Shown: positions 1-64,000 of the stretch, in pieces
Layout: every line of letters starts with the position of its first letter
How positions within the stretch are numbered: position 1 is the stretch's first letter
Source: a bacterium
Lineage (GTDB): Bacteria; Zhuqueibacterota; Zhuqueibacteria; Residuimicrobiales; Oceaniaggregativiventaceae
Reading direction: 5' to 3'
Assembly: GCA_029565675.1 (NCBI GenBank)
Contig: JAKQNP010000002.1
Span: 372,001 to 436,000 of the forward strand
Length of the DNA: 64,000 nucleotides
The notes under the pieces: model-generated
The model's input: the letters and a program-made list of their open reading frames with translations, nothing else
The model's database searches: none
What the model was told of the DNA's origin: nothing
Translations under genes and position numbers: made by a program

Positions 1-1872
1 GCTCCGCTCCGTGACTTCGAGGCCGACAACCGGATCGACCAGGCCTTTTATGCCGGTTTGGGTGCATATATGGCCGATTAATCCATCAAGAAACGAGGGC
101 TCGGGATCCGTGGCCACATACCAGGCCGTGCCCCGGCCAAATCTGTTGCGCGTCAAGACCGGCCGGCCTGCATAAAAATCGCTTCCATACTCGGCCAACA
201 CCTCCGCACCTTCGGCATGGATCAGATCGCAAAGCAGGCTGCACCGATAGGAGCCGGAAAGCGAGCCAAGATTTTTTTTTATGACGATTTTGTTGTGAGT
301 ATCGGGAAAAAGCGCATCGATTTCTTCGGCCCAGATGCCAAGAACCTTGCGCAGTTCCGCCGGATACCCGCCCAACACCACACGGTCATTTTCATCCACG
401 ATGCCGCTGAAGAACGTGGTTAAGAAGGTTCCGCCGTTTTGCACAAAGCTCTCTACCTTTGCGGCAAAGCCGGGCTGGAGCATATAGGCCAGCGGCGCAA
501 CAAGGATCCTGTATTTGCCTAAATCAGACAAGGGACTCACCACATCGACCGGAATATGCAGATCAAAGAAGGCCTGGTAATACTTTTGGATCTGCGGGAT
601 GTACTTGAGATCGACGCTGGGTCCGCTGGATAGTTCGACTGCCCACCAATTTTCCCAATCGAATAAAATCGCTGCCTTTGCATCTTGCCGGGCACCCAGG
701 ATTGCATCGCCCAGGCTGGCCAGTTCTTTTCCCAGCTCAGCCACTTCAGTAAAGACGCGCGTGTTTTCGTGGCCGCAATGCTCGATGACCGCGCCATGGT
801 ATTTCTCGCATGCGCCTTGCGAGCGCCGCAGTTGAAAAAACATGACCGTATCCGCCCCGTGCGCAACAGCCTGGTAGCTCCACAACCGCATCACTCCGGG
901 GCGCTTGAGCTCGTTATAGGGCTGCCAGTTTTGCTGGCTGGGCGTTTGTTCCATCAGCATAAATGGCTGTCCGCCTTTCAAGCCGCGCATCAGCTCGTGG
1001 CGCAAGGCCATATTCGCAGGCCCATCTGTGCTTAGCGGGTAATTGTCCCACGAGACCATATCCAGATAAGGCGCCCAGGCAAAGTAGTCCAAACCTTTAA
1101 ACGTTCCCATCAGATTGGTTGTAATCGGAATAGCGGGCGTGATTTGCTTGAGCACCTCATATTCGTTCCTGTAGCAGGCCAGGAGGCTGTCGGACATGAA
1201 GCGCCGGTAATCCAGCGCAATGCCTTGAAAAGCGGTCCGGGTGCCATCGTCCCAGAATTCGGAAAGCGCATTGGGCAAGACGATTTCGTCCCAATCATAA
1301 AACGTATGCCCCCAGAACCGGGTTACCCATCGTTTGTTGAGCTCATCCAGGCTTCCATAACGGGCCCGCAGCCATTTGCGGAATTCCTGCTCGCAATTCT
1401 CGCAATAGCACTCGCCGCCGTACTCGTTGGATACATGCCATACGGCCAGAGACGGCAAAGCTTTATAGTGCTGCGCCAGTTCCGCGGCCAGGGCGCGCGA
1501 ATAACGGCGATACGTGGGACTGTTGGGGCACGAGTTGTGCCGCTGCCCGAATTTATGCTTCCGGCCCTCGAAATCCACGCGCAGCACATCCGGATAGGCT
1601 TTGGCCATCCAGGCCGGATGGACTGCCGTGGAAGTGGCCATGCAGATACGGATTCCGTTCGTGGTCAGCAGGTCTGTAATTTCATCCAGCCATTGGAAAT
1701 CATAGCGCTCTTCGCTCGGTTGCAGCAGTGCCCAGCTAAAAACCGGCAGAGTGACAATATCGATGTTGGCCCGCTTGAACATCCGGATATCTTTGTGCCA
1801 AATTTCGCGCGGCCATTGCTCGGGATTGTAGTCGCCTCCATACAGGATCTTTTTCTGGTTGGGAATATTCAT
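1..1872 (-). CDS. Beta-galactosidase, glycoside hydrolase family 42 (3'-truncated by window edge)
   Basis: The minus strand is open from an ATG at 1872 to the window edge, giving 624 residues with no stop. The N-terminus (YGGDYNPEQWP) is the classic GH42 start. Glu150 in HVSNEYGG fits the acid/base catalyst and Glu308 in MLMEQTP fits the nucleophile. Cys115, Cys155, Cys157 and Cys160 match the zinc site of many GH42 enzymes. GH42 enzymes hydrolyse terminal beta-D-galactosides. There is no signal peptide, so the enzyme is probably cytoplasmic and acts on imported oligosaccharides. GGAGG lies just upstream of 1872. An in-frame ATG at 1905 exists but would put that ribosome site inside the gene. 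The TIM barrel and most of the following trimerisation domain are present, and only the C-terminal end is missing. Confidence 0.93.
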   Translation of the reverse strand, partial: MNIPNQKKILYGGDYNPEQWPREIWHKDIRMFKRANIDIVTLPVFSWALLQPSEERYDFQWLDEITDLLTTNGIRICMATSTAVHPAWMAKAYPDVLRVDFEGRKHKFGQRHNSCPNSPTYRRYSRALAAELAQHYKALPSLAVWHVSNEYGGECYCENCEQEFRKWLRARYGSLDELNKRWVTRFWGHTFYDWDEIVLPNALSEFWDDGTRTAFQGIALDYRRFMSDSLLACYRNEYEVLKQITPAIPITTNLMGTFKGLDYFAWAPYLDMVSWDNYPLSTDGPANMALRHELMRGLKGGQPFMLMEQTPSQQNWQPYNELKRPGVMRLWSYQAVAHGADTVMFFQLRRSQGACEKYHGAVIEHCGHENTRVFTEVAELGKELASLGDAILGARQDAKAAILFDWENWWAVELSSGPSVDLKYIPQIQKYYQAFFDLHIPVDVVSPLSDLGKYRILVAPLAYMLQPGFAAKVESFVQNGGTFLTTFFSGIVDENDRVVLGGYPAELRKVLGIWAEEIDALFPDTHNKIVIKKNLGSLSGSYRCSLLCDLIHAEGAEVLAEYGSDFYAGRPVLTRNRFGRGTAWYVATDPEPSFLDGLIGHICTQTGIKGLVDPVVGLEVTERS

Positions 1873-1937
1873 GGATCCTCCGCGCAGGATTGGTCTGCTG
1901 TTCATTAAAAAACTTTTTGGGAAAAGGTCACATCAAT

Positions 1938-2160
1938 GACCGATGCTGCCTCTATTGTCTCATTTTTTTCGCGCACAAGCATTACAGGCATCACTCGACC
2001 GGAGACTCGGATTGTGCGAACGCTTGTTGAAGTCCTTCACCTGTACCTTGGAAGCCGTTTAGGAGCGTAAAAAATGGCTGCCAAGGCCATTTTTCGGCAA
2101 AAAAGAAGGCATAATCTATTGAATAACAGCGAATTCATTAGGTCCGACCCCGAATTCCCG
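1938..2160. repeat. Dispersed intergenic repeat, copy A
   Basis: About 220 bp that align with 7143-7368. The best-conserved part is the right half, with a shared GGCATAATCTATTGA near 2109, an adenine run just left of it, and a shared GACCCCGAATTC/GGCCCCGAATTC block at the right end. Both copies stop within a few bases of the stop codon of a minus-strand gene. No open frame is shared, so this looks like a non-coding mobile or REP-like element. Its family is not recognised. Confidence 0.65.
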
Positions 2161-2161
2161 A

Positions 2162-2623
2162 CTATTTCGGTGCGATCTTGTCGTGGATCTCATTCACGGC
2201 CATGAGCGCGGCAGATCCATAGAGCGTGTGGTACTCGGCGATCATCTCCCCATTCTTGATCACCGGATCGGTTGAGGCGAGCTGCTCCGCCTCGTCCCGC
2301 GTCTCGACGGCAAAGATGAACATCCCACGCCAATCGGTCTTGTCGCCAAAGGGGCCGGCGAAGACCAGCTTCCCGGCGTTCGCGAGCCGGTTCATATTGG
2401 CAAAGTGCCCTTGGAACATCTCGTCGCGGTCCGGACCGTCGGCCACGCGCTGCGGGCCGGTCTTGAGGATCACCAGAACGTACTTGCGCATCCCAAGCTC
2501 ATCGGCACCGAGTTGCTTCGCCAACGCGGAATCAGCGACTGCCGACGACTTGCTGTCCTGCGCAAGGCCAGGAAGGTTGCTGAACGCCAAAAAGAGAATG
2601 GTGGTCACGAGTACGAACCGCAT
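2162..2623 (-). CDS. Secreted YCII-domain protein
   Basis: 153 aa. Residues 1-21 form a signal peptide (MRFVLVTTILFLAFSNLPGLAQ). The rest is a YCII-like ferredoxin fold: KYVLVILKTGP, then a conserved His in GHFANMNRLANAGKLVFAGPF, then DWRGMFIFAVETRDEAEQLASTDP. YCII proteins are small dimeric alpha-beta proteins of mostly unknown function, some of which act as enzymes. Export is unusual for the family but occurs in environmental bacteria. AAAGGAGG precedes the ATG at good spacing. The gene stands alone on the minus strand, with repeat copy A touching its 3' end. Confidence 0.85.
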   Translation of the reverse strand: MRFVLVTTILFLAFSNLPGLAQDSKSSAVADSALAKQLGADELGMRKYVLVILKTGPQRVADGPDRDEMFQGHFANMNRLANAGKLVFAGPFGDKTDWRGMFIFAVETRDEAEQLASTDPVIKNGEMIAEYHTLYGSAALMAVNEIHDKIAPK

Positions 2624-2781
2624 GAGAGCCTCCTTTGTCTAACCTCGAGTATGCTGCCCAAAAACCAGGGTCCACCGGTACAGGGCTGGTGTGGGAGGCA
2701 GCAGCGAACTCAATTAAACTAAACCGGCAATGACACCCTCGCGACCACACAACCGGCCGCCCTGCGTCCGATGGGCAGAAA

Positions 2782-3714
2782 TTACTGCAGAACCAGCAAT
2801 TTCTTTCGTATAGAAAAAGAACGGGTTTTAATTTCATAAAAATAAACACCCGAACTCAGACCGCTTGCAGAGAGTACAATCTTATGAGACCCACAAGACT
2901 GAATTTCACTAATGGTTTTCACTTTCTGACCGAGAACATTGTATAAAATGAACTCTACACTTCCGGGAATCAACAGATCATATTCAATGATAGTGTTCAA
3001 ATTAAAAGGATTAGGATAATTCTGCTGCAGAATGAAATCGGGCAACATTTTGGTTGTAAATGAGTTGACACCGTTTTCTAGATCATATTCAATACCTTCC
3101 ACCTTTGCAACTTTCAGGCGCCATGTATAGGTGCAAGTCGCTTCTGGAGTGATAGCTCTTGCACTTATTAATCCGATATGTTGAGCAAAAGAATATTCAA
3201 AATCCCATATAAGATCACGTGCAATAAAGTGAAGTGTCGTTACAGGTTTATTGAAAAGGGTATCAGATGAAATTCTTTGCAGGCTAATAGTTGCAGGCGA
3301 GGAAGAGTAGCGAGAAAAACCAGAAAAACTATTGTATAAGGGACTATTCAAACTGTCGATTAAGCGTTGCTTTGGCCACACGCCATCAACATCAACGAAA
3401 CGATATATGCTTGCGGTAAGGGTGTCGATTCTTTCGAATATATACTCAATGTTGTTTTCATTGATATTGCATTTCTCGATGACTTTATAGACATGCGAAT
3501 CCAGAAGCGTGGTATCACCGATAACCTTTTGATAATATTCTGTTCGGGAATACTTGTTGAAAACAGGATCGATCTGTTCTTCAATGTACTCCCAATAATC
3601 ACCTTCATTAAGAGGATAGTATGCCAGCAATGAGTCCAAGACCTGACATGATCCTACAAGCGAAGAAAATAGAATGATACAAATCAAATTTTTAAATACC
3701 AATTTCATATGCAT
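2782..3714 (-). CDS. T9SS-tail lipoprotein of unknown function
   Basis: 310 aa. The N-terminus has a hydrophobic stretch and a lipobox-like VGSC around residues 20-23. The middle (about 35-215) contains YYPLNEGDYWEY, a motif common in uncharacterised secreted proteins of T9SS lineages, and is otherwise unrecognised. From about residue 228 it has the T9SS type A sorting module: QQNYPNPFN, VEFILYNVLGQKV, SSGVYFYE and a final RKKLLVLQ. The protein should therefore pass the outer membrane through T9SS. A lipobox and a T9SS tail in one protein is odd, and the Cys may be coincidental. The gene is visibly more AT-rich than its neighbours. GAGGAA lies upstream of the ATG-CAT-ATG start. Confidence 0.85.
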   Translation of the reverse strand: MHMKLVFKNLICIILFSSLVGSCQVLDSLLAYYPLNEGDYWEYIEEQIDPVFNKYSRTEYYQKVIGDTTLLDSHVYKVIEKCNINENNIEYIFERIDTLTASIYRFVDVDGVWPKQRLIDSLNSPLYNSFSGFSRYSSSPATISLQRISSDTLFNKPVTTLHFIARDLIWDFEYSFAQHIGLISARAITPEATCTYTWRLKVAKVEGIEYDLENGVNSFTTKMLPDFILQQNYPNPFNLNTIIEYDLLIPGSVEFILYNVLGQKVKTISEIQSCGSHKIVLSASGLSSGVYFYEIKTRSFSIRKKLLVLQ

Positions 3715-3769
3715 GCTGAAATTCCTCGCGTATTCATTTAATCAATCATGAAAATATTAACGCACAGAT

Positions 3770-3793
3770 CAGGCGCGCTTTGAAGCGTCGCCT
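3770..3793. repeat. Inverted repeat upstream of the T9SS lipoprotein gene
   Basis: AGGCG-CGCTT-tg-AAGCG-t-CGCCT forms a near-perfect hairpin in the 249-bp gap between 3715 and 3963. No thymine run follows on either strand, so it is not an obvious terminator. It could be an operator or a mobile-element end. Nothing else was recognised in this gap. Confidence 0.35.
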
Positions 3794-3963
3794 GCATCCG
3801 CCTTGTTCGATTTGTTTTTGATCATAACTGTCGAATTTCGCATTCTTGAACCAGGCCGTGTTGTCCATTTCACCTTCCTCTTGTCCTGCCGAACGTCCCT
3901 CTGGGGCGGCGTGTCAGCGACATGCCCGGCAGGACGTGGTCCGAGGGTCTATTGCTTTTCATA

Positions 3964-4245
3964 TCATTTGCTGAGTTGTTTCATTCTCTTGAGTGACGCC
4001 TGCATCAATTCATTCAAGACCTTTTTGTCCACATCGTTCAGGGACTTGATATACAAGCATCCTGCGCTTGTTTTAAATTTGCCAAGCTTTTGCAGCAGAG
4101 CGCTATGGGTTTCGAAGCCTCCCATCAGGTACAATGTCAAGCTTTGCTTGCGCGGTGAGAAACCGATCAACATCCAGTCACCTTCACGCCCGCTTTTCCC
4201 TTTGTAGTGATAGCTGCCAAAGCCAACGATGCTCGCCCCCCACAT
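3964..4245 (-). pseudogene. DUF1801 protein, 5'-truncated remnant
   Basis: The 93-aa frame begins at MWGASIVGFGSYHYKGKSG, which in DUF1801 (YdhG-like) proteins lies about 45 residues into the chain. The remainder (GFSPRKQSLTLYLMGGF, KTSAGCLYIKSLNDVD) follows the family to its normal C-terminus. An in-frame TGA lies nine bases upstream of the ATG, and the DNA beyond it belongs to the neighbouring gene's 3' region. There is no ribosome site. I read this as a gene that lost its 5' third, probably in a rearrangement between 4246 and 4273. Confidence 0.75.
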
Positions 4246-4273
4246 CCAGCGTCAGTTCTCATGCGCGGGGCGC

Positions 4274-5362
4274 TCAGCGACCTCGCAAGCAGGAACCTTG
4301 TAGGCCGATTCCCGCATCCTTCGTGTATCCGGCCCTGGCATACGTTCGCGCCGCATCGAATAGGGCAACCACGTTGGCGGCTGGAACGTCGGGTTTGAGG
4401 TGGTGGTCAGGCCCGCAAATGTATCCGCCGCCTTCACCGAGACAATCAATACGGTGGCGCACCTGGTCAACAACGGTTTCCGGCGACAGGAATGGGAGTT
4501 CCTGAGTGTTGACGCCGCCGAAGAACGTGATATGCCGCCCGTATTCCCGCTTCAGTTCTGGCGCCGTAATGGGCAACGCATGCAACTGCACCGTCTCCCA
4601 TACGTCCATACCGATATCGATCAAGTCCGGCAATACCGGCGTGATGTCGCCGCACGAATGGAACCAGATCGGAAGCCCCCGACGTTTGCCGAGGGCGAAC
4701 AGCTTTTCATAGCGAGGCTTGAGGAACTTTTTCCAGAGATCGGGACTCATCAGCAGTCCGCGCTGTGAAGCAAAGTCGTCGGCGAGATACAGGATATCCA
4801 GGTCCGGGCCAACGCAGTCCATGAACCGCTCCACATATGAATAGGAGAAACGAAACACCTGTTCCACACAGGTTTCGAACGCCTTCGGATCGACCAGCAT
4901 CTTGCACAGCGTCTCCTCGATTCCCATGAGATCGCAGGTCGTGCTGAACAAGGGACCCGATACCCAGTACGGGCCGCGCAAGGCACATTCGCCGGTCCAG
5001 TCCCGCAGGCTTGCCCGCAGATCGGCGAAATCGAAGCGCGTCGCATCCGGCCAGGCGTAACGTTCCACCTCGGTGGCAGAGGCGGCAGCCAAGGGATGAA
5101 AGTGCCCGGTTCCAAAGCCAGCATCTTCGGTCCCCCACGGCGACAGTGTTTTCCCGTTGGCAACGGGCAATTCGCCGGTGTAGCGCCATGCCGCAACACA
5201 ACGGCCGTCTATACCCAGCCGCTCGTAGACGTCACCTCCCTCGGGCATACCCAGGAAGTTTCTGACGTCATCGCCATTCTCGATGCAGATGGCATCAACC
5301 GGAATGCGGTCCGGCACTTCATGGCGGATCGCAGCCATCACGCGTTCTTTGTGCGTCATCAT
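4274..5362 (-). CDS. Uroporphyrinogen decarboxylase (URO-D) family protein, probable corrinoid methyltransferase type
   Basis: 362 aa from the ATG at 5362, which has GAGGG just upstream. In-frame codons extend to 5422 but lack a ribosome site. The protein opens with MTHKERVMAAIRHEVPDRIP, the standard start of MtaA/CmuA-type URO-D proteins. His235-Ser-Cys237 plus Cys316 could bind zinc, as in methyl-corrinoid:coenzyme M methyltransferases, so methyl transfer is more likely than true haem synthesis. No other haem gene is nearby. The last few residues (GLQGSCLRGR) do not look family-like, and the frame may read slightly past the ancestral end into the rearranged junction with the DUF1801 remnant. 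Confidence 0.85.
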   Translation of the reverse strand: MMTHKERVMAAIRHEVPDRIPVDAICIENGDDVRNFLGMPEGGDVYERLGIDGRCVAAWRYTGELPVANGKTLSPWGTEDAGFGTGHFHPLAAASATEVERYAWPDATRFDFADLRASLRDWTGECALRGPYWVSGPLFSTTCDLMGIEETLCKMLVDPKAFETCVEQVFRFSYSYVERFMDCVGPDLDILYLADDFASQRGLLMSPDLWKKFLKPRYEKLFALGKRRGLPIWFHSCGDITPVLPDLIDIGMDVWETVQLHALPITAPELKREYGRHITFFGGVNTQELPFLSPETVVDQVRHRIDCLGEGGGYICGPDHHLKPDVPAANVVALFDAARTYARAGYTKDAGIGLQGSCLRGR

Positions 5363-5564
5363 CGTATCCCTCGTATAACGCTCGTTTTCACCTGTCCCAA
5401 ACCGCCATGAAAGAATGTTCACGCTGCGACGAACGTGGCGGGCGGATTGGGGGGCAGGTGTAAAACGCTCGTTTTATGTCCTTCCATGAGTCAGGCCAGT
5501 CACACGCTTTGCAAAAGCGGCGGCAGATATGCTGAAAGCTCGCGGAAGAATGAGCGGCAAAATG

Positions 5565-6071
5565 TCAGAACGACCAGCCGATCTTGAAAGCCTGCAAGGT
5601 CTGCCATTCCGAGGTGTCAGCGGTTTCCCCCCACAGAAACACCGGTCCAATCTGGAGTTCCGCTGTGAATCCGGCCTGCATCGAAAACTTGTACCCCAGG
5701 AAACCTCCCGCATGTACGCCGACAAGGTAGGCTATGGGATCTTCGATCTGAGCATCTATATCAACATATCCGACATCCGCTCCTATCATCGTGCCATGTT
5801 CGAAGTCGCCAAGAAGGTAGTAACGGAACTGTCCGCCGCCTTCCCAGATAGAACAAGTCTTGCCTTCATCGGTTATTCGACCCGCGCCCAGCATGATTGC
5901 CACGCTCATTTTGGGGGTCAATCGCACCTCACCCGTGACATGAAGTTCTGGATTGAAAAGATGAAAAGGGGAGATGGTAAGTGACACATGGTGCTGTGAA
6001 GCATCTTCTTCAGCATCAACCGAGAAACAAAGGGTGAAGAGGAGCATGAATGCAATAAAAAAGCGCCTCAT
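5565..6071 (-). CDS. Small outer-membrane beta-barrel protein
   Basis: 168 aa with a signal peptide (MRRFFIAFMLLFTLCFSVDA). It then shows alternating hydrophobic strands (LHVTGEVRLTPKMSVAIMLGAG, GGQFRYYLLGDFEHGTMIGADVGY, AGGFLGYKFSM) and a C-terminal Phe in FKIGWSF, the signature recognised by the BAM complex. The size fits an eight-stranded barrel. The function is unknown. CAGGAG precedes the ATG. The 200-bp gap to the URO-D gene contains two short similar segments (ACGCTCGTTTT near 5383 and 5468) and no gene. Confidence 0.7.
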   Translation of the reverse strand: MRRFFIAFMLLFTLCFSVDAEEDASQHHVSLTISPFHLFNPELHVTGEVRLTPKMSVAIMLGAGRITDEGKTCSIWEGGGQFRYYLLGDFEHGTMIGADVGYVDIDAQIEDPIAYLVGVHAGGFLGYKFSMQAGFTAELQIGPVFLWGETADTSEWQTLQAFKIGWSF

Positions 6072-6230
6072 AGGGTGACTCCTGTCCTTGGGTGAAGATT
6101 TATGATCTGCTTTTTAATGCAGTCCTGGCGAAATCATACAGGTGCTTAACGCTGCGCTTCAGCGGCGCGCCGTTTTTTCGCGTCCGTTTGAAAGCGCTTG
6201 TTAGAGCCCATTAATTGGCCCAAATGGTTG

Positions 6231-6671
6231 CTACAACCACCAAGAAGGCCAGTCTCGACGTTTGCCCCAGATCAATTCCCCTGTCGTTTTGTCTTCGACC
6301 CAAACGGCATACCTTCGCGGTTTACACCAGAAACAAAAGTCAATTCGAAACTCGTACTCATGACCCGGAAGCATGTCAACGTCCAGCAATCCCTTGGGAT
6401 GGGCGCCAAACTTCGCCGGATAAGCTGCAAATTCAAGTTGATGTCTGCCAGGTGATAGTCTTGCCCTCTTGTAACCTCTGCCTATAGGTTTTCCGTCAAT
6501 CATCGTAATGACGTTCGGTAGCGTGGACCAGTCGAAAACAGCCGTTGAAGATCGATCAATAGTTAAAGCATGATCGGGTGTCCATTCGTCATATCCCCAG
6601 AAGAATGGGGAATAGCGTGCCGAACAGGAAACCAGCAGTAAGGTTATAAGAACAAGAATGATTTTGCTCAT
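6231..6671 (-). CDS. Putative lipoprotein
   Basis: 146 aa. The N-terminus MSKIILVLITLLLVSC ends in a lipobox with Cys16. The body contains DGKPIGRGYKRARLSPGRHQLEFAAYP, which resembles PEGA-like domains that place a small beta-sandwich on the cell surface. It ends in a Trp-rich tail. No family was recognised with certainty. The ribosome site is weak. The gene is isolated. Confidence 0.7.
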   Translation of the reverse strand: MSKIILVLITLLLVSCSARYSPFFWGYDEWTPDHALTIDRSSTAVFDWSTLPNVITMIDGKPIGRGYKRARLSPGRHQLEFAAYPAKFGAHPKGLLDVDMLPGHEYEFRIDFCFWCKPRRYAVWVEDKTTGELIWGKRRDWPSWWL

Positions 6672-7366
6672 GAGTATGCTGCTCTAACCTTAGATTCAGC
6701 GGAAAATCCACTGATTTATTAATTGGCTGCCAATCAAGTTTCTATTAATTTGGCTGTGATTTCATGACCTAATATTGACCAAGATTCGGTGTTAACCGAA
6801 TCAAAAAAACAGACAATCGCTTATTCTTGCTGCGGTTGCGACTAGGACACTTTTCACCCAACTTCCATTGCCATCAGATTGATTTTCTTTGAGATCCGGT
6901 GCTGTGCACCGAATCCGGGTATTGATTATTTGGTCGACCAATTATTCAGTATACAGTCATAAACCGACAGCAACCGGTACAAGAACCATGAGTTGCAGAA
7001 TTCCCATCGAAACCAGGGCAGGGGAGAGCAGGTTATTCTTTTCACCATGCTTTATCGTGGAATTCCTCAAATGCGCATACTTGCTGCCAAAAACACAAAA
7101 AGCCCACAACAGTCCCCAATGTCCTGCTCAAAGCTCACCTCACCGATAGATGCGGCCTCTATCACTTCATTCTCTCGCTCATTACCGCGACCTGCATTGC
7201 CCCGACCGGGGATCGGCTGCGGCCGCCGCTCGATGCGGCTTTTTGTCGTTCCTCAGCAGCCATTATGGGGCGTGTAAAACGGCCGCTAAGGCCCCTTTGG
7301 GGCAAAAAAGGCGGCATAATCTATTGAAAAAGTTCTATTTGATTTGGTCCGGCCCCGAATTCTCGA
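6672..7366. other. Gene-free stretch with hairpins and repeats
   Basis: About 695 bp without a convincing gene. It holds a hairpin at 6784-6804 (GATTCGG-loop-CCGAATC), a repeat at 6877-6920 shared with 14231-14275, and dispersed repeat copy B at 7143-7368. Short open frames here lack ribosome sites and recognisable domains. Confidence 0.6.
6877..6920. repeat. 45-bp intergenic repeat, copy 1
   Basis: Begins GATTGATTTTCTTTGAGA and continues into a hairpin CGGTGC-tgt-GCACCG. It matches 14231-14275 with scattered differences. Both copies lie in gene-free DNA. Confidence 0.5.
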
Positions 7367-7368
7367 TC
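7143..7368. repeat. Dispersed intergenic repeat, copy B
   Basis: Homologous to 1938-2160, in the same orientation and again ending at the stop codon of a minus-strand gene. It is more GC-rich than copy A. The right half shares AAGGC, an adenine run, GGCATAATCTATTGA and the CCCCGAATTC block. Confidence 0.65.
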
Positions 7369-7882
7369 AGCGCACTAACGCCTGCAAGACTTTCATAATA
7401 TAGATCATCCAAAAATCGCGATAGTTTTTCATTCCGTTCACGGCGAGTTCGCTGTGGGTTTCATCGAGCAGATGCCGGAATTCCGGCAGGGTCAAATCCT
7501 CGATCAACAGATGGGATAGATAGTCCCTCTCCTTTTCTTCAAGATGGCTTTTAAAGGCGAGGGGCCAGATTTTCTTACCTTTTGCCTGACAAAAATTCAG
7601 CAATTCGGCATATTCTGGCGATCGGGTCCAGCAGCGCGGATTGCTGCACGGCAAATAGGCGGTATCATCCCAGGTCTCTCTCCAGTTCGCATAGCGGCGG
7701 TCGAAATCCGACTTGAGCGCGGCATCGATTTTATTGAGCAGGATCGTCATCTTCAGGTTGGCTGCATCCGTCAAGCCGGGATGGTGGAACCGTTCCGGCC
7801 CCGCTTGCCAGGGCTCGAAACGCGTATCGCAGGCAACCGCAAAAATGCAGAGAGTTGCAAGAACGATCGATTGGATTCGCAT
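7367..7882 (-). CDS. Putative lipoprotein
   Basis: 171 aa from the ATG at 7882. The start is fixed by CAGGAGG upstream and by the lipoprotein signal MRIQSIVLATLCIFAVAC, with Cys18 in the lipobox. The frame is open further upstream, but that part is low-complexity and has no ribosome site. The mature protein is mostly alpha-helical with a CSNPRCW segment. No family was recognised. Repeat copy B abuts its 3' end. Confidence 0.7.
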   Translation of the reverse strand: MRIQSIVLATLCIFAVACDTRFEPWQAGPERFHHPGLTDAANLKMTILLNKIDAALKSDFDRRYANWRETWDDTAYLPCSNPRCWTRSPEYAELLNFCQAKGKKIWPLAFKSHLEEKERDYLSHLLIEDLTLPEFRHLLDETHSELAVNGMKNYRDFWMIYIMKVLQALVR

Positions 7883-8154
7883 GGCATCCTCCTGAATAGC
7901 AGCGTCGAGGCGCATGGACCGCCGGCGAATGTTGCATTGGCAGCGAGTGGGGAGTGTCCGATTCCACAGGCCAGAGCCGTTCAGCTCAGGGCTCGATCCT
8001 GGCGCTTTTGCTTGTGAACAGCGCGGGCTCCTGGCAGGGCAGGTTCCGGTTTCCTGGCGCGGTATGGCTGCAGCGCAATCAATTTTGACTTTTGCTGCAA
8101 AATCCGATTTCACCCTTGCGGGCAAAATCGGTTTGGCTGAATGATTCAGGCTTT

Positions 8155-8796
8155 CTACAATACAAAACCAGCCAAAAACCTGTAGTGGTTTTGTTTGATT
8201 GTCAGTATGTTATCCAAATCATGATGGGCAAAATTGTTCAATCCAAACCAGGATTCAAAAATAATAAAGACATGGTTGTTCATCTTGTAATCGGCTCTGA
8301 GTGAGATACTGTAAGAATATTTTTTAAAAAAGTACATGACATCATACTCTTCCCATGATCGTTGCGTATCTGGTGGATCAACTATTCTACCATATGCGCA
8401 AGTTGTTGCTTTTAAATGACGACTGTATTTTAAACCGGTACCCAATCTTATGTTGTCATATCCATAAAGAAGAAAAAAACCACCATCGATCGCATCGATC
8501 CAGTATTTATCTTTATAGCCATTTGGTTCTTCGGCGCTTATGCCGCCAAATCGATTGTACCCTATAAAAGGAACAATTGATAGATCTTTCACCGTATCGA
8601 TATTATATATACATTTAAAATTGTAAGTCAAAGAAAAACGAGTCCGATCGGCCTGTTTGGATTCAGCTTTCCAAAAAAGTTGATTGTGCCCTGCACCCAA
8701 CTCCATTCCCAATCCTTCAAACGACTGCGAATGGAGAATTGAAGATCCAGATAACATAAAAAAGGCGATTGTGATTATTTTATGTTTAAAAACCAT
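8155..8796 (-). CDS. Outer-membrane beta-barrel protein
   Basis: 213 aa from the ATG at 8796, where a signal peptide begins (MVFKHKIITIAFFMLSGSS, cut after HSQ). It is followed by many amphipathic strands with aromatic girdle residues (GMELGAGHNQLFW, YNFKCIYNID, GGFFLLYGYDNIRLGTGLKYS, YSYSISLRADYKMNNHVF). It ends in FLAGFVL, a typical barrel terminus. The frame is open 28 codons further upstream but without a signal peptide. The DNA is AT-rich compared with flanking genes. Function unknown. Confidence 0.65.
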   Translation of the reverse strand: MVFKHKIITIAFFMLSGSSILHSQSFEGLGMELGAGHNQLFWKAESKQADRTRFSLTYNFKCIYNIDTVKDLSIVPFIGYNRFGGISAEEPNGYKDKYWIDAIDGGFFLLYGYDNIRLGTGLKYSRHLKATTCAYGRIVDPPDTQRSWEEYDVMYFFKKYSYSISLRADYKMNNHVFIIFESWFGLNNFAHHDLDNILTIKQNHYRFLAGFVL

Positions 8797-8951
8797 CTGA
8801 GAATTTACCGTTTCCTTTCGCCCGGTTCTCTTGAAGGCAATCGACTTGACAAAATAGTAAGAGAACAGGTGGGAAAGCAAGTTGATGCTGCTCGATCAAT
8901 CCGAACGCTTCTTGTCCTTCGCACCCTTTGTCATCAATGAATTATGCCGGT

Positions 8952-9170
8952 TTAAGCCATCGGCTTTTAAAAAAAGAAATAATGTCGGTAATCTGTGGGA
9001 ATCGAACTCTTTTTAAAAGCCTCCGGCTTTTAAAAAAATAAATAATGTCGGTAATCTGTGGGAATCGAACTCCCTTTAAAAGCCATCGGCTTTTAAAAAA
9101 AGAAATAATGTCGGTAATCTGTGGGAATCGAACTCCCTTTAAAAGCCTCCGGCTTTTAAAAAAAATAAAT
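8952..9170 (-). repeat. 63-bp tandem array of tRNA-Sec 3'-end copies and hairpins
   Basis: Hairpins AAAAGCC-(TCC or ATC)-GGCTTTT start at 8952 (imperfect), 9015, 9078 and 9141, exactly 63 bp apart. Between them, at 8981, 9044 and 9107, lie three copies of a segment that matches the T-loop and 3' acceptor end of the adjacent tRNA-Sec, with about four to five changes in 28 nt. The tRNA's own 3' end at 9171 is the fourth member. On the minus strand each unit reads tRNA tail, T-rich stretch, hairpin. The 5' parts of the tRNA are absent from the copies, so they cannot be functional tRNAs. Confidence 0.9.
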
Positions 9171-9172
9171 AA

Positions 9173-9268
9173 TGGCGGGAATGTGTGGGAATCGAACCCA
9201 CCCGAGGCGTTTTGCGCCTCACAACGGTTTTGAAGACCGCGGGCCCCACCAGGCAGCCATCCATTCCC
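9173..9268 (-). tRNA. selC: Selenocysteine tRNA, anticodon UCA
   Basis: 96 nt including an encoded CCA. The 5' GGGAATG pairs with the 3' CATTCCC, followed by discriminator G and CCA. The anticodon stem CGGT/ACCG closes loop CTTCAAA, giving anticodon UCA, which reads UGA. A long variable arm with stem GAGGCG/CGCCTC and a 5-bp T stem (GTGGG/CCCAC) with TTCGATT loop are typical of bacterial tRNA-Sec. The D arm has GCCTGGTGG as in other bacterial selC genes, and its stem appears to hold one mismatch. The gene implies the organism makes selenoproteins. No selA, selB or selD lies in the window. Confidence 0.95.
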
Positions 9269-9840
9269 GAGTAATAGAAAAATACAAAAAAGCTTAAAGG
9301 GATGCAACAGCAAACTGCTGCTGCCGTGTCCGCCCGCTGTCGGTTCATGGTAAACTCCTCCGGTCGCCTTGCTTCTGCCTGGATGAAATTTGGCGCTGTT
9401 GTTGCAGAAATTGGAGCTCATGCTGCCCCCGTTTGTAATACCTGTGATTTTCCTTGCGCTGTATCGGGATTATTTTTACTTTTTATTCAGCATTCCTTTC
9501 AAAAAAGGAGCCGATCGATTTATCAACTTGCGAACGGTTCAACCCTGCTTTGCTGGCCAGCCATGCGCAAAAGGATGGTTTTGGTTGCGAAATTTAACCT
9601 CGGAGAAAGGAGGAATGCTTGAAAGAGTGACGGGCTTCATTTCCTCGCCTTCTGAATGTGCAAATCCCACAGACAAATGGCCGGCGACATATTTCGCGGC
9701 CCTTCTCTTCTCATCCCATGCTTATTGCTTCTCCATCTTTTAATTCCCGTTGATCTGTTTTGAAACGTTCGATGCCTTTAATGGCCGAAACCAGCCCTAC
9801 CGGTATTTCTTTATAATTTGCAGGAAATCAAAGAAAGGAG
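9269..9840. other. Gene-free stretch
   Basis: About 570 bp between tRNA-Sec and the sialidase-like gene. Open frames of about 100 codons on the plus strand (9302-9622, 9390-9743) lack ribosome sites, signal peptides and recognisable domains, so I do not call them. The promoter of tRNA-Sec should lie just right of 9268. I could not identify it. Confidence 0.5.
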
Positions 9841-9846
9841 ATGGAC

Positions 9847-10581
9847 ATGGGATGCAAAATACTGTTCTTAATCGGGATTTGGCTTTCAACCTCCCCGGCC
9901 TGGGGGGCGCCGAAGGCAAACTTTGCAGCGCCGTCGGATACGCCTCGAACCGAGCAAAAAATCGATCTGCCGACCGTGCACAAGGTTTTGTCATCCCCCG
10001 GAATTCCCGTGCACGGCGACGATCAATCGATGTGCTGGTACGATTTTCAGAGCAACGGCGGTGATGAGAAACGATTGTGGGTTTTGCCGGATGGCAATGT
10101 TTATGCCATTTGGCTAGGAATGAGCATTGAGGGTTTTCAGAGCGCGCGAACTTGCTATGCGATCAGCACCGACCTGGGAAATACTTTTGAATATATAGGG
10201 TTTGTCGAGAGCCATCGGGGCGAGATGCCCGCGCTGGCGGTGCTGCCGACCGGGCAGGCGGTCGTCGCTTCCCATTGCCTGCAGAGCAAGTACCCGGACT
10301 TTATCTGCTCGGTCTTTGTCGAGATCATGGCAGGAATGGGAATTTTTACCGAATTCACGATTCCGCACGACAATTATACCTATGTCGCTCCACAGGTCGC
10401 CTGTTTGCCGGACGGCAGGATTTTTTGCACGGCTTACAATTATTTTTACGATAATCCGGCCATAACCAATCAATATCGTATTTTAGATCCGCTGACTGGC
10501 AGTTTCAGCGCGAGACACGAACTGTTCCCCGGTGAACAACCCAGCTTTCGCTCCTGTACGGTGTCCAGCCCGAGCGGTTAA
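9847..10581 (+). CDS. Sialidase-like secreted protein, N-terminal part (ends at an in-frame TAA)
   Basis: 244 aa from the ATG at 9847, which has AAAGGAG at ideal spacing; the ATG at 9841 touches that site. The signal peptide is MGCKILFLIGIWLSTSPAWG. The body has BNR/sialidase-like strands (AISTDLGNTFEYIGFVESH, QVACLPDGRIFC). The frame ends at TAA 10579-10581 in mid-domain, directly after SCTVSSPSG. The same frame continues without a gap from 10582 as NVATVLADELYSLEQDD, clearly the same propeller. Two parts of one gene are split by a nonsense codon, or the TAA is an assembly error. Without its downstream half this fragment would lack the sorting tail. Confidence 0.8.
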   Translation: MGCKILFLIGIWLSTSPAWGAPKANFAAPSDTPRTEQKIDLPTVHKVLSSPGIPVHGDDQSMCWYDFQSNGGDEKRLWVLPDGNVYAIWLGMSIEGFQSARTCYAISTDLGNTFEYIGFVESHRGEMPALAVLPTGQAVVASHCLQSKYPDFICSVFVEIMAGMGIFTEFTIPHDNYTYVAPQVACLPDGRIFCTAYNYFYDNPAITNQYRILDPLTGSFSARHELFPGEQPSFRSCTVSSPSG

Positions 10582-10584
10582 AAT

Positions 10585-11655
10585 GTGGCAACCGTTCTTG
10601 CTGACGAGCTGTATAGCCTTGAACAAGACGATGTGATCCGGATTCTCTGCATGGAATCGACCGACGGCGGTGCGACCTTTGGCGAACCCGTCGCCCTGGC
10701 CGAATATCCGACGGATTTTTCCACTGTATTCGGCATACCAGGAAATGGAGTATCCGCGGTCTATGACTCGGAGGAGAATCTGCATGTTGTCTGGGATGCG
10801 GGGGCGTTTGCTGCAGATATTAACATCATTCTGCAACGCCCGCTCGATGAGTGGCATCAAGAGTTTTTCAAGATTTTACATTATTGTCCCGTGCTCAATG
10901 ACGGCAAACCGATCGTTGCGGTACAACACGATACCGCTCGATTTATCCACTCGTTGACCCCGACCAATTCACGGTTTGGCAATTGGCACGGCCCCATGTC
11001 TTTTTCCAAGATCGGTTCTGACGAAAATGGTGTACTGACGATTGTTTTCACCGCTTTTATCGGCGATTCGACCGACTGTGATCCGGTGACCGGCTATGCC
11101 AACGGCGAGATCTTCGCCGTTTCCTCCGCAGACAACGGCCTGACGTGGGGGGAGCCGACCAACCTGACCAACACGCCGGAAATCGATGAGCGTTACGCCT
11201 ACCTGTCGCAATGGAACGAAGCGGGCAAGATCAATATTCTTTATCAATCTGACCCAGTGGCCGGCGCCAATGTCGGAGTTGGCCAAGGACCGGCCAGTCA
11301 GTGCTCTTATCTGTTTCTCAAGACTGACACTCCTTCCACTGAACCGTATCAACGCCCGACCGGTGTCGAACAACCGCGAGTCGGCGCACCGGAACGGTTC
11401 GCCATGCAGCAGAATTATCCCAATCCTTTCAATGCCGAAACCACTATCGCTTTTTCGCTGTCCGACCCGGCTCAGGTTCGCCTGACCATCACCGATGTCC
11501 TGGGCCAGACCGTCGCCGTGCTGCTGGATGAGGCGATGGGAGCGGGACCGCATAAAGTCCGCTGGCATGCCGGTGCATCTCCATCCGGCTTGTATTTTGC
11601 CACTCTGCAAGCGGACGGTGGCCGCGAGACGCAATGCCTGTTGTTGTTGAAATAG
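10585..11655 (+). pseudogene. Sialidase-like T9SS cargo, C-terminal part of the interrupted gene
   Basis: Continues the frame of 9847-10581 after one TAA. The 5' GTG at 10585 has no ribosome site and no signal peptide, so independent secretion is unlikely. It contains Asp-box-like repeats (CMESTDGGATFGEPVAL, AVSSADNGLTWGEPTNL) of the BNR/sialidase fold, then from about 11400 the T9SS module: AMQQNYPNPFN, VRLTITDVLGQTV, PSGLYFATLQ and CLLLLK. Intact, the protein would have about 600 residues and act outside the cell, plausibly on glycans. No catalytic Arg triad could be assigned. Confidence 0.8.
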
Positions 11656-11825
11656 CTTTTCTGCTCATGATCGCTGCCGGATGCAGCGGGTTTCTTTCCC
11701 CAATGCGCATCCGGCGTTTTGTCGCCTTTCGGAACAATTTCAGCCCCGGCAAGGGGCGAGCGAGAATTCATTCGCTCATCGGAATGGTCCTATCATGCCA
11801 GAAGGGCGGCCTGCTGATACAGGGA

Positions 11826-11939
11826 ATGCGCATTTATTCTGTCTATGGCCCAGTTGTGCTGTTCGCGCTGCTGCTCGGTCTCATGTGCTCTGGCGATAAA
11901 AATAGCGGCAATGTTCGAGTTCGATTGAATTTTAAATAA
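11826..11939 (+). CDS. Tiny lipoprotein or lipoprotein-gene remnant
   Basis: 37 codons: MRIYSVYGPVVLFALLLGLMC followed by SGDKNSGNVRVRLNF. The first 21 residues are a convincing lipoprotein signal with Cys21, and the next residues are a normal lipoprotein linker. It then stops. AGGG directly precedes the ATG, which is too close for a good ribosome site. It may be the surviving 5' end of a larger lipoprotein gene. Nothing else was seen between 11656 and 12147. Confidence 0.35.
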   Translation: MRIYSVYGPVVLFALLLGLMCSGDKNSGNVRVRLNFK

Positions 11940-12147
11940 TTTGGCCTTATCTTGCTGTGCCGCTCCAGTCAGGCGGAAAGCATTGACTTCAGCTCGATGC
12001 GTTTATTTTTAAAAGATTCGAATTTGATCAGCAAACCTTTTTCATGTCACGCACGCTGAACCGCCCGCATCGGTGCAAAGCCAGAAAGCCCGTCCATCGG
12101 TTCCAAACGGCGCCGGCCATGCGGTTGAGCCAAACACCGGATCGGTC

Positions 12148-14076
12148 ATGCAAAGATTACTCATTCTGCTGGTTTTTTTCCCATTTTTGCCGTTGCCCGC
12201 TGCTGAAAATCCGATTCTCGACAAAACCAGCGCGAAAATCCCCATGCGCGACGGCGTTCTGCTGGACGCCGATATCTATCGACCGGCGGACGATCTGCCC
12301 AGGCCGGTCGTCCTCTATCGCACTCCCTATAACAAAGAGACCGATCATCTGGACAACGCCACCATCCAACTGGTCAATCAGTTGGGTTATGTCTATGTCG
12401 TCCAGGACACCAGAGGCCGGTTCGCCTCCGAAGGGATCGATTCGCTGTTTGTCACCGACGGCTGGGGGGCGCTGCAGGACGGCACTGATACGATCAACTG
12501 GCTGATCCGGCAGAGCTGGTGCAACGGCAAGGTCGGCCAATTCGGCGCTTCGGCCAGCGGTGTCACCACCTACCGGTCGGTCGGCGCCGCCCACCCCAAT
12601 CTGGTTTGCGCCGTCGCCATCGTCGCTGCTGCGGACATGTATCCGATGATCTATCCGGGCGGCGAGCTGCAAAAACACCGCGTCGAGGAGTGGATCGAAT
12701 CGCAAAAGAGCGCTTATCTTTTGCCGTTTCTGTTCTCCATGCCCTACGACAACGAGTTTTGGCGACAAATGAGTCTTACCGCTCGTGCCGGCGAGGTCAC
12801 CGCGGCGGTGCTGCATGTGGGCGGTTGGTATGACTGCTTCATCGACGGCACAATCCAGGCCTATACCGCGCTGCGGAACCAAGATCGCGCCGGCCTGCAA
12901 AGGCTGATCGTCGGGCCCTGGGTTCACACGGACCTGGGCAAGAGTCGGGCCGGCGAGCTCGTTTATCCCGGCGCTGAAATCGATCTGACCTGGCCGATCC
13001 TGCAATGGTTCGATCTCTGGCTCAAACAGGGAGGCGCCGGAGCAGAGAATTTCTCCGGGGTCACCTATTATCTGATGGGCGATCCCGCTTGTCCGGCAGA
13101 CGGCGGCTGCACATGGATCGCTGCGGAAACGTGGCCTCCGGCGACCCGCCTCACCTCTCTCTTTCCGCACCCCGACAACAGTCTGGCGGCGAGCGCGCCG
13201 GCCGGCATGCACGTGCTGTCTTTCGATTTTGACCCAGCGCAACCGGTACCGACGGTGGGCGGCAACAACCAGGCGGGCGCAGGGATCAGCGACGGGCCGC
13301 GCGATCAGCGGATCCTCGGCTGGCGCAGCGATGTGCTAGAATTTGCGACCGCGCCGCTGACCGCGCCCTGGCGGATCGAGGGAACGGTGAAAGGCCGAAT
13401 CGTCTTTTTGAGCGATCGCCCGGACATCGACCTGACGCTCAAATTGATCGATGTTTATCCGGACGGCAGGGAGATGATCGTCACCGATGGCATCCGCCGG
13501 GCGCGCTTTCGACAGGGATTCGCCGAACAGGACGCCGCACTGCTCGATCCGGCTGCGCCGGACAGCCTCGAGATCGTCCTGCCGCCGACCGCCATCGTTT
13601 TCAGCGCCGGACACCGCATCAAGGTGGCTGTCTCTTCGAGCAACTATCCGCGCTTCGAGGTTAATCCGAACACCGGCAGCCATCCGAATGACCGCAGCAA
13701 TCCAGTCTGCGCGCAGAACCAAATTTTTCTCGGCGCCGGCATGTCCCGCATCGAGTTGCCGGTCGTGACGGCTGAGACGGCCGTCGCACGCACGGACATC
13801 CAACCCGCCAGCGCTGCGGCCGTGCTTTTGCCGAATTATCCGAATCCCTTCAACCCTCAGACCACCATCGGCTATCAGCTGTCGGAGGCCTGCCGGGTCC
13901 GCCTGAGCGTTTTCAACCTCGCCGGACAGGAAGTGGCGCGGCTTCAGGATGGCTGGCAGGAGGCGGGAATTCATTCCGTGCAGTGGCACGCCATGGATCA
14001 GCCCAGCGGCGTCTATCTGGTGCGCCTGAACGACGGAGAAGGCCTGTCGCTGCAGCGGATCGTTTTGCTCAAATAA
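12148..14076 (+). CDS. CocE/NonD-family (peptidase S15-like) hydrolase with T9SS tail
   Basis: 642 aa from the ATG at 12148, chosen because it begins a signal peptide (MQRLLILLVFFPFLPLPAAE). A GTG 25 codons upstream would bury it. Residues 30-290 form the S15 alpha/beta hydrolase with MRDGVLLDADIYRP, oxyanion-side RTPYNK, QDTRGRFASEG and the nucleophile motif GASASG (Ser135). A His is seen in GPWVHTDLG. Residues 390-550 are the beta-sandwich typical of X-Pro dipeptidyl peptidases and cocaine esterase. From about 565: LLPNYPNPFNP, LSVFNLAGQEV, PSGVYLVRL, RIVLLK, a T9SS signal. It probably hydrolyses esters or peptides outside the cell. No clear ribosome site was seen. Confidence 0.88.
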   Translation: MQRLLILLVFFPFLPLPAAENPILDKTSAKIPMRDGVLLDADIYRPADDLPRPVVLYRTPYNKETDHLDNATIQLVNQLGYVYVVQDTRGRFASEGIDSLFVTDGWGALQDGTDTINWLIRQSWCNGKVGQFGASASGVTTYRSVGAAHPNLVCAVAIVAAADMYPMIYPGGELQKHRVEEWIESQKSAYLLPFLFSMPYDNEFWRQMSLTARAGEVTAAVLHVGGWYDCFIDGTIQAYTALRNQDRAGLQRLIVGPWVHTDLGKSRAGELVYPGAEIDLTWPILQWFDLWLKQGGAGAENFSGVTYYLMGDPACPADGGCTWIAAETWPPATRLTSLFPHPDNSLAASAPAGMHVLSFDFDPAQPVPTVGGNNQAGAGISDGPRDQRILGWRSDVLEFATAPLTAPWRIEGTVKGRIVFLSDRPDIDLTLKLIDVYPDGREMIVTDGIRRARFRQGFAEQDAALLDPAAPDSLEIVLPPTAIVFSAGHRIKVAVSSSNYPRFEVNPNTGSHPNDRSNPVCAQNQIFLGAGMSRIELPVVTAETAVARTDIQPASAAAVLLPNYPNPFNPQTTIGYQLSEACRVRLSVFNLAGQEVARLQDGWQEAGIHSVQWHAMDQPSGVYLVRLNDGEGLSLQRIVLLK

Positions 14077-14230
14077 GGAGACTGCCGACGGTCGCGATCC
14101 TGGTTTGCCAGGCAATGATCAACAGATGCCTGTCCCATATTTGGTGTTGAGTGAACCAGTAACCATTCGACCGCTTATGCTTCAGACGGTTGCATAAAAA
14201 GAATTTTTGACCCTTTGTGTATTTATTTCG

Positions 14231-14275
14231 GATTGATTTTCTGTGAGACCCGATGCTGCGCACAGAATCAGGGCA
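14231..14275. repeat. 45-bp intergenic repeat, copy 2
   Basis: GATTGATTTTCTGTGAGA followed by a degenerate hairpin. It matches 6877-6920. It lies in the 236-bp gap 14077-14312, which otherwise shows nothing recognisable. Confidence 0.5.
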
Positions 14276-14312
14276 GTATCGTACTTTATTTTACAATCTT
14301 GCGGAGGATAAC

Positions 14313-14588
14313 ATGAAGTGTCCGAACTGTGGTTTGATCAATCCTGAAACAGCAGAGAAATGCGATTGTGGATTTGATTTTGTTGTTGCGAAACAAAGTA
14401 GAATACCAATACCCGAATATAAGAAATCCAAGAAACCGATTATATATGGTCTATTCTATTTGGTGCTCGGGGTATCCGCTTTATTTTTTCCAGAAGGTGA
14501 TCCAACAAATTTTACACCGTTGGGTGCCATCATTTTTTTCATTTTTGTAGTTTTGGCGCTTTTTTCATTTGCCAAAGTTCTCTTTTAG
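14313..14588 (+). CDS. Zinc-ribbon membrane protein
   Basis: 91 aa from the ATG at 14313, with GGAGG and correct spacing just upstream. The frame extends 20 codons further 5' but without a ribosome site. It starts MKCPNCGLINPETAEKCDCGFDF, a zinc ribbon with two Cys pairs. Two hydrophobic helices follow (about 43-60 and 66-88), ending FAKVLF. Such small zinc-ribbon proteins with a membrane anchor are common and of unknown function. Confidence 0.75.
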   Translation: MKCPNCGLINPETAEKCDCGFDFVVAKQSRIPIPEYKKSKKPIIYGLFYLVLGVSALFFPEGDPTNFTPLGAIIFFIFVVLALFSFAKVLF

Positions 14589-14796
14589 AGTTCCTGCCTG
14601 ATGTTCAAGCTCGATCTGAATTCAAAATGTTCGGTTTTTGCTAAAGAGCTCAGTTCATTGCCCAGAGCAAAAAATTTAAAACGATGCCGGCGCGCGTCAT
14701 TCATCCGCGACAGCCGCATTTCATCGCCTGGCCGCTTTTGAGTTGAAATCCATCCCAAAAACAGCTCCATTTTCGCGACTGCGAGCCGATTGACCC

Positions 14797-16869
14797 TTAT
14801 CTGACCAACATGAGTTTTTTCGTTGCCGTTCCCGCAGCGGCCGACAGCCGATAGAAATAGACCCCGCTCGGCAGGCGGCCGGCATTCCAATGCACGCTGT
14901 GGCTTCCCGCCGCCGCTTTTCCCTCGACCAGTAAGGCGACCTCTCTGCCGGCGACATCGAACACCTTGAGCGAGACGAACGATCTTTGCGCCAGCGCATA
15001 GCGGATGACCGTATTCGCATTGAAGGGATTGGGGAAATTCTGCGCCAGCTCGATGCGCACGGGAAAGCGGACCTTCGGTTCGACCACCGGGGTTGACATT
15101 TCGACCAACGGCCGTTGCCAGACACCGCCGCCAAAGGCGCCGGCGAGCAATGTTTCCCCGCTTACCGCCAGCGACAGCACGGTCAGGCTCGCCAGGCCGT
15201 CATTGACCGGCTGCCAAAGGTCGCCGCGGTCGACGGAGAGAAACACGCCGCCGCCATCGGTCGCGGCATAGACCGCCGTGCCGACCGCGACGAGGTCCTC
15301 AACGCTCGCCCCGGCCAGGCCCTGATCGGCGGCGCTCCAGGTGTCGCCGCGATCAGCAGAGCGAATGATGCCGTTGTCGGTGGCGGCATAGAGATAGCCG
15401 TCGCCGGCAGCCAGAGCAAGGACGATTGGATCTTCCAGTCCGGTGTTGACCGCAGTCCAGTTGTCGCCGTTGTCGGAAGAGCGAAACACGCCGCCGCCGT
15501 GAGTGGCGCAGAAAAGGGTTTCGCCGACAGCCGCCAGATCCTGCACCATTTTGTCGGTCAGGCCGTCGTCGGCCCGGCTCCAGTTTAGGCCGTCATCGCC
15601 GGAACTAAACAGGCCGTCCAGGGTAGCGGCAAAGAGGTTCTGTCGGTGCACGGCCAGCACCTGCACGTATTTGTTCGCCAGGTTGTTGTTGACCGCCACC
15701 CAATCGTCGCCGCGATTGGCGGAGCGAAACACGCCGTTGCCGTTGCTGCCGACAAAGACGAACCCGCCGTCCGCTGCCAGGCAGGTATACTCGAAGGAAG
15801 TCAGGCCGCGGTCGACTGCCGTCCAGGTGCGGCCATCGTCGCTGCTGCGATAGACGCCGCCGAAGGCGGCGGCAAACCAATCGCCGTCGATTTCAACCGC
15901 GTCGTGGATATGGGTGGCGATCAGGCCCTCGTTGACCGCGCTCCAGGCTGCGGCGATGGCGGGGGAGCGAAAGACACCGCCAAAGGTGCCGGCCAGCAGA
16001 TCGGCGCCGACGACGCCGATCGCCAGCACATTTCTGTTGGTCAGGCCGTTGCCGGCCGCGTTCCAGGTGTCGCCGCTGTTGCTAGAGCGGTAGAGGCCGA
16101 TGTTGGTGCCGGCGAACAGTTCCGTTTCGCTCGTCGCCAGCGTTTGCACGACTGGGCTCCACATCGGGCCGATCACCAGGCCGGTATTGACCGGTGTCCA
16201 GCTGTCGCCGTGGTCAGCGGAGCGAAACACGCCGCCGCTGCTGCCTGCGAACAGATAGCCGCCGAGATCGGCAAACGCGTTGACTTCCATGCTCAGGCCG
16301 TTGCTGGCTGCGCTCCAGGTGTCGCCGTTGTCTGAGGAGCGAAAAGCGCCGCTGCCTTCGGTGCCGGCAAACACAAGGCCGCCGAACACGGCGATGGTGC
16401 GGATGTAGGAATTGCTCAGGCCGGTGTTGGCCGGGCTCCAGCCGGCGCCGCGGTCCGTGGAGCGAAACACGCCGCCGTAGAGCGTACCGGCAAACAGGGT
16501 TTCGTTGCCGGCGGCGAGGCAGAGGACCGCGGTGTTGCTCAGGCCGCTGTTGACGGCGTTCCAGGTCGTGCCTTGGTCGGATGAGCGAAACACGCCGCTC
16601 ATTGTGGAGCCGGCAAAGAGATCGCCGCCCACGGCGGTCAGGCTGCTGATGCGCAAGTCGTTCAGCCCAATGTTGACGGCGCTCCAGCTGGCGCCGTTGG
16701 TGGATGAGCGAAAGACGCCGCCGCCGTAAGTTGCGGCGAACAGATGATCGCCGACGCCGGCAAAGTCCATCACCCAGCCGCCGGTTGGGCCGTCAGTCTG
16801 TTGCCATTGCGCATCGAGGCCCGCGGCGAAAATCAGCGGGATCAAAAACAACAAGTGCCTACTCTTCAC
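14797..16869 (-). CDS. Large BNR/beta-propeller T9SS cargo protein
   Basis: 690 aa from the GTG at 16869, with GGGAGGG upstream and a signal peptide (KSRHLLFLIPLIFAAGLDA). The frame is open to 17058 but lacks a start signal there. The body is roughly fourteen repeats of about 44 residues with the consensus LFAGTxGGGVFRSSDxGDTWSAVNxGL, as in Asp-box propellers of the sortilin/xyloglucanase type. The repeats are highly alike, also at DNA level. The C-terminus has AQNFPNPFN, LKVFDVAGREV, PSGVYFYRL and KKLMLVR (T9SS). No catalytic residues can be assigned, so binding or sensing outside the cell is as likely as catalysis. The next gene upstream, also T9SS cargo, ends 199 bp away. Confidence 0.88.
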   Translation of the reverse strand: MKSRHLLFLIPLIFAAGLDAQWQQTDGPTGGWVMDFAGVGDHLFAATYGGGVFRSSTNGASWSAVNIGLNDLRISSLTAVGGDLFAGSTMSGVFRSSDQGTTWNAVNSGLSNTAVLCLAAGNETLFAGTLYGGVFRSTDRGAGWSPANTGLSNSYIRTIAVFGGLVFAGTEGSGAFRSSDNGDTWSAASNGLSMEVNAFADLGGYLFAGSSGGVFRSADHGDSWTPVNTGLVIGPMWSPVVQTLATSETELFAGTNIGLYRSSNSGDTWNAAGNGLTNRNVLAIGVVGADLLAGTFGGVFRSPAIAAAWSAVNEGLIATHIHDAVEIDGDWFAAAFGGVYRSSDDGRTWTAVDRGLTSFEYTCLAADGGFVFVGSNGNGVFRSANRGDDWVAVNNNLANKYVQVLAVHRQNLFAATLDGLFSSGDDGLNWSRADDGLTDKMVQDLAAVGETLFCATHGGGVFRSSDNGDNWTAVNTGLEDPIVLALAAGDGYLYAATDNGIIRSADRGDTWSAADQGLAGASVEDLVAVGTAVYAATDGGGVFLSVDRGDLWQPVNDGLASLTVLSLAVSGETLLAGAFGGGVWQRPLVEMSTPVVEPKVRFPVRIELAQNFPNPFNANTVIRYALAQRSFVSLKVFDVAGREVALLVEGKAAAGSHSVHWNAGRLPSGVYFYRLSAAAGTATKKLMLVR

Positions 16870-17067
16870 AGGATCGCGCCCTCCCGTTGTTCTGAAATCG
16901 AATCCATTTGCGGACCACAAAATTTGCCGTTTAATGTTTTGCCGGTACAACACCGGGGCCGGCCGATTTAGTCCGCGCAGCGGCGAATCGATACCGGAAT
17001 GGCGCAGAAATCGGCAAAGAGAGAAGTTTTTCGGTTGTCCGACTCCTTTGCCGATCATGAATCCGGC

Positions 17068-19515
17068 TCAGCGCAGCAACAGCATCTTGCGCGACCTGTC
17101 AAAATGCCCCGCCTGCAGGCGAACCACATAGAGGCCCGACGCGGCCGCTCGGCCGTTGTCGTCCAGCCCGTCCCAGAGCGCGGATTGTTCGCCGGCGGAT
17201 AGATGGCCGTCGACCAGGGTGCGGATGACCTGGCCGTGCAGATTGGCGATCGTCACCCGCACGCGGCCCGCTTCCGCCAGGGTATAGCGGATCGCGGTGG
17301 TCGGATTGAACGGGTTGGGATAATTCTGGTCCAGCGCAAAATTCAGGGGCGGTTCATGACTGGGCTCTTCAATTCCCGTCGCGGTCACCAGTGTCAACTT
17401 GCCCAGCGGCCTGGCCGAATCCCAGAGCGCGCCCGGCGGCCACTCCGCGGCATAGCCATAGTGAAAGGGCGAATAATTCGACGGGTCATCGAGAAAGATG
17501 GCCATGCCAAAGGTCGCGCCCGGCTGCAGGTACAAGCGGCTGACGACCAGATCAAAGGCGATTTCGTACTGGATATGACCGCTGGCGTCGGTGATCGCCC
17601 GGTTGACGCCGACAGCCGGCACCGGTGCATCGAAACCCAGGGCGTTGGGATAGGCGCCCCAATAGCCGATATAGACGGCCGTTGCGGTGCTGATCGCGAA
17701 CAGCCCCTCACGGCTGGGGCCGGCGTTATCCCATACATCGTTGTCGTCCCTGTCGAAAAGGATGCCCAACAGGTTAGCCGGTTCGATAACCGGATCATTC
17801 GGATCGTCGACGGCCAGGAAGAGAGTGCGATCGTTGTTGGCCACATAGAGAGTGATGGGCAATAACGCGTGCGGATTGGCGATATTCACCGCCGTTGCAT
17901 TCGCCCATTCGCCGGCGGCGATCTGGCCGTCGATGGTCGGCTCGGTTCCGGAGGCAACAAAAGATGACACAATGGCGTGGCCGCTGTCGGCAGGCGTGGC
18001 GCTTGTTTCGATCGACTGCGGCCCTTCAACGCCGCCGACCATTGCGCTGATGCGATAATAGAAGGTGGTTCCGGGAGCCACATCGCTGTCGATATAATCG
18101 CGCATCTGCCTGCCTAGCAGGCCTCGCTGCGCCAGATTTACGGTCGCCAGCGCCTCGTAAGGGCCGCCGGCGCTGGTGCCGCGGTAGATTTTATACTCGT
18201 CGATATTGGGATGCGCATAGACAGGATCCCAGGACAGCGGCACGAAACCGGCAAATCCCGTTCCGGCGGCGGGATTCAGCGGCGCCAGCGGCCCGAGCGC
18301 GAATCCGTAAATATCCCAATTCGAGTTGCGGAGATCCTGCCATACGGTTATACCCGCGCCGCGCGCGTCGAGCGCCAGTCTGGGATTGCGTTGGTTCTCC
18401 GGGACATCGGTCAACAGAAGGCTGTTTCCCAGGGGCAGGCCGCTAGCGTTATAATTTTTTCCCCAGATGTCATAGGTGCCGTTTTGATCGGACTGCCAAA
18501 CGACGCTGAAGCCGCCGCTGGCCGTTGCCGCCACATCCGGCGCCAAGTGCTCGGACAATGCGCCAGATTCGGGGATGACGAAATAGTCTATCGATGACGA
18601 CCCGTCCGGGTTGTAAGTGTGAGCATAGACTGTTTGATGCAGAGAGTAGATCATGTAACAAATCATCATCCGGCCGTCCTTTTGCAGGGCGATCGCCGGC
18701 TCGTAGTGACTCTTATCGATCAGATCCAGGCTCACCAAAAACTCTTCGCCTGCCGCCGCACCGTTGCCGTCATACCAGCGGGCGTATATTTGATATTCGT
18801 GTCGGTTGTTCCGCGCATCGTGCCAGGCGACGATGAAGGAGCCGTCTTGCTTCATCGCGACATCCGGAAAATCGCAGTACTCTGTGGCGGGGCTGTTGAC
18901 CTGAAAATTTGCTCCCAGCGGCGTGCCGTCCGAGCGGTAGCGCTGGGCAAAGATATTCTGGGTCCAGTCGTGCCAGCAGATGACGAAATCGCCGGCACCG
19001 TTCATGGCAATGGCAGGTACTCGTTGACCGTTGGCGGTTTCATCTTCATTCACCTTGAACCACCAGCCGATCGGTGCGCCGTTGGCCGCGAACCTTTGCG
19101 CATAAATATTCATATTGCCTTCGCGCTCATCCATCCAGGTCACGACAAAATGACCGCGATCGTCCATGGCGACGTCCGCTGCTTCCTGGAACCCGAACTG
19201 GGGGTTGGGGGAAACCGGCAGGTTCTTGCCGACCGGGATTCCTTTCGCATCCACCAGCTGCATGTAAAGTCTGAAACCACCGGCCCGGTAATCCTGCCAG
19301 CAGATCACGGCACAGCCGTATCGATTCATGGCCACAGCCGGATAGTCCTGCTGATAGCCGACGGTGTCGTCGCTGATTTTATAGTCATCGATCATGGCTG
19401 CCGAAAGGGCATCCATCTCCGGTCGGAGAAAGGAATCCGGCTGGCTGCGCGCAAAAAGAAAAAGGGGAGCGGCAAGGAGAAAAACCCAGAAAAAGATCAG
19501 CCGGGACGTTTTCAT
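17068..19515 (-). CDS. T9SS cargo protein with propeller-like repeats, FN3 and CBM9-like domains
   Basis: 815 aa from the ATG at 19515, with CAGGAGG upstream and a signal peptide (MKTSRLIFFWVFLLAAPLFLFA). Residues 45-405 hold about seven repeats of the type DVAMDDRGHFVVTWMDER, each followed by IYAQRFAANGAPIG. Residues about 420-515 resemble a fibronectin type III domain (LSWDPV, YKIYRGTSAGGPYEAL, FYYRISAM). Residues about 530-710 resemble a CBM9/DOMON-type sandwich (PTIDGQIAAGEW, RTLFLAVDDPND). The tail is LDQNYPNPFNP, VTIANLHGQVI, ASGLYVVRL, RKMLLLR. It is probably a surface-attached polysaccharide-binding protein. It sits between two other T9SS cargo genes on the same strand. Confidence 0.88.
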   Translation of the reverse strand: MKTSRLIFFWVFLLAAPLFLFARSQPDSFLRPEMDALSAAMIDDYKISDDTVGYQQDYPAVAMNRYGCAVICWQDYRAGGFRLYMQLVDAKGIPVGKNLPVSPNPQFGFQEAADVAMDDRGHFVVTWMDEREGNMNIYAQRFAANGAPIGWWFKVNEDETANGQRVPAIAMNGAGDFVICWHDWTQNIFAQRYRSDGTPLGANFQVNSPATEYCDFPDVAMKQDGSFIVAWHDARNNRHEYQIYARWYDGNGAAAGEEFLVSLDLIDKSHYEPAIALQKDGRMMICYMIYSLHQTVYAHTYNPDGSSSIDYFVIPESGALSEHLAPDVAATASGGFSVVWQSDQNGTYDIWGKNYNASGLPLGNSLLLTDVPENQRNPRLALDARGAGITVWQDLRNSNWDIYGFALGPLAPLNPAAGTGFAGFVPLSWDPVYAHPNIDEYKIYRGTSAGGPYEALATVNLAQRGLLGRQMRDYIDSDVAPGTTFYYRISAMVGGVEGPQSIETSATPADSGHAIVSSFVASGTEPTIDGQIAAGEWANATAVNIANPHALLPITLYVANNDRTLFLAVDDPNDPVIEPANLLGILFDRDDNDVWDNAGPSREGLFAISTATAVYIGYWGAYPNALGFDAPVPAVGVNRAITDASGHIQYEIAFDLVVSRLYLQPGATFGMAIFLDDPSNYSPFHYGYAAEWPPGALWDSARPLGKLTLVTATGIEEPSHEPPLNFALDQNYPNPFNPTTAIRYTLAEAGRVRVTIANLHGQVIRTLVDGHLSAGEQSALWDGLDDNGRAAASGLYVVRLQAGHFDRSRKMLLLR

Positions 19516-19602
19516 CGTGCACCTCCTGTTGGGATGGCGGACAAGGGCGCCCTCTGCCAGGCGTTTGCCCTGGACCGTATCGGCCGCTGGCATGCGGACC
19601 CA

Positions 19603-21633
19603 TCATTTGGTCAGCGCCATTTTTTTGCTGCAAAAGTAGAGCGGCGCTTGGCTATCGATCGATATGGCCTGCAAGCGATAAAAATAGACCCCGGACGCGA
19701 CGCGGATGCCGTTCCGGTCGGTGCCGTCCCAGAGTCGCTGATGGCGCCCGGCCTGCAGGTTGCGGTTTTCCAGCGATTTGACTCTTTTCCCGTCGATGCT
19801 GTACACCGTCAACTCGACGCGGGCGGGACGAGGCAGATCGAACAGGATCGCGGTCGTCGGATTGAATGGATTGGGATAATTGGGCAGCAGGTTGAACTGC
19901 TCGGGCGTCTTTTGATCCGGGTCCTGCACAGCGGTCGCGAGCGGATCCGAGAATTCGGAGGTGTTGCCGTCGGCGTCGGTTGCGGTCGCCGTGACAAAGG
20001 CGCCGCTCAGCGCGCCGGACCAGCTGAACGCTCCGGCAGCGTCGGCCGTCACGGTCGCGAGACAGGTCTGGCCCTGGCCGTCGGGCCCGGCAAAGATCTC
20101 GACCCTGGCATGGGCCGGCGCCGTGCCGGTTACCGGCGCCAGGCTGGTGAGGGTGGGCGCGGGGATATACCGGTTGCCTGCTTGCAGGTCGATGCCCATG
20201 CTGCCGTTGGCAAAGATGCTGTTGCGGGTGATGGTGTTTTCAGTACTGTTCGGGTCGATGACGGCGACGCCGGCACCTGCATTGCAGGCGATCACATTGC
20301 CCGGACCGATGGTGTTTTTTTGCGCGCCGGTGTTCACTTCGATGCCGTGCTGACCGTTCGGCAGCGGCGTCGTGCCGTCTGCAGCGACGCCGATGCGATT
20401 GCCCGCGATCCGATTTTCGCTGGCCTCCTCATACAGGAGCTGGATGCCGTTCTCCAGGTTGCCGCTGATCACGTTGCCGCCGCCCGCCGTCTCTTCACCG
20501 ACAACCGTCAGAGCCGCCATTAGTTCGATGCCGGTGGCGTTGGGGATTGCGCCGCTTCCCGCCAGGTCGGTGCCGATCCAGTTGCCGAGGATGCGGCTGT
20601 GGCGGCAATCCTCCGAGGGGATCAGGATGCCGTATCCATTTGCCGACAGGATATTCCGCTCGCCCTCTGTGGAACCGCCGATGACGGTGTAGGAAGACCG
20701 GCCATGCAGCCGGATGCCGGCGAACTGGTTGCCCAGGGCGATCGTGCCGCCCGCATCCAGGCCGATGATGTTGCCGATCACCCGGGTGCTGTCGCAGTCG
20801 TAGATCTCGATGCCGTCGTTCTCGCAGCCCGCGATGATGTTTCCCGGACCGATCGTGTTGAGGTTGGAGTTCTCCTCCATAAAGATGCCGACCCTGCTGG
20901 CGAGGGTGTCGTCGCCGGCGATGTTGAGGCCGATAAAATTGTTGGCGATCGCATTCCGCCTGCCGCCTGCGGAGATGACGATGGTGATCGAGCTCTGTGG
21001 GCCGACAACCGTGTTGCGCTGCGCCGCGGTTTCGCCGCCGATCACATTGTGATCGCCGCCGCTGATCTCGATGCCGCGGGATGTATTCGGATGGCGCTGC
21101 ATGCCGCTCGCATCGGTATTGATCAGGCAATTGCTGATGCGGTTGTGATCACCCATGATGAAGACGGAATGACTCGAAAAGCCGGAGATCGTCAGGCCGG
21201 TCAGGGTGATGGAGGAACCCTGGATCTCGAAGCCGTTGCCGATCGTCTCGTCATTGAGGATACAGATGACCGGATGGCTGGAAGAGGGATCGAGGCCGTG
21301 AAAGGAGCGTTGCGTGAGGCCGTCGATCGCGGTTCCATCGTCGTTGAGGTGCGGCAGCCAGGTCAGCGGCCGGATGGTCCAGACGCCGGCGGCCGCGTCA
21401 TAGCCGGGATCGGCCAGCGGGATATGGAAGTGGATTTGATCCGCGCCGGCGGCCGCGTCGGCATCGAGCATGGCCTGGCGCAGCGAGCCCGGCCCGGAGT
21501 CCGCGGTGTTGGTGACCAGGAAGGTGGCGGCGGGCGCCGCAGATCGGGCGGATGAAGCGAAATCGGCGTTAGCCGCGAACAACACGAAAAGCGCTGCAAA
21601 CGCGACAATGCGCAAGACTTGCATGGTTTTCAT
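19603..21633 (-). CDS. Parallel beta-helix T9SS cargo protein (CSLREA/pectate-lyase-like fold)
   Basis: 676 aa from the ATG at 21633, with GAAGGAGAGG upstream and a signal peptide (MKTMQVLRIVAFAALFVLFAANADF). Near residue 40 comes FLVTNTADSGPGSLRQAML, the entry motif of CSLREA-type right-handed beta-helix proteins. Then there are many turns with NxI and GIxI patterns (NVISGNLENGIQLL, NRIAGNRIGVAADG) up to about 500. An Ig-like beta domain (ARVEIFAGPDGQGQTC) follows. The tail is LLPNYPNPFNP, LTVYSIDGKRV, ASGVYFYRL. It may be a polysaccharide lyase or an adhesin; no catalytic site can be assigned. Upstream lies the truncated sigma-54 activator. Confidence 0.87.
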   Translation of the reverse strand: MKTMQVLRIVAFAALFVLFAANADFASSARSAAPAATFLVTNTADSGPGSLRQAMLDADAAAGADQIHFHIPLADPGYDAAAGVWTIRPLTWLPHLNDDGTAIDGLTQRSFHGLDPSSSHPVICILNDETIGNGFEIQGSSITLTGLTISGFSSHSVFIMGDHNRISNCLINTDASGMQRHPNTSRGIEISGGDHNVIGGETAAQRNTVVGPQSSITIVISAGGRRNAIANNFIGLNIAGDDTLASRVGIFMEENSNLNTIGPGNIIAGCENDGIEIYDCDSTRVIGNIIGLDAGGTIALGNQFAGIRLHGRSSYTVIGGSTEGERNILSANGYGILIPSEDCRHSRILGNWIGTDLAGSGAIPNATGIELMAALTVVGEETAGGGNVISGNLENGIQLLYEEASENRIAGNRIGVAADGTTPLPNGQHGIEVNTGAQKNTIGPGNVIACNAGAGVAVIDPNSTENTITRNSIFANGSMGIDLQAGNRYIPAPTLTSLAPVTGTAPAHARVEIFAGPDGQGQTCLATVTADAAGAFSWSGALSGAFVTATATDADGNTSEFSDPLATAVQDPDQKTPEQFNLLPNYPNPFNPTTAILFDLPRPARVELTVYSIDGKRVKSLENRNLQAGRHQRLWDGTDRNGIRVASGVYFYRLQAISIDSQAPLYFCSKKMALTK

Positions 21634-21853
21634 CTCCTCTCCTTCAGACGGGGTGGGGGATAGACTAAATGGGGGTGTGTGCGTTTCTCCGGGACGGCGG
21701 GGGCAGGTGTTGATCAACGCCGCGATGCACCCCATGCGCTCGAGGCCTGAGTGGACCGCTGTGCAAGGGCCGTTGGTGGGGGTCTCTATAAATATAGCGA
21801 AGGGTTGATCTGTTGGCAAGGGTTTTTTGCTGCGGCGGGAAGGCGGATTTGCT

Positions 21854-22405
21854 TTATTCAAGGCCGAGCAGGAAATCGTCTTTGCGGATGCCGAGTTTTT
21901 TCATCTTGAAGCGCATGTTGGGTTCGGACAGGCCGAGGGCCTGGGCGGCGCGGCACTGGTTGCCGGCGAAGCGGCGCAGGGCTTTCTGGATGAGCTCTTT
22001 TTCGAGCTGCGCCACCGCCGCGCTCAGGGGTTGCAGCTGCAGATTGCCGAATTGCTGATCGGCTTTGAAAAAGGGGAGCAGCTCCGGCAACAGCTCGTTT
22101 TCCGGCGAGGAGAGCACCAGGTTGCGCACCACGTTTTCCAGCTCCTTGAGATTGCCCGGCCAGGAATGCTTGAGCATCTGGTTAAAGATCTCGAAATTGA
22201 TGGCCGGCATCGGCCGGCCCAGCTCTGCGCAGATGCGCTGGAGAAAGTGCTCGACCAGAATCGGGATATCCTGCTTGCGCTCGGACAGCGGCGGCAGTTT
22301 GATGGTCATCTCGGAGAGCAAAAGAAAAAGATCCCCATCGAAACGGCCGTTTTGCACCTCGTCGTAGATTTTGGGGGTGGCGGTGCAGAGGAGGCGAAAG
22401 ACAAT
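21854..22405 (-). pseudogene. Sigma-54-dependent transcriptional activator, C-terminal remnant
   Basis: The frame holds the end of the AAA+ domain (FRLLCTATPKIYDEVQNGRF, LPPLSERKQDIP, HSWPGNLKELENVV) and a Fis-type helix-turn-helix (NQCRAAQALGLSEPNMRFK, KKLGIRKDD). The Walker motifs, the GAFTGA loop and any receiver domain are missing. Similarity begins near 22402, where base composition changes abruptly to AT-rich, and an in-frame TAA follows at 22421. A GTG at 22357 could start a 167-aa DNA-binding fragment, but no ribosome site is seen. The gene was evidently cut by the insertion or rearrangement that brought in the island on its right. Confidence 0.85.
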
Positions 22406-22620
22406 TTCATTATTTATTATTTATTTGGTTGCATAGGAAAAGTGTATTTATTACTTTTAAAAAATTGATAAAATTTAATAAAAGAAATAATATCATTGTA
22501 ATAACCAAAAATTTCACAAAGATCGCCCGGCAAAGGCTGGCTGAAAAGATCGGGAAGATGGATTTGTGAGAATAGCATTTCTTCAAGAAAAATAAACTTA
22601 GTCTTTTTAGGAGAATCAAA

Positions 22621-23250
22621 ATGCGAACTAAAATAGACTTGCGTAAATTTCGTAAATTTTATGAATTGGGGCAAAAATATTTGCATTTATCAAGACTTGT
22701 CGCTGAGCAAGTGATTGAACATAGAAATCAAACCACCTCTTTCGTTTGGAATCCACCATCTCCAGAATATGAGATACAAGAGTTTTTTGATAAGACGAAA
22801 TGGAGTGATGCAAGGTTAATTGAACCTTTGCTTTTTGATTTTTATCATGGGCTTGAACTAACATTGAAAGGATTTCTTTTTCTAAAACCGGGATACGAAC
22901 CAAAACCCGAACATAAGTTAATGGAATTATTTAAGAATTTTACAAAAGTATATTCAACTGAAATTGAATTACAAAATATCTTTAAAAAATATATCGAACA
23001 ATCAAATATGCCTGATATCCTGCAACAATTCATTAATGAAAATAAAATTCATATTAACCATATGTATGAATCTCTTCGTTACCCATATAATAAAAATCTG
23101 AAATTATCTTTCGAACATCTGATGCTACAATTTAAGGGTAGTGAAGGAGTTCCATTTTATAAGGATCTTGTAAAGGATATCGAGACGATAATAAAACACT
23201 GTAAAATGTTGAGAAATGAAATAGATTATAATGGTTTAGATGAAAATTGA
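22621..23250 (+). CDS. HEPN-like protein (tentative)
   Basis: 209 aa, AT-rich, with AGGAG at good spacing before the ATG. It is predicted all-helical. The segment LIEPLLFDFYHGLELTLKGFLFLKPG, then EHKLMELFKNF, resembles the central helices of HEPN proteins. The C-terminal CKMLRNEIDYNG is where many HEPN proteins carry their Arg-containing motif. The canonical RxxxxH is not evident, so RNase activity cannot be claimed. It is the first gene of the island and not clearly paired with a nucleotidyltransferase or antitoxin. Confidence 0.65.
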   Translation: MRTKIDLRKFRKFYELGQKYLHLSRLVAEQVIEHRNQTTSFVWNPPSPEYEIQEFFDKTKWSDARLIEPLLFDFYHGLELTLKGFLFLKPGYEPKPEHKLMELFKNFTKVYSTEIELQNIFKKYIEQSNMPDILQQFINENKIHINHMYESLRYPYNKNLKLSFEHLMLQFKGSEGVPFYKDLVKDIETIIKHCKMLRNEIDYNGLDEN

Positions 23251-23352
23251 CAAACGGGATATTAAAAATAGATCAATGTCCTCCCAATTGGTAGAACATT
23301 TCCTAACAAATCATTCGAAGGGCATTGCACACTAAGAATTGGATTGGGTAAA

Positions 23353-23592
23353 ATGCCGACAATCACGGTCAGGATCCTTTTGGAGGACACGCAAGGAAAC
23401 CACATCAAAGGAGCAAAAATCAGTTTCCCGGATATCGATGGCTACCATCCCGCTTTTACCGATGCAGACGGCTCGGCTCTGATCAGATGCACTTCCACTA
23501 ATGGGAAAATACTCGAACAGCTCTATATTGACGGCCGATATTACGGCGCAGTGAATCTGAAGGATGGGGCTGTGGTGAAGATGAGGTTGTGA
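23353..23592 (+). CDS. Small carboxypeptidase-regulatory-like domain protein
   Basis: 79 aa from the ATG at 23353. A TTG at 23344 is possible but has no better ribosome site. The sequence TVRILLEDTQGNHIKGAKI, then AFTDADGSALIRC, then LYIDGRYYGAVNL has the layout of a single CarboxypepD_reg/CnaB-like beta-sandwich. There is no signal peptide, so it may be cytoplasmic. Function unknown. Confidence 0.6.
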   Translation: MPTITVRILLEDTQGNHIKGAKISFPDIDGYHPAFTDADGSALIRCTSTNGKILEQLYIDGRYYGAVNLKDGAVVKMRL

Positions 23593-23622
23593 GGAAAAAC
23601 TCCTTCAAATCGTGAGGGGAAA

Positions 23623-24036
23623 ATGAGGATTGGTGATGATGCAAGTTTTCATCCACAAGAAAAACGCAAGGTGAAAAATCGTAATTGGAAAAGACTCAAT
23701 TTTGGCGATCCGACAGAGTTCGGAACCAGAAAAGACGCCGAAAATGAGGTCGACCGTGACATGCTGAAAACAAGCGAGCAGATAGCCTGCGATATTCACG
23801 AAACGTATTTCAGATTGAAAAGAGATGTTTTCGGAGATATAGATGAAAAAGAAAACAATGAATTAAGGATTTTTAAGCACTCTATGGATCTGATTCTGCT
23901 AGCTCTTTCACGCACGGCAAGCATGAACGCGAAAATTGCGAAAAGTAATGAAAATTTATCAAATAAATTATTTTGGTTCACTGTAGCAATTTTTGTTTTA
24001 ACTCTGATATTAGTATGTGACGTTTTAATTAAATGA
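23623..24036 (+). CDS. Hypothetical tail-anchored membrane protein
   Basis: 137 aa with GAGGGGAAA before the ATG. The first 95 residues are hydrophilic and helical (EVDRDMLKTSEQIACDI, FKHSMDLILLALSRTAS). A single membrane helix lies near the C-terminus (FWFTVAIFVLTLILVCDVLI). Small tail-anchored proteins are often found in defence loci, but nothing here identifies a function. Confidence 0.6.
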   Translation: MRIGDDASFHPQEKRKVKNRNWKRLNFGDPTEFGTRKDAENEVDRDMLKTSEQIACDIHETYFRLKRDVFGDIDEKENNELRIFKHSMDLILLALSRTASMNAKIAKSNENLSNKLFWFTVAIFVLTLILVCDVLIK

Positions 24037-24152
24037 CTATCAATCACATCTTAAACATATAGATTGGCTTGCTTAGTTTTTTCTTTTTTGTAAGAAATAT
24101 TATTATTAATTTCATTCAGATGAAAGTATTTTTTTAAAAATGAGATAGCGAT

Positions 24153-24728
24153 ATGATAGGTAGAGAGCGAGAAAAACTGTTAAATGCGATTCTCTATTTT
24201 GTAAAAAACACCGATTATTGCCATAAACTTAAAGTCCTCAAGTTACTATATTTTCTTGATTTTATCCATTTCAAACAAACAGGTCGTTCTGTAACAGGAT
24301 TGGATTATGAAGCTTGGCGCAAAGGACCTGTCCCTCCTAGCATTTTCCGAGAATTAGAGCCTGATAAAAATCCAAACGATTTTAAGGAATACTTTTTCAT
24401 CGAGTATGAAGAATTCTCTAACGGTATGGGTAAATGTTTGAAAATTCTTCCGCGAAAAAAGTTCAACAAAAAGATCTTTACAAAACGTGAATTAGAATTA
24501 TTAGAACAAATAGCTTTTATTTTCAAAGAAGCAAAAAGCGATGATATGAGTGAATCAACCCACTTAAAAAATATGCCGTGGGATAAAACTATTAAAAGCA
24601 AGGGCGAATCTGAATTGATTGATTATTCTCTTGCTCTGGATGATCAAAAAGATTCATTAGATTTTGATATATTAAATGATAGAATAAAAATCGACAAAGA
24701 ATTCAAGGAGCTTTTTGGGGAAAAATGA
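24153..24728 (+). CDS. Panacea-domain (DUF4065) antitoxin
   Basis: 191 aa. It has LNAILYFVKNTDYCHKLKVLKLLYFLDFIHFKQTGRSVTGLDYEAWRKGPVPPSIF, the core of the Panacea/SocA-like fold (leading LLYF, then G-x-YxAWxxGPV). A matching C-terminal element STHLKNMPWDK is at 147-157. Panacea domains are known antitoxins that neutralise many unrelated toxins. The stop overlaps the next start by ATGA, so the two genes are translationally coupled, as expected for a toxin-antitoxin pair. Confidence 0.85.
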   Translation: MIGREREKLLNAILYFVKNTDYCHKLKVLKLLYFLDFIHFKQTGRSVTGLDYEAWRKGPVPPSIFRELEPDKNPNDFKEYFFIEYEEFSNGMGKCLKILPRKKFNKKIFTKRELELLEQIAFIFKEAKSDDMSESTHLKNMPWDKTIKSKGESELIDYSLALDDQKDSLDFDILNDRIKIDKEFKELFGEK

Positions 24729-25126
24729 TTGCAGGTACGGTTTTATTCATAAAAGATTTTAAATTTGCCGATGGCGGAACAAGTAACAAATTGTTAATTA
24801 TTTTAAACACTCCTCAAAAAGGCGAACCATACCTGGTCTGCCCTACCACCAGTCAAAAAAATCATCGGAAACCTGATCTCGGTTGTCATTCCGAAGATAA
24901 TTATTTTTATATTGATGAAAAACAAGATAGCTTTAAGCTGAATACATGGGTTATTTTTCACCGAATTTATTCTTTTTTAACAGAAGATATCCTGAATAAA
25001 AAGTTCAAAGGATCCGCAGTCATAGAATTTCAACTAAATAATACATTATGGAAATGTCTAAAAAATTGCATTTTAAAGTCAAAGGATATTGAACAAGACT
25101 ATTTAGAGATGATAAGTCGTACCTAG
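24725..25126 (+). CDS. Putative toxin partner of the Panacea antitoxin (PemK/MazF-like)
   Basis: 133 aa, overlapping the Panacea gene by four bases. The N-terminus GTVLFIKDFKFADGGTSNKLLIILNTP, then YLVCPTTSQ, has the strand pattern of the SH3-like barrel of MazF/PemK mRNA interferases (entry strand, then loop, then a hydrophobic strand). The match is by pattern only. The C-terminal half (IFHRIYSFLTEDIL, VIEFQLNNTLWKCLKNC) is consistent with the helices of that family. The toxin role is inferred mainly from gene coupling. Confidence 0.65.
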   Translation: MIAGTVLFIKDFKFADGGTSNKLLIILNTPQKGEPYLVCPTTSQKNHRKPDLGCHSEDNYFYIDEKQDSFKLNTWVIFHRIYSFLTEDILNKKFKGSAVIEFQLNNTLWKCLKNCILKSKDIEQDYLEMISRT

Positions 25127-25135
25127 GATCCCACC

Positions 25136-25159
25136 CAGAGGTGATTTTTTACCTCTTTT
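25136..25159 (+). terminator. Rho-independent terminator after the Panacea/toxin pair
   Basis: AGAGGT, an eight-base loop, ACCTCT, then TTTT. It directly follows the toxin stop codon and separates the pair from the restriction genes. Confidence 0.75.
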
Positions 25160-25206
25160 TGTATTAACTACACTCCCCGATATGTTCTTACAAGCTAGGA
25201 ATAATT

Positions 25207-27471
25207 ATGAAACGATCAGGTGTAAAAGGATCTCGCATTGAATATGTTGTGGAAAATGGAGCAGCTCTTAAGAGAGAAAATGGGAAAATATGGAGCAATA
25301 TTAGGAAAAAATGGTTGGTTGAAACCCCCGAAGAATATGTAAGACAAGAATACTTGCTAATTCTTTTATATGAGTATGGCTTTACATTTGAACAAATTTC
25401 TGAGGAAGAGGAAGTCACAGGACGTGGTTCAGGTAGAGCGCGAGCTGATTTTGTGATTTGGCGTTCTCCGCAAGATAAACAAGGACACAAATCACCTTTA
25501 ATTATCGTTGAATGCAAATCAGATAACGTCACGATCCGTACAAACGACTATGCCCAGGGCGACAACTATGCCAGATTGACGAATGCCCCGTTCTTCGTCA
25601 CTCACAACAATACGGAAACCAAGTTCTGGCGCGTCCGTAAAGACCGAATGCCAGGTTACTTGGAAGAGATCGAAAACATCCCCCACGCGGATGCCACAGA
25701 CAAGCAGATTGAAGAACTGCTCACACGCCTGAAAACATTCAAGGAAGACGAGTTCGCCAACCTTCTTCACCAATGCCATAATGTGATTCGGAATCGGGAA
25801 AAGAAAGATCCTGTGGCTGCCTTCGACGAAATCGCGAAAATTCTATTCGTCAAGGTCTACGTCGAACGGGAACTGAAACGCCGACGACGACGCAAGAATC
25901 TTTTTACCGTGGAGTTCCTTCAAGAGCAGCTTGCAGATAATCCGCTTGAAGACCTGTTCCAGAAAACGAAGGATCACTACCGGGGCGACTGTATCTTCGA
26001 GGAAGACGAACGTCTTAACTTGAAATCAGCGACAGGCCTTGAGATCGTCCGTCTATTAGAACGCTACAACCTTTCGGACACAAGCGAAGATATCAAAGGC
26101 ATTGCCTTTGAGCGCTTCCTTGGCAAGACTTTTCGAGGTGAAATAGGGCAGTTCTTCACGCCGCGCCCCATCGTTGAATTCATGGTTCGCATGTTAGACC
26201 CCAAAGAAGGCGAAGTTATTTGCGACCCAGCAAGCGGCTCCGGTGGCTTCCTGATTCGCTTTTTTGAGATTGTGCGAGAACAAATTCTTGCCGATGTAGA
26301 TAGGCAATATCAAGAATACCGTGAAGAGATCGAGAAGGAGCGCATGTCGGAGGAGAAGAAAGCCCAGGCACTCCGGGAAAAATACGAAGCCCTGCAAGAG
26401 ACTCTCGATAGCGACGTAGAGGGCTCCCGGCTTTGGAACCTGGCGAACCGTTGTATCTACGGTACAGATGCTAACGACCGCATGGCCCGCACTAGTAAGA
26501 TGAACATGATCATGCACGGGGACGGCCACGGAGGAGTTCATCACCATGACGGTTTTCTGAATGTCAATGGAATCTTTGAAGGCCGCTTCGATATCATTCT
26601 GACCAATCCGCCTTTCGGTTCGAATGTCGAACCGTCCGATACTGTGCTTGAAGAGCAAGTTACGATCCCAGATGAAATCGAACGGCGCTATGTGGACATC
26701 TTTGGAGAGCCCTACCGCAACGCGCTTTCACGCATCCGGGCTGCTAAAGGTAAACCCATCGCCAGTTTGTTTGATCTGCCCACTGCGAAAGGTACGAATA
26801 AAAAAGTCGGCAATATTAAAACCGAAATTCTCTTCATTGAACGTTGCCTTGATCTATTAAAGCCTGGCGGACGTCTTGGCATCGTCCTGCCCGAAGGGGT
26901 TTTCAATAATCCTTCCCTGGCCTATGTCCGCGAGTTCTGCGAAAACCGCGCTTTCATCCGAGCCGTTGTGTCCCTGCCGCCCGAGACTTTTGTGTCGTCC
27001 GGCGCATCAGTGAAAGCATCTCTACTTTTCATGCAAAAGTTCACCGAACAAGAGCAAGCCGACTTCCTCCTCAAACAGAGCACTGCCACCCAGGAAATAC
27101 ATGACAAATACGCCTCCGAGATTGTAACCAAGACCAAAGAACTCGAAGCGGCTATCACTCAGGCTAAACGTGACAGAGACACCAACCACCGGAAAGCCCT
27201 ACAAAGCGTAGTAAAGCAGTACACCCGCTACATGGAAACGAAAATAGAGACAGAAGCCCGCTTCTTGTTTAAATCCCGCTTCCCGTATCCGATCTTCCTT
27301 TATGAAGCCGAGCATGTCGGCATCACCGCCACCGGCGAGACCGACCGCGTATTGAACGAGCTTGTACCAAACGACTACATACCGTCGGACATCAACCACT
27401 CAGCCCTCGAGCTTTACAAAGCCTTTAGGGCAGATCCCAAACCCTTCCTTGCAGCGGAGGCCCCCGCATGA
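25207..27471 (+). CDS. Single-chain restriction endonuclease-adenine methylase (HsdR_N nuclease fused to HsdM)
   Basis: 754 aa. Residues 35-150 are a type I HsdR_N-like PD-(D/E)xK nuclease domain with Asp81 (RADFVIW) and Glu102-Cys-Lys104 (IIVECKSD). Residues about 195-320 are the HsdM N-terminal helical domain. The N6-adenine methylase follows, with DPASGSGGF (340-348) for SAM binding and catalytic NPPF (467-470). There is no DEAD helicase, so this is not a standard type I system. The arrangement matches BcgI-like type IIB enzymes, where cleavage and methylation share one chain and specificity is separate. The ATG is preceded by AGGAATAATT. The stop overlaps the next start by four bases. Confidence 0.88.
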   Translation: MKRSGVKGSRIEYVVENGAALKRENGKIWSNIRKKWLVETPEEYVRQEYLLILLYEYGFTFEQISEEEEVTGRGSGRARADFVIWRSPQDKQGHKSPLIIVECKSDNVTIRTNDYAQGDNYARLTNAPFFVTHNNTETKFWRVRKDRMPGYLEEIENIPHADATDKQIEELLTRLKTFKEDEFANLLHQCHNVIRNREKKDPVAAFDEIAKILFVKVYVERELKRRRRRKNLFTVEFLQEQLADNPLEDLFQKTKDHYRGDCIFEEDERLNLKSATGLEIVRLLERYNLSDTSEDIKGIAFERFLGKTFRGEIGQFFTPRPIVEFMVRMLDPKEGEVICDPASGSGGFLIRFFEIVREQILADVDRQYQEYREEIEKERMSEEKKAQALREKYEALQETLDSDVEGSRLWNLANRCIYGTDANDRMARTSKMNMIMHGDGHGGVHHHDGFLNVNGIFEGRFDIILTNPPFGSNVEPSDTVLEEQVTIPDEIERRYVDIFGEPYRNALSRIRAAKGKPIASLFDLPTAKGTNKKVGNIKTEILFIERCLDLLKPGGRLGIVLPEGVFNNPSLAYVREFCENRAFIRAVVSLPPETFVSSGASVKASLLFMQKFTEQEQADFLLKQSTATQEIHDKYASEIVTKTKELEAAITQAKRDRDTNHRKALQSVVKQYTRYMETKIETEARFLFKSRFPYPIFLYEAEHVGITATGETDRVLNELVPNDYIPSDINHSALELYKAFRADPKPFLAAEAPA

Positions 27472-28820
27472 TTGCACCAGCTACAGGAAAGGCTTTTGCG
27501 GTTCTGTTTCAGGAGATTGCTCGTTGGGATCCGGGCAGCTTTCACAAGATAAAATGGAATTGGCCTCCAGAAACAATGCGACCAATCGGAACATTTTTAC
27601 AGCCCCGAAAGGAGAAGGTAGATCTAGCAACACATTCGTTCACTGACCTTCAACCGATCACCATCCATTTTGACGGATCCGTCGACAAACGCGATGTAGC
27701 CCCTGGCCGCATTTATACAATGGATTTATTCTTCGCACATCCTGGCGATATTGTCGTTGCCAAGATCGACCTCAAGAATGGTGCAGTAGGAATTATGCCT
27801 GCATGGCCGAATATCGTTGTAACCAATCATTTCGCAGTATACAAACCAGACAGGGACAAGATCATTCCGGAGTATTTTCTCCTATTGATTCAATCGCGCT
27901 TCTTCCGCGCTCATCTCTGGCGGAATAAAGTTGGAGCCGAAGGGCGGAAAGAGGTCAAACTCGACTTCTTCGAATCGGAATGCGTGCCTATCCCATCCTT
28001 CAACACACAACATACAATCGTAGACTACTGGCACCAAGCCGAAGAAGAACTCGCCGCTGCCCGTACCGCCTTGGTTGAACCAGTGAAAATCCTCAATGAA
28101 CGACTTTGCGAACTTTACACACGAGAGGCAGCTCAAGACGTGATTCATACTCGGTTCTTTGCCCTCGACTTCAAAAACCTCGAAGCATGGGATGTAAAAT
28201 CGGGACGCGCTTCCGCGTTTCGTTTGGCGTGCTCCTCATTTCGTCCGATGGGTGACTTCATTGAGGATGCAACCGAGATTGTTCGACCGTTTGACGAACC
28301 CGAACACGATTGGCCTGTCTACGGTGTGAACAACAAAGAAGGTGTTTTTCTAAACTCCAGACAGAAAGGTGCATCATTCAATGCACCTTACAAACGAATC
28401 CGCAAGGATTGGTTTTTTCACAATCCCACGCGGTGCAATGTCGGTTCTCTTGGCACCGTCCCTGACGTGCCGGAAGATGCTATTACAAGTCCAGAGTATC
28501 AAGTCTGGCGGATAAGGAAAAATGTGCCTGATCTCTTGCTTCCCGGTTTTGTGGCCGTCTTGATTCAGACGCCGTTCTTCATCGACCTAGTTCAATTCAA
28601 CCGTGTCGGAGCCGTAAAGCAACGCATGTATACCGAAAACCTCTGTCAACTTCACATTCCATATATACCTGAACCTGAACAGCGAGAATACGCACAGGCC
28701 CGCGAGAAAGCCCTTCTTGCACTGGCAAAGGCAGAAGACCAATTAGCCACCGTCAGAGCTGACGTCGAAGCAATGATCCTTGGAACGAAACCAGTAGATG
28801 AAGTGAAGAGCAGCTTATGA
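27468..28820 (+). CDS. hsdS: Restriction-modification specificity subunit (HsdS-like)
   Basis: 450 aa, starting inside the ATGA overlap with the fused nuclease-methylase. Two target-recognition halves (about 1-180 and 230-395) are each followed by a long helical spacer (HQAEEELAAARTALVEPVK near 185-205 and REKALLALAKAEDQLATVR near 405-425), as in type I S subunits and BcgIB. The first half includes FLLLIQSRFFRAHLW and the second FVAVLIQTPFFIDLVQ, the usual end-of-TRD segments. It should give sequence recognition to the upstream protein. The target site cannot be predicted from sequence alone. Confidence 0.88.
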   Translation: MIAPATGKAFAVLFQEIARWDPGSFHKIKWNWPPETMRPIGTFLQPRKEKVDLATHSFTDLQPITIHFDGSVDKRDVAPGRIYTMDLFFAHPGDIVVAKIDLKNGAVGIMPAWPNIVVTNHFAVYKPDRDKIIPEYFLLLIQSRFFRAHLWRNKVGAEGRKEVKLDFFESECVPIPSFNTQHTIVDYWHQAEEELAAARTALVEPVKILNERLCELYTREAAQDVIHTRFFALDFKNLEAWDVKSGRASAFRLACSSFRPMGDFIEDATEIVRPFDEPEHDWPVYGVNNKEGVFLNSRQKGASFNAPYKRIRKDWFFHNPTRCNVGSLGTVPDVPEDAITSPEYQVWRIRKNVPDLLLPGFVAVLIQTPFFIDLVQFNRVGAVKQRMYTENLCQLHIPYIPEPEQREYAQAREKALLALAKAEDQLATVRADVEAMILGTKPVDEVKSSL

Positions 28821-28893
28821 TATCATTCAGCAGATGACGTTGTATGCTAACGCTGATTCCCATTGTTAAGGTCAACAAGGAGGTATTTTATAA

Positions 28894-29382
28894 ATGAATA
28901 AAACTACGGTGGCATTCAAAGACCTTGCAAATCGAATTACAGGGGTGTCAATTCCAATTTTTGGGATTTCATGGACTCCTCCAGAATCAGAACGAAAAAT
29001 CATTCGTGAAACTTTCATTTTTCTTGAAGACCGACGTGCGCTCTATAGCGATTTTCATTTTGAAGACGATCGAGATGTTGTTAAATCTATATGCACAATC
29101 AGATCTGAGCTGACAGAAGCATTGCAACGTTTGTCGGAGGAGTCAGAGGCCATTTCTTCACTTAAAGCAATGCGAGCAGCATGCCGTGAATACCTTGATA
29201 ATACAAAAAATTATGGCAGATCTGGCAGTCGCTTTTCTTTTATTAGCCAGCTTGGTAATCTTCGGGCAATCTTCGGAGTTCATGTTGCTTACCTAGCTGT
29301 GAAATATGGAATAGATTTAGATGGTGAACTGGTTCGCATCATTCCTCCAGAATTTCGGAATGCAAAATATCTTGAGGCTTAA
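28894..29382 (+). CDS. DUF6650-family protein
   Basis: 162 aa with AAGGAGG at good spacing. The N-terminus FKDLANRITGVSIPIFGISW, then PPESERKIIRETFIFLEDRRALY, then LKAMRAACREYLD agrees with what I recall of the DUF6650 family. That assignment is from memory. Members are soluble proteins of unknown function that I associate with restriction and other accessory loci. Here it lies 73 bp downstream of the specificity subunit on the same strand. It may be an accessory factor of the system. Confidence 0.7.
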   Translation: MNKTTVAFKDLANRITGVSIPIFGISWTPPESERKIIRETFIFLEDRRALYSDFHFEDDRDVVKSICTIRSELTEALQRLSEESEAISSLKAMRAACREYLDNTKNYGRSGSRFSFISQLGNLRAIFGVHVAYLAVKYGIDLDGELVRIIPPEFRNAKYLEA

Positions 29383-29476
29383 AGCTCTGCCATTTCATCC
29401 ACGACGATGCAAATCACGCAAGACTGATACAATTGTTAGGTAGTTTTCTTAACTTATTTAATATCAGGACTCTACC

Positions 29477-29809
29477 ATGGGCTACCTGATCGAATTTCCC
29501 CTTGCTGAAGACGGCTTCGATGAGAGCATAAAAGAGGCCATTGAGGAAATTCTCTATAAACGAGGCATCTTCGGCCCGGCAAGGACAAAAGCTCTTGAAA
29601 AAGCCGAGGAAATCTTGCGCAAATACAACACGCCCATGCGGATCGAAGTCGAATTCCTCCCTGATATCCGGCTCACTCAGGAGGAGCATAAACAGATAAA
29701 AGATGCCTTCACAAAATCCCTCTACAACTACAAAACCGAACACAATAAGATGATAAGGGGGCTGTTTATTGATCTTTTGAGCGGTGAGTTGTTCGATTCG
29801 AATATTTGA
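29477..29809 (+). CDS. Hypothetical protein
   Basis: 110 aa, soluble, with an alternating pattern of helices (ESIKEAIEEILYKRG, RTKALEKAEEILRKY) and one short strand region (RIEVEFLPDIRL). No family was recognised. The ribosome site is weak. Codon use is typical of the island. It lies between the DUF6650 gene and a FISUMP lipoprotein gene and could be part of the same plus-strand run. Confidence 0.6.
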   Translation: MGYLIEFPLAEDGFDESIKEAIEEILYKRGIFGPARTKALEKAEEILRKYNTPMRIEVEFLPDIRLTQEEHKQIKDAFTKSLYNYKTEHNKMIRGLFIDLLSGELFDSNI

Positions 29810-29823
29810 AATACAGGTAAAAA

Positions 29824-30516
29824 ATGAAAAAGTATAGATTTTTTCTCCTGTTGCTGTTTGTTTTTGGTCTTTGTTGTTCAAATTGCGGCAGAGAAATGAA
29901 AGATATTGATGGCAATCGTTATCGCACGGTTAAAATCGGCGAGCAATGGTGGATGGCGGAAAATCTAAAGGTTACCCATTACCGAAACGGTGAAGCTATC
30001 GCAAATATAACTGAAAACGATGCATGGGGAAATCCTGAAACTGGCGCTTATTGCAGTTATGACAATAATGACGGCAATGTACCGACATATGGTAGATTAT
30101 ACAATTGGTATGCAGTGAACGATCTCCGCGGACTGGCGCCTGAAGGTTGGCACGTTCCGAGCGATGAAGAGTGGAAACAGTTAGAAATGTACCTGGGTAT
30201 GAGCCAGTCGGAAGCGGATGATATCGGCTGGCGCGGTACAAACGAGGGCGGCAAGCTAAAAGAAACCACCACAACACACTGGCAAAATCCCAATACCGGC
30301 GCGACGAATGAGAGCGGTTTTTCCGCCTTGCCCGGCGGTTGCCGCAATGACGTTGGTGTTTTCCACAATATCGGCAAATACACGCTCTATTGGTCTTCTT
30401 TGGAGAGTCATGCAAACAGAGCATGGCACCGGGATCTAGGTTTTTCCAGGTCAGAAGTCGTTCGCTTCTACGACCATAAGCTTTACGGCTTTTCGGTTCG
30501 CTGTGTTAAGGATTGA
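29824..30516 (+). CDS. FISUMP-domain lipoprotein (Fibrobacter succinogenes major paralogous domain)
   Basis: 230 aa. The N-terminus MKKYRFFLLLLFVFGLCCSNC is a lipoprotein signal. The mature part follows the FISUMP pattern closely: DIDGNRYRTVKIGEQWWMAENL, then GRLYNWYAVND, PEGWHVPSDEEWKQLE, NESGFSALPGG, YWSSLES and a C-terminal VRCVKD. FISUMP domains are widespread in Fibrobacterota, Bacteroidota and relatives. Some belong to surface or T9SS-exported proteins, and their function is unknown. Its presence in the island suggests that the island came from a related phylum. Confidence 0.85.
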   Translation: MKKYRFFLLLLFVFGLCCSNCGREMKDIDGNRYRTVKIGEQWWMAENLKVTHYRNGEAIANITENDAWGNPETGAYCSYDNNDGNVPTYGRLYNWYAVNDLRGLAPEGWHVPSDEEWKQLEMYLGMSQSEADDIGWRGTNEGGKLKETTTTHWQNPNTGATNESGFSALPGGCRNDVGVFHNIGKYTLYWSSLESHANRAWHRDLGFSRSEVVRFYDHKLYGFSVRCVKD

Positions 30517-30707
30517 GGAAGAAGCCGACACTAAAATCAAAATGTTTTAACGCCGGATTCTATGTCATATAAATAAGAGAACGGCGCAACCAACAGGCCA
30601 ACAGATCATAAAACTTATATCTTAATATTCGCTTCCCAAATTGTTCCATTTTTCACTTTTGAATTTTAATTTCGATTGTATTTATTGGGTTTAACCGCGT
30701 GAAGCTG

Positions 30708-30754
30708 CTGGTCTCATATACCAGAGGTCACTGCTTCAAATCCAGTATTGCCCA
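30708..30754 (+). pseudogene. tRNA 3'-half remnant (CAU anticodon), candidate attachment site
   Basis: CTGGT-CTCATAT-ACCAG is a perfect anticodon arm with anticodon CAU. It is followed by AGGTC, a T-arm-like ACTG-CTTCAAAT-CCAGT, and TATTGCCCA as a 3' acceptor strand. The sequence to the left does not supply a matching 5' acceptor strand or D arm, so this is not a functional tRNA. A tRNA 3' half standing alone near the end of an island is what integration into a tRNA gene leaves behind. Confidence 0.7.
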
Positions 30755-30853
30755 CTTATAGACCAAATAATTTTGCCTATTTTTAAAAATACGAAGACAA
30801 TATACATAATTTCTGGTCTATTTATCCAATGGTTTACAATTATTTTCTTAAAC

Positions 30854-31042
30854 TCATTTTCCTGTATCTGGTGGCGGATAAACCCATGGACCTGGAAATA
30901 TACTTTGAGTATTACTTGTATTATTATCTGTAAAAACAAGTAATTTATTAAGTTTTTCACTAGATTTCGAATTATCATTTAATAAACAACCTGTAATTAA
31001 AATAACGAATATTATTAAAGCTAAAAATGATTTTAGATACAT
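30854..31042 (-). CDS. Small lipoprotein
   Basis: 62 aa. MYLKSFLALIIFVILITGC is a clear lipoprotein signal with Cys19. The mature part is a short Ser/Asn-rich linker ending in WVYPPPDTG. AAAGGAG precedes the ATG at correct spacing, which supports a real gene despite the size. It is the only minus-strand gene in the island. From 30517 to 30853 I see only the tRNA remnant, and from 31043 to 31261 only AT-rich DNA. Confidence 0.7.
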   Translation of the reverse strand: MYLKSFLALIIFVILITGCLLNDNSKSSEKLNKLLVFTDNNTSNTQSIFPGPWVYPPPDTGK

Positions 31043-31261
31043 TTTGTTCTCCTTTCAGGTTGTTGCATGTTCCGAAAATAAAAAAACATATCTAATGCCT
31101 TTATATTAATAATAATCTAAAATAAAAATTAGTCAAGGGAAATTATAATTTTTTTTTACAAATAAAAATATCAATATTAAATTAAATCAAATGTATAAAT
31201 AATTTGAAAATAGTATTCGCCTGCAACGTGTTGCTTTTTTCCCTTCCCCCATTTTCCCTTT

Positions 31262-32386
31262 CTATTCCTCGTCCAGCAGTTCCGCCAGCGCAAAGCGCGC
31301 CAGCCTGATCTGTTCATAGGGCGAGTCGTTGCCGGTCTCGTACAGGCAGCCGATGCGGCCGTCGGCCAGCTGCGCCAGGCTCGAATAGGCCGCCGGGCCG
31401 GCGGTCAACCGCAATCCCGCGCTCCAGGTCGCGCCGCTGTCGGCGCTCAATTTCACCGTCATGCGCACGCGCTCCTCGCGGTCGGCCGGATTCGAGAACA
31501 ACAGCAGCTGCCCGCCTTTTCCTGGCTCGACCGCGATCAGGCTCGCCTGGCAGATCGGTTCGATCAATGCCGAATCCGGCCGCAGGTCGCTCCAGGTCAG
31601 CCCCTCGTCCGCGCTCGTGCTGATCATGCGTTCCTTCCGGCTGCGGTCATAGTTGCGCATGTTGAGCAACAGGGTGCCGTCCGCGCGCTCCACCACCGCG
31701 CACTCGTTGACCTGATGCTGCGGCGTGCGGCCGCCCAACTGCCAGCTGGCGCCGTGGTCGTCGCTGAAGATGACGTGCGAATAATAATGATCGGTGCCGG
31801 CCTCGATGTGATCGCACGGCACCAGCAGCCGGCCGCTGCGCAGCTGAATGCCGTTGCCCGGCCCGGTCGCATACCAGGTCCAGTCGCTCTGTTTCACCGC
31901 CGCGGTGATCTCGAGCGGCGCAGTCCAGGTCAGACCGTCGTCGGCGCTGCTGCACACCCACACCGTGCGGCTAGCAGTGCTGGTCTGCGCGATGATCTCC
32001 GGCTCGCGGTCCGTGCCCAGATTGTGGGTCATGAGCAGCCAGATGACCCCGGTGGCGCGGTCGACCACCGCACAGGGATTGCCGCAGGTGTTGTCGCCGT
32101 CGTCCCAGATCACCTGCAGACCGCTCCAGGTCCGGCCGTTGTCGACGCTGCGCCTGACCACCAGATCGATGTCGCCGCTGTCGCTGCGGTCGCGTTTGCG
32201 GCCCTCGCAGATCGCCAGCACAGCGCCCGACGGCGTCGCCACCAGGGCCGGAATGCGAAAGGTGTCGTAGCCTTCGCTGCCGCCGACAAACACCGGCGCC
32301 TGCTCGATGTTAGCGGTCTCGCGGCCGCAGCCGCAAAACAGCCCCGCTGCGGAGATCAAAAGAACACAACAAAAACCGATACGCAT
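31262..32386 (-). CDS. Exo-alpha-sialidase lipoprotein (GH33)
   Basis: 374 aa from the ATG at 32386, with GGAGGAG upstream and a lipoprotein signal (MRIGFCCVLLISAAGLFCGC). The frame is open further 5' over the next gene region but has no start signal there. YDTFRIPALVATPSG holds the FRIP motif with the first catalytic Arg. Asp boxes include SVDNGRTWSG, SADDGLTWTA, SDDHGASWQL and SADEGLTWSD. The nucleophile pair would lie in the C-terminal part (TVKLSADSGATW, CLYETGN). It should release terminal sialic acids at the cell surface. Unlike its neighbours it has a lipid anchor rather than a T9SS tail. Confidence 0.9.
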   Translation of the reverse strand: MRIGFCCVLLISAAGLFCGCGRETANIEQAPVFVGGSEGYDTFRIPALVATPSGAVLAICEGRKRDRSDSGDIDLVVRRSVDNGRTWSGLQVIWDDGDNTCGNPCAVVDRATGVIWLLMTHNLGTDREPEIIAQTSTASRTVWVCSSADDGLTWTAPLEITAAVKQSDWTWYATGPGNGIQLRSGRLLVPCDHIEAGTDHYYSHVIFSDDHGASWQLGGRTPQHQVNECAVVERADGTLLLNMRNYDRSRKERMISTSADEGLTWSDLRPDSALIEPICQASLIAVEPGKGGQLLLFSNPADREERVRMTVKLSADSGATWSAGLRLTAGPAAYSSLAQLADGRIGCLYETGNDSPYEQIRLARFALAELLDEE

Positions 32387-32475
32387 CGCTCTCCTCCGTC
32401 TGTTGTTCTTGCGCCAGGATTCCACATCGCCCATGCCGGCCGGCTGGTTGCGCGGACCGACCGGCTTTGCTCGCG

Positions 32476-32997
32476 CTACAGCCTGATCCCCACCAGCAGC
32501 TGCAGGGTAAAGGTCGGATAGTCGATCTCCTCGTCGAAATTGGGTGGTTTGTTGGTGCGGAAAAAGCCGAACCCGATGCCGGGTGCAGGCTGGATATACA
32601 GCCTGCACCCGGCCAGATCGAACCGATAGCCGATCTTGAATTCGCCCCACATCTCGATGCCCGGATAGTCCTTGTCGTTGACCTTTGAATGGATCTTGTT
32701 GTAGGCCGGGTAGAGCTCCGCTTCGAGGTGCAATCCCCTGTAGATGAACCGGCGGTAACCGAGCAAAAGGGTGAGGGCATTGACCTCGAAACTGTCATGC
32801 TCGAAATTTTGCCAACACGGCCCGAAAAAGAGCTCGTGTCCGGCGGCGGGACGATAATTGATCTGCAACAGGTAAATGTCCGCCAGCGGATAGGTGAGGC
32901 TCGTCGCCAGGCTCCATTTTGCGGGTGTTTGTTCTGTTTGCGCAAGCGAATTGATTGTCGCCGTGAGAACAATGGAAGCGATCAGGAGTTTTTTCAT
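32476..32997 (-). CDS. Outer-membrane beta-barrel protein
   Basis: 173 aa from the ATG at 32997, with AAGGACGA upstream and a signal peptide (MKKLLIASIVLTATINSLAQ). Strands follow with an aromatic pattern (LATSLTYPLADIYLLQINYRP, LTLLLGYRRFIYRGLHLEAELYP, GEFKIGYRFDLAGCRLYIQPAPGIGFGFF). It ends in FTLQLLVGIRL. The size and layout fit an eight-stranded barrel similar to 5565-6071. The same frame stays open far upstream, antisense-like and low-complexity, and is not used. Confidence 0.75.
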   Translation of the reverse strand: MKKLLIASIVLTATINSLAQTEQTPAKWSLATSLTYPLADIYLLQINYRPAAGHELFFGPCWQNFEHDSFEVNALTLLLGYRRFIYRGLHLEAELYPAYNKIHSKVNDKDYPGIEMWGEFKIGYRFDLAGCRLYIQPAPGIGFGFFRTNKPPNFDEEIDYPTFTLQLLVGIRL

Positions 32998-33179
32998 ATC
33001 GTCGTCCTTGTCCGATGGTTTGCGCTCAGGCGATTTTATCTCGCAAAAACCGGTTGGGCGCAGAAGGTTTGCCCCCCGCAGCTTGTTTGTGTTTGGTCTT
33101 GCCGATTGCCTTAAATCCGTTGCCAGGCGGAGTGCATCTGTGGTCGGCGTTTGCATACCGGATCCGGATTTTTGCTCTC

Positions 33180-34949
33180 TTATTTTCCTTGCTGCAATGA
33201 CTCGAATTGTTTCTGCAGGCCGGGCAGCCGCTTGTCGGGCGCCAGGTCGAGCACCACCTTGCCGCTCTTGTCCGGCTGCACAGGCGCAAAACCGAACAGG
33301 GTGTTGCGCTGAAAGTCGCGCACTTCGCAGTAAAACAGCGCCTTGGTTTTTGGCAGGTCGCGGCGCGGGATCTGCACGGTAAAGCGCATGGCGCGGTCGA
33401 TCGTGGTCTGCCAGAACGGCACGCTGCGGTCGAGCGGGTAATCGGGCGTCACCAGATAGAGGGCGATATAGGGCGTCCGGCGGTAGAGCGTGCCGACCCA
33501 GCGGTCGTCGAAAAAGGCGCGGCCGTTGAGCTCGATCTCCACGGTCCACAGATCCGGATCGCTGCGGTTGCCGCTGAACGCCAGGGTTTCGACCGGCGAG
33601 GCGATGTCGACAAAGAGCGGGTCGCGGTCCTGCCAGCGCAGGCCGCCGTCGTGGCTGGTGGTGGTCTGCACGTCGCTGACCAGGCGGATTTCGTTGGGGC
33701 CGTCGCCTTTTTCGATGGTCGCGGCTGGCTCGGGCAGCAGCCAGTTGACCGGCAGCCAGGGACCGAGCGGCTCGAGCGGACGGCGAAAGACCTGCGGGCT
33801 GCGGCCGGCCCAGGCAAAGCGATAGAGGCCGTCCTGCAGTTGCAGGTCCGCGGTGCCGCGGATCGGCACCTGCGGCATGCCGTTGCTGCTGAAGGTCCAG
33901 GTGGCGCCGCCGTCGATCGATTTGTAGACGCCGACGTTGGTGCCTGCCCAGACGATGTCGGCATTTTGCGGGTGCACGGCAAAGGCGCGCGCAAACGGGC
34001 AGGTCAGGCTCTTGCCGAGTTCCTGCCACGACAGGCCGCCGTCGATCGATTTCCAGTTCGAATTGTCGCTGCCGGTATAGAGCACGTTGTGATCCGAGGG
34101 CGCCATGGCCAGGCCGGAGATCAGATAGGCGCCGTAATAGGGCGTGCGGCGCTGCGGCTGCATGCCCAGGCTGATGCTGACCCAGCTCTGGCCGCGGTTG
34201 TGGCTCTTGAACAGCCCCTGGTGATGGGTGCCGACGAAAACGATGTCCGGGTCGTCCGGGTGAAACAGGATCGGGTCCATGCGCCGAAACAAGCCGCCGA
34301 GGGTGTGGTGAATCCAGGTGTCGCCGCCGTCATCGCTGCGGCGGAACCCGCCTTCCCAGCGGCTGCTGAGCAGCACGGTCTGCGGGTGATGCGGGTCGAT
34401 CTCGACTTTCTGGAAGCGGCTGAAGCGGATGTAACTGCGGCGGCCGGAGGACGGCATGGCGTCGCCGAGGGCAACCGCGTAATCAAAGACGTGTTCCCAG
34501 GGCGCGACGCCGACCTCTTTGCAGCGATAGACGCCGTCGCTGGCCAGCACCAGCACCCAGCCGCTGATCTGCGGGTGCACGGCGATGTCGCAGACGTTGG
34601 CGCTGTCGAGGCCGATGAATTTCCAGCTGTCGCCGCGATCGGTCGACATCCACACGCCGCTGTGTTCGCCGCCGGCATAGAGGCGGGTCGGGTCCTGCGG
34701 ATCGAGCTCCACCGAGGTCATGGACTGGTGTTCGGAAAGATCGACCGCCGATCGCCAGAAGTCGCCGCCGTCGTCGCTGATAAAGAGGCCGGCGCCCATG
34801 GTGGCCGCATAGACGCGCTGCGGGTCCTGCGGATCGACGGCCAGAGCCTGGATATAGGCAGAAGACGGGTGATCGGTTTCCTGCGGTTGCGGCAGCGCCG
34901 CGCCCGCCGCCCCCAGCAGCAGGCAGAGGAAGAGGAGTCGTTTGTTCAT
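33180..34949 (-). CDS. Secreted BNR-repeat (sortilin/VPS10-like) protein
   Basis: 589 aa from the ATG at 34949, with AAAGGAA upstream and a signal peptide (MNKRLLFLCLLLGAAGAALPQ). Residues 30-400 are propeller repeats (VYAATMGAGLFISDDGGDFW, VWMSTDRGDSWKFIGLDS, FRRSDDGGDTWIHHT, LFKSHNRGQSWVSI, VYKSIDGGATWTFS) as in GH74-type or VPS10 propellers. The C-terminal 150 residues form a separate beta-rich domain without a T9SS tail. GH74 catalytic Asp residues cannot be placed with confidence. Possible roles are xyloglucan-type glycan cleavage or recognition. Confidence 0.8.
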   Translation of the reverse strand: MNKRLLFLCLLLGAAGAALPQPQETDHPSSAYIQALAVDPQDPQRVYAATMGAGLFISDDGGDFWRSAVDLSEHQSMTSVELDPQDPTRLYAGGEHSGVWMSTDRGDSWKFIGLDSANVCDIAVHPQISGWVLVLASDGVYRCKEVGVAPWEHVFDYAVALGDAMPSSGRRSYIRFSRFQKVEIDPHHPQTVLLSSRWEGGFRRSDDGGDTWIHHTLGGLFRRMDPILFHPDDPDIVFVGTHHQGLFKSHNRGQSWVSISLGMQPQRRTPYYGAYLISGLAMAPSDHNVLYTGSDNSNWKSIDGGLSWQELGKSLTCPFARAFAVHPQNADIVWAGTNVGVYKSIDGGATWTFSSNGMPQVPIRGTADLQLQDGLYRFAWAGRSPQVFRRPLEPLGPWLPVNWLLPEPAATIEKGDGPNEIRLVSDVQTTTSHDGGLRWQDRDPLFVDIASPVETLAFSGNRSDPDLWTVEIELNGRAFFDDRWVGTLYRRTPYIALYLVTPDYPLDRSVPFWQTTIDRAMRFTVQIPRRDLPKTKALFYCEVRDFQRNTLFGFAPVQPDKSGKVVLDLAPDKRLPGLQKQFESLQQGK

Positions 34950-34981
34950 GCGGGGTTCCTTTCGTTTGGGATGAGGGTGTG

Positions 34982-35410
34982 TCAGGCGTTGAGCAACATG
35001 ATAACAAAGGCCAGGCAATAGAGAAAGAGTCCGGCGAGCAGGATCTTGCCGCCGAGGGAATAGGCAAAGGTCTTTTGGTTGCGGCGGCGGATGACCGCGG
35101 CGAGAAAGCGCTCGCTGTCGGGCTGCACCTCGCTGGTGATCCATTTGATGGCCATGACGCGGCTGTAGATCCACACGGCGCTGGCCAGCACCAGGCCGAG
35201 GCCGGCGATGATCAGGACCTGTGCCGGCCGGTTGGTGGCGGCGATCAGGCGGCCGGAAAAACCGGTAATGGTCAGGGTGACGCCGGCCAGGCTGATCAGC
35301 ACCTGGGCGCGCTGATAGAGGATGTTGAGCTGCTTTTCCAGGATATCGACCGCCCGCAGCACGTCGTTGTGGGTCAGGTGCAGGAGCTGTTTGACTTCAT
35401 TTTCGGGCAT
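34982..35410 (-). CDS. Hypothetical membrane protein
   Basis: 142 aa with GAGAGG before the ATG. A soluble helical N-terminus (residues 1-32) is followed by two membrane segments near 35-58 and 63-85, a cytoplasmic-looking stretch (RRRNQKTFAY), and a third membrane helix at 117-140 (ILLAGLFLYCLAFVIMLL). It lies 33 bp upstream of the secreted BNR gene on the same strand and may share its transcript. No family was recognised. Confidence 0.7.
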   Translation of the reverse strand: MPENEVKQLLHLTHNDVLRAVDILEKQLNILYQRAQVLISLAGVTLTITGFSGRLIAATNRPAQVLIIAGLGLVLASAVWIYSRVMAIKWITSEVQPDSERFLAAVIRRRNQKTFAYSLGGKILLAGLFLYCLAFVIMLLNA

Positions 35411-35608
35411 GGAAACCTCTCACATTTCGAATTTCGAAATTCGAATTTCGAATTTTTCCCCTTCGTTTTCTTCGTGGTAAATAAAATCAATATAAACAAA
35501 AACTAATCAGTTCAATTGCCGGAAGATATAAATAAGGTAATAAGGTTGGGATTTAATTGCCAGGATTTTTCTATTAAGGTTGAAAAAAACCGAAAATAAG
35601 GTTTGGCC

Positions 35609-35790
35609 GTCTGCAGGCGATAGATTTTGCATGGTTTGTTGGGCGATTCGTCGCATCTTTTTTTGGTGTTGGCTCTTCCCAAATCGGAACGGGCCGATCG
35701 CTGTGCAGAAAGATCTTAACCTTATTTCCGCTCTTTTTTTCACCTCAGTAGAAAATGGCGCGCCCGCGAATCCCAACCTTATTGCTCTGC
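35609..35790. repeat. 182-bp repeat R1 left of the VapC/Phd pair
   Basis: Directly repeated at 36842-37023, the two copies being the same length and largely identical (for example GGAACGGGCCGATCGCTGTG in both). The right end carries ATCCCAACCTTATT, a perfect inverse of 35539-35552. Confidence 0.85.
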
Positions 35791-35880
35791 TGCGTACCGG
35801 TCCTGCATGATTCAAGAGCCCGCCTGAAGGCGGTACTGCGTACGGCTTGTGCACATTTCGTATGGCGTTGTAGTGTTCTT

Positions 35881-35952
35881 TAACCTTATTTCCGCTCTTT
35901 TTTTCACCTTCGTAGCCAATATCGCCCCCCGACCCCAACCTTATTGCTCTGC
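35881..35952. repeat. Partial copy R3 of the same repeat
   Basis: Covers only the right 70 or so bases of R1/R2: TTAACCTTATTTCCGCTC, a T run, CACC, TCCCAACC-like sequence and TTATTGCTCTGC. Same orientation. Confidence 0.8.
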
Positions 35953-36066
35953 GCTTTGCATCGAGATCGTTGCCTGCGGTCGATACAGTGGGGGCTGCGT
36001 AACTGCATCGGATTCATGTTGGGATTGGCAAATTCTCATCACTACGAAGGGCAAAGTTAATTCGGA

Positions 36067-36285
36067 CTATCTTTGTCTCACCTCATGCAGCAAATCGACG
36101 ATTTCATCTCTCGATAGGACAATATCGATACCTTGCACATCCAGGGGAGAATCGTTTTTTGTGACAGGCTTTATGACAAAGATCGTCCCATCTTTGCGTT
36201 TTACCAAAACCTCGCCAACTTTCTTGGCTTTGTCAAGAACAGAGGCGAAATTTTGTCTTGCCTCAGAATAGGTGTAAATGGTCAT
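36067..36285 (-). CDS. Phd/YefM-type antitoxin
   Basis: 72 aa. MTIYTYSEARQNFASVLDKAKKVGEVLVKRKDGTIFVI is the Phd/YefM DNA-binding fold, and the C-terminal tail (DIVLSRDEIVDLLHEVRQR) is the usual toxin-binding segment. The ATG follows the toxin stop after one base (TAA-A-ATG), with AGAGG as ribosome site inside the toxin end. It should neutralise the VapC next to it and repress the operon. The gene order is reversed, since most such antitoxin genes come first. Confidence 0.88.
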   Translation of the reverse strand: MTIYTYSEARQNFASVLDKAKKVGEVLVKRKDGTIFVIKPVTKNDSPLDVQGIDIVLSRDEIVDLLHEVRQR

Positions 36286-36286
36286 T

Positions 36287-36685
36287 TTAAACCTCTATCG
36301 ATTTGATGCCGATTTTTGTTGCAGCATCGACGAGTCCCTGATCAAGCGAAAGAAGGGGGGATTTATAGGTTTGAGCGCATTCGATAAAATAGGCATCATA
36401 GGCATAGATATCCAGGATTTGTGCCAATTCAACCGATCTGTTCAGATTGACGTCACAAAGCTGGATAGGAATTTTTTCAAAGGCCTCAAGGGCTGAGAAA
36501 GCTTGTTCGAGAGAGATACGATTTCTTTTAAACATTGCCGAGATTGCGTTGCCAATTTCAAAGGGAAGAGAAGAGGGGGCAAGCAAATAAGCCCCCCTGG
36601 TTTTATCGATTAAAACCGGCTTGTGTATTTCGTTTGTTATCACGGCGACCACGATTGAGGTGTCGATTACGATTTTCATAATCAT
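36287..36685 (-). CDS. VapC-type PIN-domain toxin
   Basis: 132 aa. It starts MIMKIVIDTSIVVAVITNE with catalytic Asp8 (Asp6 if translation begins at the second ATG, 36679). It has FEIGNAISAM with the second acidic residue, ILDIYAYDAYFIECAQ with the third, and LLSLDQGL with the fourth, the complete four-acid PIN set. VapC toxins cleave specific RNAs. The gene lies upstream of its antitoxin and is the first gene of a two-gene unit enclosed by 182-bp direct repeats. Confidence 0.9.
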   Translation of the reverse strand: MIMKIVIDTSIVVAVITNEIHKPVLIDKTRGAYLLAPSSLPFEIGNAISAMFKRNRISLEQAFSALEAFEKIPIQLCDVNLNRSVELAQILDIYAYDAYFIECAQTYKSPLLSLDQGLVDAATKIGIKSIEV

Positions 36686-36841
36686 CTCATATTATGTACA
36701 ATTGTACAATTATATTAAAATTCTTGTGAAAATGCAAGTGATTTTTAGACACCTGAGCCTTTCTGTAATCCATCAACACGAGAAAGGTTCAGCTGATCTG
36801 CTGAGATGTGGCTAAATCTTGTAATGGTTCAAATTTGAGTT

Positions 36842-37023
36842 GTCTGCAGATGACAGATTTTGCATGGTTTTTTGGGCGATTCGTTGCATCTTTTTTTTGG
36901 TATTGGTTCTTCCCGAGTCGGAACGGGCCGATCGCTGTGCAGAAAGATCTTAACCTTATTTCCGCTCTTTTTTTCACCTCAGTAGCCAATGCCGTCCCCC
37001 CGATCCCAACCTTATTGCTCTGC
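36842..37023. repeat. 182-bp repeat R2 right of the VapC/Phd pair
   Basis: Direct copy of 35609-35790. It ends 11 bp from the stop codon of the pth gene. The rest of the gap 36686-37034 is AT-rich with no gene. Confidence 0.85.
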
Positions 37024-37034
37024 TTTAAAATCCC

Positions 37035-37601
37035 TCACAGGCAATTGATTTTGTTTGCCGTAACCGGCAACGGTTCGTCGCTCAGCAGCGTCTTTTCCAG
37101 CCTTTGCGCGGCGCAAACGAGAAAGCAATCGAGGTCGTTTTGTTCGCTCTTGCTGAACGGGCTGAGCACATAGTCGGCGGTGTTGCCGCGCACGGGGCGC
37201 GAGATGCCGAGGCGGAAGCGGCTGAAATCGCGGCTGGCCAGGCGCTCGGCGATGGAGCGCAGGCCGTTGTGGCCGGCCAGGCCGCCGCCCCGGCGCCAGG
37301 CGATCCAGCCGAACTCGAGTTCCAGATCGTCGTGCACCACCAGGATCTCTTCCGGCGGGATCTTGAAAAAGTGCGCCGCGCTCTGCACGCTGTCGCCGCT
37401 GCGGTTCATCAGGGTCTGCGGTTTGAGCAGGATGAGGCGGCGGTCGGCAAGGGCGATGGTGCTGGTCAGGCTTTTGAATTTCTCCTGCCAGTTAAGGCGG
37501 CCGCTGAAGGAGAGGTGCGGCTCGACCATCCAGGCGATGTTGTGGCGGGTGTGTGCGTATTCTCTGCCCGGGTTGCCGAGCAGGGCGATGAGGGAGATCA
37601 T
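37035..37601 (-). CDS. pth: Peptidyl-tRNA hydrolase
   Basis: 188 aa from the ATG at 37601, matching the usual length. The frame is open far upstream, antisense to the next gene, but without similarity. It has LLGNPGREYAHTRHN with Asn10 and catalytic His20, PQTLMNRSG with Asn66, VVHDDLELEFG with the conserved Asp91/Asp92, and GGGLAGHNGLRSI with Asn112. It recycles peptidyl-tRNA dropped during translation and is a housekeeping enzyme. It starts 38 bp after the stop of the PurF-like gene and probably shares its transcript. No strong ribosome site is visible. Confidence 0.95.
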   Translation of the reverse strand: MISLIALLGNPGREYAHTRHNIAWMVEPHLSFSGRLNWQEKFKSLTSTIALADRRLILLKPQTLMNRSGDSVQSAAHFFKIPPEEILVVHDDLELEFGWIAWRRGGGLAGHNGLRSIAERLASRDFSRFRLGISRPVRGNTADYVLSPFSKSEQNDLDCFLVCAAQRLEKTLLSDEPLPVTANKINCL

Positions 37602-37639
37602 GGCATGGGTTCCGTTTATGGACCGCCGCGCGGGTTGCC

Positions 37640-39043
37640 TCAGCGGCCGCGGCCGGTCCAGCAAAAGGTGCAGATCTGTTCTTGCGGCAGGCCGATCGCT
37701 TTTATCATGTCCGTCAAATGCTGATAGCGCAGCGTGGTCAGGCCGAGGTGCTGGCGGATGCGGTCGACCATGGCCGCGTAGTCTGCGGTGGTGTGGTCGG
37801 TATAGGCGGTGAAATCGGTGCAGCCGGGGCCCTGCAGCTCTTCGATGGCGCGGCGGGCGGCCAGATCGAGTTCCGAGCGGTTGCGCGACAAATTGAGAAA
37901 CGGGCAGGAAAAGACCAGCGGTGGACAGGCCGGCCGCATGTGCACCGCGGCGGCGCCGTAGCTGAACAGGCGCTGAATGGTTTCGCGCAGCTGGGTGCCG
38001 CGGACGATCGAATCGTCGCAGAACAGCAGGTTTTTTTGGTCGATCAATTCGCGAATCGGGATCAGTTTCATGCGTGCCACCAGGTTGCGGATGGTCTGAT
38101 CCTGCGGCATAAAACTGCGCGGCCAGGTCGGCGTGTATTTGACGAACGGCCGGCAATAGGGCAGATTGGCGGCATTGGCATAGCCGAGGGCGTGCGAGAT
38201 GCCCGAATCCGGGATGCCGGCCACCAGGTCGGGTTTGACGGTGTCGCGTTTGGCCAGACAGGCGCCGCAGCGGTTGCGCACCTGCTCGACGTTCCGGCCT
38301 TCATAGGTCGAGGCCGGATAGCCGTAATAGATCCACAGAAACGCGCAGATTTGCAGCTGTTTGCCGGGCGGCTGCAGCTGTTCAAAGCCGTCGGCGGTCA
38401 GGCGCACGATTTCGCCCGGACCCAGCTCGTAGACCGGCTCGTAGCCGAGATTGGGAAAGGCGCAGGTCTCCACGCCGACGCAATGGCTGTCCGCTTTTTT
38501 GCCGATGATCAGCGGAGTGCGGCCGAGGCGGTCGCGGCTGGCGATGATGCCCTGGCCGGTGAGCAGCAGCATGGAGCAGGCGCCTTCGATCGCCTGCTGG
38601 GCGCTGTGAATGCCCTGGACAAAGCTTTCCTGGCGGTTGATCAGGGTGGCGACCAGCTCGGTTGAGTTGATCTTGCCGCCGCTCATCTCGGAAAAATGGG
38701 TGGTGCGCTGCCTGAAGAGGCGGTCGACCAGCTCGGCCTTGTTGATCAGGCGGCCGGTGGTGGCGATGGCAAAGGTGCCGAGGTGCGAGCCGATGATCAG
38801 CGGCTGGCTGGCGGCGTTGCTGATGCAGCCGATGCCGGTGGAACCGTGGAATTTGGCCAGATCGTCTTCGAATTTGGTGCGAAACGGGCTGTTTTCGATG
38901 TTGTGGATCGAGCGGGTGAAACCGTCGCCGTTTAGAACGGCCATGCCGCCGCGGCGGGTGCCGAGATGGGAGTGATAGTCGGTTCCGTAAAAGAGATCGA
39001 GGACACATTCCTGTTTGGCTGCAACGCCGAATAGACCACCCAT
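37640..39043 (-). CDS. PurF-like amidophosphoribosyltransferase paralogue lacking the catalytic Cys
   Basis: 467 aa with CAGGAG before the ATG. An N-terminal glutaminase-type Ntn fold (1-230) includes YHSHLGTRRGGMA and IHNIENSPFRTKF. A PRPP-binding phosphoribosyltransferase domain follows, with LLFCDDSIVRGT (339-350). Normal PurF begins MCGIFG with Cys as N-terminal nucleophile. Here the start is MGGLFGV, with Gly in place of Cys2. Glutamine-dependent activity should therefore be lost, leaving ammonia-dependent or regulatory use. I recall a Bacteroidota-type PurF paralogue with the same MGGFFG start. The C-terminus QICTFCWTG has two Cys. It is followed directly by pth. Confidence 0.88.
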   Translation of the reverse strand: MGGLFGVAAKQECVLDLFYGTDYHSHLGTRRGGMAVLNGDGFTRSIHNIENSPFRTKFEDDLAKFHGSTGIGCISNAASQPLIIGSHLGTFAIATTGRLINKAELVDRLFRQRTTHFSEMSGGKINSTELVATLINRQESFVQGIHSAQQAIEGACSMLLLTGQGIIASRDRLGRTPLIIGKKADSHCVGVETCAFPNLGYEPVYELGPGEIVRLTADGFEQLQPPGKQLQICAFLWIYYGYPASTYEGRNVEQVRNRCGACLAKRDTVKPDLVAGIPDSGISHALGYANAANLPYCRPFVKYTPTWPRSFMPQDQTIRNLVARMKLIPIRELIDQKNLLFCDDSIVRGTQLRETIQRLFSYGAAAVHMRPACPPLVFSCPFLNLSRNRSELDLAARRAIEELQGPGCTDFTAYTDHTTADYAAMVDRIRQHLGLTTLRYQHLTDMIKAIGLPQEQICTFCWTGRGR

Positions 39044-39222
39044 GGTCGGAAACTCCTGCCTGATTCATTGTGTACCGGGTTCGAGCGGGGCAATGGCAAT
39101 CTGTGCTGCTCGCAAAGGCCGCGGTCGCCGCCAGCAGACGGCGACCGCGATTAGATCGACAATATACGAATAGTTTACAAAAATGGAAAGAATTTGTTGG
39201 AGGGGAAAGATTTCACTGAAGG

Positions 39223-41304
39223 CTATCTCAACAACAACAGCTTTTTCGCCTGGCGGAACCGGGCTGCTTCCAGGGTATAGACATACACTCCACTGGGCAG
39301 GCCGGCAGCATCCCATTCAGTGCGATGTTCCCCTTCGCCGAGCTGCTCAGACACCAAAGTGGCGACCTCCTGTCCCTGCAGATTGTAGATCCTTAAGGTG
39401 GCCTGACAAGAGACCGGCAAGGTGAACGCGATGGTTGTGATAGGATTGAAGGGATTGGGAAAATTTTGTTGCAATGAAAAGTCAGATGGAAATGCAGGTC
39501 GGGAGACCGGCCGCACACCTGTCTCTTCGTTCGGATACAAAGAGATGTCGTCGATGTACCAGTCAGGAAAAGCGGTGGTCGTATCGTTGATAATCCTGAA
39601 ACGAATGCCGATCTCTTCATTGCCTGCACCGCAGAAATCGTTTAAACTGTAATCCATCTTTGCAAAACGCGCTCGCTTGCCGGTGATGGCTTCTCCCACC
39701 TGTTGCCAATTCGCACCCCCGTCGCTGCTGACCTCCACCAGACCGGATTCGTTTTCCTTGAAATTATACACCGTGTAGAAGGACAAATAGGCTTTGCTCA
39801 GACCAGAGAGGTCTACGATAGATACAGCCGTTGCAGCGCTTTCGCTGCAATTGTCCGCCACAGGATTGGATAGGCTGTAAAGACTGCTCTTTCCCGAACG
39901 TCCAAAATAGGTGATACGGCCCCAGCCCGCTTCACAAGACCATTTGGCCATGCCTTTTTCAAAACCTTCAATGAGGTTGATTGCCCTGATTGACGTATGC
40001 AAGGTGTCATTGCCCGGATTCTCGTCACCGGCCATCTCGGTCCAAAAAGCGATGTCATAGAGGCCTGGCTCCAATGGCGGAAGTTCTGCAAAGGTCACTT
40101 CCGTAAACTTTATATCCTGGCCTTTGACAAAGCCAACGGTCTGCAGATCTGAATACAGCACATCACTTCCGGAAACAATCCGACAGGTGACCGCAACATC
40201 GAATGCATCGTTTGTGCCATTGCTGGAGATCTTTGCCTGGGGCAAAGTGCCGAAGCTCAGGGTTGGGATGGAATCCAGGTGCGAAGCCTTGGTGTTGACT
40301 TTCACATCATCGAGATAGAGCCTGCTGGTGGCCAGGCCAACTCTCAAGGGTGTAGAGACTGGTCCACCCGCATACAGCATGGTATACTGCGAACCAGCAA
40401 AAACAACTGTTGGATGAAGCACTCTTCCATACTCCCAAGCTCCTTGCGACCCAAAATCCAAAATGGGATTGCCCTCATATCTTACCCAATCCACACCATT
40501 CGCAGATTCAGCGAGGCCTATTCTGATATCACCCGTTCCGGCAATAGGATGAGAAGCATAATACATTCTAAATTTGTCGCCATTCTTTATTACCGAACCT
40601 GTCCAGTGATCTGCCATCTCCCAGGTGTTCTTGTACTGCGGGCCGCCTGTCAGAACCGGATTGTGCTCAGATTTGGTCCAATTCAATCCATCAACAGAAG
40701 TTGCATAGCCGATTTGGTCACCTGTTCCGGTGCCTTCAGCAGCGTACCACATATGGAATACCTTATCGACCAGAATGACATTGCAGAGAAAAACGTGCTT
40801 CTCGTCCCAGCTGCCGGCAGGCCCGGTTGTCAGGACGGGATTATCCGCATATTTGATCCAGTCGATGCCATCCAGGGAATATGCATAGCCTATTTGTAAT
40901 TTATTCCAACCACCCGTATACCACATGTGATAAACCACTCCATCAAAGAGAACAGAAGGGCCTGTTATCGCATAACCATCCCAGCTTTCCGGTTCCCCCA
41001 GGGTCAGCACCGGATTTGCGGATGATCTTTCCCAGGTGGTGCCGTCTTGCGATGTCGCATAGCCTATTGCATTGCCATAAAGGGTGTTTCTCCGGCCACC
41101 CTCATACCACATTTTGTACAACTCTCCATCATAGAGCAGGCTTGTGGCTCTGATCTCGAATCCTTCCCATGCAGAGGGTTCACTCGCCATCACCGGATTG
41201 CCTTCATACTTGGTCCATTCCAACTGACCGTATGCGCTTGTATGCATGCACAGAACCGCCAGCAAAACCAGAAAAACGCGCAAATGGCTGCAGTCTGTTT
41301 TCAT
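39223..41304 (-). CDS. T9SS cargo with five-bladed glycosidase-like propeller and MAM-like domain
   Basis: 693 aa with AAAAGGAGG before the ATG and a signal peptide (MKTDCSHLRVFLVLLAVLCMHTSAYG). Residues 28-330 contain repeats of the type IGYATSQDGTTWERSSANPVL with MWYEGG/MWYTGG/MWYAAEG strands, the GH43/GH130-type five-bladed propeller seen in many predicted glycosidases. Residues 340-430 are an adhesion-like sandwich. Residues 435-590 are MAM/jelly-roll-like (SYLSFYTVYNF-type strand, DWYIDDISLYP). The tail is LQQNFPNPFNP, LRIYNLQGQEV, PSGVYVYTL, KKLLLLR. Catalytic residues cannot be assigned. Confidence 0.88.
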   Translation of the reverse strand: MKTDCSHLRVFLVLLAVLCMHTSAYGQLEWTKYEGNPVMASEPSAWEGFEIRATSLLYDGELYKMWYEGGRRNTLYGNAIGYATSQDGTTWERSSANPVLTLGEPESWDGYAITGPSVLFDGVVYHMWYTGGWNKLQIGYAYSLDGIDWIKYADNPVLTTGPAGSWDEKHVFLCNVILVDKVFHMWYAAEGTGTGDQIGYATSVDGLNWTKSEHNPVLTGGPQYKNTWEMADHWTGSVIKNGDKFRMYYASHPIAGTGDIRIGLAESANGVDWVRYEGNPILDFGSQGAWEYGRVLHPTVVFAGSQYTMLYAGGPVSTPLRVGLATSRLYLDDVKVNTKASHLDSIPTLSFGTLPQAKISSNGTNDAFDVAVTCRIVSGSDVLYSDLQTVGFVKGQDIKFTEVTFAELPPLEPGLYDIAFWTEMAGDENPGNDTLHTSIRAINLIEGFEKGMAKWSCEAGWGRITYFGRSGKSSLYSLSNPVADNCSESAATAVSIVDLSGLSKAYLSFYTVYNFKENESGLVEVSSDGGANWQQVGEAITGKRARFAKMDYSLNDFCGAGNEEIGIRFRIINDTTTAFPDWYIDDISLYPNEETGVRPVSRPAFPSDFSLQQNFPNPFNPITTIAFTLPVSCQATLRIYNLQGQEVATLVSEQLGEGEHRTEWDAAGLPSGVYVYTLEAARFRQAKKLLLLR

Positions 41305-41807
41305 GTCCGACCTCCTTTTAATGGTAAGTCAGCGGCGTCCCGTCTGACGACGGGGCACTGTTGTGGTCAACTGTTATCGCATCGATAGTCACAGGATCTG
41401 CAATTCAATTCAGAGTAAAGTGGGTTGAATCATCTGCACGCCGAAACCTGAAATATTCAGGCAAATTTTATCAGTCGGCGTGATTCATTTGGAGAACAAC
41501 TGAATTTTTGCGTGCCGCAGAGGGACGGTCGGGAAAAAGGGTCGGTTGGGCAAGTTTCTCAAGAGGGTAATGGAGAGCCCACAAATGGAATTAGGGAATC
41601 CAGCATACCCCGATCACAGGAAGATTCGTCTGGGCGATAAAAAAAATAAAAATAAAAAAGCCCGATCTGGTGGAAAAAATTTTGAAAATGCTGGTTTTAC
41701 CTCAGATCGCGCCGGAGTATTTTTCCCGTCATGCTGCTGCATGCCGGCACCAATGCGATCGGCGGTTTTCTGCCGACTCCAACGGATGTGCTCGATGCTT
41801 AACATTG
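41305..41807. other. Gene-free stretch
   Basis: About 500 bp upstream of the T9SS propeller gene. It contains an A-rich segment near 41640-41680 but no supported gene, RNA or repeat. Confidence 0.5.
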
Positions 41808-42986
41808 TCATTTGCCGAAAAAAACCGAAAAATCCACCCAGGGGATAAAGGGAAAGCCGCCCTCTTCGAAGGCTTCTTTCATGGTCATCAATGCGATATC
41901 GGCCGCCAGGCGGTCGCCGAAAAAGCGCACCCCCCCGGAAAAGAGCACCGCTGTTTCCTCTGCCGAGATGATCCAGTTTTCGCTGATCAGTTTAACGCTG
42001 TTGGAAATTTGCCTCTCCGCGCCGGCCAGCAAAATAAAACCGCCTTCTTCTGCATCGGCAACAATGGGAACCCCGGCTCCGAGCGTGATGGCGCTGCGAT
42101 CGTCGCCTATGGTCGTCACCGCGTACAAGAGTTTGAGGCTGCCGTCTTCTTTTGTGAGGGTCAGGTACATAAAGCCTGCTCCCACCCCGACTCGGGGCGA
42201 TAGCGGGAAGGTGAATTTGGGCGCCAGCATGATCAGCTGTGATGTTGAACCGGGCAAAAGGGAGATGCCGCCGCTGAGGGAGAAATAATCGGCGATTCCA
42301 TAGGCCAGCGTGGGAAAGAAGATGTAATAGTCGGCGAAATAGCCGTTGCCGCTTTTGAGGCTGCGGCCGGTCGGCGAGAAAAAGAGCCTGGAGGTGTTCG
42401 GATCGAGGCGGAAGAACTTGCCTTCGCGCACCTCTCCCCGCAGGTCGATGATTTGGCTGATCTGCATGTCGGGAAGCGCGATCTGCAGCCCGCCGGCGGT
42501 CTCGACGATCAGGGTGTCTCCTTGCGCCCGTTTGAATACGCCGATCAGCTGACTGCCGTCGCGCAGGACCAGCTTTTTATTGACTCCGCTTTCGGTCCAT
42601 TTTGCTTCCTCGATCGGAAAGAGCGCTTCTTTGAACTGTGCATCTTCATCGAGAGCTCGATCGATCCGGGTTTGGACGCCCGCGCGCAACTGCAAAAAGC
42701 TTTCCGCCGGCAAATCGACAAACACCATCTGGGCTCGTTCCCCGGCATTGCGCAGGAGATGCATGCGGTATTTATCCGCATCGATTGGATAGATTTTCGC
42801 CGCCGTGAATCCATCGATGTCGCCGAAGATGAGGTAGCGGAGATTTTCTTCCGCATCGATCATCTGGCCCAGCGATTCGTGCAGAGCCAGGGCGGTGAAA
42901 TCGGCATTCGGCGCCGCTGCCGCCGGCGCGATCGCGAAAAGCGCGCAGAACCATCCCAGGCACAAGACAAAGCTTCTGTTTTTCAT
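41808..42986 (-). CDS. Outer-membrane protein with C-terminal beta-barrel
   Basis: 392 aa with TGAGGAGG before the ATG and a signal peptide (MKNRSFVLCLGWFCALFAIAPAAAA). Residues 30-180 form a soluble domain with LVLRDGSQLIGVFKRAQGDTLIVET and IALPDMQISQIIDLRG, which resembles a small SH3-like or LSM-like barrel. Residues 195-392 are transmembrane strands (YYIFFPTLAYGIADYFSLSGGISLLPG, PRVGVGAGFMYLTLTK, FILLAGAERQIS), ending FSVFFGK. Function unknown. The 294-bp gap upstream (42987-43280) shows no gene. Confidence 0.7.
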   Translation of the reverse strand: MKNRSFVLCLGWFCALFAIAPAAAAPNADFTALALHESLGQMIDAEENLRYLIFGDIDGFTAAKIYPIDADKYRMHLLRNAGERAQMVFVDLPAESFLQLRAGVQTRIDRALDEDAQFKEALFPIEEAKWTESGVNKKLVLRDGSQLIGVFKRAQGDTLIVETAGGLQIALPDMQISQIIDLRGEVREGKFFRLDPNTSRLFFSPTGRSLKSGNGYFADYYIFFPTLAYGIADYFSLSGGISLLPGSTSQLIMLAPKFTFPLSPRVGVGAGFMYLTLTKEDGSLKLLYAVTTIGDDRSAITLGAGVPIVADAEEGGFILLAGAERQISNSVKLISENWIISAEETAVLFSGGVRFFGDRLAADIALMTMKEAFEEGGFPFIPWVDFSVFFGK

Positions 42987-43280
42987 GTGGCCTCCTCAAC
43001 GACGTATTGAATTGTATTCATTTTAGCAGGATAAAGCAAGAAAAATAATGTCAGGTCAGAAATGCCTGGAGCTCGACCTTGAACGTTCCGCATTTTTCGC
43101 ATTCGACAGCCGGAATTTACTTGCGCCTGTCGCCTGCAATCGCTATCATTATTTGGGGCAGGTTCATTCAAGGCTATCACCGTCGAAATTCAACAAATCG
43201 CGGATTTGCAGGCCACCAGGACCTTGATCGAGCTCAAGAAAAAGTTAAAATAATTGACCCGAACAACGGAGGATCGACCG

Positions 43281-43460
43281 ATGTTGCCGGTTGATGAAAA
43301 GAACGATCTCTATCCCATCTGTCCGCATTGCGGCCAGGAATTGAAAAAAATCTTTTGCCGCCGGCTGCAGAGCTTTTTGGGCAAGCGCTACATCTATTTT
43401 TGTCCGCACTGCCGGAAAACGCTCGGCGTTTCGCATCGCAAAGGATTCTGGATGGGGTAG
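43281..43460 (+). CDS. Small zinc-ribbon protein
   Basis: 59 aa from the ATG at 43281, with GGAGG upstream. Cys pairs in ICPHCGQELKK and FCPHCRKTLGVS form a complete four-Cys zinc ribbon, and the chain ends soon after. Such small ribbon proteins often bind nucleic acid or other proteins. The frame is open nine codons further upstream without a better start. Confidence 0.65.
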   Translation: MLPVDEKNDLYPICPHCGQELKKIFCRRLQSFLGKRYIYFCPHCRKTLGVSHRKGFWMG

Positions 43461-43630
43461 GTGTTTTTTTCAAACCGCACAGCGCCTTGCCTTTGCGGTG
43501 ACGGCCGGGAAAGTTTCCCAGGAAAACCCGCCGGATCGAAGGTGTCCTTTTTCAACGCGCCGGCTGTTCTTGCGCCAGCGGTTGTGCGGCAGTCCCGATT
43601 GATGGCAAATCGTTCACAGGAGGTGACGCC

Positions 43631-45589
43631 ATGCAGACCAAGAAATTATGCTTTTTGCTGCTCATGCTCTCGACCTCTGTTCTTTTCCCGCAGCAGTACA
43701 CGGAAATATTCGACAATGTTTGGGGTATGGGAATCAATTACAGCGCTCCTGTTTTCTGCGACATCGATCAGGATGGCTTGCTGGACCTGATCGTCGGCAG
43801 TCAGGATGGCAAACTGGGCCACTATCGACAGAATAGCGCCGGCTCATCGGAATTTGATCGGGTCACGAACTTTTTCAACGAAATCGATGTGGGTGAATTT
43901 GCCGTGCCCTTTTTCATCGACCTGGATCAGGACGGTCTGCTCGATCTGTTCATCGGCCATCAGTACGGCCGCATCTGCCATTTCGAACAGCAGGCTGTCC
44001 ATTCGCTCGAGTTCAACCTGATCACCGATCAGTTCAACGGCATCAAGGTTCCCTATGAATCCGTCCCCAGTTTCACCGATCTGGATCACGACGGCCGGCT
44101 GGACCTGATCGTCGGCGAGCGCGCCAACATTTTGCACCATTACGAACAGACTGCCCCGGCTGCGCAGACTTTTACCCTGATCGCGGACACCTTGAGCGGA
44201 ATCGTCACCGGCTGGCGGCCGAGGCCCGTTTTTCTCGATCTGGATGGGGATGGTTTGCTGGACCTGATCATCGGCAACCTCGGTGGCAAGCTTTTGCACT
44301 ATGAACAGGATGCGGCGGCTTCGTTTACCTTTTCTCTGCTTGCGGCAGAGTTCAGCGAAATCAGGGTCGATAAGGATTCTGCGCCGGCGTTTGCGGATTT
44401 TAACGGCGACGGCCTTCTGGATCTCATCGTCGGTGAACTTGCTGGTCATCTCAACCACTTTGTCCAGAATGCGGCAAAAGCCAATTCCTTTGCTCTCGTC
44501 AGCGAAAGATTCGTCAACGGCTCTATCGATGTGGGACTTGATGCCGCTCCGGCATTTGGTGATCTGGACGGCGATGGCCGGCTCGATCTGCTCATCGGTA
44601 CCGAGTCAGGTGTTGTGCACCATTATGAACAAGACGCGGTCGGCTCCTCCGGCTTCCATCCCCTTTCCGCCAAATTCAACGATATCAACGTCGGCAATCT
44701 CTGCGCCCCGATTTTGACCGAACTCAACCACAACGGCCGTTATGATCTGATCCTCGGCAAATTGGATGGCTTTCTGATTTACTATGAGCAACAGGCCGTC
44801 AACTCGACTGCTTTTCAGCACGTCACCGACAGCCTGAGCGGAATCGATGCCGGGAGTTATTCTTCGCCGTGCGCAATCGATCTGGATGGCGATGGTTTGC
44901 TGGATCTGGTGGTCGGTGAATATGAGGGGTGCCTGCGCCACTATGAACAGGCTGGTGTCGGTTCGACCGATTTCGTGTGGATTTCCGACAAATTGGGCGG
45001 AATCGATGTGGGAGAACAGGCCAGCCCGTGTTTTACGGATCTGGACGGCGATGGATTGTGGGATCTGCTGGTGGGCAGCAACACCTCGAGAGTATATCAC
45101 TATGAACAGGAGGCAGCCGGTTCGACCTCGTTTGCCTTTTTTGCCGAATATTTCAACGATGTCTACATTTCATCCGCCAAACCGATCTTTGCGGATGTGA
45201 ATGGGGATGGACTGCAGGATTATCTGGCCGGCAGCTATTACGGCGATATTCATTATTTTCAGCGAATCGATGGCACCCAGGTGGAACCGCACCTTCTCAC
45301 GACAATCCCGCGTTCTTTCGCGCTCGGGCATAACTATCCCAATCCCTTCAATCCGGCCACGACGATACCGTACGATTTGGGCGAGTCGGCTCAGGTCGAG
45401 ATTTCGATTTTCAATGTGCGCGGTCAACGCGTCAAAGAATTGCTCGACGCTTTTCAACCGGCAGGTTCTTATGCGATTCGCTGGGACGGCAAGGATGAAA
45501 AGGGCCGTGCGCTGGCGGGCGGGATTTATTTTTTGCGGATGCAGGCGGGTCAAAGCCAGCAGTCTGTCAAGCTGGTGTTGCTACCATAA
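43631..45589 (+). CDS. FG-GAP/VCBS-repeat T9SS cargo protein
   Basis: 652 aa with AGGAGGTGA before the ATG and a signal peptide (MQTKKLCFLLLMLSTSVLFPQ). About ten repeats of roughly 52 residues share the consensus APxFxDLDGDGLLDLIVGxxxGxLxHYEQ. DxDxDGxxD is the calcium-binding loop of FG-GAP/VCBS propellers. The tail is LGHNYPNPFNP, ISIFNVRGQRV, AGGIYFLRMQ, KLVLLP (T9SS). The repeats would build one or two calcium-stabilised propellers on the cell surface. Function is unknown but binding or adhesion is likely. The gene stands alone. Confidence 0.9.
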   Translation: MQTKKLCFLLLMLSTSVLFPQQYTEIFDNVWGMGINYSAPVFCDIDQDGLLDLIVGSQDGKLGHYRQNSAGSSEFDRVTNFFNEIDVGEFAVPFFIDLDQDGLLDLFIGHQYGRICHFEQQAVHSLEFNLITDQFNGIKVPYESVPSFTDLDHDGRLDLIVGERANILHHYEQTAPAAQTFTLIADTLSGIVTGWRPRPVFLDLDGDGLLDLIIGNLGGKLLHYEQDAAASFTFSLLAAEFSEIRVDKDSAPAFADFNGDGLLDLIVGELAGHLNHFVQNAAKANSFALVSERFVNGSIDVGLDAAPAFGDLDGDGRLDLLIGTESGVVHHYEQDAVGSSGFHPLSAKFNDINVGNLCAPILTELNHNGRYDLILGKLDGFLIYYEQQAVNSTAFQHVTDSLSGIDAGSYSSPCAIDLDGDGLLDLVVGEYEGCLRHYEQAGVGSTDFVWISDKLGGIDVGEQASPCFTDLDGDGLWDLLVGSNTSRVYHYEQEAAGSTSFAFFAEYFNDVYISSAKPIFADVNGDGLQDYLAGSYYGDIHYFQRIDGTQVEPHLLTTIPRSFALGHNYPNPFNPATTIPYDLGESAQVEISIFNVRGQRVKELLDAFQPAGSYAIRWDGKDEKGRALAGGIYFLRMQAGQSQQSVKLVLLP

Positions 45590-45773
45590 GGAAAATTTTC
45601 GTTAGCGAAAAAAGAAGGTTTTCTAAATATTTAAATTACACAACCTCGGCCGTTTTTGGCTACCTTCCCGACCGCATCGTTTGATAACGGGTTTTTCTCG
45701 TTGTTGTGGATAACCACCCGTATGATGCGGATTGCTGTTCAACAAACAAATTAAAATTCGGATAGGAGGGAAC

Positions 45774-46172
45774 ATGAGCTTTATCGGCTTGATTATCGGC
45801 ACCGCTGTCTTGTTTGCGCTGACCTACGGCATCACTCTTCCGCTTGCCAGGGCAATCAGCGGAAGCCGCGGCAATCGATCCACGACGCTTGAAAACACCG
45901 CAGATCAGTCGAATCTGGAGCCATCCTCGATCAGCCAGTCTGGTGTGACAATTACGCCGGCCGGACAGACTCAGACTGTAAAGGCAGGTGACGCAATCGA
46001 CAGCGTGGACACCGGCACTTTTATTATTGTCCATGTGATGGTGATGGGAATAGCGGGATTTCTGCTCGGAGCGGTCGCCGGCATCTATTTTATCGGTTTT
46101 GCCAGGCAAGCCAAGATGTGGCCGGGGATGATTGCCCTGATCGTCACCAGCCTGATCGGTTCGTCGATGTGA
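45774..46172 (+). CDS. Hypothetical membrane protein with two membrane helices
   Basis: 132 aa from the ATG at 45774, with TAGGAGGGAA upstream. Helix one is FIGLIIGTAVLFALTYGITL (residues 3-22). A polar Ser/Thr/Gln-rich loop follows. Then a long Gly-rich hydrophobic hairpin (FIIVHVMVMGIAGFLLGAV, residues about 83-101) leads into a final helix ending LIGSSM. The fold suggests a small integral membrane protein. No family was recognised. Confidence 0.7.
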   Translation: MSFIGLIIGTAVLFALTYGITLPLARAISGSRGNRSTTLENTADQSNLEPSSISQSGVTITPAGQTQTVKAGDAIDSVDTGTFIIVHVMVMGIAGFLLGAVAGIYFIGFARQAKMWPGMIALIVTSLIGSSM

Positions 46173-46203
46173 TCGATCAAATAAGAGCAAAGAAGGCGGA
46201 GAA

Positions 46204-46620
46204 TTGACCGGAACGGTTTACAGGCTGACAGGCATCGCAATTTTTGCCGTGGCGTTGGCCTTTTCGCCACCCAAAGAGAACCAAAGCCCGGCGGCGATCG
46301 CGGCTAAGGGATATGACCTGTTCTGGGCGGACGAGTTCGACGGTGCGGCTCTCGACAGCAACAAATGGCGCCACTACCATCCCGGCAAACGGCGTGACGC
46401 CGTCAACGTCGACCACGCCGTCACCCTGGACGGCCAGGGTCATCTGGTGATCGCCACCAGCCGCAGCGGCGATGACTACCACACCGACCAGGCGGTCTCG
46501 ATGCGCGACCAGTTCATCATCCTCAGCCTCGAGGTCGGGGAGTGGGCCGGCGACATCGCCCGGGCCGTGCTGCCCGACAGCCTTCTGGTCGATTATGTCA
46601 GGGTGTACAAAAAAAGATGA
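46204..46620 (+). pseudogene. GH16-like gene with in-frame deletion of the catalytic core
   Basis: 138 codons from a TTG with GGAG close by, with a signal-like N-terminus. The first part (YDLFWADEFDGAALDSNKW, LDGQGHLVIATS) is the standard start of a GH16 laminarinase/agarase domain. The last part (DQFIILSLEVGEWAGDI, DSLLVDYVRVYKK) is its standard end. Between them, at about residue 94, roughly 110 residues of the family, including the ExDxxE catalytic motif, are missing without a frame change. The product cannot cleave glycans. The neighbouring pectinesterase fits an earlier polysaccharide-use cluster. Confidence 0.8.
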
Positions 46621-46662
46621 ACGCACTGCTCCGCACTCGAATGTCACCGTAGAGGAGCTCCA

Positions 46663-47139
46663 ATGCCGAGCCTGATGCCGGGCAAAGCCGGGACCAAAGA
46701 AGCTTATGCGATCGCCGTGATCGGGAAGGACCTGCGGATCGCCGTTCCGCCCGGGGCGATGCTGCACTATCGGCTGCAACCGGATGCGGCCGTGCTCCTG
46801 ATGACGACGCATCGGGGTGAAGGCGGCTTTGCTCTTTTACCGCAAGCGCGAGCCGCGGCGACAGTCTTTGCCAAATATATCGACCGCATCGCCGCACCGG
46901 AGGTCGTGCATCGATTTCAGGACAAAGCCTATGCCCTGACCAAATTGCAAGGCGGCAGGATCTGCCTGACCGGGGCGATGCTGCAGGCTTTTCACCTGGG
47001 TGTCGGGGCCAGGCTTTTGGTCGTCAAAAGCACGACCGTCGCCTTGAGCTACACGCCGGTGGAAATTTGGCGGGCCAAATTCGCGCAGCGGGGGCTGCAC
47101 GAAGCCATCGAGAACATGGCCAAGCTCGAGGTGCTTTGA
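46663..47139 (+). CDS. Protein with two AbrB/SpoVT-like swapped-hairpin domains (tentative)
   Basis: 158 aa with GAGGAG at good spacing before the ATG. Two parts share the pattern basic-R-I-x-hydrophobic-P/G-x-hydrophobic, then a strand and loop: KDLRIAVPPGAMLHYRLQPDAAVLLMTT (22-49) and GGRICLTGAMLQAFHLGVGARLLVVKST (97-124). This is how AbrB/MazE-type DNA-binding hairpins look when two occur in one chain. The C-terminus AKFAQRGLHEAIENMAKLEVL is helical. If correct, it would be a transcription factor. No partner toxin was seen. Confidence 0.55.
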   Translation: MPSLMPGKAGTKEAYAIAVIGKDLRIAVPPGAMLHYRLQPDAAVLLMTTHRGEGGFALLPQARAAATVFAKYIDRIAAPEVVHRFQDKAYALTKLQGGRICLTGAMLQAFHLGVGARLLVVKSTTVALSYTPVEIWRAKFAQRGLHEAIENMAKLEVL

Positions 47140-47191
47140 CGGCCGGTGCGCCTTGCTCTGTCTGACTTTGCTCTTGCGATGAAGGGAATCG

Positions 47192-48304
47192 ATGTATCGA
47201 TCGCTTTTACATGTTCTGCTGCACAAAGGTGTTGCCTCGCTCTTTGCGCTCATGCTCTTTTTGGCCTGCACAGAATCCCGTGCGCCGGTCTATCGGGCTG
47301 TGGTGAAGGCCGGATACTCCGGTCAGCCCGGGGCAGTCATCGACGGGCGGCAAAATTTTGCCTCAATCGGAGAGGCTCTCGAGGCTGTGCCGGCAGCGAA
47401 TTCATCGCCTTTTGCGATATTTGTTCACAACGGCCGCTACAGCGAAAAACTGAGCGTGGACAAGGCCCATGTCCGCCTGATCGGCGAATCGCGCGACGCA
47501 ACGGTCATCACTTTTTCCGCCAGCGCTGCGACGCCCGGCCCGGACGGCGAGCCCTGCGGCACCCGGGGCTGTTCCACGCTGCGGGTGGCGGCGCCCGATT
47601 TTCGGGCCGAAAATCTGACCATCGAAAACGGCTTCGATTATCCGGCCAACCTGGCAAAATCGGACGATGACCCGAGCAAAGTCCAAAATCCGCAAGCCGT
47701 GGCGGTGATGCTGACAGGCGAGAGCGACCGGGCGGTGTTCCGCAACTGCAAGATCGCCGGTTATCAGGATACGCTGTTTCCCGACACGGGGCGCAGCTGT
47801 TTTGATCGCTGTCGGATTCTGGGGCATGTCGATTTCATCTTCGGCGCCGGTCAGGCGGTTTTTCAAGAGTGCGAAATCGTGTCGCGCAACCGCCGGGACA
47901 AGAATCCCACCGGCACTATCACCGCGCCGAGCACGCCGATCCGTATTCCGTACGGATTCTTGTTCGTCGATTGCCGCCTGGTCAGGGAAGATTCAACCCT
48001 GCCCGCGGCATCGGTGCGGCTGGGCCGCCCCTGGCATCCGCAGGCGGATCCGCGGATTTCGGGCAGCGCCGTTTTCATCCGCTGCTATATGGATGACCAC
48101 ATCGGGCCGATCGGCTATGCAAAAATATCCTCCACCGATTCCATTGGCCAACGGATCTGGTTCGATCTCGAACCCGATTCGCGCTTTTTTGAATACACCA
48201 GCCATGGGCCGGGCGCGGTGGTCAGCCCGCAGCGACCGACTTTGGATGAGAAAGCCGCCGCCTGGTATACCGCCGCACACGTGCTCGACGGCTGGATTCC
48301 TTGA
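47192..48304 (+). CDS. Pectinesterase-family lipoprotein (carbohydrate esterase 8)
   Basis: 370 aa. It has a lipoprotein signal with Cys26 (SLFALMLFLAC) and a right-handed beta-helix. Family motifs appear in order: GYQDTLF with Asp193, GHVDFIFG with Asp214, LGRPW with Arg279. These are the catalytic acid/base, nucleophile and Arg. A loop with paired Cys122/Cys127 is also present. The enzyme should remove methyl esters from pectin at the cell surface. It follows the decayed GH16 gene and the AbrB-like gene on the same strand. Confidence 0.9.
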   Translation: MYRSLLHVLLHKGVASLFALMLFLACTESRAPVYRAVVKAGYSGQPGAVIDGRQNFASIGEALEAVPAANSSPFAIFVHNGRYSEKLSVDKAHVRLIGESRDATVITFSASAATPGPDGEPCGTRGCSTLRVAAPDFRAENLTIENGFDYPANLAKSDDDPSKVQNPQAVAVMLTGESDRAVFRNCKIAGYQDTLFPDTGRSCFDRCRILGHVDFIFGAGQAVFQECEIVSRNRRDKNPTGTITAPSTPIRIPYGFLFVDCRLVREDSTLPAASVRLGRPWHPQADPRISGSAVFIRCYMDDHIGPIGYAKISSTDSIGQRIWFDLEPDSRFFEYTSHGPGAVVSPQRPTLDEKAAAWYTAAHVLDGWIP

Positions 48305-48396
48305 GATCGGCGCACCTTTTGGGAGTTTCGATCACCTGATTTTGCGGCGACCGCTGCGAGTCGGCCGCTGCGCCGGCTCCGGTCTGGACGCTGCGC

Positions 48397-49275
48397 GTGC
48401 GTGTTGATATCATTGCAAGCGCAGGAATTCATTTGCAAAGGAGGCACACAATCACGACCGCACCGCTTTTGTACAACCCCGAGTTTCCGCGCTCGAACCG
48501 CTACGATGCGGACTGGGTGCTGGAAAACCAGATGGGCCCGAATGCCTTGTGGCTGATGGAGTGGTTGACCGATGCTGTCGAGCTCAAAGCCGGCATGCGG
48601 GTGCTCGACCTGGGCTGCGGCCGGGCGATGACCAGCATCTTCCTGGCCCGCGAATTCGGCGTCCAGGTCTGGGCCAACGACCTGTGGATCACCCCCGATC
48701 ACAATTGGCGGCGGGTGAAGGAAGCCGGCGTGCAGGACGCGGTTTTCCCGCTGCGCGTCGAGGCGCACGCGCTGCCGTTTGCCAAAGGATTTTTCGACGC
48801 CGTCGTTTCGGTGGACGCCTACCATTATTTCGGCACGGACGAGCTCTATCTCGGTTATCTGAGCGGCTTTGTGCGGCCGGGCGGCCGGCTGGGCATGGTC
48901 GTGCCCGGACTCATGCGGGAGATAGAAGAGGTTCCCGACCATCTGTTGACTCCGCAAGCCAACGGCAAGGTCTTCTGGGAAGACGAGTGCTGGAGTTTCA
49001 AAACCGCCGAATGGTGGGGGAATCTGTGGGGCCGGTGCGGCAGGGTCAAAAATGTGCAAACCGCCATATTGAGCGACGGCTGGCGCCATTGGTGCGATTT
49101 CGAACGAGTTCTGGAAGAGACGGGCAGGAATCTCTTTCCTTCCGACTGGCAAGCCCTGGAAAGCGATGGCGGCAGGACGATCGGCTTTGTGCGCGCCGTG
49201 GCCGAGCGCAGCGATGCGGAATCGACGAATCTCTATGATCCCGGCATCGGACTGCAGGCCGGCGCCGACACCTGA
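48397..49275 (+). CDS. SAM-dependent methyltransferase (class I), start uncertain
   Basis: 292 aa from the GTG at 48397, the furthest canonical start. SAM-binding motif I is VLDLGCGRA. QVWANDLW and DAVVSVDAYHYFG are the next motifs, with RPGGRLGMVVPG after. The perfect ribosome site AAAGGAGG (48437-48444) lies inside this frame, six bases before ATC 48451. Translation starting there would give ITTAPLLYNPEFPRSNRYDADWV, where a Met-Thr-Thr start would look natural. So the real start may be a rare AUC codon (274 aa). No substrate can be named from sequence. Confidence 0.8.
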   Translation: MRVDIIASAGIHLQRRHTITTAPLLYNPEFPRSNRYDADWVLENQMGPNALWLMEWLTDAVELKAGMRVLDLGCGRAMTSIFLAREFGVQVWANDLWITPDHNWRRVKEAGVQDAVFPLRVEAHALPFAKGFFDAVVSVDAYHYFGTDELYLGYLSGFVRPGGRLGMVVPGLMREIEEVPDHLLTPQANGKVFWEDECWSFKTAEWWGNLWGRCGRVKNVQTAILSDGWRHWCDFERVLEETGRNLFPSDWQALESDGGRTIGFVRAVAERSDAESTNLYDPGIGLQAGADT

Positions 49276-49345
49276 ACGCGGCGATGTGCCAGCACCGGGG
49301 ATCCAGACCATTTCACAAGACGGCAAAGAGCAAAGGGGAGAGGCG

Positions 49346-49906
49346 ATGATCGGATTGCGGCGCCACCATGTCCGGGTGGTCCCTCACCAGGAAGAGTGGG
49401 CTGCACGGTTTGCTGCCGAGCGCGAAGATCTGCTGGCGGCGCTGGGCGGGCATGCCGTCGATATCCAGCATATCGGCAGCACCGCGGTGCCGGGTCTGGC
49501 CGCCAAACCGGTCATCGACATTGCGGTGGCAATCCGCTCCCTGGCGGCACTGCCGGAGATCATCGAAGCGCTCGCCAGGACCGGCTATATCTATCGCTGC
49601 GACAGCGGCCAGGAGGGCGGCCACCTATTCGTGCGCGAATCGGCGCCGGAGATCCGCTGCGTCCATTTGCACGTCGTGCAGCAGGACGACCCGCAATGGC
49701 AACACTATCTCGAATTTCGCGATCTGCTGCGGGCGGACGGCGAATTGCGGCACGAGTACGCCGAGCTCAAGCTGGCGCTGGCCCGGCGTTATGCAAAAGA
49801 CCGCAAATCCTATACGGGAGCGAAACAAGAATTCATCCAGTCCATCTTGCGCCAAAAAACCGGGTCCGGCCAAACAAACGAGGATTCGCCGTCGACCCAC
49901 ATCTGA
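49346..49906 (+). CDS. GrpB family protein (UPF0157)
   Basis: 186 aa from the ATG at 49346, with GGGGAGAGG upstream. The frame is open 60 codons further 5' but is low-complexity there. VVPHQEEWAARFAAEREDL, then IQHIGSTAVPGLAAKPVIDI, is the nucleotidyltransferase-like core (GS motif plus DI), and HLHVVQQDDPQWQHYLEFRDLLR is the second family motif. The fold belongs to the polymerase-beta-type nucleotidyltransferase superfamily. The physiological role is unknown; a dephospho-CoA kinase-associated role is known for some members. Confidence 0.88.
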   Translation: MIGLRRHHVRVVPHQEEWAARFAAEREDLLAALGGHAVDIQHIGSTAVPGLAAKPVIDIAVAIRSLAALPEIIEALARTGYIYRCDSGQEGGHLFVRESAPEIRCVHLHVVQQDDPQWQHYLEFRDLLRADGELRHEYAELKLALARRYAKDRKSYTGAKQEFIQSILRQKTGSGQTNEDSPSTHI

Positions 49907-49928
49907 CGGTCATCGCGATAGGGAGTTG

Positions 49929-50747
49929 ATGATGAACGAAAAACCGATGAATTTCGATGTGCATCCGCCGCGGGAAATCGCCCGGTTGTTCGAGCGTGCC
50001 GGGGTTGCCAGGGTGCAGTCCGAACCGCTGTCGTTTATGGCGCTGGCCGTGCTCGCCGGCGCTTTTATCGCGCTCGGCACGCTTTTCTTTATTGTCGTGG
50101 TCACTGAGGCGAATTTCGGCTTCGGCGTCAACCGATTGCTCGGCGGTTTGAGCTTTTGTCTCGGCCTGGTTTTGGTGGTGGTGGCCGGCGCCGAGCTGTT
50201 TACCGGCAACAATCTGATGACCCTTGCCTGGGCGAGCCGCCTGATCACCACCCGCGCTTTGCTGCGAAGCTGGGTGCTGGCCTATGTGGGCAATGCCGCC
50301 GGCTCTCTGGGCATCGTTTTTTTGGCCATCTGGGCCGGCATCGCCGAGCTCGGCGGCGGGGCCGTGGGCGAAACCGCGGTGCAGATCGCCGGCGCCAAGG
50401 CAGGTCTGGGATTCGGCACCGCATTTGCCCGCGGCATCCTGTGCAACGCTCTGGTTTGTCTGGCCGTGTGGATGGCCACGGGCGGCCGCAGCGCGACCGA
50501 CAAGATCCTGGCGGTTCTTTTTCCGATCACCGCCTTTGTCGCGATGGGATTCGAACATTCGATCGCCAACTGGTTTTTTCTGCCGTACGGCCTGGCGTTG
50601 GGCAGCCACGGCGCGGTGCCGTTTGCGGGAGTCGTCAACAACCTGGCGGCGGTGACCGCGGGCAATATCATCGGCGGTGCAGTGCTGGTTGGCGGTCTTT
50701 ACTGGGTCGCTTATTTGCGCAAGGAAACCGGGCAAGCAAAAGAATGA
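49929..50747 (+). CDS. Formate/nitrite transporter family channel
   Basis: 272 aa with GGGAG before a tandem ATG-ATG. It has six hydrophobic segments. FNT signatures are GLSFCLGLVLVVVAGAELFTGNN, FARGILCNALVCLAVWMA and FVAMGFEHSIANWFFLP, where His in GFEHS is the central channel residue. FNT channels carry formate, nitrite or similar small anions. It is followed by a bidirectional terminator shared with the convergent giant T9SS gene. Confidence 0.93.
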   Translation: MMNEKPMNFDVHPPREIARLFERAGVARVQSEPLSFMALAVLAGAFIALGTLFFIVVVTEANFGFGVNRLLGGLSFCLGLVLVVVAGAELFTGNNLMTLAWASRLITTRALLRSWVLAYVGNAAGSLGIVFLAIWAGIAELGGGAVGETAVQIAGAKAGLGFGTAFARGILCNALVCLAVWMATGGRSATDKILAVLFPITAFVAMGFEHSIANWFFLPYGLALGSHGAVPFAGVVNNLAAVTAGNIIGGAVLVGGLYWVAYLRKETGQAKE

Positions 50748-50910
50748 ACCGGCCGATTGAAAAGGCGCGCTGCCCCGTGCCGTTTGGCTACTCCCGGCCT
50801 GGATCGATGCCGTCGTAGCCGCGCTTCTGCCTGGAGGCGATCACATGGTTGGCATTTTTTCCCCGACGTGCAACGGTTACTGTCTCGGGTTCTGAATTCT
50901 CTGAATAAAA

Positions 50911-50939
50911 AAAGCCGCCCATTTCGGACGGCTTTTTTT
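50911..50939. terminator. Bidirectional Rho-independent terminator
   Basis: AAAGCCG-CCC-loop-GGA-CGGCTTT flanked by A and T runs on each side. It lies between the convergent FNT gene and the 1690-aa T9SS gene. Confidence 0.85.
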
Positions 50940-50959
50940 GTTTTTCGCTGCAGATGCCT

Positions 50960-53900
50960 TTACTTCAACAGGATCATCTGCATGGTCTTGTTGAAACCGT
51001 TGGCCTTGAGGATACAGAAATAATTCCCGCTCGGCATCGGAATGCCGGCATCATTCATGGCATCCCAATGGAGTTCATGAATCCCCGCCTCCATTTTATT
51101 CGAGACCAGAGTCCGGACGATCTGACCTTGCATGTTGATCACCGTCAGGGAGACCTCTCCCGCCTCCTTGAGACTGAAGCGGATGGTGGTCAGCGGATTG
51201 AAGGGATTTGGATAGTTCTGTTCCAATACGTATTCCGCGGGCTGAACGGTGACCTGAATCGCCTCGTGCATCGTTACAAGGCCGTCCAGGCTGATATCCG
51301 CCAGCTTGTACCAGTAGCTCCCGCCGGCCGCAACCGCAATATCGGTAAAGCGGTAGGTATGCGCCGCCGTCGAGTTGCCGGCTCCGGAAATGATCTGACT
51401 GGTGATGCGCTCGAAGGGTCCCTGCGCGGTCACCGAACGATAGAGATAGAAGCCCAGGTTCTCGGTCTCGCTCTGGGTCGTCCAGACCAGTTCCACCCCT
51501 CCCCTTGCCGCCGTGGCGGTGAAGGAGCTGAGCTCGATCGGAACATAGACCGGGATTTGATAGTCTTCCACTTCGCCGTCCGGGGCCATACCCGCGAAGC
51601 CGATACCCGGCTGCGAGGAGAGCCGGAAGCGGGCATTCATGGCTCCGATTTCAGGGACAGCATCGGGGTCGATCTCCGGGATATGGAAAACGAGGCTCTG
51701 GGAGCCGGATGTGACCGGCTGGTCGGAGAAGATCTTTTCGCCCGCATCCATCCAGTCACCGTCCCGGTTAAAGTCAATCCAGGCGTTGAGATACCCCGCG
51801 CCCGAGCTGATCACAGTCACCGAGTTCTGGCTGTTCTGGTTGAAGGGCAGGCTCGGGAAGAGAATGCCATCTTCGTCATCAAAGCCGGTGAGGTCGTCGC
51901 CCGTGCTGTTGTCCGAGACGACGCCATCGCTCTCTGCGTCGATCAGAGCGCCCAGGTAGAGGTCGCTCAGGACATGGCGCGCACCATCGTTGACCAGAAG
52001 GGTCGGATAGGAAGGATCCGGCGCATCGCCAAAATCCAGATTGAATTCTGAATAATAATGGCTTGGATCGTCGTCCTGGACAGTGGAGCCGTTGAACTGA
52101 CCGGTCGCGGTGCCTATATTCTCGTACTGTCCCGCCACGGCGGTTCCAGAAGCCGCGTAAATCCAGGTTTCATTGAGATCCAGCAGACCGTCGTGATTTA
52201 CATCGCCGCTCAAATAAATCGGCGTGATACCTGACTGATTGTCGGTGACGCTGATCTGGCTCAGCACCACATTGCCTGTGTTGGTCACCACATACTGCCA
52301 GGTGATCGCTGATCCCGGCGTCACACTCGGACCTGGAGCAGCATCGGCATCCTCACCGTTGGTGTTTTTTTCGATGTGAATACCCGGCGAGGCGCCAAAA
52401 TAATGGCTCGGATCCTGGTCGCTTACCGGCTGGTCGCTCAGGATGTCTATCCCTGTCACCGTGCCGATATTCTCGTACTGTCCCACCTGCGCGATACCCG
52501 TCGCTCGATACTGCCAAGCCTCTCCGGGATCCAGCAGATCATCCTGATCCAGGTCGCCGTCATTGTAGCCGTCCGCCGGCGATTCATCCACCATCGTTAC
52601 TGCCGCACCCTGGTTGTCCACCACCACCGCAGTCCGGATCGCCGTGTTGCCCAGATTCGTTACCGTGTAGCTCCAGGTCACTGGATTGCCTGCCAGCACG
52701 TTCGGCCCGGGTGCATTGTCCGCATCCTCGCCATTGGTCGACTTTTCGATATGAATGCTTGTAAATCCGCCATAATAGTGGCTCGGATCCATGTCCGTCA
52801 CCGTCTGCCCGGCAAACTGCCCTGTCACCGTGCCGTTGTTAACGTATTGTCCCGCAGTGGCAACACCCGTCGCCGTGTAGGTCCAGGTTTCGTCCACATC
52901 CAGAAGATTGTCCTGGTCCAGGTCACCATCGTTAGTTCCATCTGCCGGTGTCGTGTCCACTGCCAGTGGGGTTTCACCCTGATCGTCTGTTACCTCGATA
53001 TCGCTCAAGGCCACATTGCCGGTGTTGGTTACAATGTAGCTCCACTGCACCGCCTGGCCAACCGGAATCGCCGGCCCCGTCGGTACATCCGCATCTTGAC
53101 CATTGACCAGCTTCTCGATGTTGATTCCCGCACTCGGGCCAAAATAATGCGAAAGATCGCTGTCGCTCACAGGATTGTTATAAACATCCGTTCCGTTAAC
53201 CGTGCCGATATTCGCGTACTGGCCCACTCTGGCTATCCCTGTCGCCTGAAAGGTCCAGCTTTCGCCAACATCCAGCCAGCCGTTGCCATTGTCGCCGCTG
53301 ACATAGGAAGGACTCACTCCGGCTTCCGAATCCGTCACCAGAATATTGCCAATGGCCACATTGCCTGTGTTGCTCACGACATAGGTCCACGTCACGGTGG
53401 CGCCCGGCGCGATGAATGGCCCTGTGGGCACATCGGCATCCTCAGCATCGGTGTACTTTTTGATCTGGATCCCTGCCTGTCCGCCAAAATAATGGCTCGG
53501 GTCCTCATCGGTCACCGTCTGCCCATTGTAGCGGCCTGTCACCGTCCCGACATTCACATACTGGCCGGCAGCTGCTGTCCCCGTTGCCTGGTACGTCCAT
53601 GTCTCGTCCACATCGAGCAACCCGTTGCTGTTAGCATCACCGCTCACATACGCCGGTACGACCCCGACCTGACTGTCCGTGACGATAATATGGCTCAACG
53701 CGACATCACCTGGATTGGTCACCACGTACGTCCAGGTCACCGCGCTGCCTACCGCAATCGAAGGTCCGGTCGGCAAGTCGGCATCCTCACCGTTGGTCGA
53801 TTTTTCGAGCAGGATCGCCGGTACCAGGATGCAGAGACCCGCATCCCAGCTGAGATCGGTCTCGCCCGAGGAGAGGGTGGTCGTGGCAGTGCGTCCGTCA

Positions 53901-56032
53901 ATGGGATCGGCATCCGAGTCGAGACTGTCGTCGCCTCCCTGGTCGGCTGTGCTGAAAGCAAAGCCGCTGGGGGCAGTGAAGAGCAAATAATAGTCACCGG
54001 GTTGCTGGTCGGCGAAGAAGTAAAATCCGTCGGAGTCGGTCAGGGTGCTGCCCACCAGAGTGCCGCCGGCGGTGTAGAGAGCGACGGTCACATTGGCGAG
54101 GCCGGGCTCGCCGGCGTCCTGGATACCGTTGCGGTTGAAGTCGTGCCAGACCCGGTCGCCGATATCCCCGGCCGGCTGGACGGTGATGAAGTCGCAGCCA
54201 TCCGCTGTAAACGTGTTGCCGCTGTTGGTGCCCTGGGCCTCGGCGCAGTTTTCGGTCACCCCGGCAGCCGCTGCAGCAGTTGGATAGATGGAGAAGGTGA
54301 TGGTGACGTTTTGGTCGGGATTGAGGGTAGCGTTGAGATCCCAGAAGAGCGTCAAACCTGTAGCGACGGTACCGCTCAGGGCGGGTTCGACCTGTTGGGG
54401 GGGATTGCCATCGGAGAAGGTGACCACTGCCGAGCTGGGAATGTAATCCCAGCCCGCCGGCATGAAATCGCGCACTTGCACATTGCTGACGAGATAGCTG
54501 TAGGTGGTCACGGTCAGGGTGAACTCGGCCGGATGACCGACGATGACGGTGTCGATATTGACTCCCTTTTCGATGCTCAGCACCTGATCGACGAACTGCT
54601 CGGCCAATGGCACCACGGTATAGCCCAGATCGAGAGCCGGGCTGCCGATGGCGGTGGGGTCGCCGCTGATTTCGCCGTAATTCATGGCGAGGGTGTCCGG
54701 GCTCCAGATACGCGCCCCGGTCATATCCCGGTCGTTGGGATCGACGATGCGGACCACCTGCGGCAATGAAGCGGTGTAGGTGTTATCCACCGTGCCGTTC
54801 TGATCATAATCGACAAAAATAGTCGATGCATCTCTGAAGGGCATGACATAAACGGCGGAATAGTTGTTGGTGTTGTTGAGATCGCCCGGAGCCCAACCGA
54901 CCACATACTGTGTCCGGCAGTACTCCTTGGGAATAAAGATCAGCCCCCAGTCCCAGGTGTCATATCCGGTGCCGGCGATGCCAAAGCCCCAGAATGTGTT
55001 GCTGCCGGTCAGGTCGACCCCGTATTCACGCGGTACATAGTGCCCTGTCTTCAGAGCGAAAGAAGCGAGCTGCTTCGCGGCAATAGTAAAGCTGCCCGTG
55101 GTGCTGTCCCGGTAAGAGATCGTGATCGACTGATCGTGGGGGTTATAGAGATAGAGATCGGTGCGGGAGTCCAGCTCTGAGGAGCTGGGTTGAAAGCTGG
55201 TCACAGGGACCGCATACCGATGTCCCCACAAGGCGGTCGGCAGGCCTGTGAACCCGTTGATCTGCGAACCGGTGCCTCTGACCTGCAGTGCGGTGAGGAA
55301 CTGGATTTGAACAGGCGAGGTCGCCGTGACGCGCGTGCCTTTCCGGACATTGCGCAGATCGTCGTCGACGGCTGTTTCTCCCTTGTTGAGGGTTCCCGAG
55401 TAGATCACGGTGTTGTCAGGGTCAGTTACCGTCACCGTATTGTTATCGTGCGTCGACTGTACCATCAGAACCACGCGCTGAAAGTCCGCAAAAGGCTGTG
55501 AACGATCGCTCTGATACAGATCCGATCCCACCGGCATTTCAAAAGCGCTCGAGAGGGCTTGAATGGGCAGTAACTCAAAAGCCAGGGCCATTACCGTGCC
55601 TGGACTTTCCGGCCAGCTGGCGCGGGAGACAAAGGCCGGTCCGCCGATGATGGTGATGCGGTCACCACCGTCGTAAAAGGTGGCCGTGCCGCGTGGGTTG
55701 GCCGGTATATCGGCCGACTCGAAAATCTTGTATTGGCCCGTGTTGAGGGTGTAGGTCTCATCGGGCGCTCCATAGCCGTTCTCCCAGTGATCGTAATTGA
55801 GGATGGTGCCATCTGTACTGGCCGTCACGCTGATGACAGAGTGCATCCTGTTGCCCACTACAGGATCATTATCGAGATAGGCATAGTGACTGCGCAACAG
55901 GCTCTCCTGGCCAGGAACAAGATATTCCTGAAAACCGGAAGTACCTGCATGGCCCGACAATACACTTGAAAAGAGCGACACGATGAAAAGAACAATGCCC
56001 GTGCCCTGCGAACCTCTGCTGAATTTGTCCAT
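50960..56032 (-). CDS. 1690-aa T9SS cargo with SdrD-B, DUF11/DUF7507-type repeats and GEVED domain
   Basis: Signal peptide at 1-28, with CAGGAGAGAG before the ATG. Residues 30-530 are a large sandwich/propeller-type domain with repeated YDxDxNG-like turns (IFVDYDQNGTVDNTY). Residues 530-650 are DUF11-like. An SdrD B-like domain follows (GDIGDRVWHDFNRNGIQDAGE, GFYFF). Then come five repeats of about 110 residues (ILLEKSTNGEDADLPTGPS, VTWTYVVTN, NGLLDVDETWTYQATGTA, DPSHYFGG) of the DUF7507 kind. A GEVED domain carries LDFGDAPDPSYPTLL, DFNRDGDW and DGEVEDYQIP. The FN3-like part is followed by LEQNYPNPFNP, LTVINMQGQIV and MQMILLK. It is a giant adhesin or scaffold. Confidence 0.9.
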   Translation of the reverse strand: MDKFSRGSQGTGIVLFIVSLFSSVLSGHAGTSGFQEYLVPGQESLLRSHYAYLDNDPVVGNRMHSVISVTASTDGTILNYDHWENGYGAPDETYTLNTGQYKIFESADIPANPRGTATFYDGGDRITIIGGPAFVSRASWPESPGTVMALAFELLPIQALSSAFEMPVGSDLYQSDRSQPFADFQRVVLMVQSTHDNNTVTVTDPDNTVIYSGTLNKGETAVDDDLRNVRKGTRVTATSPVQIQFLTALQVRGTGSQINGFTGLPTALWGHRYAVPVTSFQPSSSELDSRTDLYLYNPHDQSITISYRDSTTGSFTIAAKQLASFALKTGHYVPREYGVDLTGSNTFWGFGIAGTGYDTWDWGLIFIPKEYCRTQYVVGWAPGDLNNTNNYSAVYVMPFRDASTIFVDYDQNGTVDNTYTASLPQVVRIVDPNDRDMTGARIWSPDTLAMNYGEISGDPTAIGSPALDLGYTVVPLAEQFVDQVLSIEKGVNIDTVIVGHPAEFTLTVTTYSYLVSNVQVRDFMPAGWDYIPSSAVVTFSDGNPPQQVEPALSGTVATGLTLFWDLNATLNPDQNVTITFSIYPTAAAAAGVTENCAEAQGTNSGNTFTADGCDFITVQPAGDIGDRVWHDFNRNGIQDAGEPGLANVTVALYTAGGTLVGSTLTDSDGFYFFADQQPGDYYLLFTAPSGFAFSTADQGGDDSLDSDADPIDGRTATTTLSSGETDLSWDAGLCILVPAILLEKSTNGEDADLPTGPSIAVGSAVTWTYVVTNPGDVALSHIIVTDSQVGVVPAYVSGDANSNGLLDVDETWTYQATGTAAAGQYVNVGTVTGRYNGQTVTDEDPSHYFGGQAGIQIKKYTDAEDADVPTGPFIAPGATVTWTYVVSNTGNVAIGNILVTDSEAGVSPSYVSGDNGNGWLDVGESWTFQATGIARVGQYANIGTVNGTDVYNNPVSDSDLSHYFGPSAGINIEKLVNGQDADVPTGPAIPVGQAVQWSYIVTNTGNVALSDIEVTDDQGETPLAVDTTPADGTNDGDLDQDNLLDVDETWTYTATGVATAGQYVNNGTVTGQFAGQTVTDMDPSHYYGGFTSIHIEKSTNGEDADNAPGPNVLAGNPVTWSYTVTNLGNTAIRTAVVVDNQGAAVTMVDESPADGYNDGDLDQDDLLDPGEAWQYRATGIAQVGQYENIGTVTGIDILSDQPVSDQDPSHYFGASPGIHIEKNTNGEDADAAPGPSVTPGSAITWQYVVTNTGNVVLSQISVTDNQSGITPIYLSGDVNHDGLLDLNETWIYAASGTAVAGQYENIGTATGQFNGSTVQDDDPSHYYSEFNLDFGDAPDPSYPTLLVNDGARHVLSDLYLGALIDAESDGVVSDNSTGDDLTGFDDEDGILFPSLPFNQNSQNSVTVISSGAGYLNAWIDFNRDGDWMDAGEKIFSDQPVTSGSQSLVFHIPEIDPDAVPEIGAMNARFRLSSQPGIGFAGMAPDGEVEDYQIPVYVPIELSSFTATAARGGVELVWTTQSETENLGFYLYRSVTAQGPFERITSQIISGAGNSTAAHTYRFTDIAVAAGGSYWYKLADISLDGLVTMHEAIQVTVQPAEYVLEQNYPNPFNPLTTIRFSLKEAGEVSLTVINMQGQIVRTLVSNKMEAGIHELHWDAMNDAGIPMPSGNYFCILKANGFNKTMQMILLK

Positions 56033-56399
56033 TTTTTCTCTCTCCTGATTGCTGATTGTGGCGTGGAGTATACAGCTTTTAATGATTTTTGCGAAACAAC
56101 GTTAATTTAAACAATTATTATTATTAGTTATAAAAACCAGAACCTCCTTTATTCATTTTTGTAATTGCAAGGGGTGTGCCGAAGATAAAAAAACCCGGGC
56201 CGGCGAAAAAAATCTTCGCTGCAACCCGGGCTTTTAACCACAATGCTGTGAGGATGGAACAGAACGCGGAGGTCAGCGCGATTTGGCCAATCCCTGGACA
56301 AATGACCGGCCTTTGACATGTTTTGCCGTCAAGGCTCCGATCGGGCAGCCGTGAATCGGCACGCCATGCTTGACCGGGAGAGGAAAGAGCAAAAGCTAT
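56033..56399. other. Gene-free gap with terminator
   Basis: About 365 bp upstream of the giant gene and downstream of the aldo/keto reductase gene. Apart from the terminator at 56187-56235 nothing is recognised. Confidence 0.5.
56187..56235 (-). terminator. Rho-independent terminator of the aldo/keto reductase gene
   Basis: On the minus strand: AAAAG-CCCGGG, a long loop holding a smaller hairpin, CCCGGG, then seven T. It lies downstream of 56400-57629. Confidence 0.8.
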
Positions 56400-57629
56400 T
56401 CAACTCAGGAGGATATGAGCCTTGGCGAGTTTTTCCGGAATGCGCAGGCTCAGCGGACAGCTTTGCATGCAGCTCCGGCAATCGATGCACGAGTCGGCCT
56501 GGGTTGTCAACTCGGCATAGAGTTCGCTCGCTTTGTGCCAGTCGTGATCGTCCAGAGCGTAGCGTTCGAAGCGCAGAATGTCGGTTATGGGGATATGCTG
56601 CGGGCAGCGGCTCTGGCATTTTCCGCACAGCCGGCATGCCGATCGGCCTGCCTCGACAGTCATGATGTCGATGGCGCGCTGATCCTGCGTGCGCACCTCT
56701 TTGTCGGCACCGGAAAAGGTATCGACAAATTCCTCCAGATTTTTGACCCGGATAACCACCGCATCGAGGTCGGTCCCGGTCGTCAGCCAGCGCACCAGGG
56801 CGTTGTGAGGCGACACGCCGGCCGGCAGTTTTTCCATAAACGACTGGTCCTGTATCATGCGGCCGATTCCCCGTGCGGTCTTCATGGCAATGACGCCGAA
56901 ATTTTTCTGCCGGCTGAATTGCAGAAAGCGATCGACTTGTGGATCGGCACCGAAGGAATAGATGATCTGCGCGTGTTCATAAAGGCCGTCTTCGATGACC
57001 GACCTAAGGATTTCCGTTGCGCTCTGGCCGTTTTTTACTCTTGGGCTGCCCTCGTAGCTGTGCTGGGAAAGACACAGATGTTTGACCAGGCCCTGCTTTT
57101 TGAGCCGTTCAAAAGCGCGGACAAAGCTTTTGTTTTGCTGCACTTCTTCGACGTTGTGATACCCATAGTGCAGCTGCATGTCGTCAAAGTATCCCAGCCC
57201 GGTTTTTTTCACCGCTTCCTGCACATATGCAATGTGTTCCTCTTCATCGAGGCGGCCCTGATAGTGGTCGCCGCCGACGCGGTCGACACAAACCTGGCAG
57301 CAATGGGCGTCGCGGTTTTTTCGGATGCTCTCCGGCGCGCCGCCGTCCATCCAGCGATTCGCCTTGTGCCAGTAATTCATGCCGCACAGAATGCCGGCTT
57401 CGGCGACGAGCGGCGGCAGATCGCCGGCGCCGATCAGGATCGACACCTCGCGGCCGCTGTAACCGAGTTTGCGGCGCGGCAACTGGCCCACTCTTTTCGC
57501 CGCCTCTTCGACTGCCGATAATCCCGTCTGCTTTTCATCGGCCGCCGCCTGACCTGCCAGTCCGGCCAAAACCGCGGCAGACGACAGTTGCAAAAAATCC
57601 CTTCTGCGAATCGACTTTCCCTTGGCCAT
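56400..57629 (-). CDS. Tat-exported aldo/keto reductase-like protein with two 4Fe-4S sites
   Basis: 409 aa. The N-terminus SIRRRDFLQLSSAAVLAGLAG carries the twin-Arg motif and a weak hydrophobic segment ending in AAA. Residues 50-320 are an aldo/keto reductase TIM barrel (YFDDMQLHYGYHN, AFERLKKQGLVKHL, VIAMKTARG, WLTTGTDLDAVVIRVKN). The C-terminus carries Cys332/335/338/342 (CRLCGKCQSRCP) and Cys381/384/387/391 (CIDCRSCMQSCP), two ferredoxin-type 4Fe-4S motifs. Such proteins probably act as periplasmic oxidoreductases. The catalytic Tyr was not assigned with confidence. GAGGAG precedes the ATG with longish spacing. Confidence 0.9.
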   Translation of the reverse strand: MAKGKSIRRRDFLQLSSAAVLAGLAGQAAADEKQTGLSAVEEAAKRVGQLPRRKLGYSGREVSILIGAGDLPPLVAEAGILCGMNYWHKANRWMDGGAPESIRKNRDAHCCQVCVDRVGGDHYQGRLDEEEHIAYVQEAVKKTGLGYFDDMQLHYGYHNVEEVQQNKSFVRAFERLKKQGLVKHLCLSQHSYEGSPRVKNGQSATEILRSVIEDGLYEHAQIIYSFGADPQVDRFLQFSRQKNFGVIAMKTARGIGRMIQDQSFMEKLPAGVSPHNALVRWLTTGTDLDAVVIRVKNLEEFVDTFSGADKEVRTQDQRAIDIMTVEAGRSACRLCGKCQSRCPQHIPITDILRFERYALDDHDWHKASELYAELTTQADSCIDCRSCMQSCPLSLRIPEKLAKAHILLS

Positions 57630-57718
57630 AAAAAATGATCTCCTCGATTAGGACATGAAGGTGTCGGCGGATGTGGCGAATTCGCCGCAATCGAGCAAAG
57701 AAACCGGCAAGGCTGGTT

Positions 57719-59836
57719 TTATTTCAACAACACCATCTTGCGCCGCTGGCAGAATTTGCCGGTGCGAAGTTCATACCCATAGATTCCGCTGGCCAATCCA
57801 GCCGCAGAGGCATTCCAGACAACCCGGTGTACTCCGGCGGCCTGTTTTTCGTTTACGAGTTCAAAGACGGTTTTGCCCAACAGATCCGTTATTTTGAGCT
57901 GTACGTGTGCCGGCTCGAACAGGCGATATTCGAATCGGGTGGTTGGGTTGAAGGGATTGGGGTAATTCTGCCGCAGTTCGAATTCCGGCATTGCGGGTTG
58001 CGCGTTTTCCGCCACCTTGCTGATCAGGTCGTTGCGCAAAAGAAAAAGTCCGGTTTCGCGGTCGGCCACCATAACGAGATCACCGTCGACGGCCACCCCA
58101 TGGGCGAAGCCCGGGGTGTCGAAGAATCCCACTTCTTGCGGCGCGGCCGGGTTGCTGACATCGACGACGCGCACACCCCGACTGTAATCGGCGACATACG
58201 CATAGCCGCCGTCGACAGCCACATCGTAGGCCATGCCCGGTGTGTCGACGAACCCGACTTCTTGCGGCGCAGCCGGGTTGCTGATATCGACCACGCGAAG
58301 TCCCTGATCGTAATCGGCGATATAGGCGAAATTGCCGTTGACCGCCAGCCCATAAGCAAGACCAGGGGTGTCAAAGAATCCCACCTCTTGCGGCGCGGAC
58401 GGGTTGCTGATATCGATGACGCGCATGCCGGTGTTGTAATCCGCCACATAGGCATATCGGCCGCTGACCGCCACCCCATAGGCCCAGCCCGGCGTATCGC
58501 ACTGCCCCACCAGTTGCGGAGCGGCCGGATTGCTGACGTCGATGAGGAGCAAGCCTGAATTCCAGACCGTCAGACAGGCAATGTTGCCGCTGATCGCCAC
58601 GTCAGTGGCGATCGGGTTCGAAAATAAACCCAATTTTTGCGGTGCAGCCGGGTTGTTGACATCGATCAGGTGCATACCCGTGAACTCGGCGGCCGCGTAG
58701 GCGATGTTGCCGCTCACCGCCACCGAATAGAGCAATCCTGTGGTCGCGCAAAACCCCTTTTCCTGCGGCAGAGCCGGATTGCTGATGTCGAGAATGCGAA
58801 TCCCTTTGCCGTAATCCACCAGATAGGCAAAATCACCGCTCACCGCCACATCATAGGTATCGTTCGGGGTATCCACATGGACGATCTCCTGTGGCGCTGT
58901 GGGCGTGCTGATATCGATGATGCGCATGCCCATACCCCAATCGGCCAGATAAAGCGTGCTGTCGCTGACTTCGACATCGCGCGTCGCTCCCGATGTCTCG
59001 AAATAACCCGCCTCCTGCGGAGCGGCCGGGTCGCTGACATCGATCACGCGCATGCCGGCGCTTAAATCCGCCACATAAGCATAATGGTCGCGGACCTTTA
59101 CCCCATAAGCCCAACCCGGCGTATCGCAATGCCCCACCAGCTTCGGTGCGGCCGGGTCGCCGACGTCGACCACCTGCAGACCGGATTCATAGTCCGCCAA
59201 ATAGGCGCGATCGCCGCTTACCGCGATGCCAAAGACCTTTCCCGGTGAATCCCAGCAACCTTTTTCTTGCGGTGCAGTGGGATCGCTGATGTCGACCACC
59301 ACCATGCCCGAATCGTCAGCTGCCAGATAGGCCAGATTGCCGCTCAGGGTCAAGCCGACAACGGACGACATGGGAAAAAACGCCGTCTCTTTGCAATCGT
59401 CAGGATCGTTGACATCGATCACCCGCATGCCCTCACCGTCGGCGATGTAGCAATAGTCGTCGCTGACGGCAACGCTGTAGGCGTACCCCGGCGTATTGAA
59501 TGAGCCGGTCTGCCGCGGCGCCGCCGGATTGCTGACGTCGATCACAGACAACCCGAAGGTGCCGTTTACGACATAAGCCGTGTTGCCGTCGATCGCGATT
59601 CCCTCCACCAATCCCGGTGTCATGATCTGGCCGAGCATTTGCGGCGCTGCAGGATTTTGCACGGAAAAAATCTGCAAATAGCCGCCGCTGCTGCGGTAGA
59701 CTTTTTGCCCGTCCAGCGCCACTGCCATACACGGCCCATAGGCCCAGCGGCTGACAAGCGTCACGTTTTGCGATTGGCCGAACAAAGCGGATAGAGCGAC
59801 AAGCAAGAGCATGAACAGATTTCGGATTCTTTGCAT
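57719..59836 (-). CDS. LVIVD-repeat T9SS cargo protein
   Basis: 705 aa with GCGGAGG before the ATG and a signal peptide (MQRIRNLFMLLLVALSALFGQ). A dozen or more repeats of about 42 residues share the consensus GxAYGVAVSGxYAYVADYxxGMRVIDISNPAAPQEVG, the LVIVD repeat that builds beta-propellers. They are very alike also at DNA level. The tail is LRQNYPNPFNP, LKITDLLGKTV, ASGIYGYEL, RRKMVLLK. It is a surface protein of unknown function. The gene ends 89 bp upstream of the Tat-exported reductase gene, on the same strand. Confidence 0.9.
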   Translation of the reverse strand: MQRIRNLFMLLLVALSALFGQSQNVTLVSRWAYGPCMAVALDGQKVYRSSGGYLQIFSVQNPAAPQMLGQIMTPGLVEGIAIDGNTAYVVNGTFGLSVIDVSNPAAPRQTGSFNTPGYAYSVAVSDDYCYIADGEGMRVIDVNDPDDCKETAFFPMSSVVGLTLSGNLAYLAADDSGMVVVDISDPTAPQEKGCWDSPGKVFGIAVSGDRAYLADYESGLQVVDVGDPAAPKLVGHCDTPGWAYGVKVRDHYAYVADLSAGMRVIDVSDPAAPQEAGYFETSGATRDVEVSDSTLYLADWGMGMRIIDISTPTAPQEIVHVDTPNDTYDVAVSGDFAYLVDYGKGIRILDISNPALPQEKGFCATTGLLYSVAVSGNIAYAAAEFTGMHLIDVNNPAAPQKLGLFSNPIATDVAISGNIACLTVWNSGLLLIDVSNPAAPQLVGQCDTPGWAYGVAVSGRYAYVADYNTGMRVIDISNPSAPQEVGFFDTPGLAYGLAVNGNFAYIADYDQGLRVVDISNPAAPQEVGFVDTPGMAYDVAVDGGYAYVADYSRGVRVVDVSNPAAPQEVGFFDTPGFAHGVAVDGDLVMVADRETGLFLLRNDLISKVAENAQPAMPEFELRQNYPNPFNPTTRFEYRLFEPAHVQLKITDLLGKTVFELVNEKQAAGVHRVVWNASAAGLASGIYGYELRTGKFCQRRKMVLLK

Positions 59837-60082
59837 ACCGGACCTCCGCTGAATGAGGGGACAAAAGCGATGAACAGCTGCCTGTGCGCATGAACGGTCG
59901 GTCTGATTCGCGGAGGTCGCACAGAAGGACTGAGAGATCGCGTGAAGGGATGGGGCGTGGTTGTAGACGTTGCCGTTCCTGCTGCTGAATGGTATTCAAT
60001 TTTGCGGCATCAAGCAAGCAAAAAGTGAAAAGCGTCGTTGATCAGTTTTTCGCTGGCTTATCGAGCATCAAGACAAGCAGAC

Positions 60083-60808
60083 TCAGCGGTTTTCGCTCTC
60101 CCGGCTTTGCAGCTGTTGCACGGTCGGCGGATTCCAGCCGACAACCGAACCGGCTTTGACCTTGACCAAATAGGGCGACAGGGTGGTGCCGGGCAGAGTC
60201 CGGACCTCATCCTCGATCTTGATCACGCCCAGACCGGTGCCGGCGCCGAGGGTGCAGTTGGAGCCGATTTCCACCAGGCCGTAGCGAAAGCGGCCGCTGC
60301 CTTCATAGGCATGCACGGTGAGGCGCGAAAAAGCGCCGATCAGGGTGTTGTCGCCGATGAAGATGAGCTCGGGCCGGAAATGATCCAGCCAGGCAAAGAG
60401 CATGATCTCGGTGTTCTTGCCGATATGTGCGCCCATCCAGCGGTAAAACTTGTTTTTGAACGGCGAGCCTTTCAGCACCATCGATATCGCCACCTGCATG
60501 ACCAGCAGCAGGCGCCGTCCAAAGGGCACATTGAGCACGCGCCAGTTGATGGCATTTTTTTCTTCCGGCGCCCCCAGCCCGCTGATCGTATAATGGTGCT
60601 TGACCGGCGTGAGAAAGGCTGCGAGGTTTTTTCTTCCTTCCTCGGTCGCCGGATTCAGGGTATTGACATCGACGCCTTTTCCCCCGGAGCTCTTGCTGAT
60701 GAATACCGTGCGCTGCTTTTTGCGCCCCAATTTGATGCCGCGCTCGATGATCTCGGTGGTGACCATCTTGATCACTTGTTCCGGGCTTTTATCGCGGTAT
60801 TTTTTCAA
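60083..60808 (-). CDS. Acyltransferase with left-handed parallel beta-helix
   Basis: 241 aa starting at TTG 60808, with CAGGAGACG at good spacing; no ATG fits. Residues about 115-230 follow the hexapeptide pattern (IGKNTEIMLFAWLDHF, IFIGDNTLIGAFSRLTVHAY, VEIGSNCTLGAGTGLGVI, VRTLPGTTLSPYLV) of trimeric acyltransferases. The N-terminal helical part (EQVIKMVTTEIIERGIKLG) and the membrane-like LLLVMQVAISMVL suggest association with the membrane. It could acetylate sugars or lipids. No substrate can be deduced. Confidence 0.75.
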   Translation of the reverse strand: MKKYRDKSPEQVIKMVTTEIIERGIKLGRKKQRTVFISKSSGGKGVDVNTLNPATEEGRKNLAAFLTPVKHHYTISGLGAPEEKNAINWRVLNVPFGRRLLLVMQVAISMVLKGSPFKNKFYRWMGAHIGKNTEIMLFAWLDHFRPELIFIGDNTLIGAFSRLTVHAYEGSGRFRYGLVEIGSNCTLGAGTGLGVIKIEDEVRTLPGTTLSPYLVKVKAGSVVGWNPPTVQQLQSRESENR

Positions 60809-61040
60809 TGCGCGTCTCCTGCAATTTTGTTATCCTGCTGCTGCAAGTTGCTCCTGCCTGCAGTTCATTGCATCCGTCGTTGCCGGCTGCTGCGGCTTGT
60901 CTGCCGCTCCGGCAAATCGGTTGTCACCTCTTGCCGCCGGGTGCGGCAGAACACCACCAAGCCAAGGCAAACGCCGGCTGGGGGTCGCGCCGGGACTCTG
61001 GGCGTCTGCGGAACGGCGATGGACGTATCGGCCGCAATTG

Positions 61041-61069
61041 AAAAGGGCGGGATTGTGGCCCGCCCTCTA
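61041..61069 (-). terminator. Rho-independent terminator of the S9 peptidase gene
   Basis: GGGCGGG-ccacaat-CCCGCCC then TTTT on the minus strand, directly downstream of the stop at 61090. Nothing else was seen in 60809-61089. Confidence 0.88.
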
Positions 61070-61089
61070 AAATTGCTTGTTCGCACTTG

Positions 61090-63159
61090 CTATTCGGCCA
61101 AAGCCGTGGTCAGCGTAGGGACAAATTCCGCGCCGGTTGGCACGGTAAGGCTCGACTTGTCGAATGCGTCGCCGATCGGCGCGAAGCGGCCGCCCAGGTT
61201 CTCCGCCAAAAAGATTTCCGCGATGGCGTAAAACGACAGCCGGTTTTCCGGCCGGGCAAACCCGTGGCCTTCGTCCGGATAGAGGACATAGGTCACCGGG
61301 ATATTCTTCTCCTGCATCGCCTTGACGATCTGATCGGCTTCGGACTGCTTGACGCGCGGATCGTTTGCTCCCTGGGCGATCAACAGCGGTTTTTGAATCT
61401 TGTCGACAAAGTTGAGCGGCGAGCGGGATTCGAGCAGTTTTTTGCCCGCCTCGGTGCGGTGATCGCCGACCCGGTTGGTATAAATGTTCAAAGCAGGTAT
61501 CCAGTAGGGAGGTATGGTTTCCAACAGGGTGCGCAGGTTGGAAGGTCCGACGATGTCCACACCGCAGGCGAAGCGGTCCGGAGTGAAGGTCATGCCGACC
61601 AGGGTGGCATAACCGCCGTAGCTGCCGCCCATGATCGCGACTTTGTCTTTGTCGGCCACGCCCTGTTCGATCGCCCAATCGACGGCGTCGATCAGATCAT
61701 CGTGCATCTTGCCGCCCCACTCGAGATTGCCGGCATTGATAAACTCTTTGCCCAGGCCGGTGGAACCGCGGAAATTGACGCTGAGAACCGCATAGCCGCG
61801 GTTGGCGAGCCACTGATGTTCCGGATCATAACCCCATGAATCGCGTCCCCACGGCCCGCCGTGCACCATGAGCACCATGGGCAGCGCTGCGTCCGGGCGG
61901 CCGTCGCCGTCGGGATCGCTCCAGTCAGGCAGCGTCAAATAGCTGATGAGATCCAGGCCGTCTCTGGACTGGATCACCACCGGATGCATTTTGGCGAGCC
62001 TGACCTTTTCCAGGTCCTGCCGATTGGAAAACAGATAGGTGGCTTTTTTCGCGGCGCGGTCATAGAGATAATAGAGCACCGGGCTGTTGTCTTTCGTATA
62101 AGCGACCGCCCAGACGCTGTCGTCCAGAGAACGGTCGGTGATAAGCAGATCGCCTTCGGCCACGGTTTTGAGGTAATCCATATCCGGCTGTATGGATGGA
62201 TCGAGGATCGTCCACTCGGTGCGCAGATAGTCGCAGGCGGCAGCCTCGATGGTTTTCTCGGTCGGGTGGATCATGATGTTGCTCAAATCGGCGCGCGGAT
62301 CCTCAAAGATCACTTTTTTCTCTTTGGTTTTGAGATTGAGCGAAGTCAGAACCGCTGTGTTGCGGCCGCGGCTGTCGATCATGTAGAGCAGCTCGCCGGT
62401 TTTATCGAAAGTGATGGGCGAAGTGGAGAGAGCGTCCTGCATGGGGATTTTGTCGAACGATTTCCAGTTGCCGCGTTGGTCCTTGACAAAGATTTCGTTG
62501 CCGCCGTCCGGCGTCATTTGCAGGGCATAGCGGACGGCATAATCGTCATCGGTTTGAAATCCCACAAAGCGGTCGTTCTGTTGCACCATCTCCATCTTGC
62601 CGGTCTGGATGTTCAGGCGATAGAGATCGTGGAATTGCGGATTGCGGTTGTTCAGGCCGATCAGAATTTCGTCGGGAAATTTGTGGCTCACATGCTGGAT
62701 CTCGGCTCTGGGCCTGAGTTTCTGGCCGTTGGGCAGGGTGACGGGCTGGCCGTCCGGACCCGGGATCTCTTCAAAGGGAGTGAGATTCCGGTCTTCTTTG
62801 GTTTTGATGTTGACCGCATGCACCTGCCAGTTTTCATCGCCGCCCAGATCCTGCAGATAGAGGATCTGGTCGTTGTTGTAGGCCCAAAAATAGATGCGGA
62901 TGCCGCGCAGGGTGTCGTTGGTGACCGCCGCTGCGGACGCGATGTCATTTGCCGGCGCCGCCCAGACGTTCAGAACGCCGTTCACCGGCGCCAGAAAACT
63001 GACCATCTGGTGGTCCGGCGAGATCCGCAGAGCAGCCTTGTCGGGATTGCCGAACAACAGCTGGCGGGGGATCAGTTTGTTCTGTTGGCCGCAGTGGTTA
63101 AATACCAGTGCTGTTCCGAGCAACAAAGCGACCAGCAACATGATGTGAGCTTTATTCAT
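61090..63159 (-). CDS. S9 family peptidase (prolyl oligopeptidase-like) lipoprotein
   Basis: 689 aa with AAAGGAG before the ATG and a lipoprotein signal ending in NHC (Cys23). Residues 30-400 are a beta-propeller. Residues 410-680 are an alpha/beta hydrolase with HGGPWG, nucleophile Ser513 in GGSYGG, Asp600 in GANDPRV and His632 in DEGHGF. The family cleaves oligopeptides or acyl-peptides from the outside of the cell or in the periplasm. The gene is followed by a clear terminator. A 37-bp relic of a similar gene lies at 63630. Confidence 0.93.
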   Translation of the reverse strand: MNKAHIMLLVALLLGTALVFNHCGQQNKLIPRQLLFGNPDKAALRISPDHQMVSFLAPVNGVLNVWAAPANDIASAAAVTNDTLRGIRIYFWAYNNDQILYLQDLGGDENWQVHAVNIKTKEDRNLTPFEEIPGPDGQPVTLPNGQKLRPRAEIQHVSHKFPDEILIGLNNRNPQFHDLYRLNIQTGKMEMVQQNDRFVGFQTDDDYAVRYALQMTPDGGNEIFVKDQRGNWKSFDKIPMQDALSTSPITFDKTGELLYMIDSRGRNTAVLTSLNLKTKEKKVIFEDPRADLSNIMIHPTEKTIEAAACDYLRTEWTILDPSIQPDMDYLKTVAEGDLLITDRSLDDSVWAVAYTKDNSPVLYYLYDRAAKKATYLFSNRQDLEKVRLAKMHPVVIQSRDGLDLISYLTLPDWSDPDGDGRPDAALPMVLMVHGGPWGRDSWGYDPEHQWLANRGYAVLSVNFRGSTGLGKEFINAGNLEWGGKMHDDLIDAVDWAIEQGVADKDKVAIMGGSYGGYATLVGMTFTPDRFACGVDIVGPSNLRTLLETIPPYWIPALNIYTNRVGDHRTEAGKKLLESRSPLNFVDKIQKPLLIAQGANDPRVKQSEADQIVKAMQEKNIPVTYVLYPDEGHGFARPENRLSFYAIAEIFLAENLGGRFAPIGDAFDKSSLTVPTGAEFVPTLTTALAE

Positions 63160-63717
63160 CTTTCGCTCCTTTCAAGTCAGTTGAATGAATCGCGTCCCAT
63201 CGACAACCCGGATATCCTCATACCGATTATCGACAGCCGCTTTTGATGTTTGTCGATTGTTGTTTATGGAGGTAAAACCGAGCCTTTCGAGGAGGTTTTG
63301 TTTTAACGCCTTTACATACGCAAATCAAAACAAAAAGTTTGCTGCTTTCTTTACCTCTAACACCGGCGAGGGTGCTGAAATTCGCAATAAATCAGCAAAG
63401 ATGCGCTGCAGGCCGATGATCTGACCGCGATTTGTTACTCCTTACCCGTAACTTGTCGCGTCGATCTAGCGATAGACAATTGTCTTGGACAAAGGGTAGC
63501 CTTGTTGGTTTCCGAAAAGCAGCAGGCAGGGAGTTACAAATTCGAGTGGAATGCAGGTGGATTTGCCGGCGGCTGAATCGAATCAATTCATTATAAAGCG
63601 CTGCTGATCGAACGTGGACCCGGTGTGTTGCCGCCGCCCAGGTCCTGCAGATAGAGGATCTGTTCGCTTTAAAAGCAACGGATCGGGAGTGTGCAGCCAG
63701 GTTTTGCAGGGCAGAGT
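63160..63717. other. Mostly gene-free stretch with a peptidase relic
   Basis: About 560 bp. It contains the relic at 63630-63666 and A/T-rich segments, but no supported gene. Confidence 0.5.
63630..63666 (-). pseudogene. Relic of an S9-peptidase-like gene
   Basis: The minus strand reads EQILYLQDLGGG here, nearly the same as DQILYLQDLGGD in the neighbouring S9 peptidase (plus-strand 62839-62872, about 32 of 35 bases alike). Outside this block I find no further similarity by eye. It is probably a leftover of a duplicated and decayed paralogue. Confidence 0.5.
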
Positions 63718-64000
63718 CTATTGTACCATCGTCTCTGCGAATTGCTCAAGGCGCTGATAGACGCTTTTGCCGATTTTTTGGTCCACCTGCAAAAAGCCGC
63801 GATACAAGGCCTCCAACTGCTCCGCGCGCAAAATTTTGTTGGTCATGGGAAAGAGGAGATAATCCTCTTTCCAGATGTGGCCGGGATAGAGATCGGCGAT
63901 GCCGCGCAAATTGCTGACCAGATCGCTGCGGCCGGAGTCGGAGTTCGCTGCCAGTGCTTCGGTGGCCTTGGCCAGTCCCTGGACAAGCGACCTGCCCTTG
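63718..64000 (-). CDS. Hemerythrin-like (HHE) protein, 5'-truncated by window edge
   Basis: The minus strand is open from 63999 to the stop at 63718, giving 93 residues. GIADLYPGHIWKEDYLLFPM matches the last iron-ligand region of HHE hemerythrin domains (HxxxE...LFPM), and helix QLEALYRGFLQVDQKIG follows. The earlier His ligands lie outside the window. Such cytoplasmic domains bind oxygen, nitric oxide or iron. Confidence 0.8.
   Translation of the reverse strand, partial: KGRSLVQGLAKATEALAANSDSGRSDLVSNLRGIADLYPGHIWKEDYLLFPMTNKILRAEQLEALYRGFLQVDQKIGKSVYQRLEQFAETMVQ

Follow-up and report, generated by a model that had tools for sequence, protein, structure and literature searches.

The tRNA-Sec gene and the segment repeated behind it

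The analysed stretch of DNA (hereafter the window) is 64,000 nucleotides long and carries on its minus strand the sole tRNA-Sec gene (selC) of this bacterium. ARAGORN calls the gene at 9173-9268 (-), with an encoded CCA and the GCCA end at 9173. SelB, scoring above its family cut-off, is encoded in the genome as well, which makes it likely that the selenocysteine system is in use. Behind selC and on the same strand, three further copies of the segment running from the T-loop through a hairpin follow head to tail down to ~ 8949, and the next gene beyond the array is ORF 8155-8880. The features of the locus are as follows.

9277..9316, minus strand: 40-bp element upstream of selC, probably a promoter, with ~ 85% identity at the same position in congener G001
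9177..9268, minus strand: tRNA-Sec gene (selC), RF01852 at 73.2 bits (Rfam gathering score 47), ARAGORN tRNA-SeC, anticodon tca
9133..9196, minus strand: unit u0 (64 bp), running from the T-loop through the CCA of the genuine tRNA and including a T-rich stretch, a hairpin and the junction AAAGGGAG
9138..9160, minus strand: hairpin 1 (UUUAAAAGCC-GGA-GGCUUUUAAA), ~ -8.8 kcal/mol, genome-unique motif
9070..9132, minus strand: unit u1, a diverged copy of 63 bp with GAT as hairpin loop
9075..9097, minus strand: hairpin 2 (loop GAT), ~ -8.8 kcal/mol
9007..9069, minus strand: unit u2, a diverged copy of 63 bp with GGA as hairpin loop and AAAAAGAG as junction
9012..9034, minus strand: hairpin 3 (loop GGA), ~ -8.8 kcal/mol
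~ 8949..9006, minus strand: unit u3, truncated, diverged copy with its hairpin cut short (GGCTTAAACC)
8949..8971, minus strand: hairpin 4, truncated, ~ -4.8 kcal/mol

Downstream of the CCA of selC come, in this order, TTATTTATTTTTTTT, the hairpin AAAAGCCGGAGGCTTTT, the junction AAAGGGAG and then TTCGATTCCCAC again, which is the second T-loop. The presence of extra copies of the selC 3' end behind the real gene, claimed in an earlier note on this DNA, was confirmed with Rfam, ARAGORN, TRF and alignment. The units start (TTCG) at 9196, 9132, 9069 and 9006; hence the exact 63-bp spacing that had been reported holds for the last two steps but not for the first one, which measures 64 bp because a run of T8 stands against T7. 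The array is ~ 245 bp long, and in each unit the tRNA part is followed by 40 bp of T-rich spacer and hairpin. TRF describes the region 8954-9197 both with a period of 63 (3.9 copies, 91% matches, score 402) and with a period of 126 (1.9 copies, 94% matches, score 446). Another 126-bp tandem array, probably coding, is found at 58083-58536 of the window with 3.6 copies at 74%; the period that it shares with the selC dimers is presumably a coincidence.

Across the 24 nt derived from the tRNA, units u1 to u3 do not differ from each other but carry three substitutions relative to the gene, at the same sites (CACAC to CACAG, ATTC to ATTA and CGCC to CGAC), the terminal CCA being ACA in all three. 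In the canonical register of the T-stem, u1 and u2 have each lost two of the five pairs, and u3, which displays no local T-arm hairpin, has lost three. Each of the three copies matches the 22-nt tRNA end at 19/22 while the best match in shuffles of the 300 nt downstream (n = 2000) is 16/22, so that, given the fixed spacing as well, a chance origin is excluded. Since the substitutions are shared, it is an already diverged copy that was amplified, as the earlier note had proposed. The variants also alternate along the array: u0 and u2 combine spacer A with loop GGA, u1 and u3 spacer C with loop GAT. This points to an additional 126-bp dimer step or to conversion. The units thus derive from selC and adjoin it head to tail, in the orientation of the gene and with a common set of fixed differences.

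An assembly artefact inflating the copy number would be conceivable in a draft genome of 64 contigs, but the units differ mutually and the array of ~ 245 bp lies deep inside a 749-kb contig, which makes this highly improbable.

The hairpins have the form AAAAGCC-(GGA or GAT)-GGCTTTT, complete in three cases and cut short in the fourth (AAAAGCCGATGGCTTAAACC). The only whole-genome occurrences of the motif AAAAGCCNNNGGCTTTT are the three complete hairpins of the array. The RNA fold of the array is more stable than that of shuffled sequences (z = -5.5), a value for which the four repeated hairpins alone suffice.

Occurrence of the repeat in this genome, in relatives and in other collections

Among the 42 tRNA genes found in the genome, each examined over up to 1.5 kb downstream, only selC has its 3' end repeated behind it (19/22, the others reaching at most 15/22). 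When the unit was searched in this genome and in 19 relatives, strong matches were obtained only at the selC locus, the unit being absent from the relatives. This supports derivation from selC itself. Given that strong matches and the complete hairpin motif are both confined to the array, the unit is not a dispersed repeat family.

The selC locus of the window was next compared with those of 29 relatives (30 loci in total, that of congener G001 being unreadable downstream). No copy of the selC 3' end rises above background in the 28 readable relatives' loci, where the best match is 18/32 compared to 22/32 here. Alignment with the selC of related genomes, the check put forward earlier, thus yields no comparable array in the readable loci. 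In G001 (G001:C251; L153, L020) the selC contig stops exactly at GCCA, as if the assembly had failed there, hence sharing of the array by this congener cannot be judged. A search with the neighbouring protein for the other side of the congener's selC gave no match in four relatives, so this side could not be placed. In several relatives a hairpin or terminator is found immediately after selC, at the same place; the repeated segment is accordingly the stretch in which the selC transcription unit naturally ends.

A wider scan for three-copy T-loop arrays gave none in the 81 other genomes of the phylum (82 scanned, including that of the window). The plasmids searched show no match to the array and the viral contigs searched none to the diverged unit, phages matching the tRNA itself only. 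The same three-copy scan of viral contigs returned 73 stretches, which were rejected as similar arrays: those with a similar unit are without tRNA and the rest are tRNA clusters or weak matches. In three related viral tRNA clusters (L066 5505-5567, L067 1072-1134 and L068 3800-3862) an orphan T-arm GGTGGGTTCGATTCCCACGC lies ~ 50 bp or less past tRNA-Lys. At 411-507, MT838886.1 (L183) contains a complete tRNA-Sec gene followed by a terminator-like hairpin. This record, unverified, 4.8 kb long and labelled 'Bacteriophage sp.', comes from human faeces; either a phage carries selC here or a bacterial contig was misassigned.

Across the 84,980 species genomes of GTDB, a collection that may omit records very near the genome of the window, two selC-type T-arms 47-77 bp apart were found at six loci, none of them at selC and none an array. 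Two (L060 and L063) are ordinary tRNA clusters. At the other four, in unrelated genomes, a tRNA gene has its own 3' part repeated once behind it (L061 Cys, L062 Met, L064 Thr and L065 Met). The same holds for a tRNA-Lys gene in G010, a relative of the same order: at L056 (G010:C54:16925-16998) a tRNA 3' half follows the intact gene and a truncated tRNA 5' part precedes it, so that pieces of tRNA flank it on either side. These single copies indicate that the first step of such arrays recurs.

Origin and possible roles of the array

The earlier note had considered the copies as attachment-site remnants of elements that entered at selC, later multiplied by slippage; in this reading the elements would have used the selC 3' end as attB and left partial copies there. 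selC is indeed a classical integration site in enterobacteria, and three of the seven tyrosine integrases of the genome adjoin other tRNA genes. However, the nearest integrase to selC on its contig, in a genome-wide search made with Pfam PF00589 only, is 149 kb away, and none of ten neighbouring ORFs contains an integrase domain. Moreover, the repeat does not stop at the tRNA end but takes in the 40 bp of spacer and hairpin as well; with copies 63 bp apart no element lies between them, CCA has been lost, and neither the plasmids nor, for the diverged unit, the viral contigs gave a match. With the integrase so distant and no foreign DNA between the units, we regard such remnants as decidedly unlikely. 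The three integrases near tRNA genes (G000:C3:457-933, C39:14086-14571 and C63:75987-76454, at 117, 580 and 667 bp from tRNA genes for Arg, Pro and Ala respectively) mark probable tRNA-targeted elements.

The array is most readily read as a tandem duplication that took in the 3'-terminal part of the selC transcription unit, comparable to the tRNA-linked repeats of E. coli, and we consider this explanation likely. The first step would have been one 63/64-bp duplication, comprising T-loop, CCA, T-rich spacer and hairpin, through slippage or unequal recombination. The extra copy, freed of tRNA constraint, would then have lost CCA and T-stem pairing, and the diverged copy may subsequently have been amplified, partly as 126-bp dimers, with homogenisation. 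This process is reconstructed from sequence only, and a point against it is that the dimeric arrangement requires either conversion or more than one event. Any read-through RNA would contain as many as four weak hairpins, presumably trimmed off during tRNA maturation, and at most the array might aid the stop of transcription ahead of ORF 8155-8880.

A stronger version of that last role, in which the repeated hairpins would stop transcription of selC (and from the opposite side) better than one, was also examined. The complete hairpins form stable AAAAGCC/GGCUUUU stems of 9-10 bp and sit where relatives have terminators. Nevertheless, with a terminator defined as a stem that has at least five U among the eight nucleotides behind it, no site passes in either direction while 1.1 are expected by chance, as each stem is followed by four U and then AAA. 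Terminator function is weak for this reason, though a partial stop may occur, and the multi-terminator suggested earlier appears unlikely. The suggestion of tRNA-like tails binding processing enzymes fared no better: a mimic of the T-arm combines a paired T-stem with CCA, whereas here two or three of the five pairs are broken and every copy ends in ACA. Mimicry is unlikely given this degradation. Taken together, the multi-terminator, tRNA-mimic and integration-remnant readings are weakly supported.

Alternatively, the trailer could be processed into a functional small RNA whose hairpins bind a regulator or other RNAs. One analogue of a processed trailer RNA is 3'ETS-leuZ. Others are rrA, rrB and rrF of E. 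coli, which bind Hfq and CsrA, and the layout, with repeats on the transcribed strand right after a tRNA gene, is that of E. coli RttR and of the rRNA-linked repeats (PMC8144298). The strong fold described above is in keeping with such an RNA. On the other hand, the copies have lost CCA and T-stem pairing, u3 is devoid of a local T-arm hairpin, nothing comparable is seen in relatives, and tRNA-linked repeats were without known function before that study (PMC8144298). The decay of the copies and the lack of a counterpart in relatives leave no sign of conserved function, so a functional RNA of this kind is rather unlikely. More specifically, read-through from selC processed to a hairpin-repeat small RNA might tune selC expression or the selenocysteine machinery, which we would call a long shot.

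Finally, 63 bp correspond to 21 codons and the array could encode a basic repeat peptide, like Tpr in E. coli tyrT. One frame per strand is open through all units (ORF 8942-9421 on the minus strand, 159 aa), but this ORF extends across the tRNA gene and is without Pfam match, and its variable sites change the amino acid (R/W, S/Y and G/R). As no open frame is interrupted when the length of the repeated unit is a multiple of three, ORF 8942-9421 is a by-product and a coding array is scarcely credible. Judging from decay and lack of conservation, the duplicated selC end is now probably a passenger trailer without essential function.

Comparison with known repeats behind stable RNA genes

Since 1978, 22 tRNA-linked repeats (TLRs) have been described at ten E. 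coli loci, a TLR being defined by a stretch of 18-19 bp in which it is identical with the 3' end of the preceding RNA gene (PMC8144298). Transcription with processing to a small RNA is documented for only some of them. As in the type case, tyrT-tyrV (178 bp x 3.14; RttR RNA and Tpr ORF), the selC array lies directly downstream of a tRNA gene on the same strand, and in both the tRNA 3' end recurs three times head to tail beyond the gene at constant spacing. Indeed, in E. coli K-12 tyrV (NC_000913.3), AATCCTTCCCCCACCACCA, an exact 19 nt of tRNA-Tyr, recurs three times at 178 bp, and RttR and Tpr are annotated over the first tyrT/tyrV repeat of that record. In contrast, the spacing of the selC array is 63 bp, its repeated tRNA segment, 24 nt beginning in the T-loop, is longer but non-identical (three changes, CCA lost), each unit includes the hairpin that follows the gene, the gene is that of tRNA-Sec and the host is not an enterobacterium. 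The location and the presence of the upstream gene's 3' end in the repeat (22-24 nt per copy, 19/22) are thus those of a TLR. The 18-19 identical bp are not found, as there are three substitutions in 24 nt and CCA is changed to ACA, hence the array is not a strict member but a shorter, decayed variant.

In the rRNA-linked repeats rrA, rrB and rrF the 3' end of the upstream stable RNA gene is likewise repeated, once and between two terminators (PMC8144298). Unlike the selC array they have one copy, 150-bp spacing and strong terminators, and their transcription and binding to Hfq and CsrA have been shown (PMC8144298). The single duplications at L056, L061, L062, L064 and L065 resemble the array in that the 3' part of a tRNA recurs behind that same tRNA, but they consist of one copy, with neither an array nor a shared hairpin unit. 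The attL/attR duplications at tRNA-integrated elements also contain a tRNA 3' end copy; the selC array differs from them by several copies at 63 bp, no element between these and no integrase nearby. Partial tRNA 3' copies behind a tRNA therefore do not by themselves prove past integration.

While tRNA-linked repeats have so far been described from E. coli, the selC array represents an independent case with decayed copies in an unrelated genome. It suggests that a simple duplication of the stretch where a stable-RNA transcription unit ends can be enough to give rise to a TLR, with no need for a selected function.
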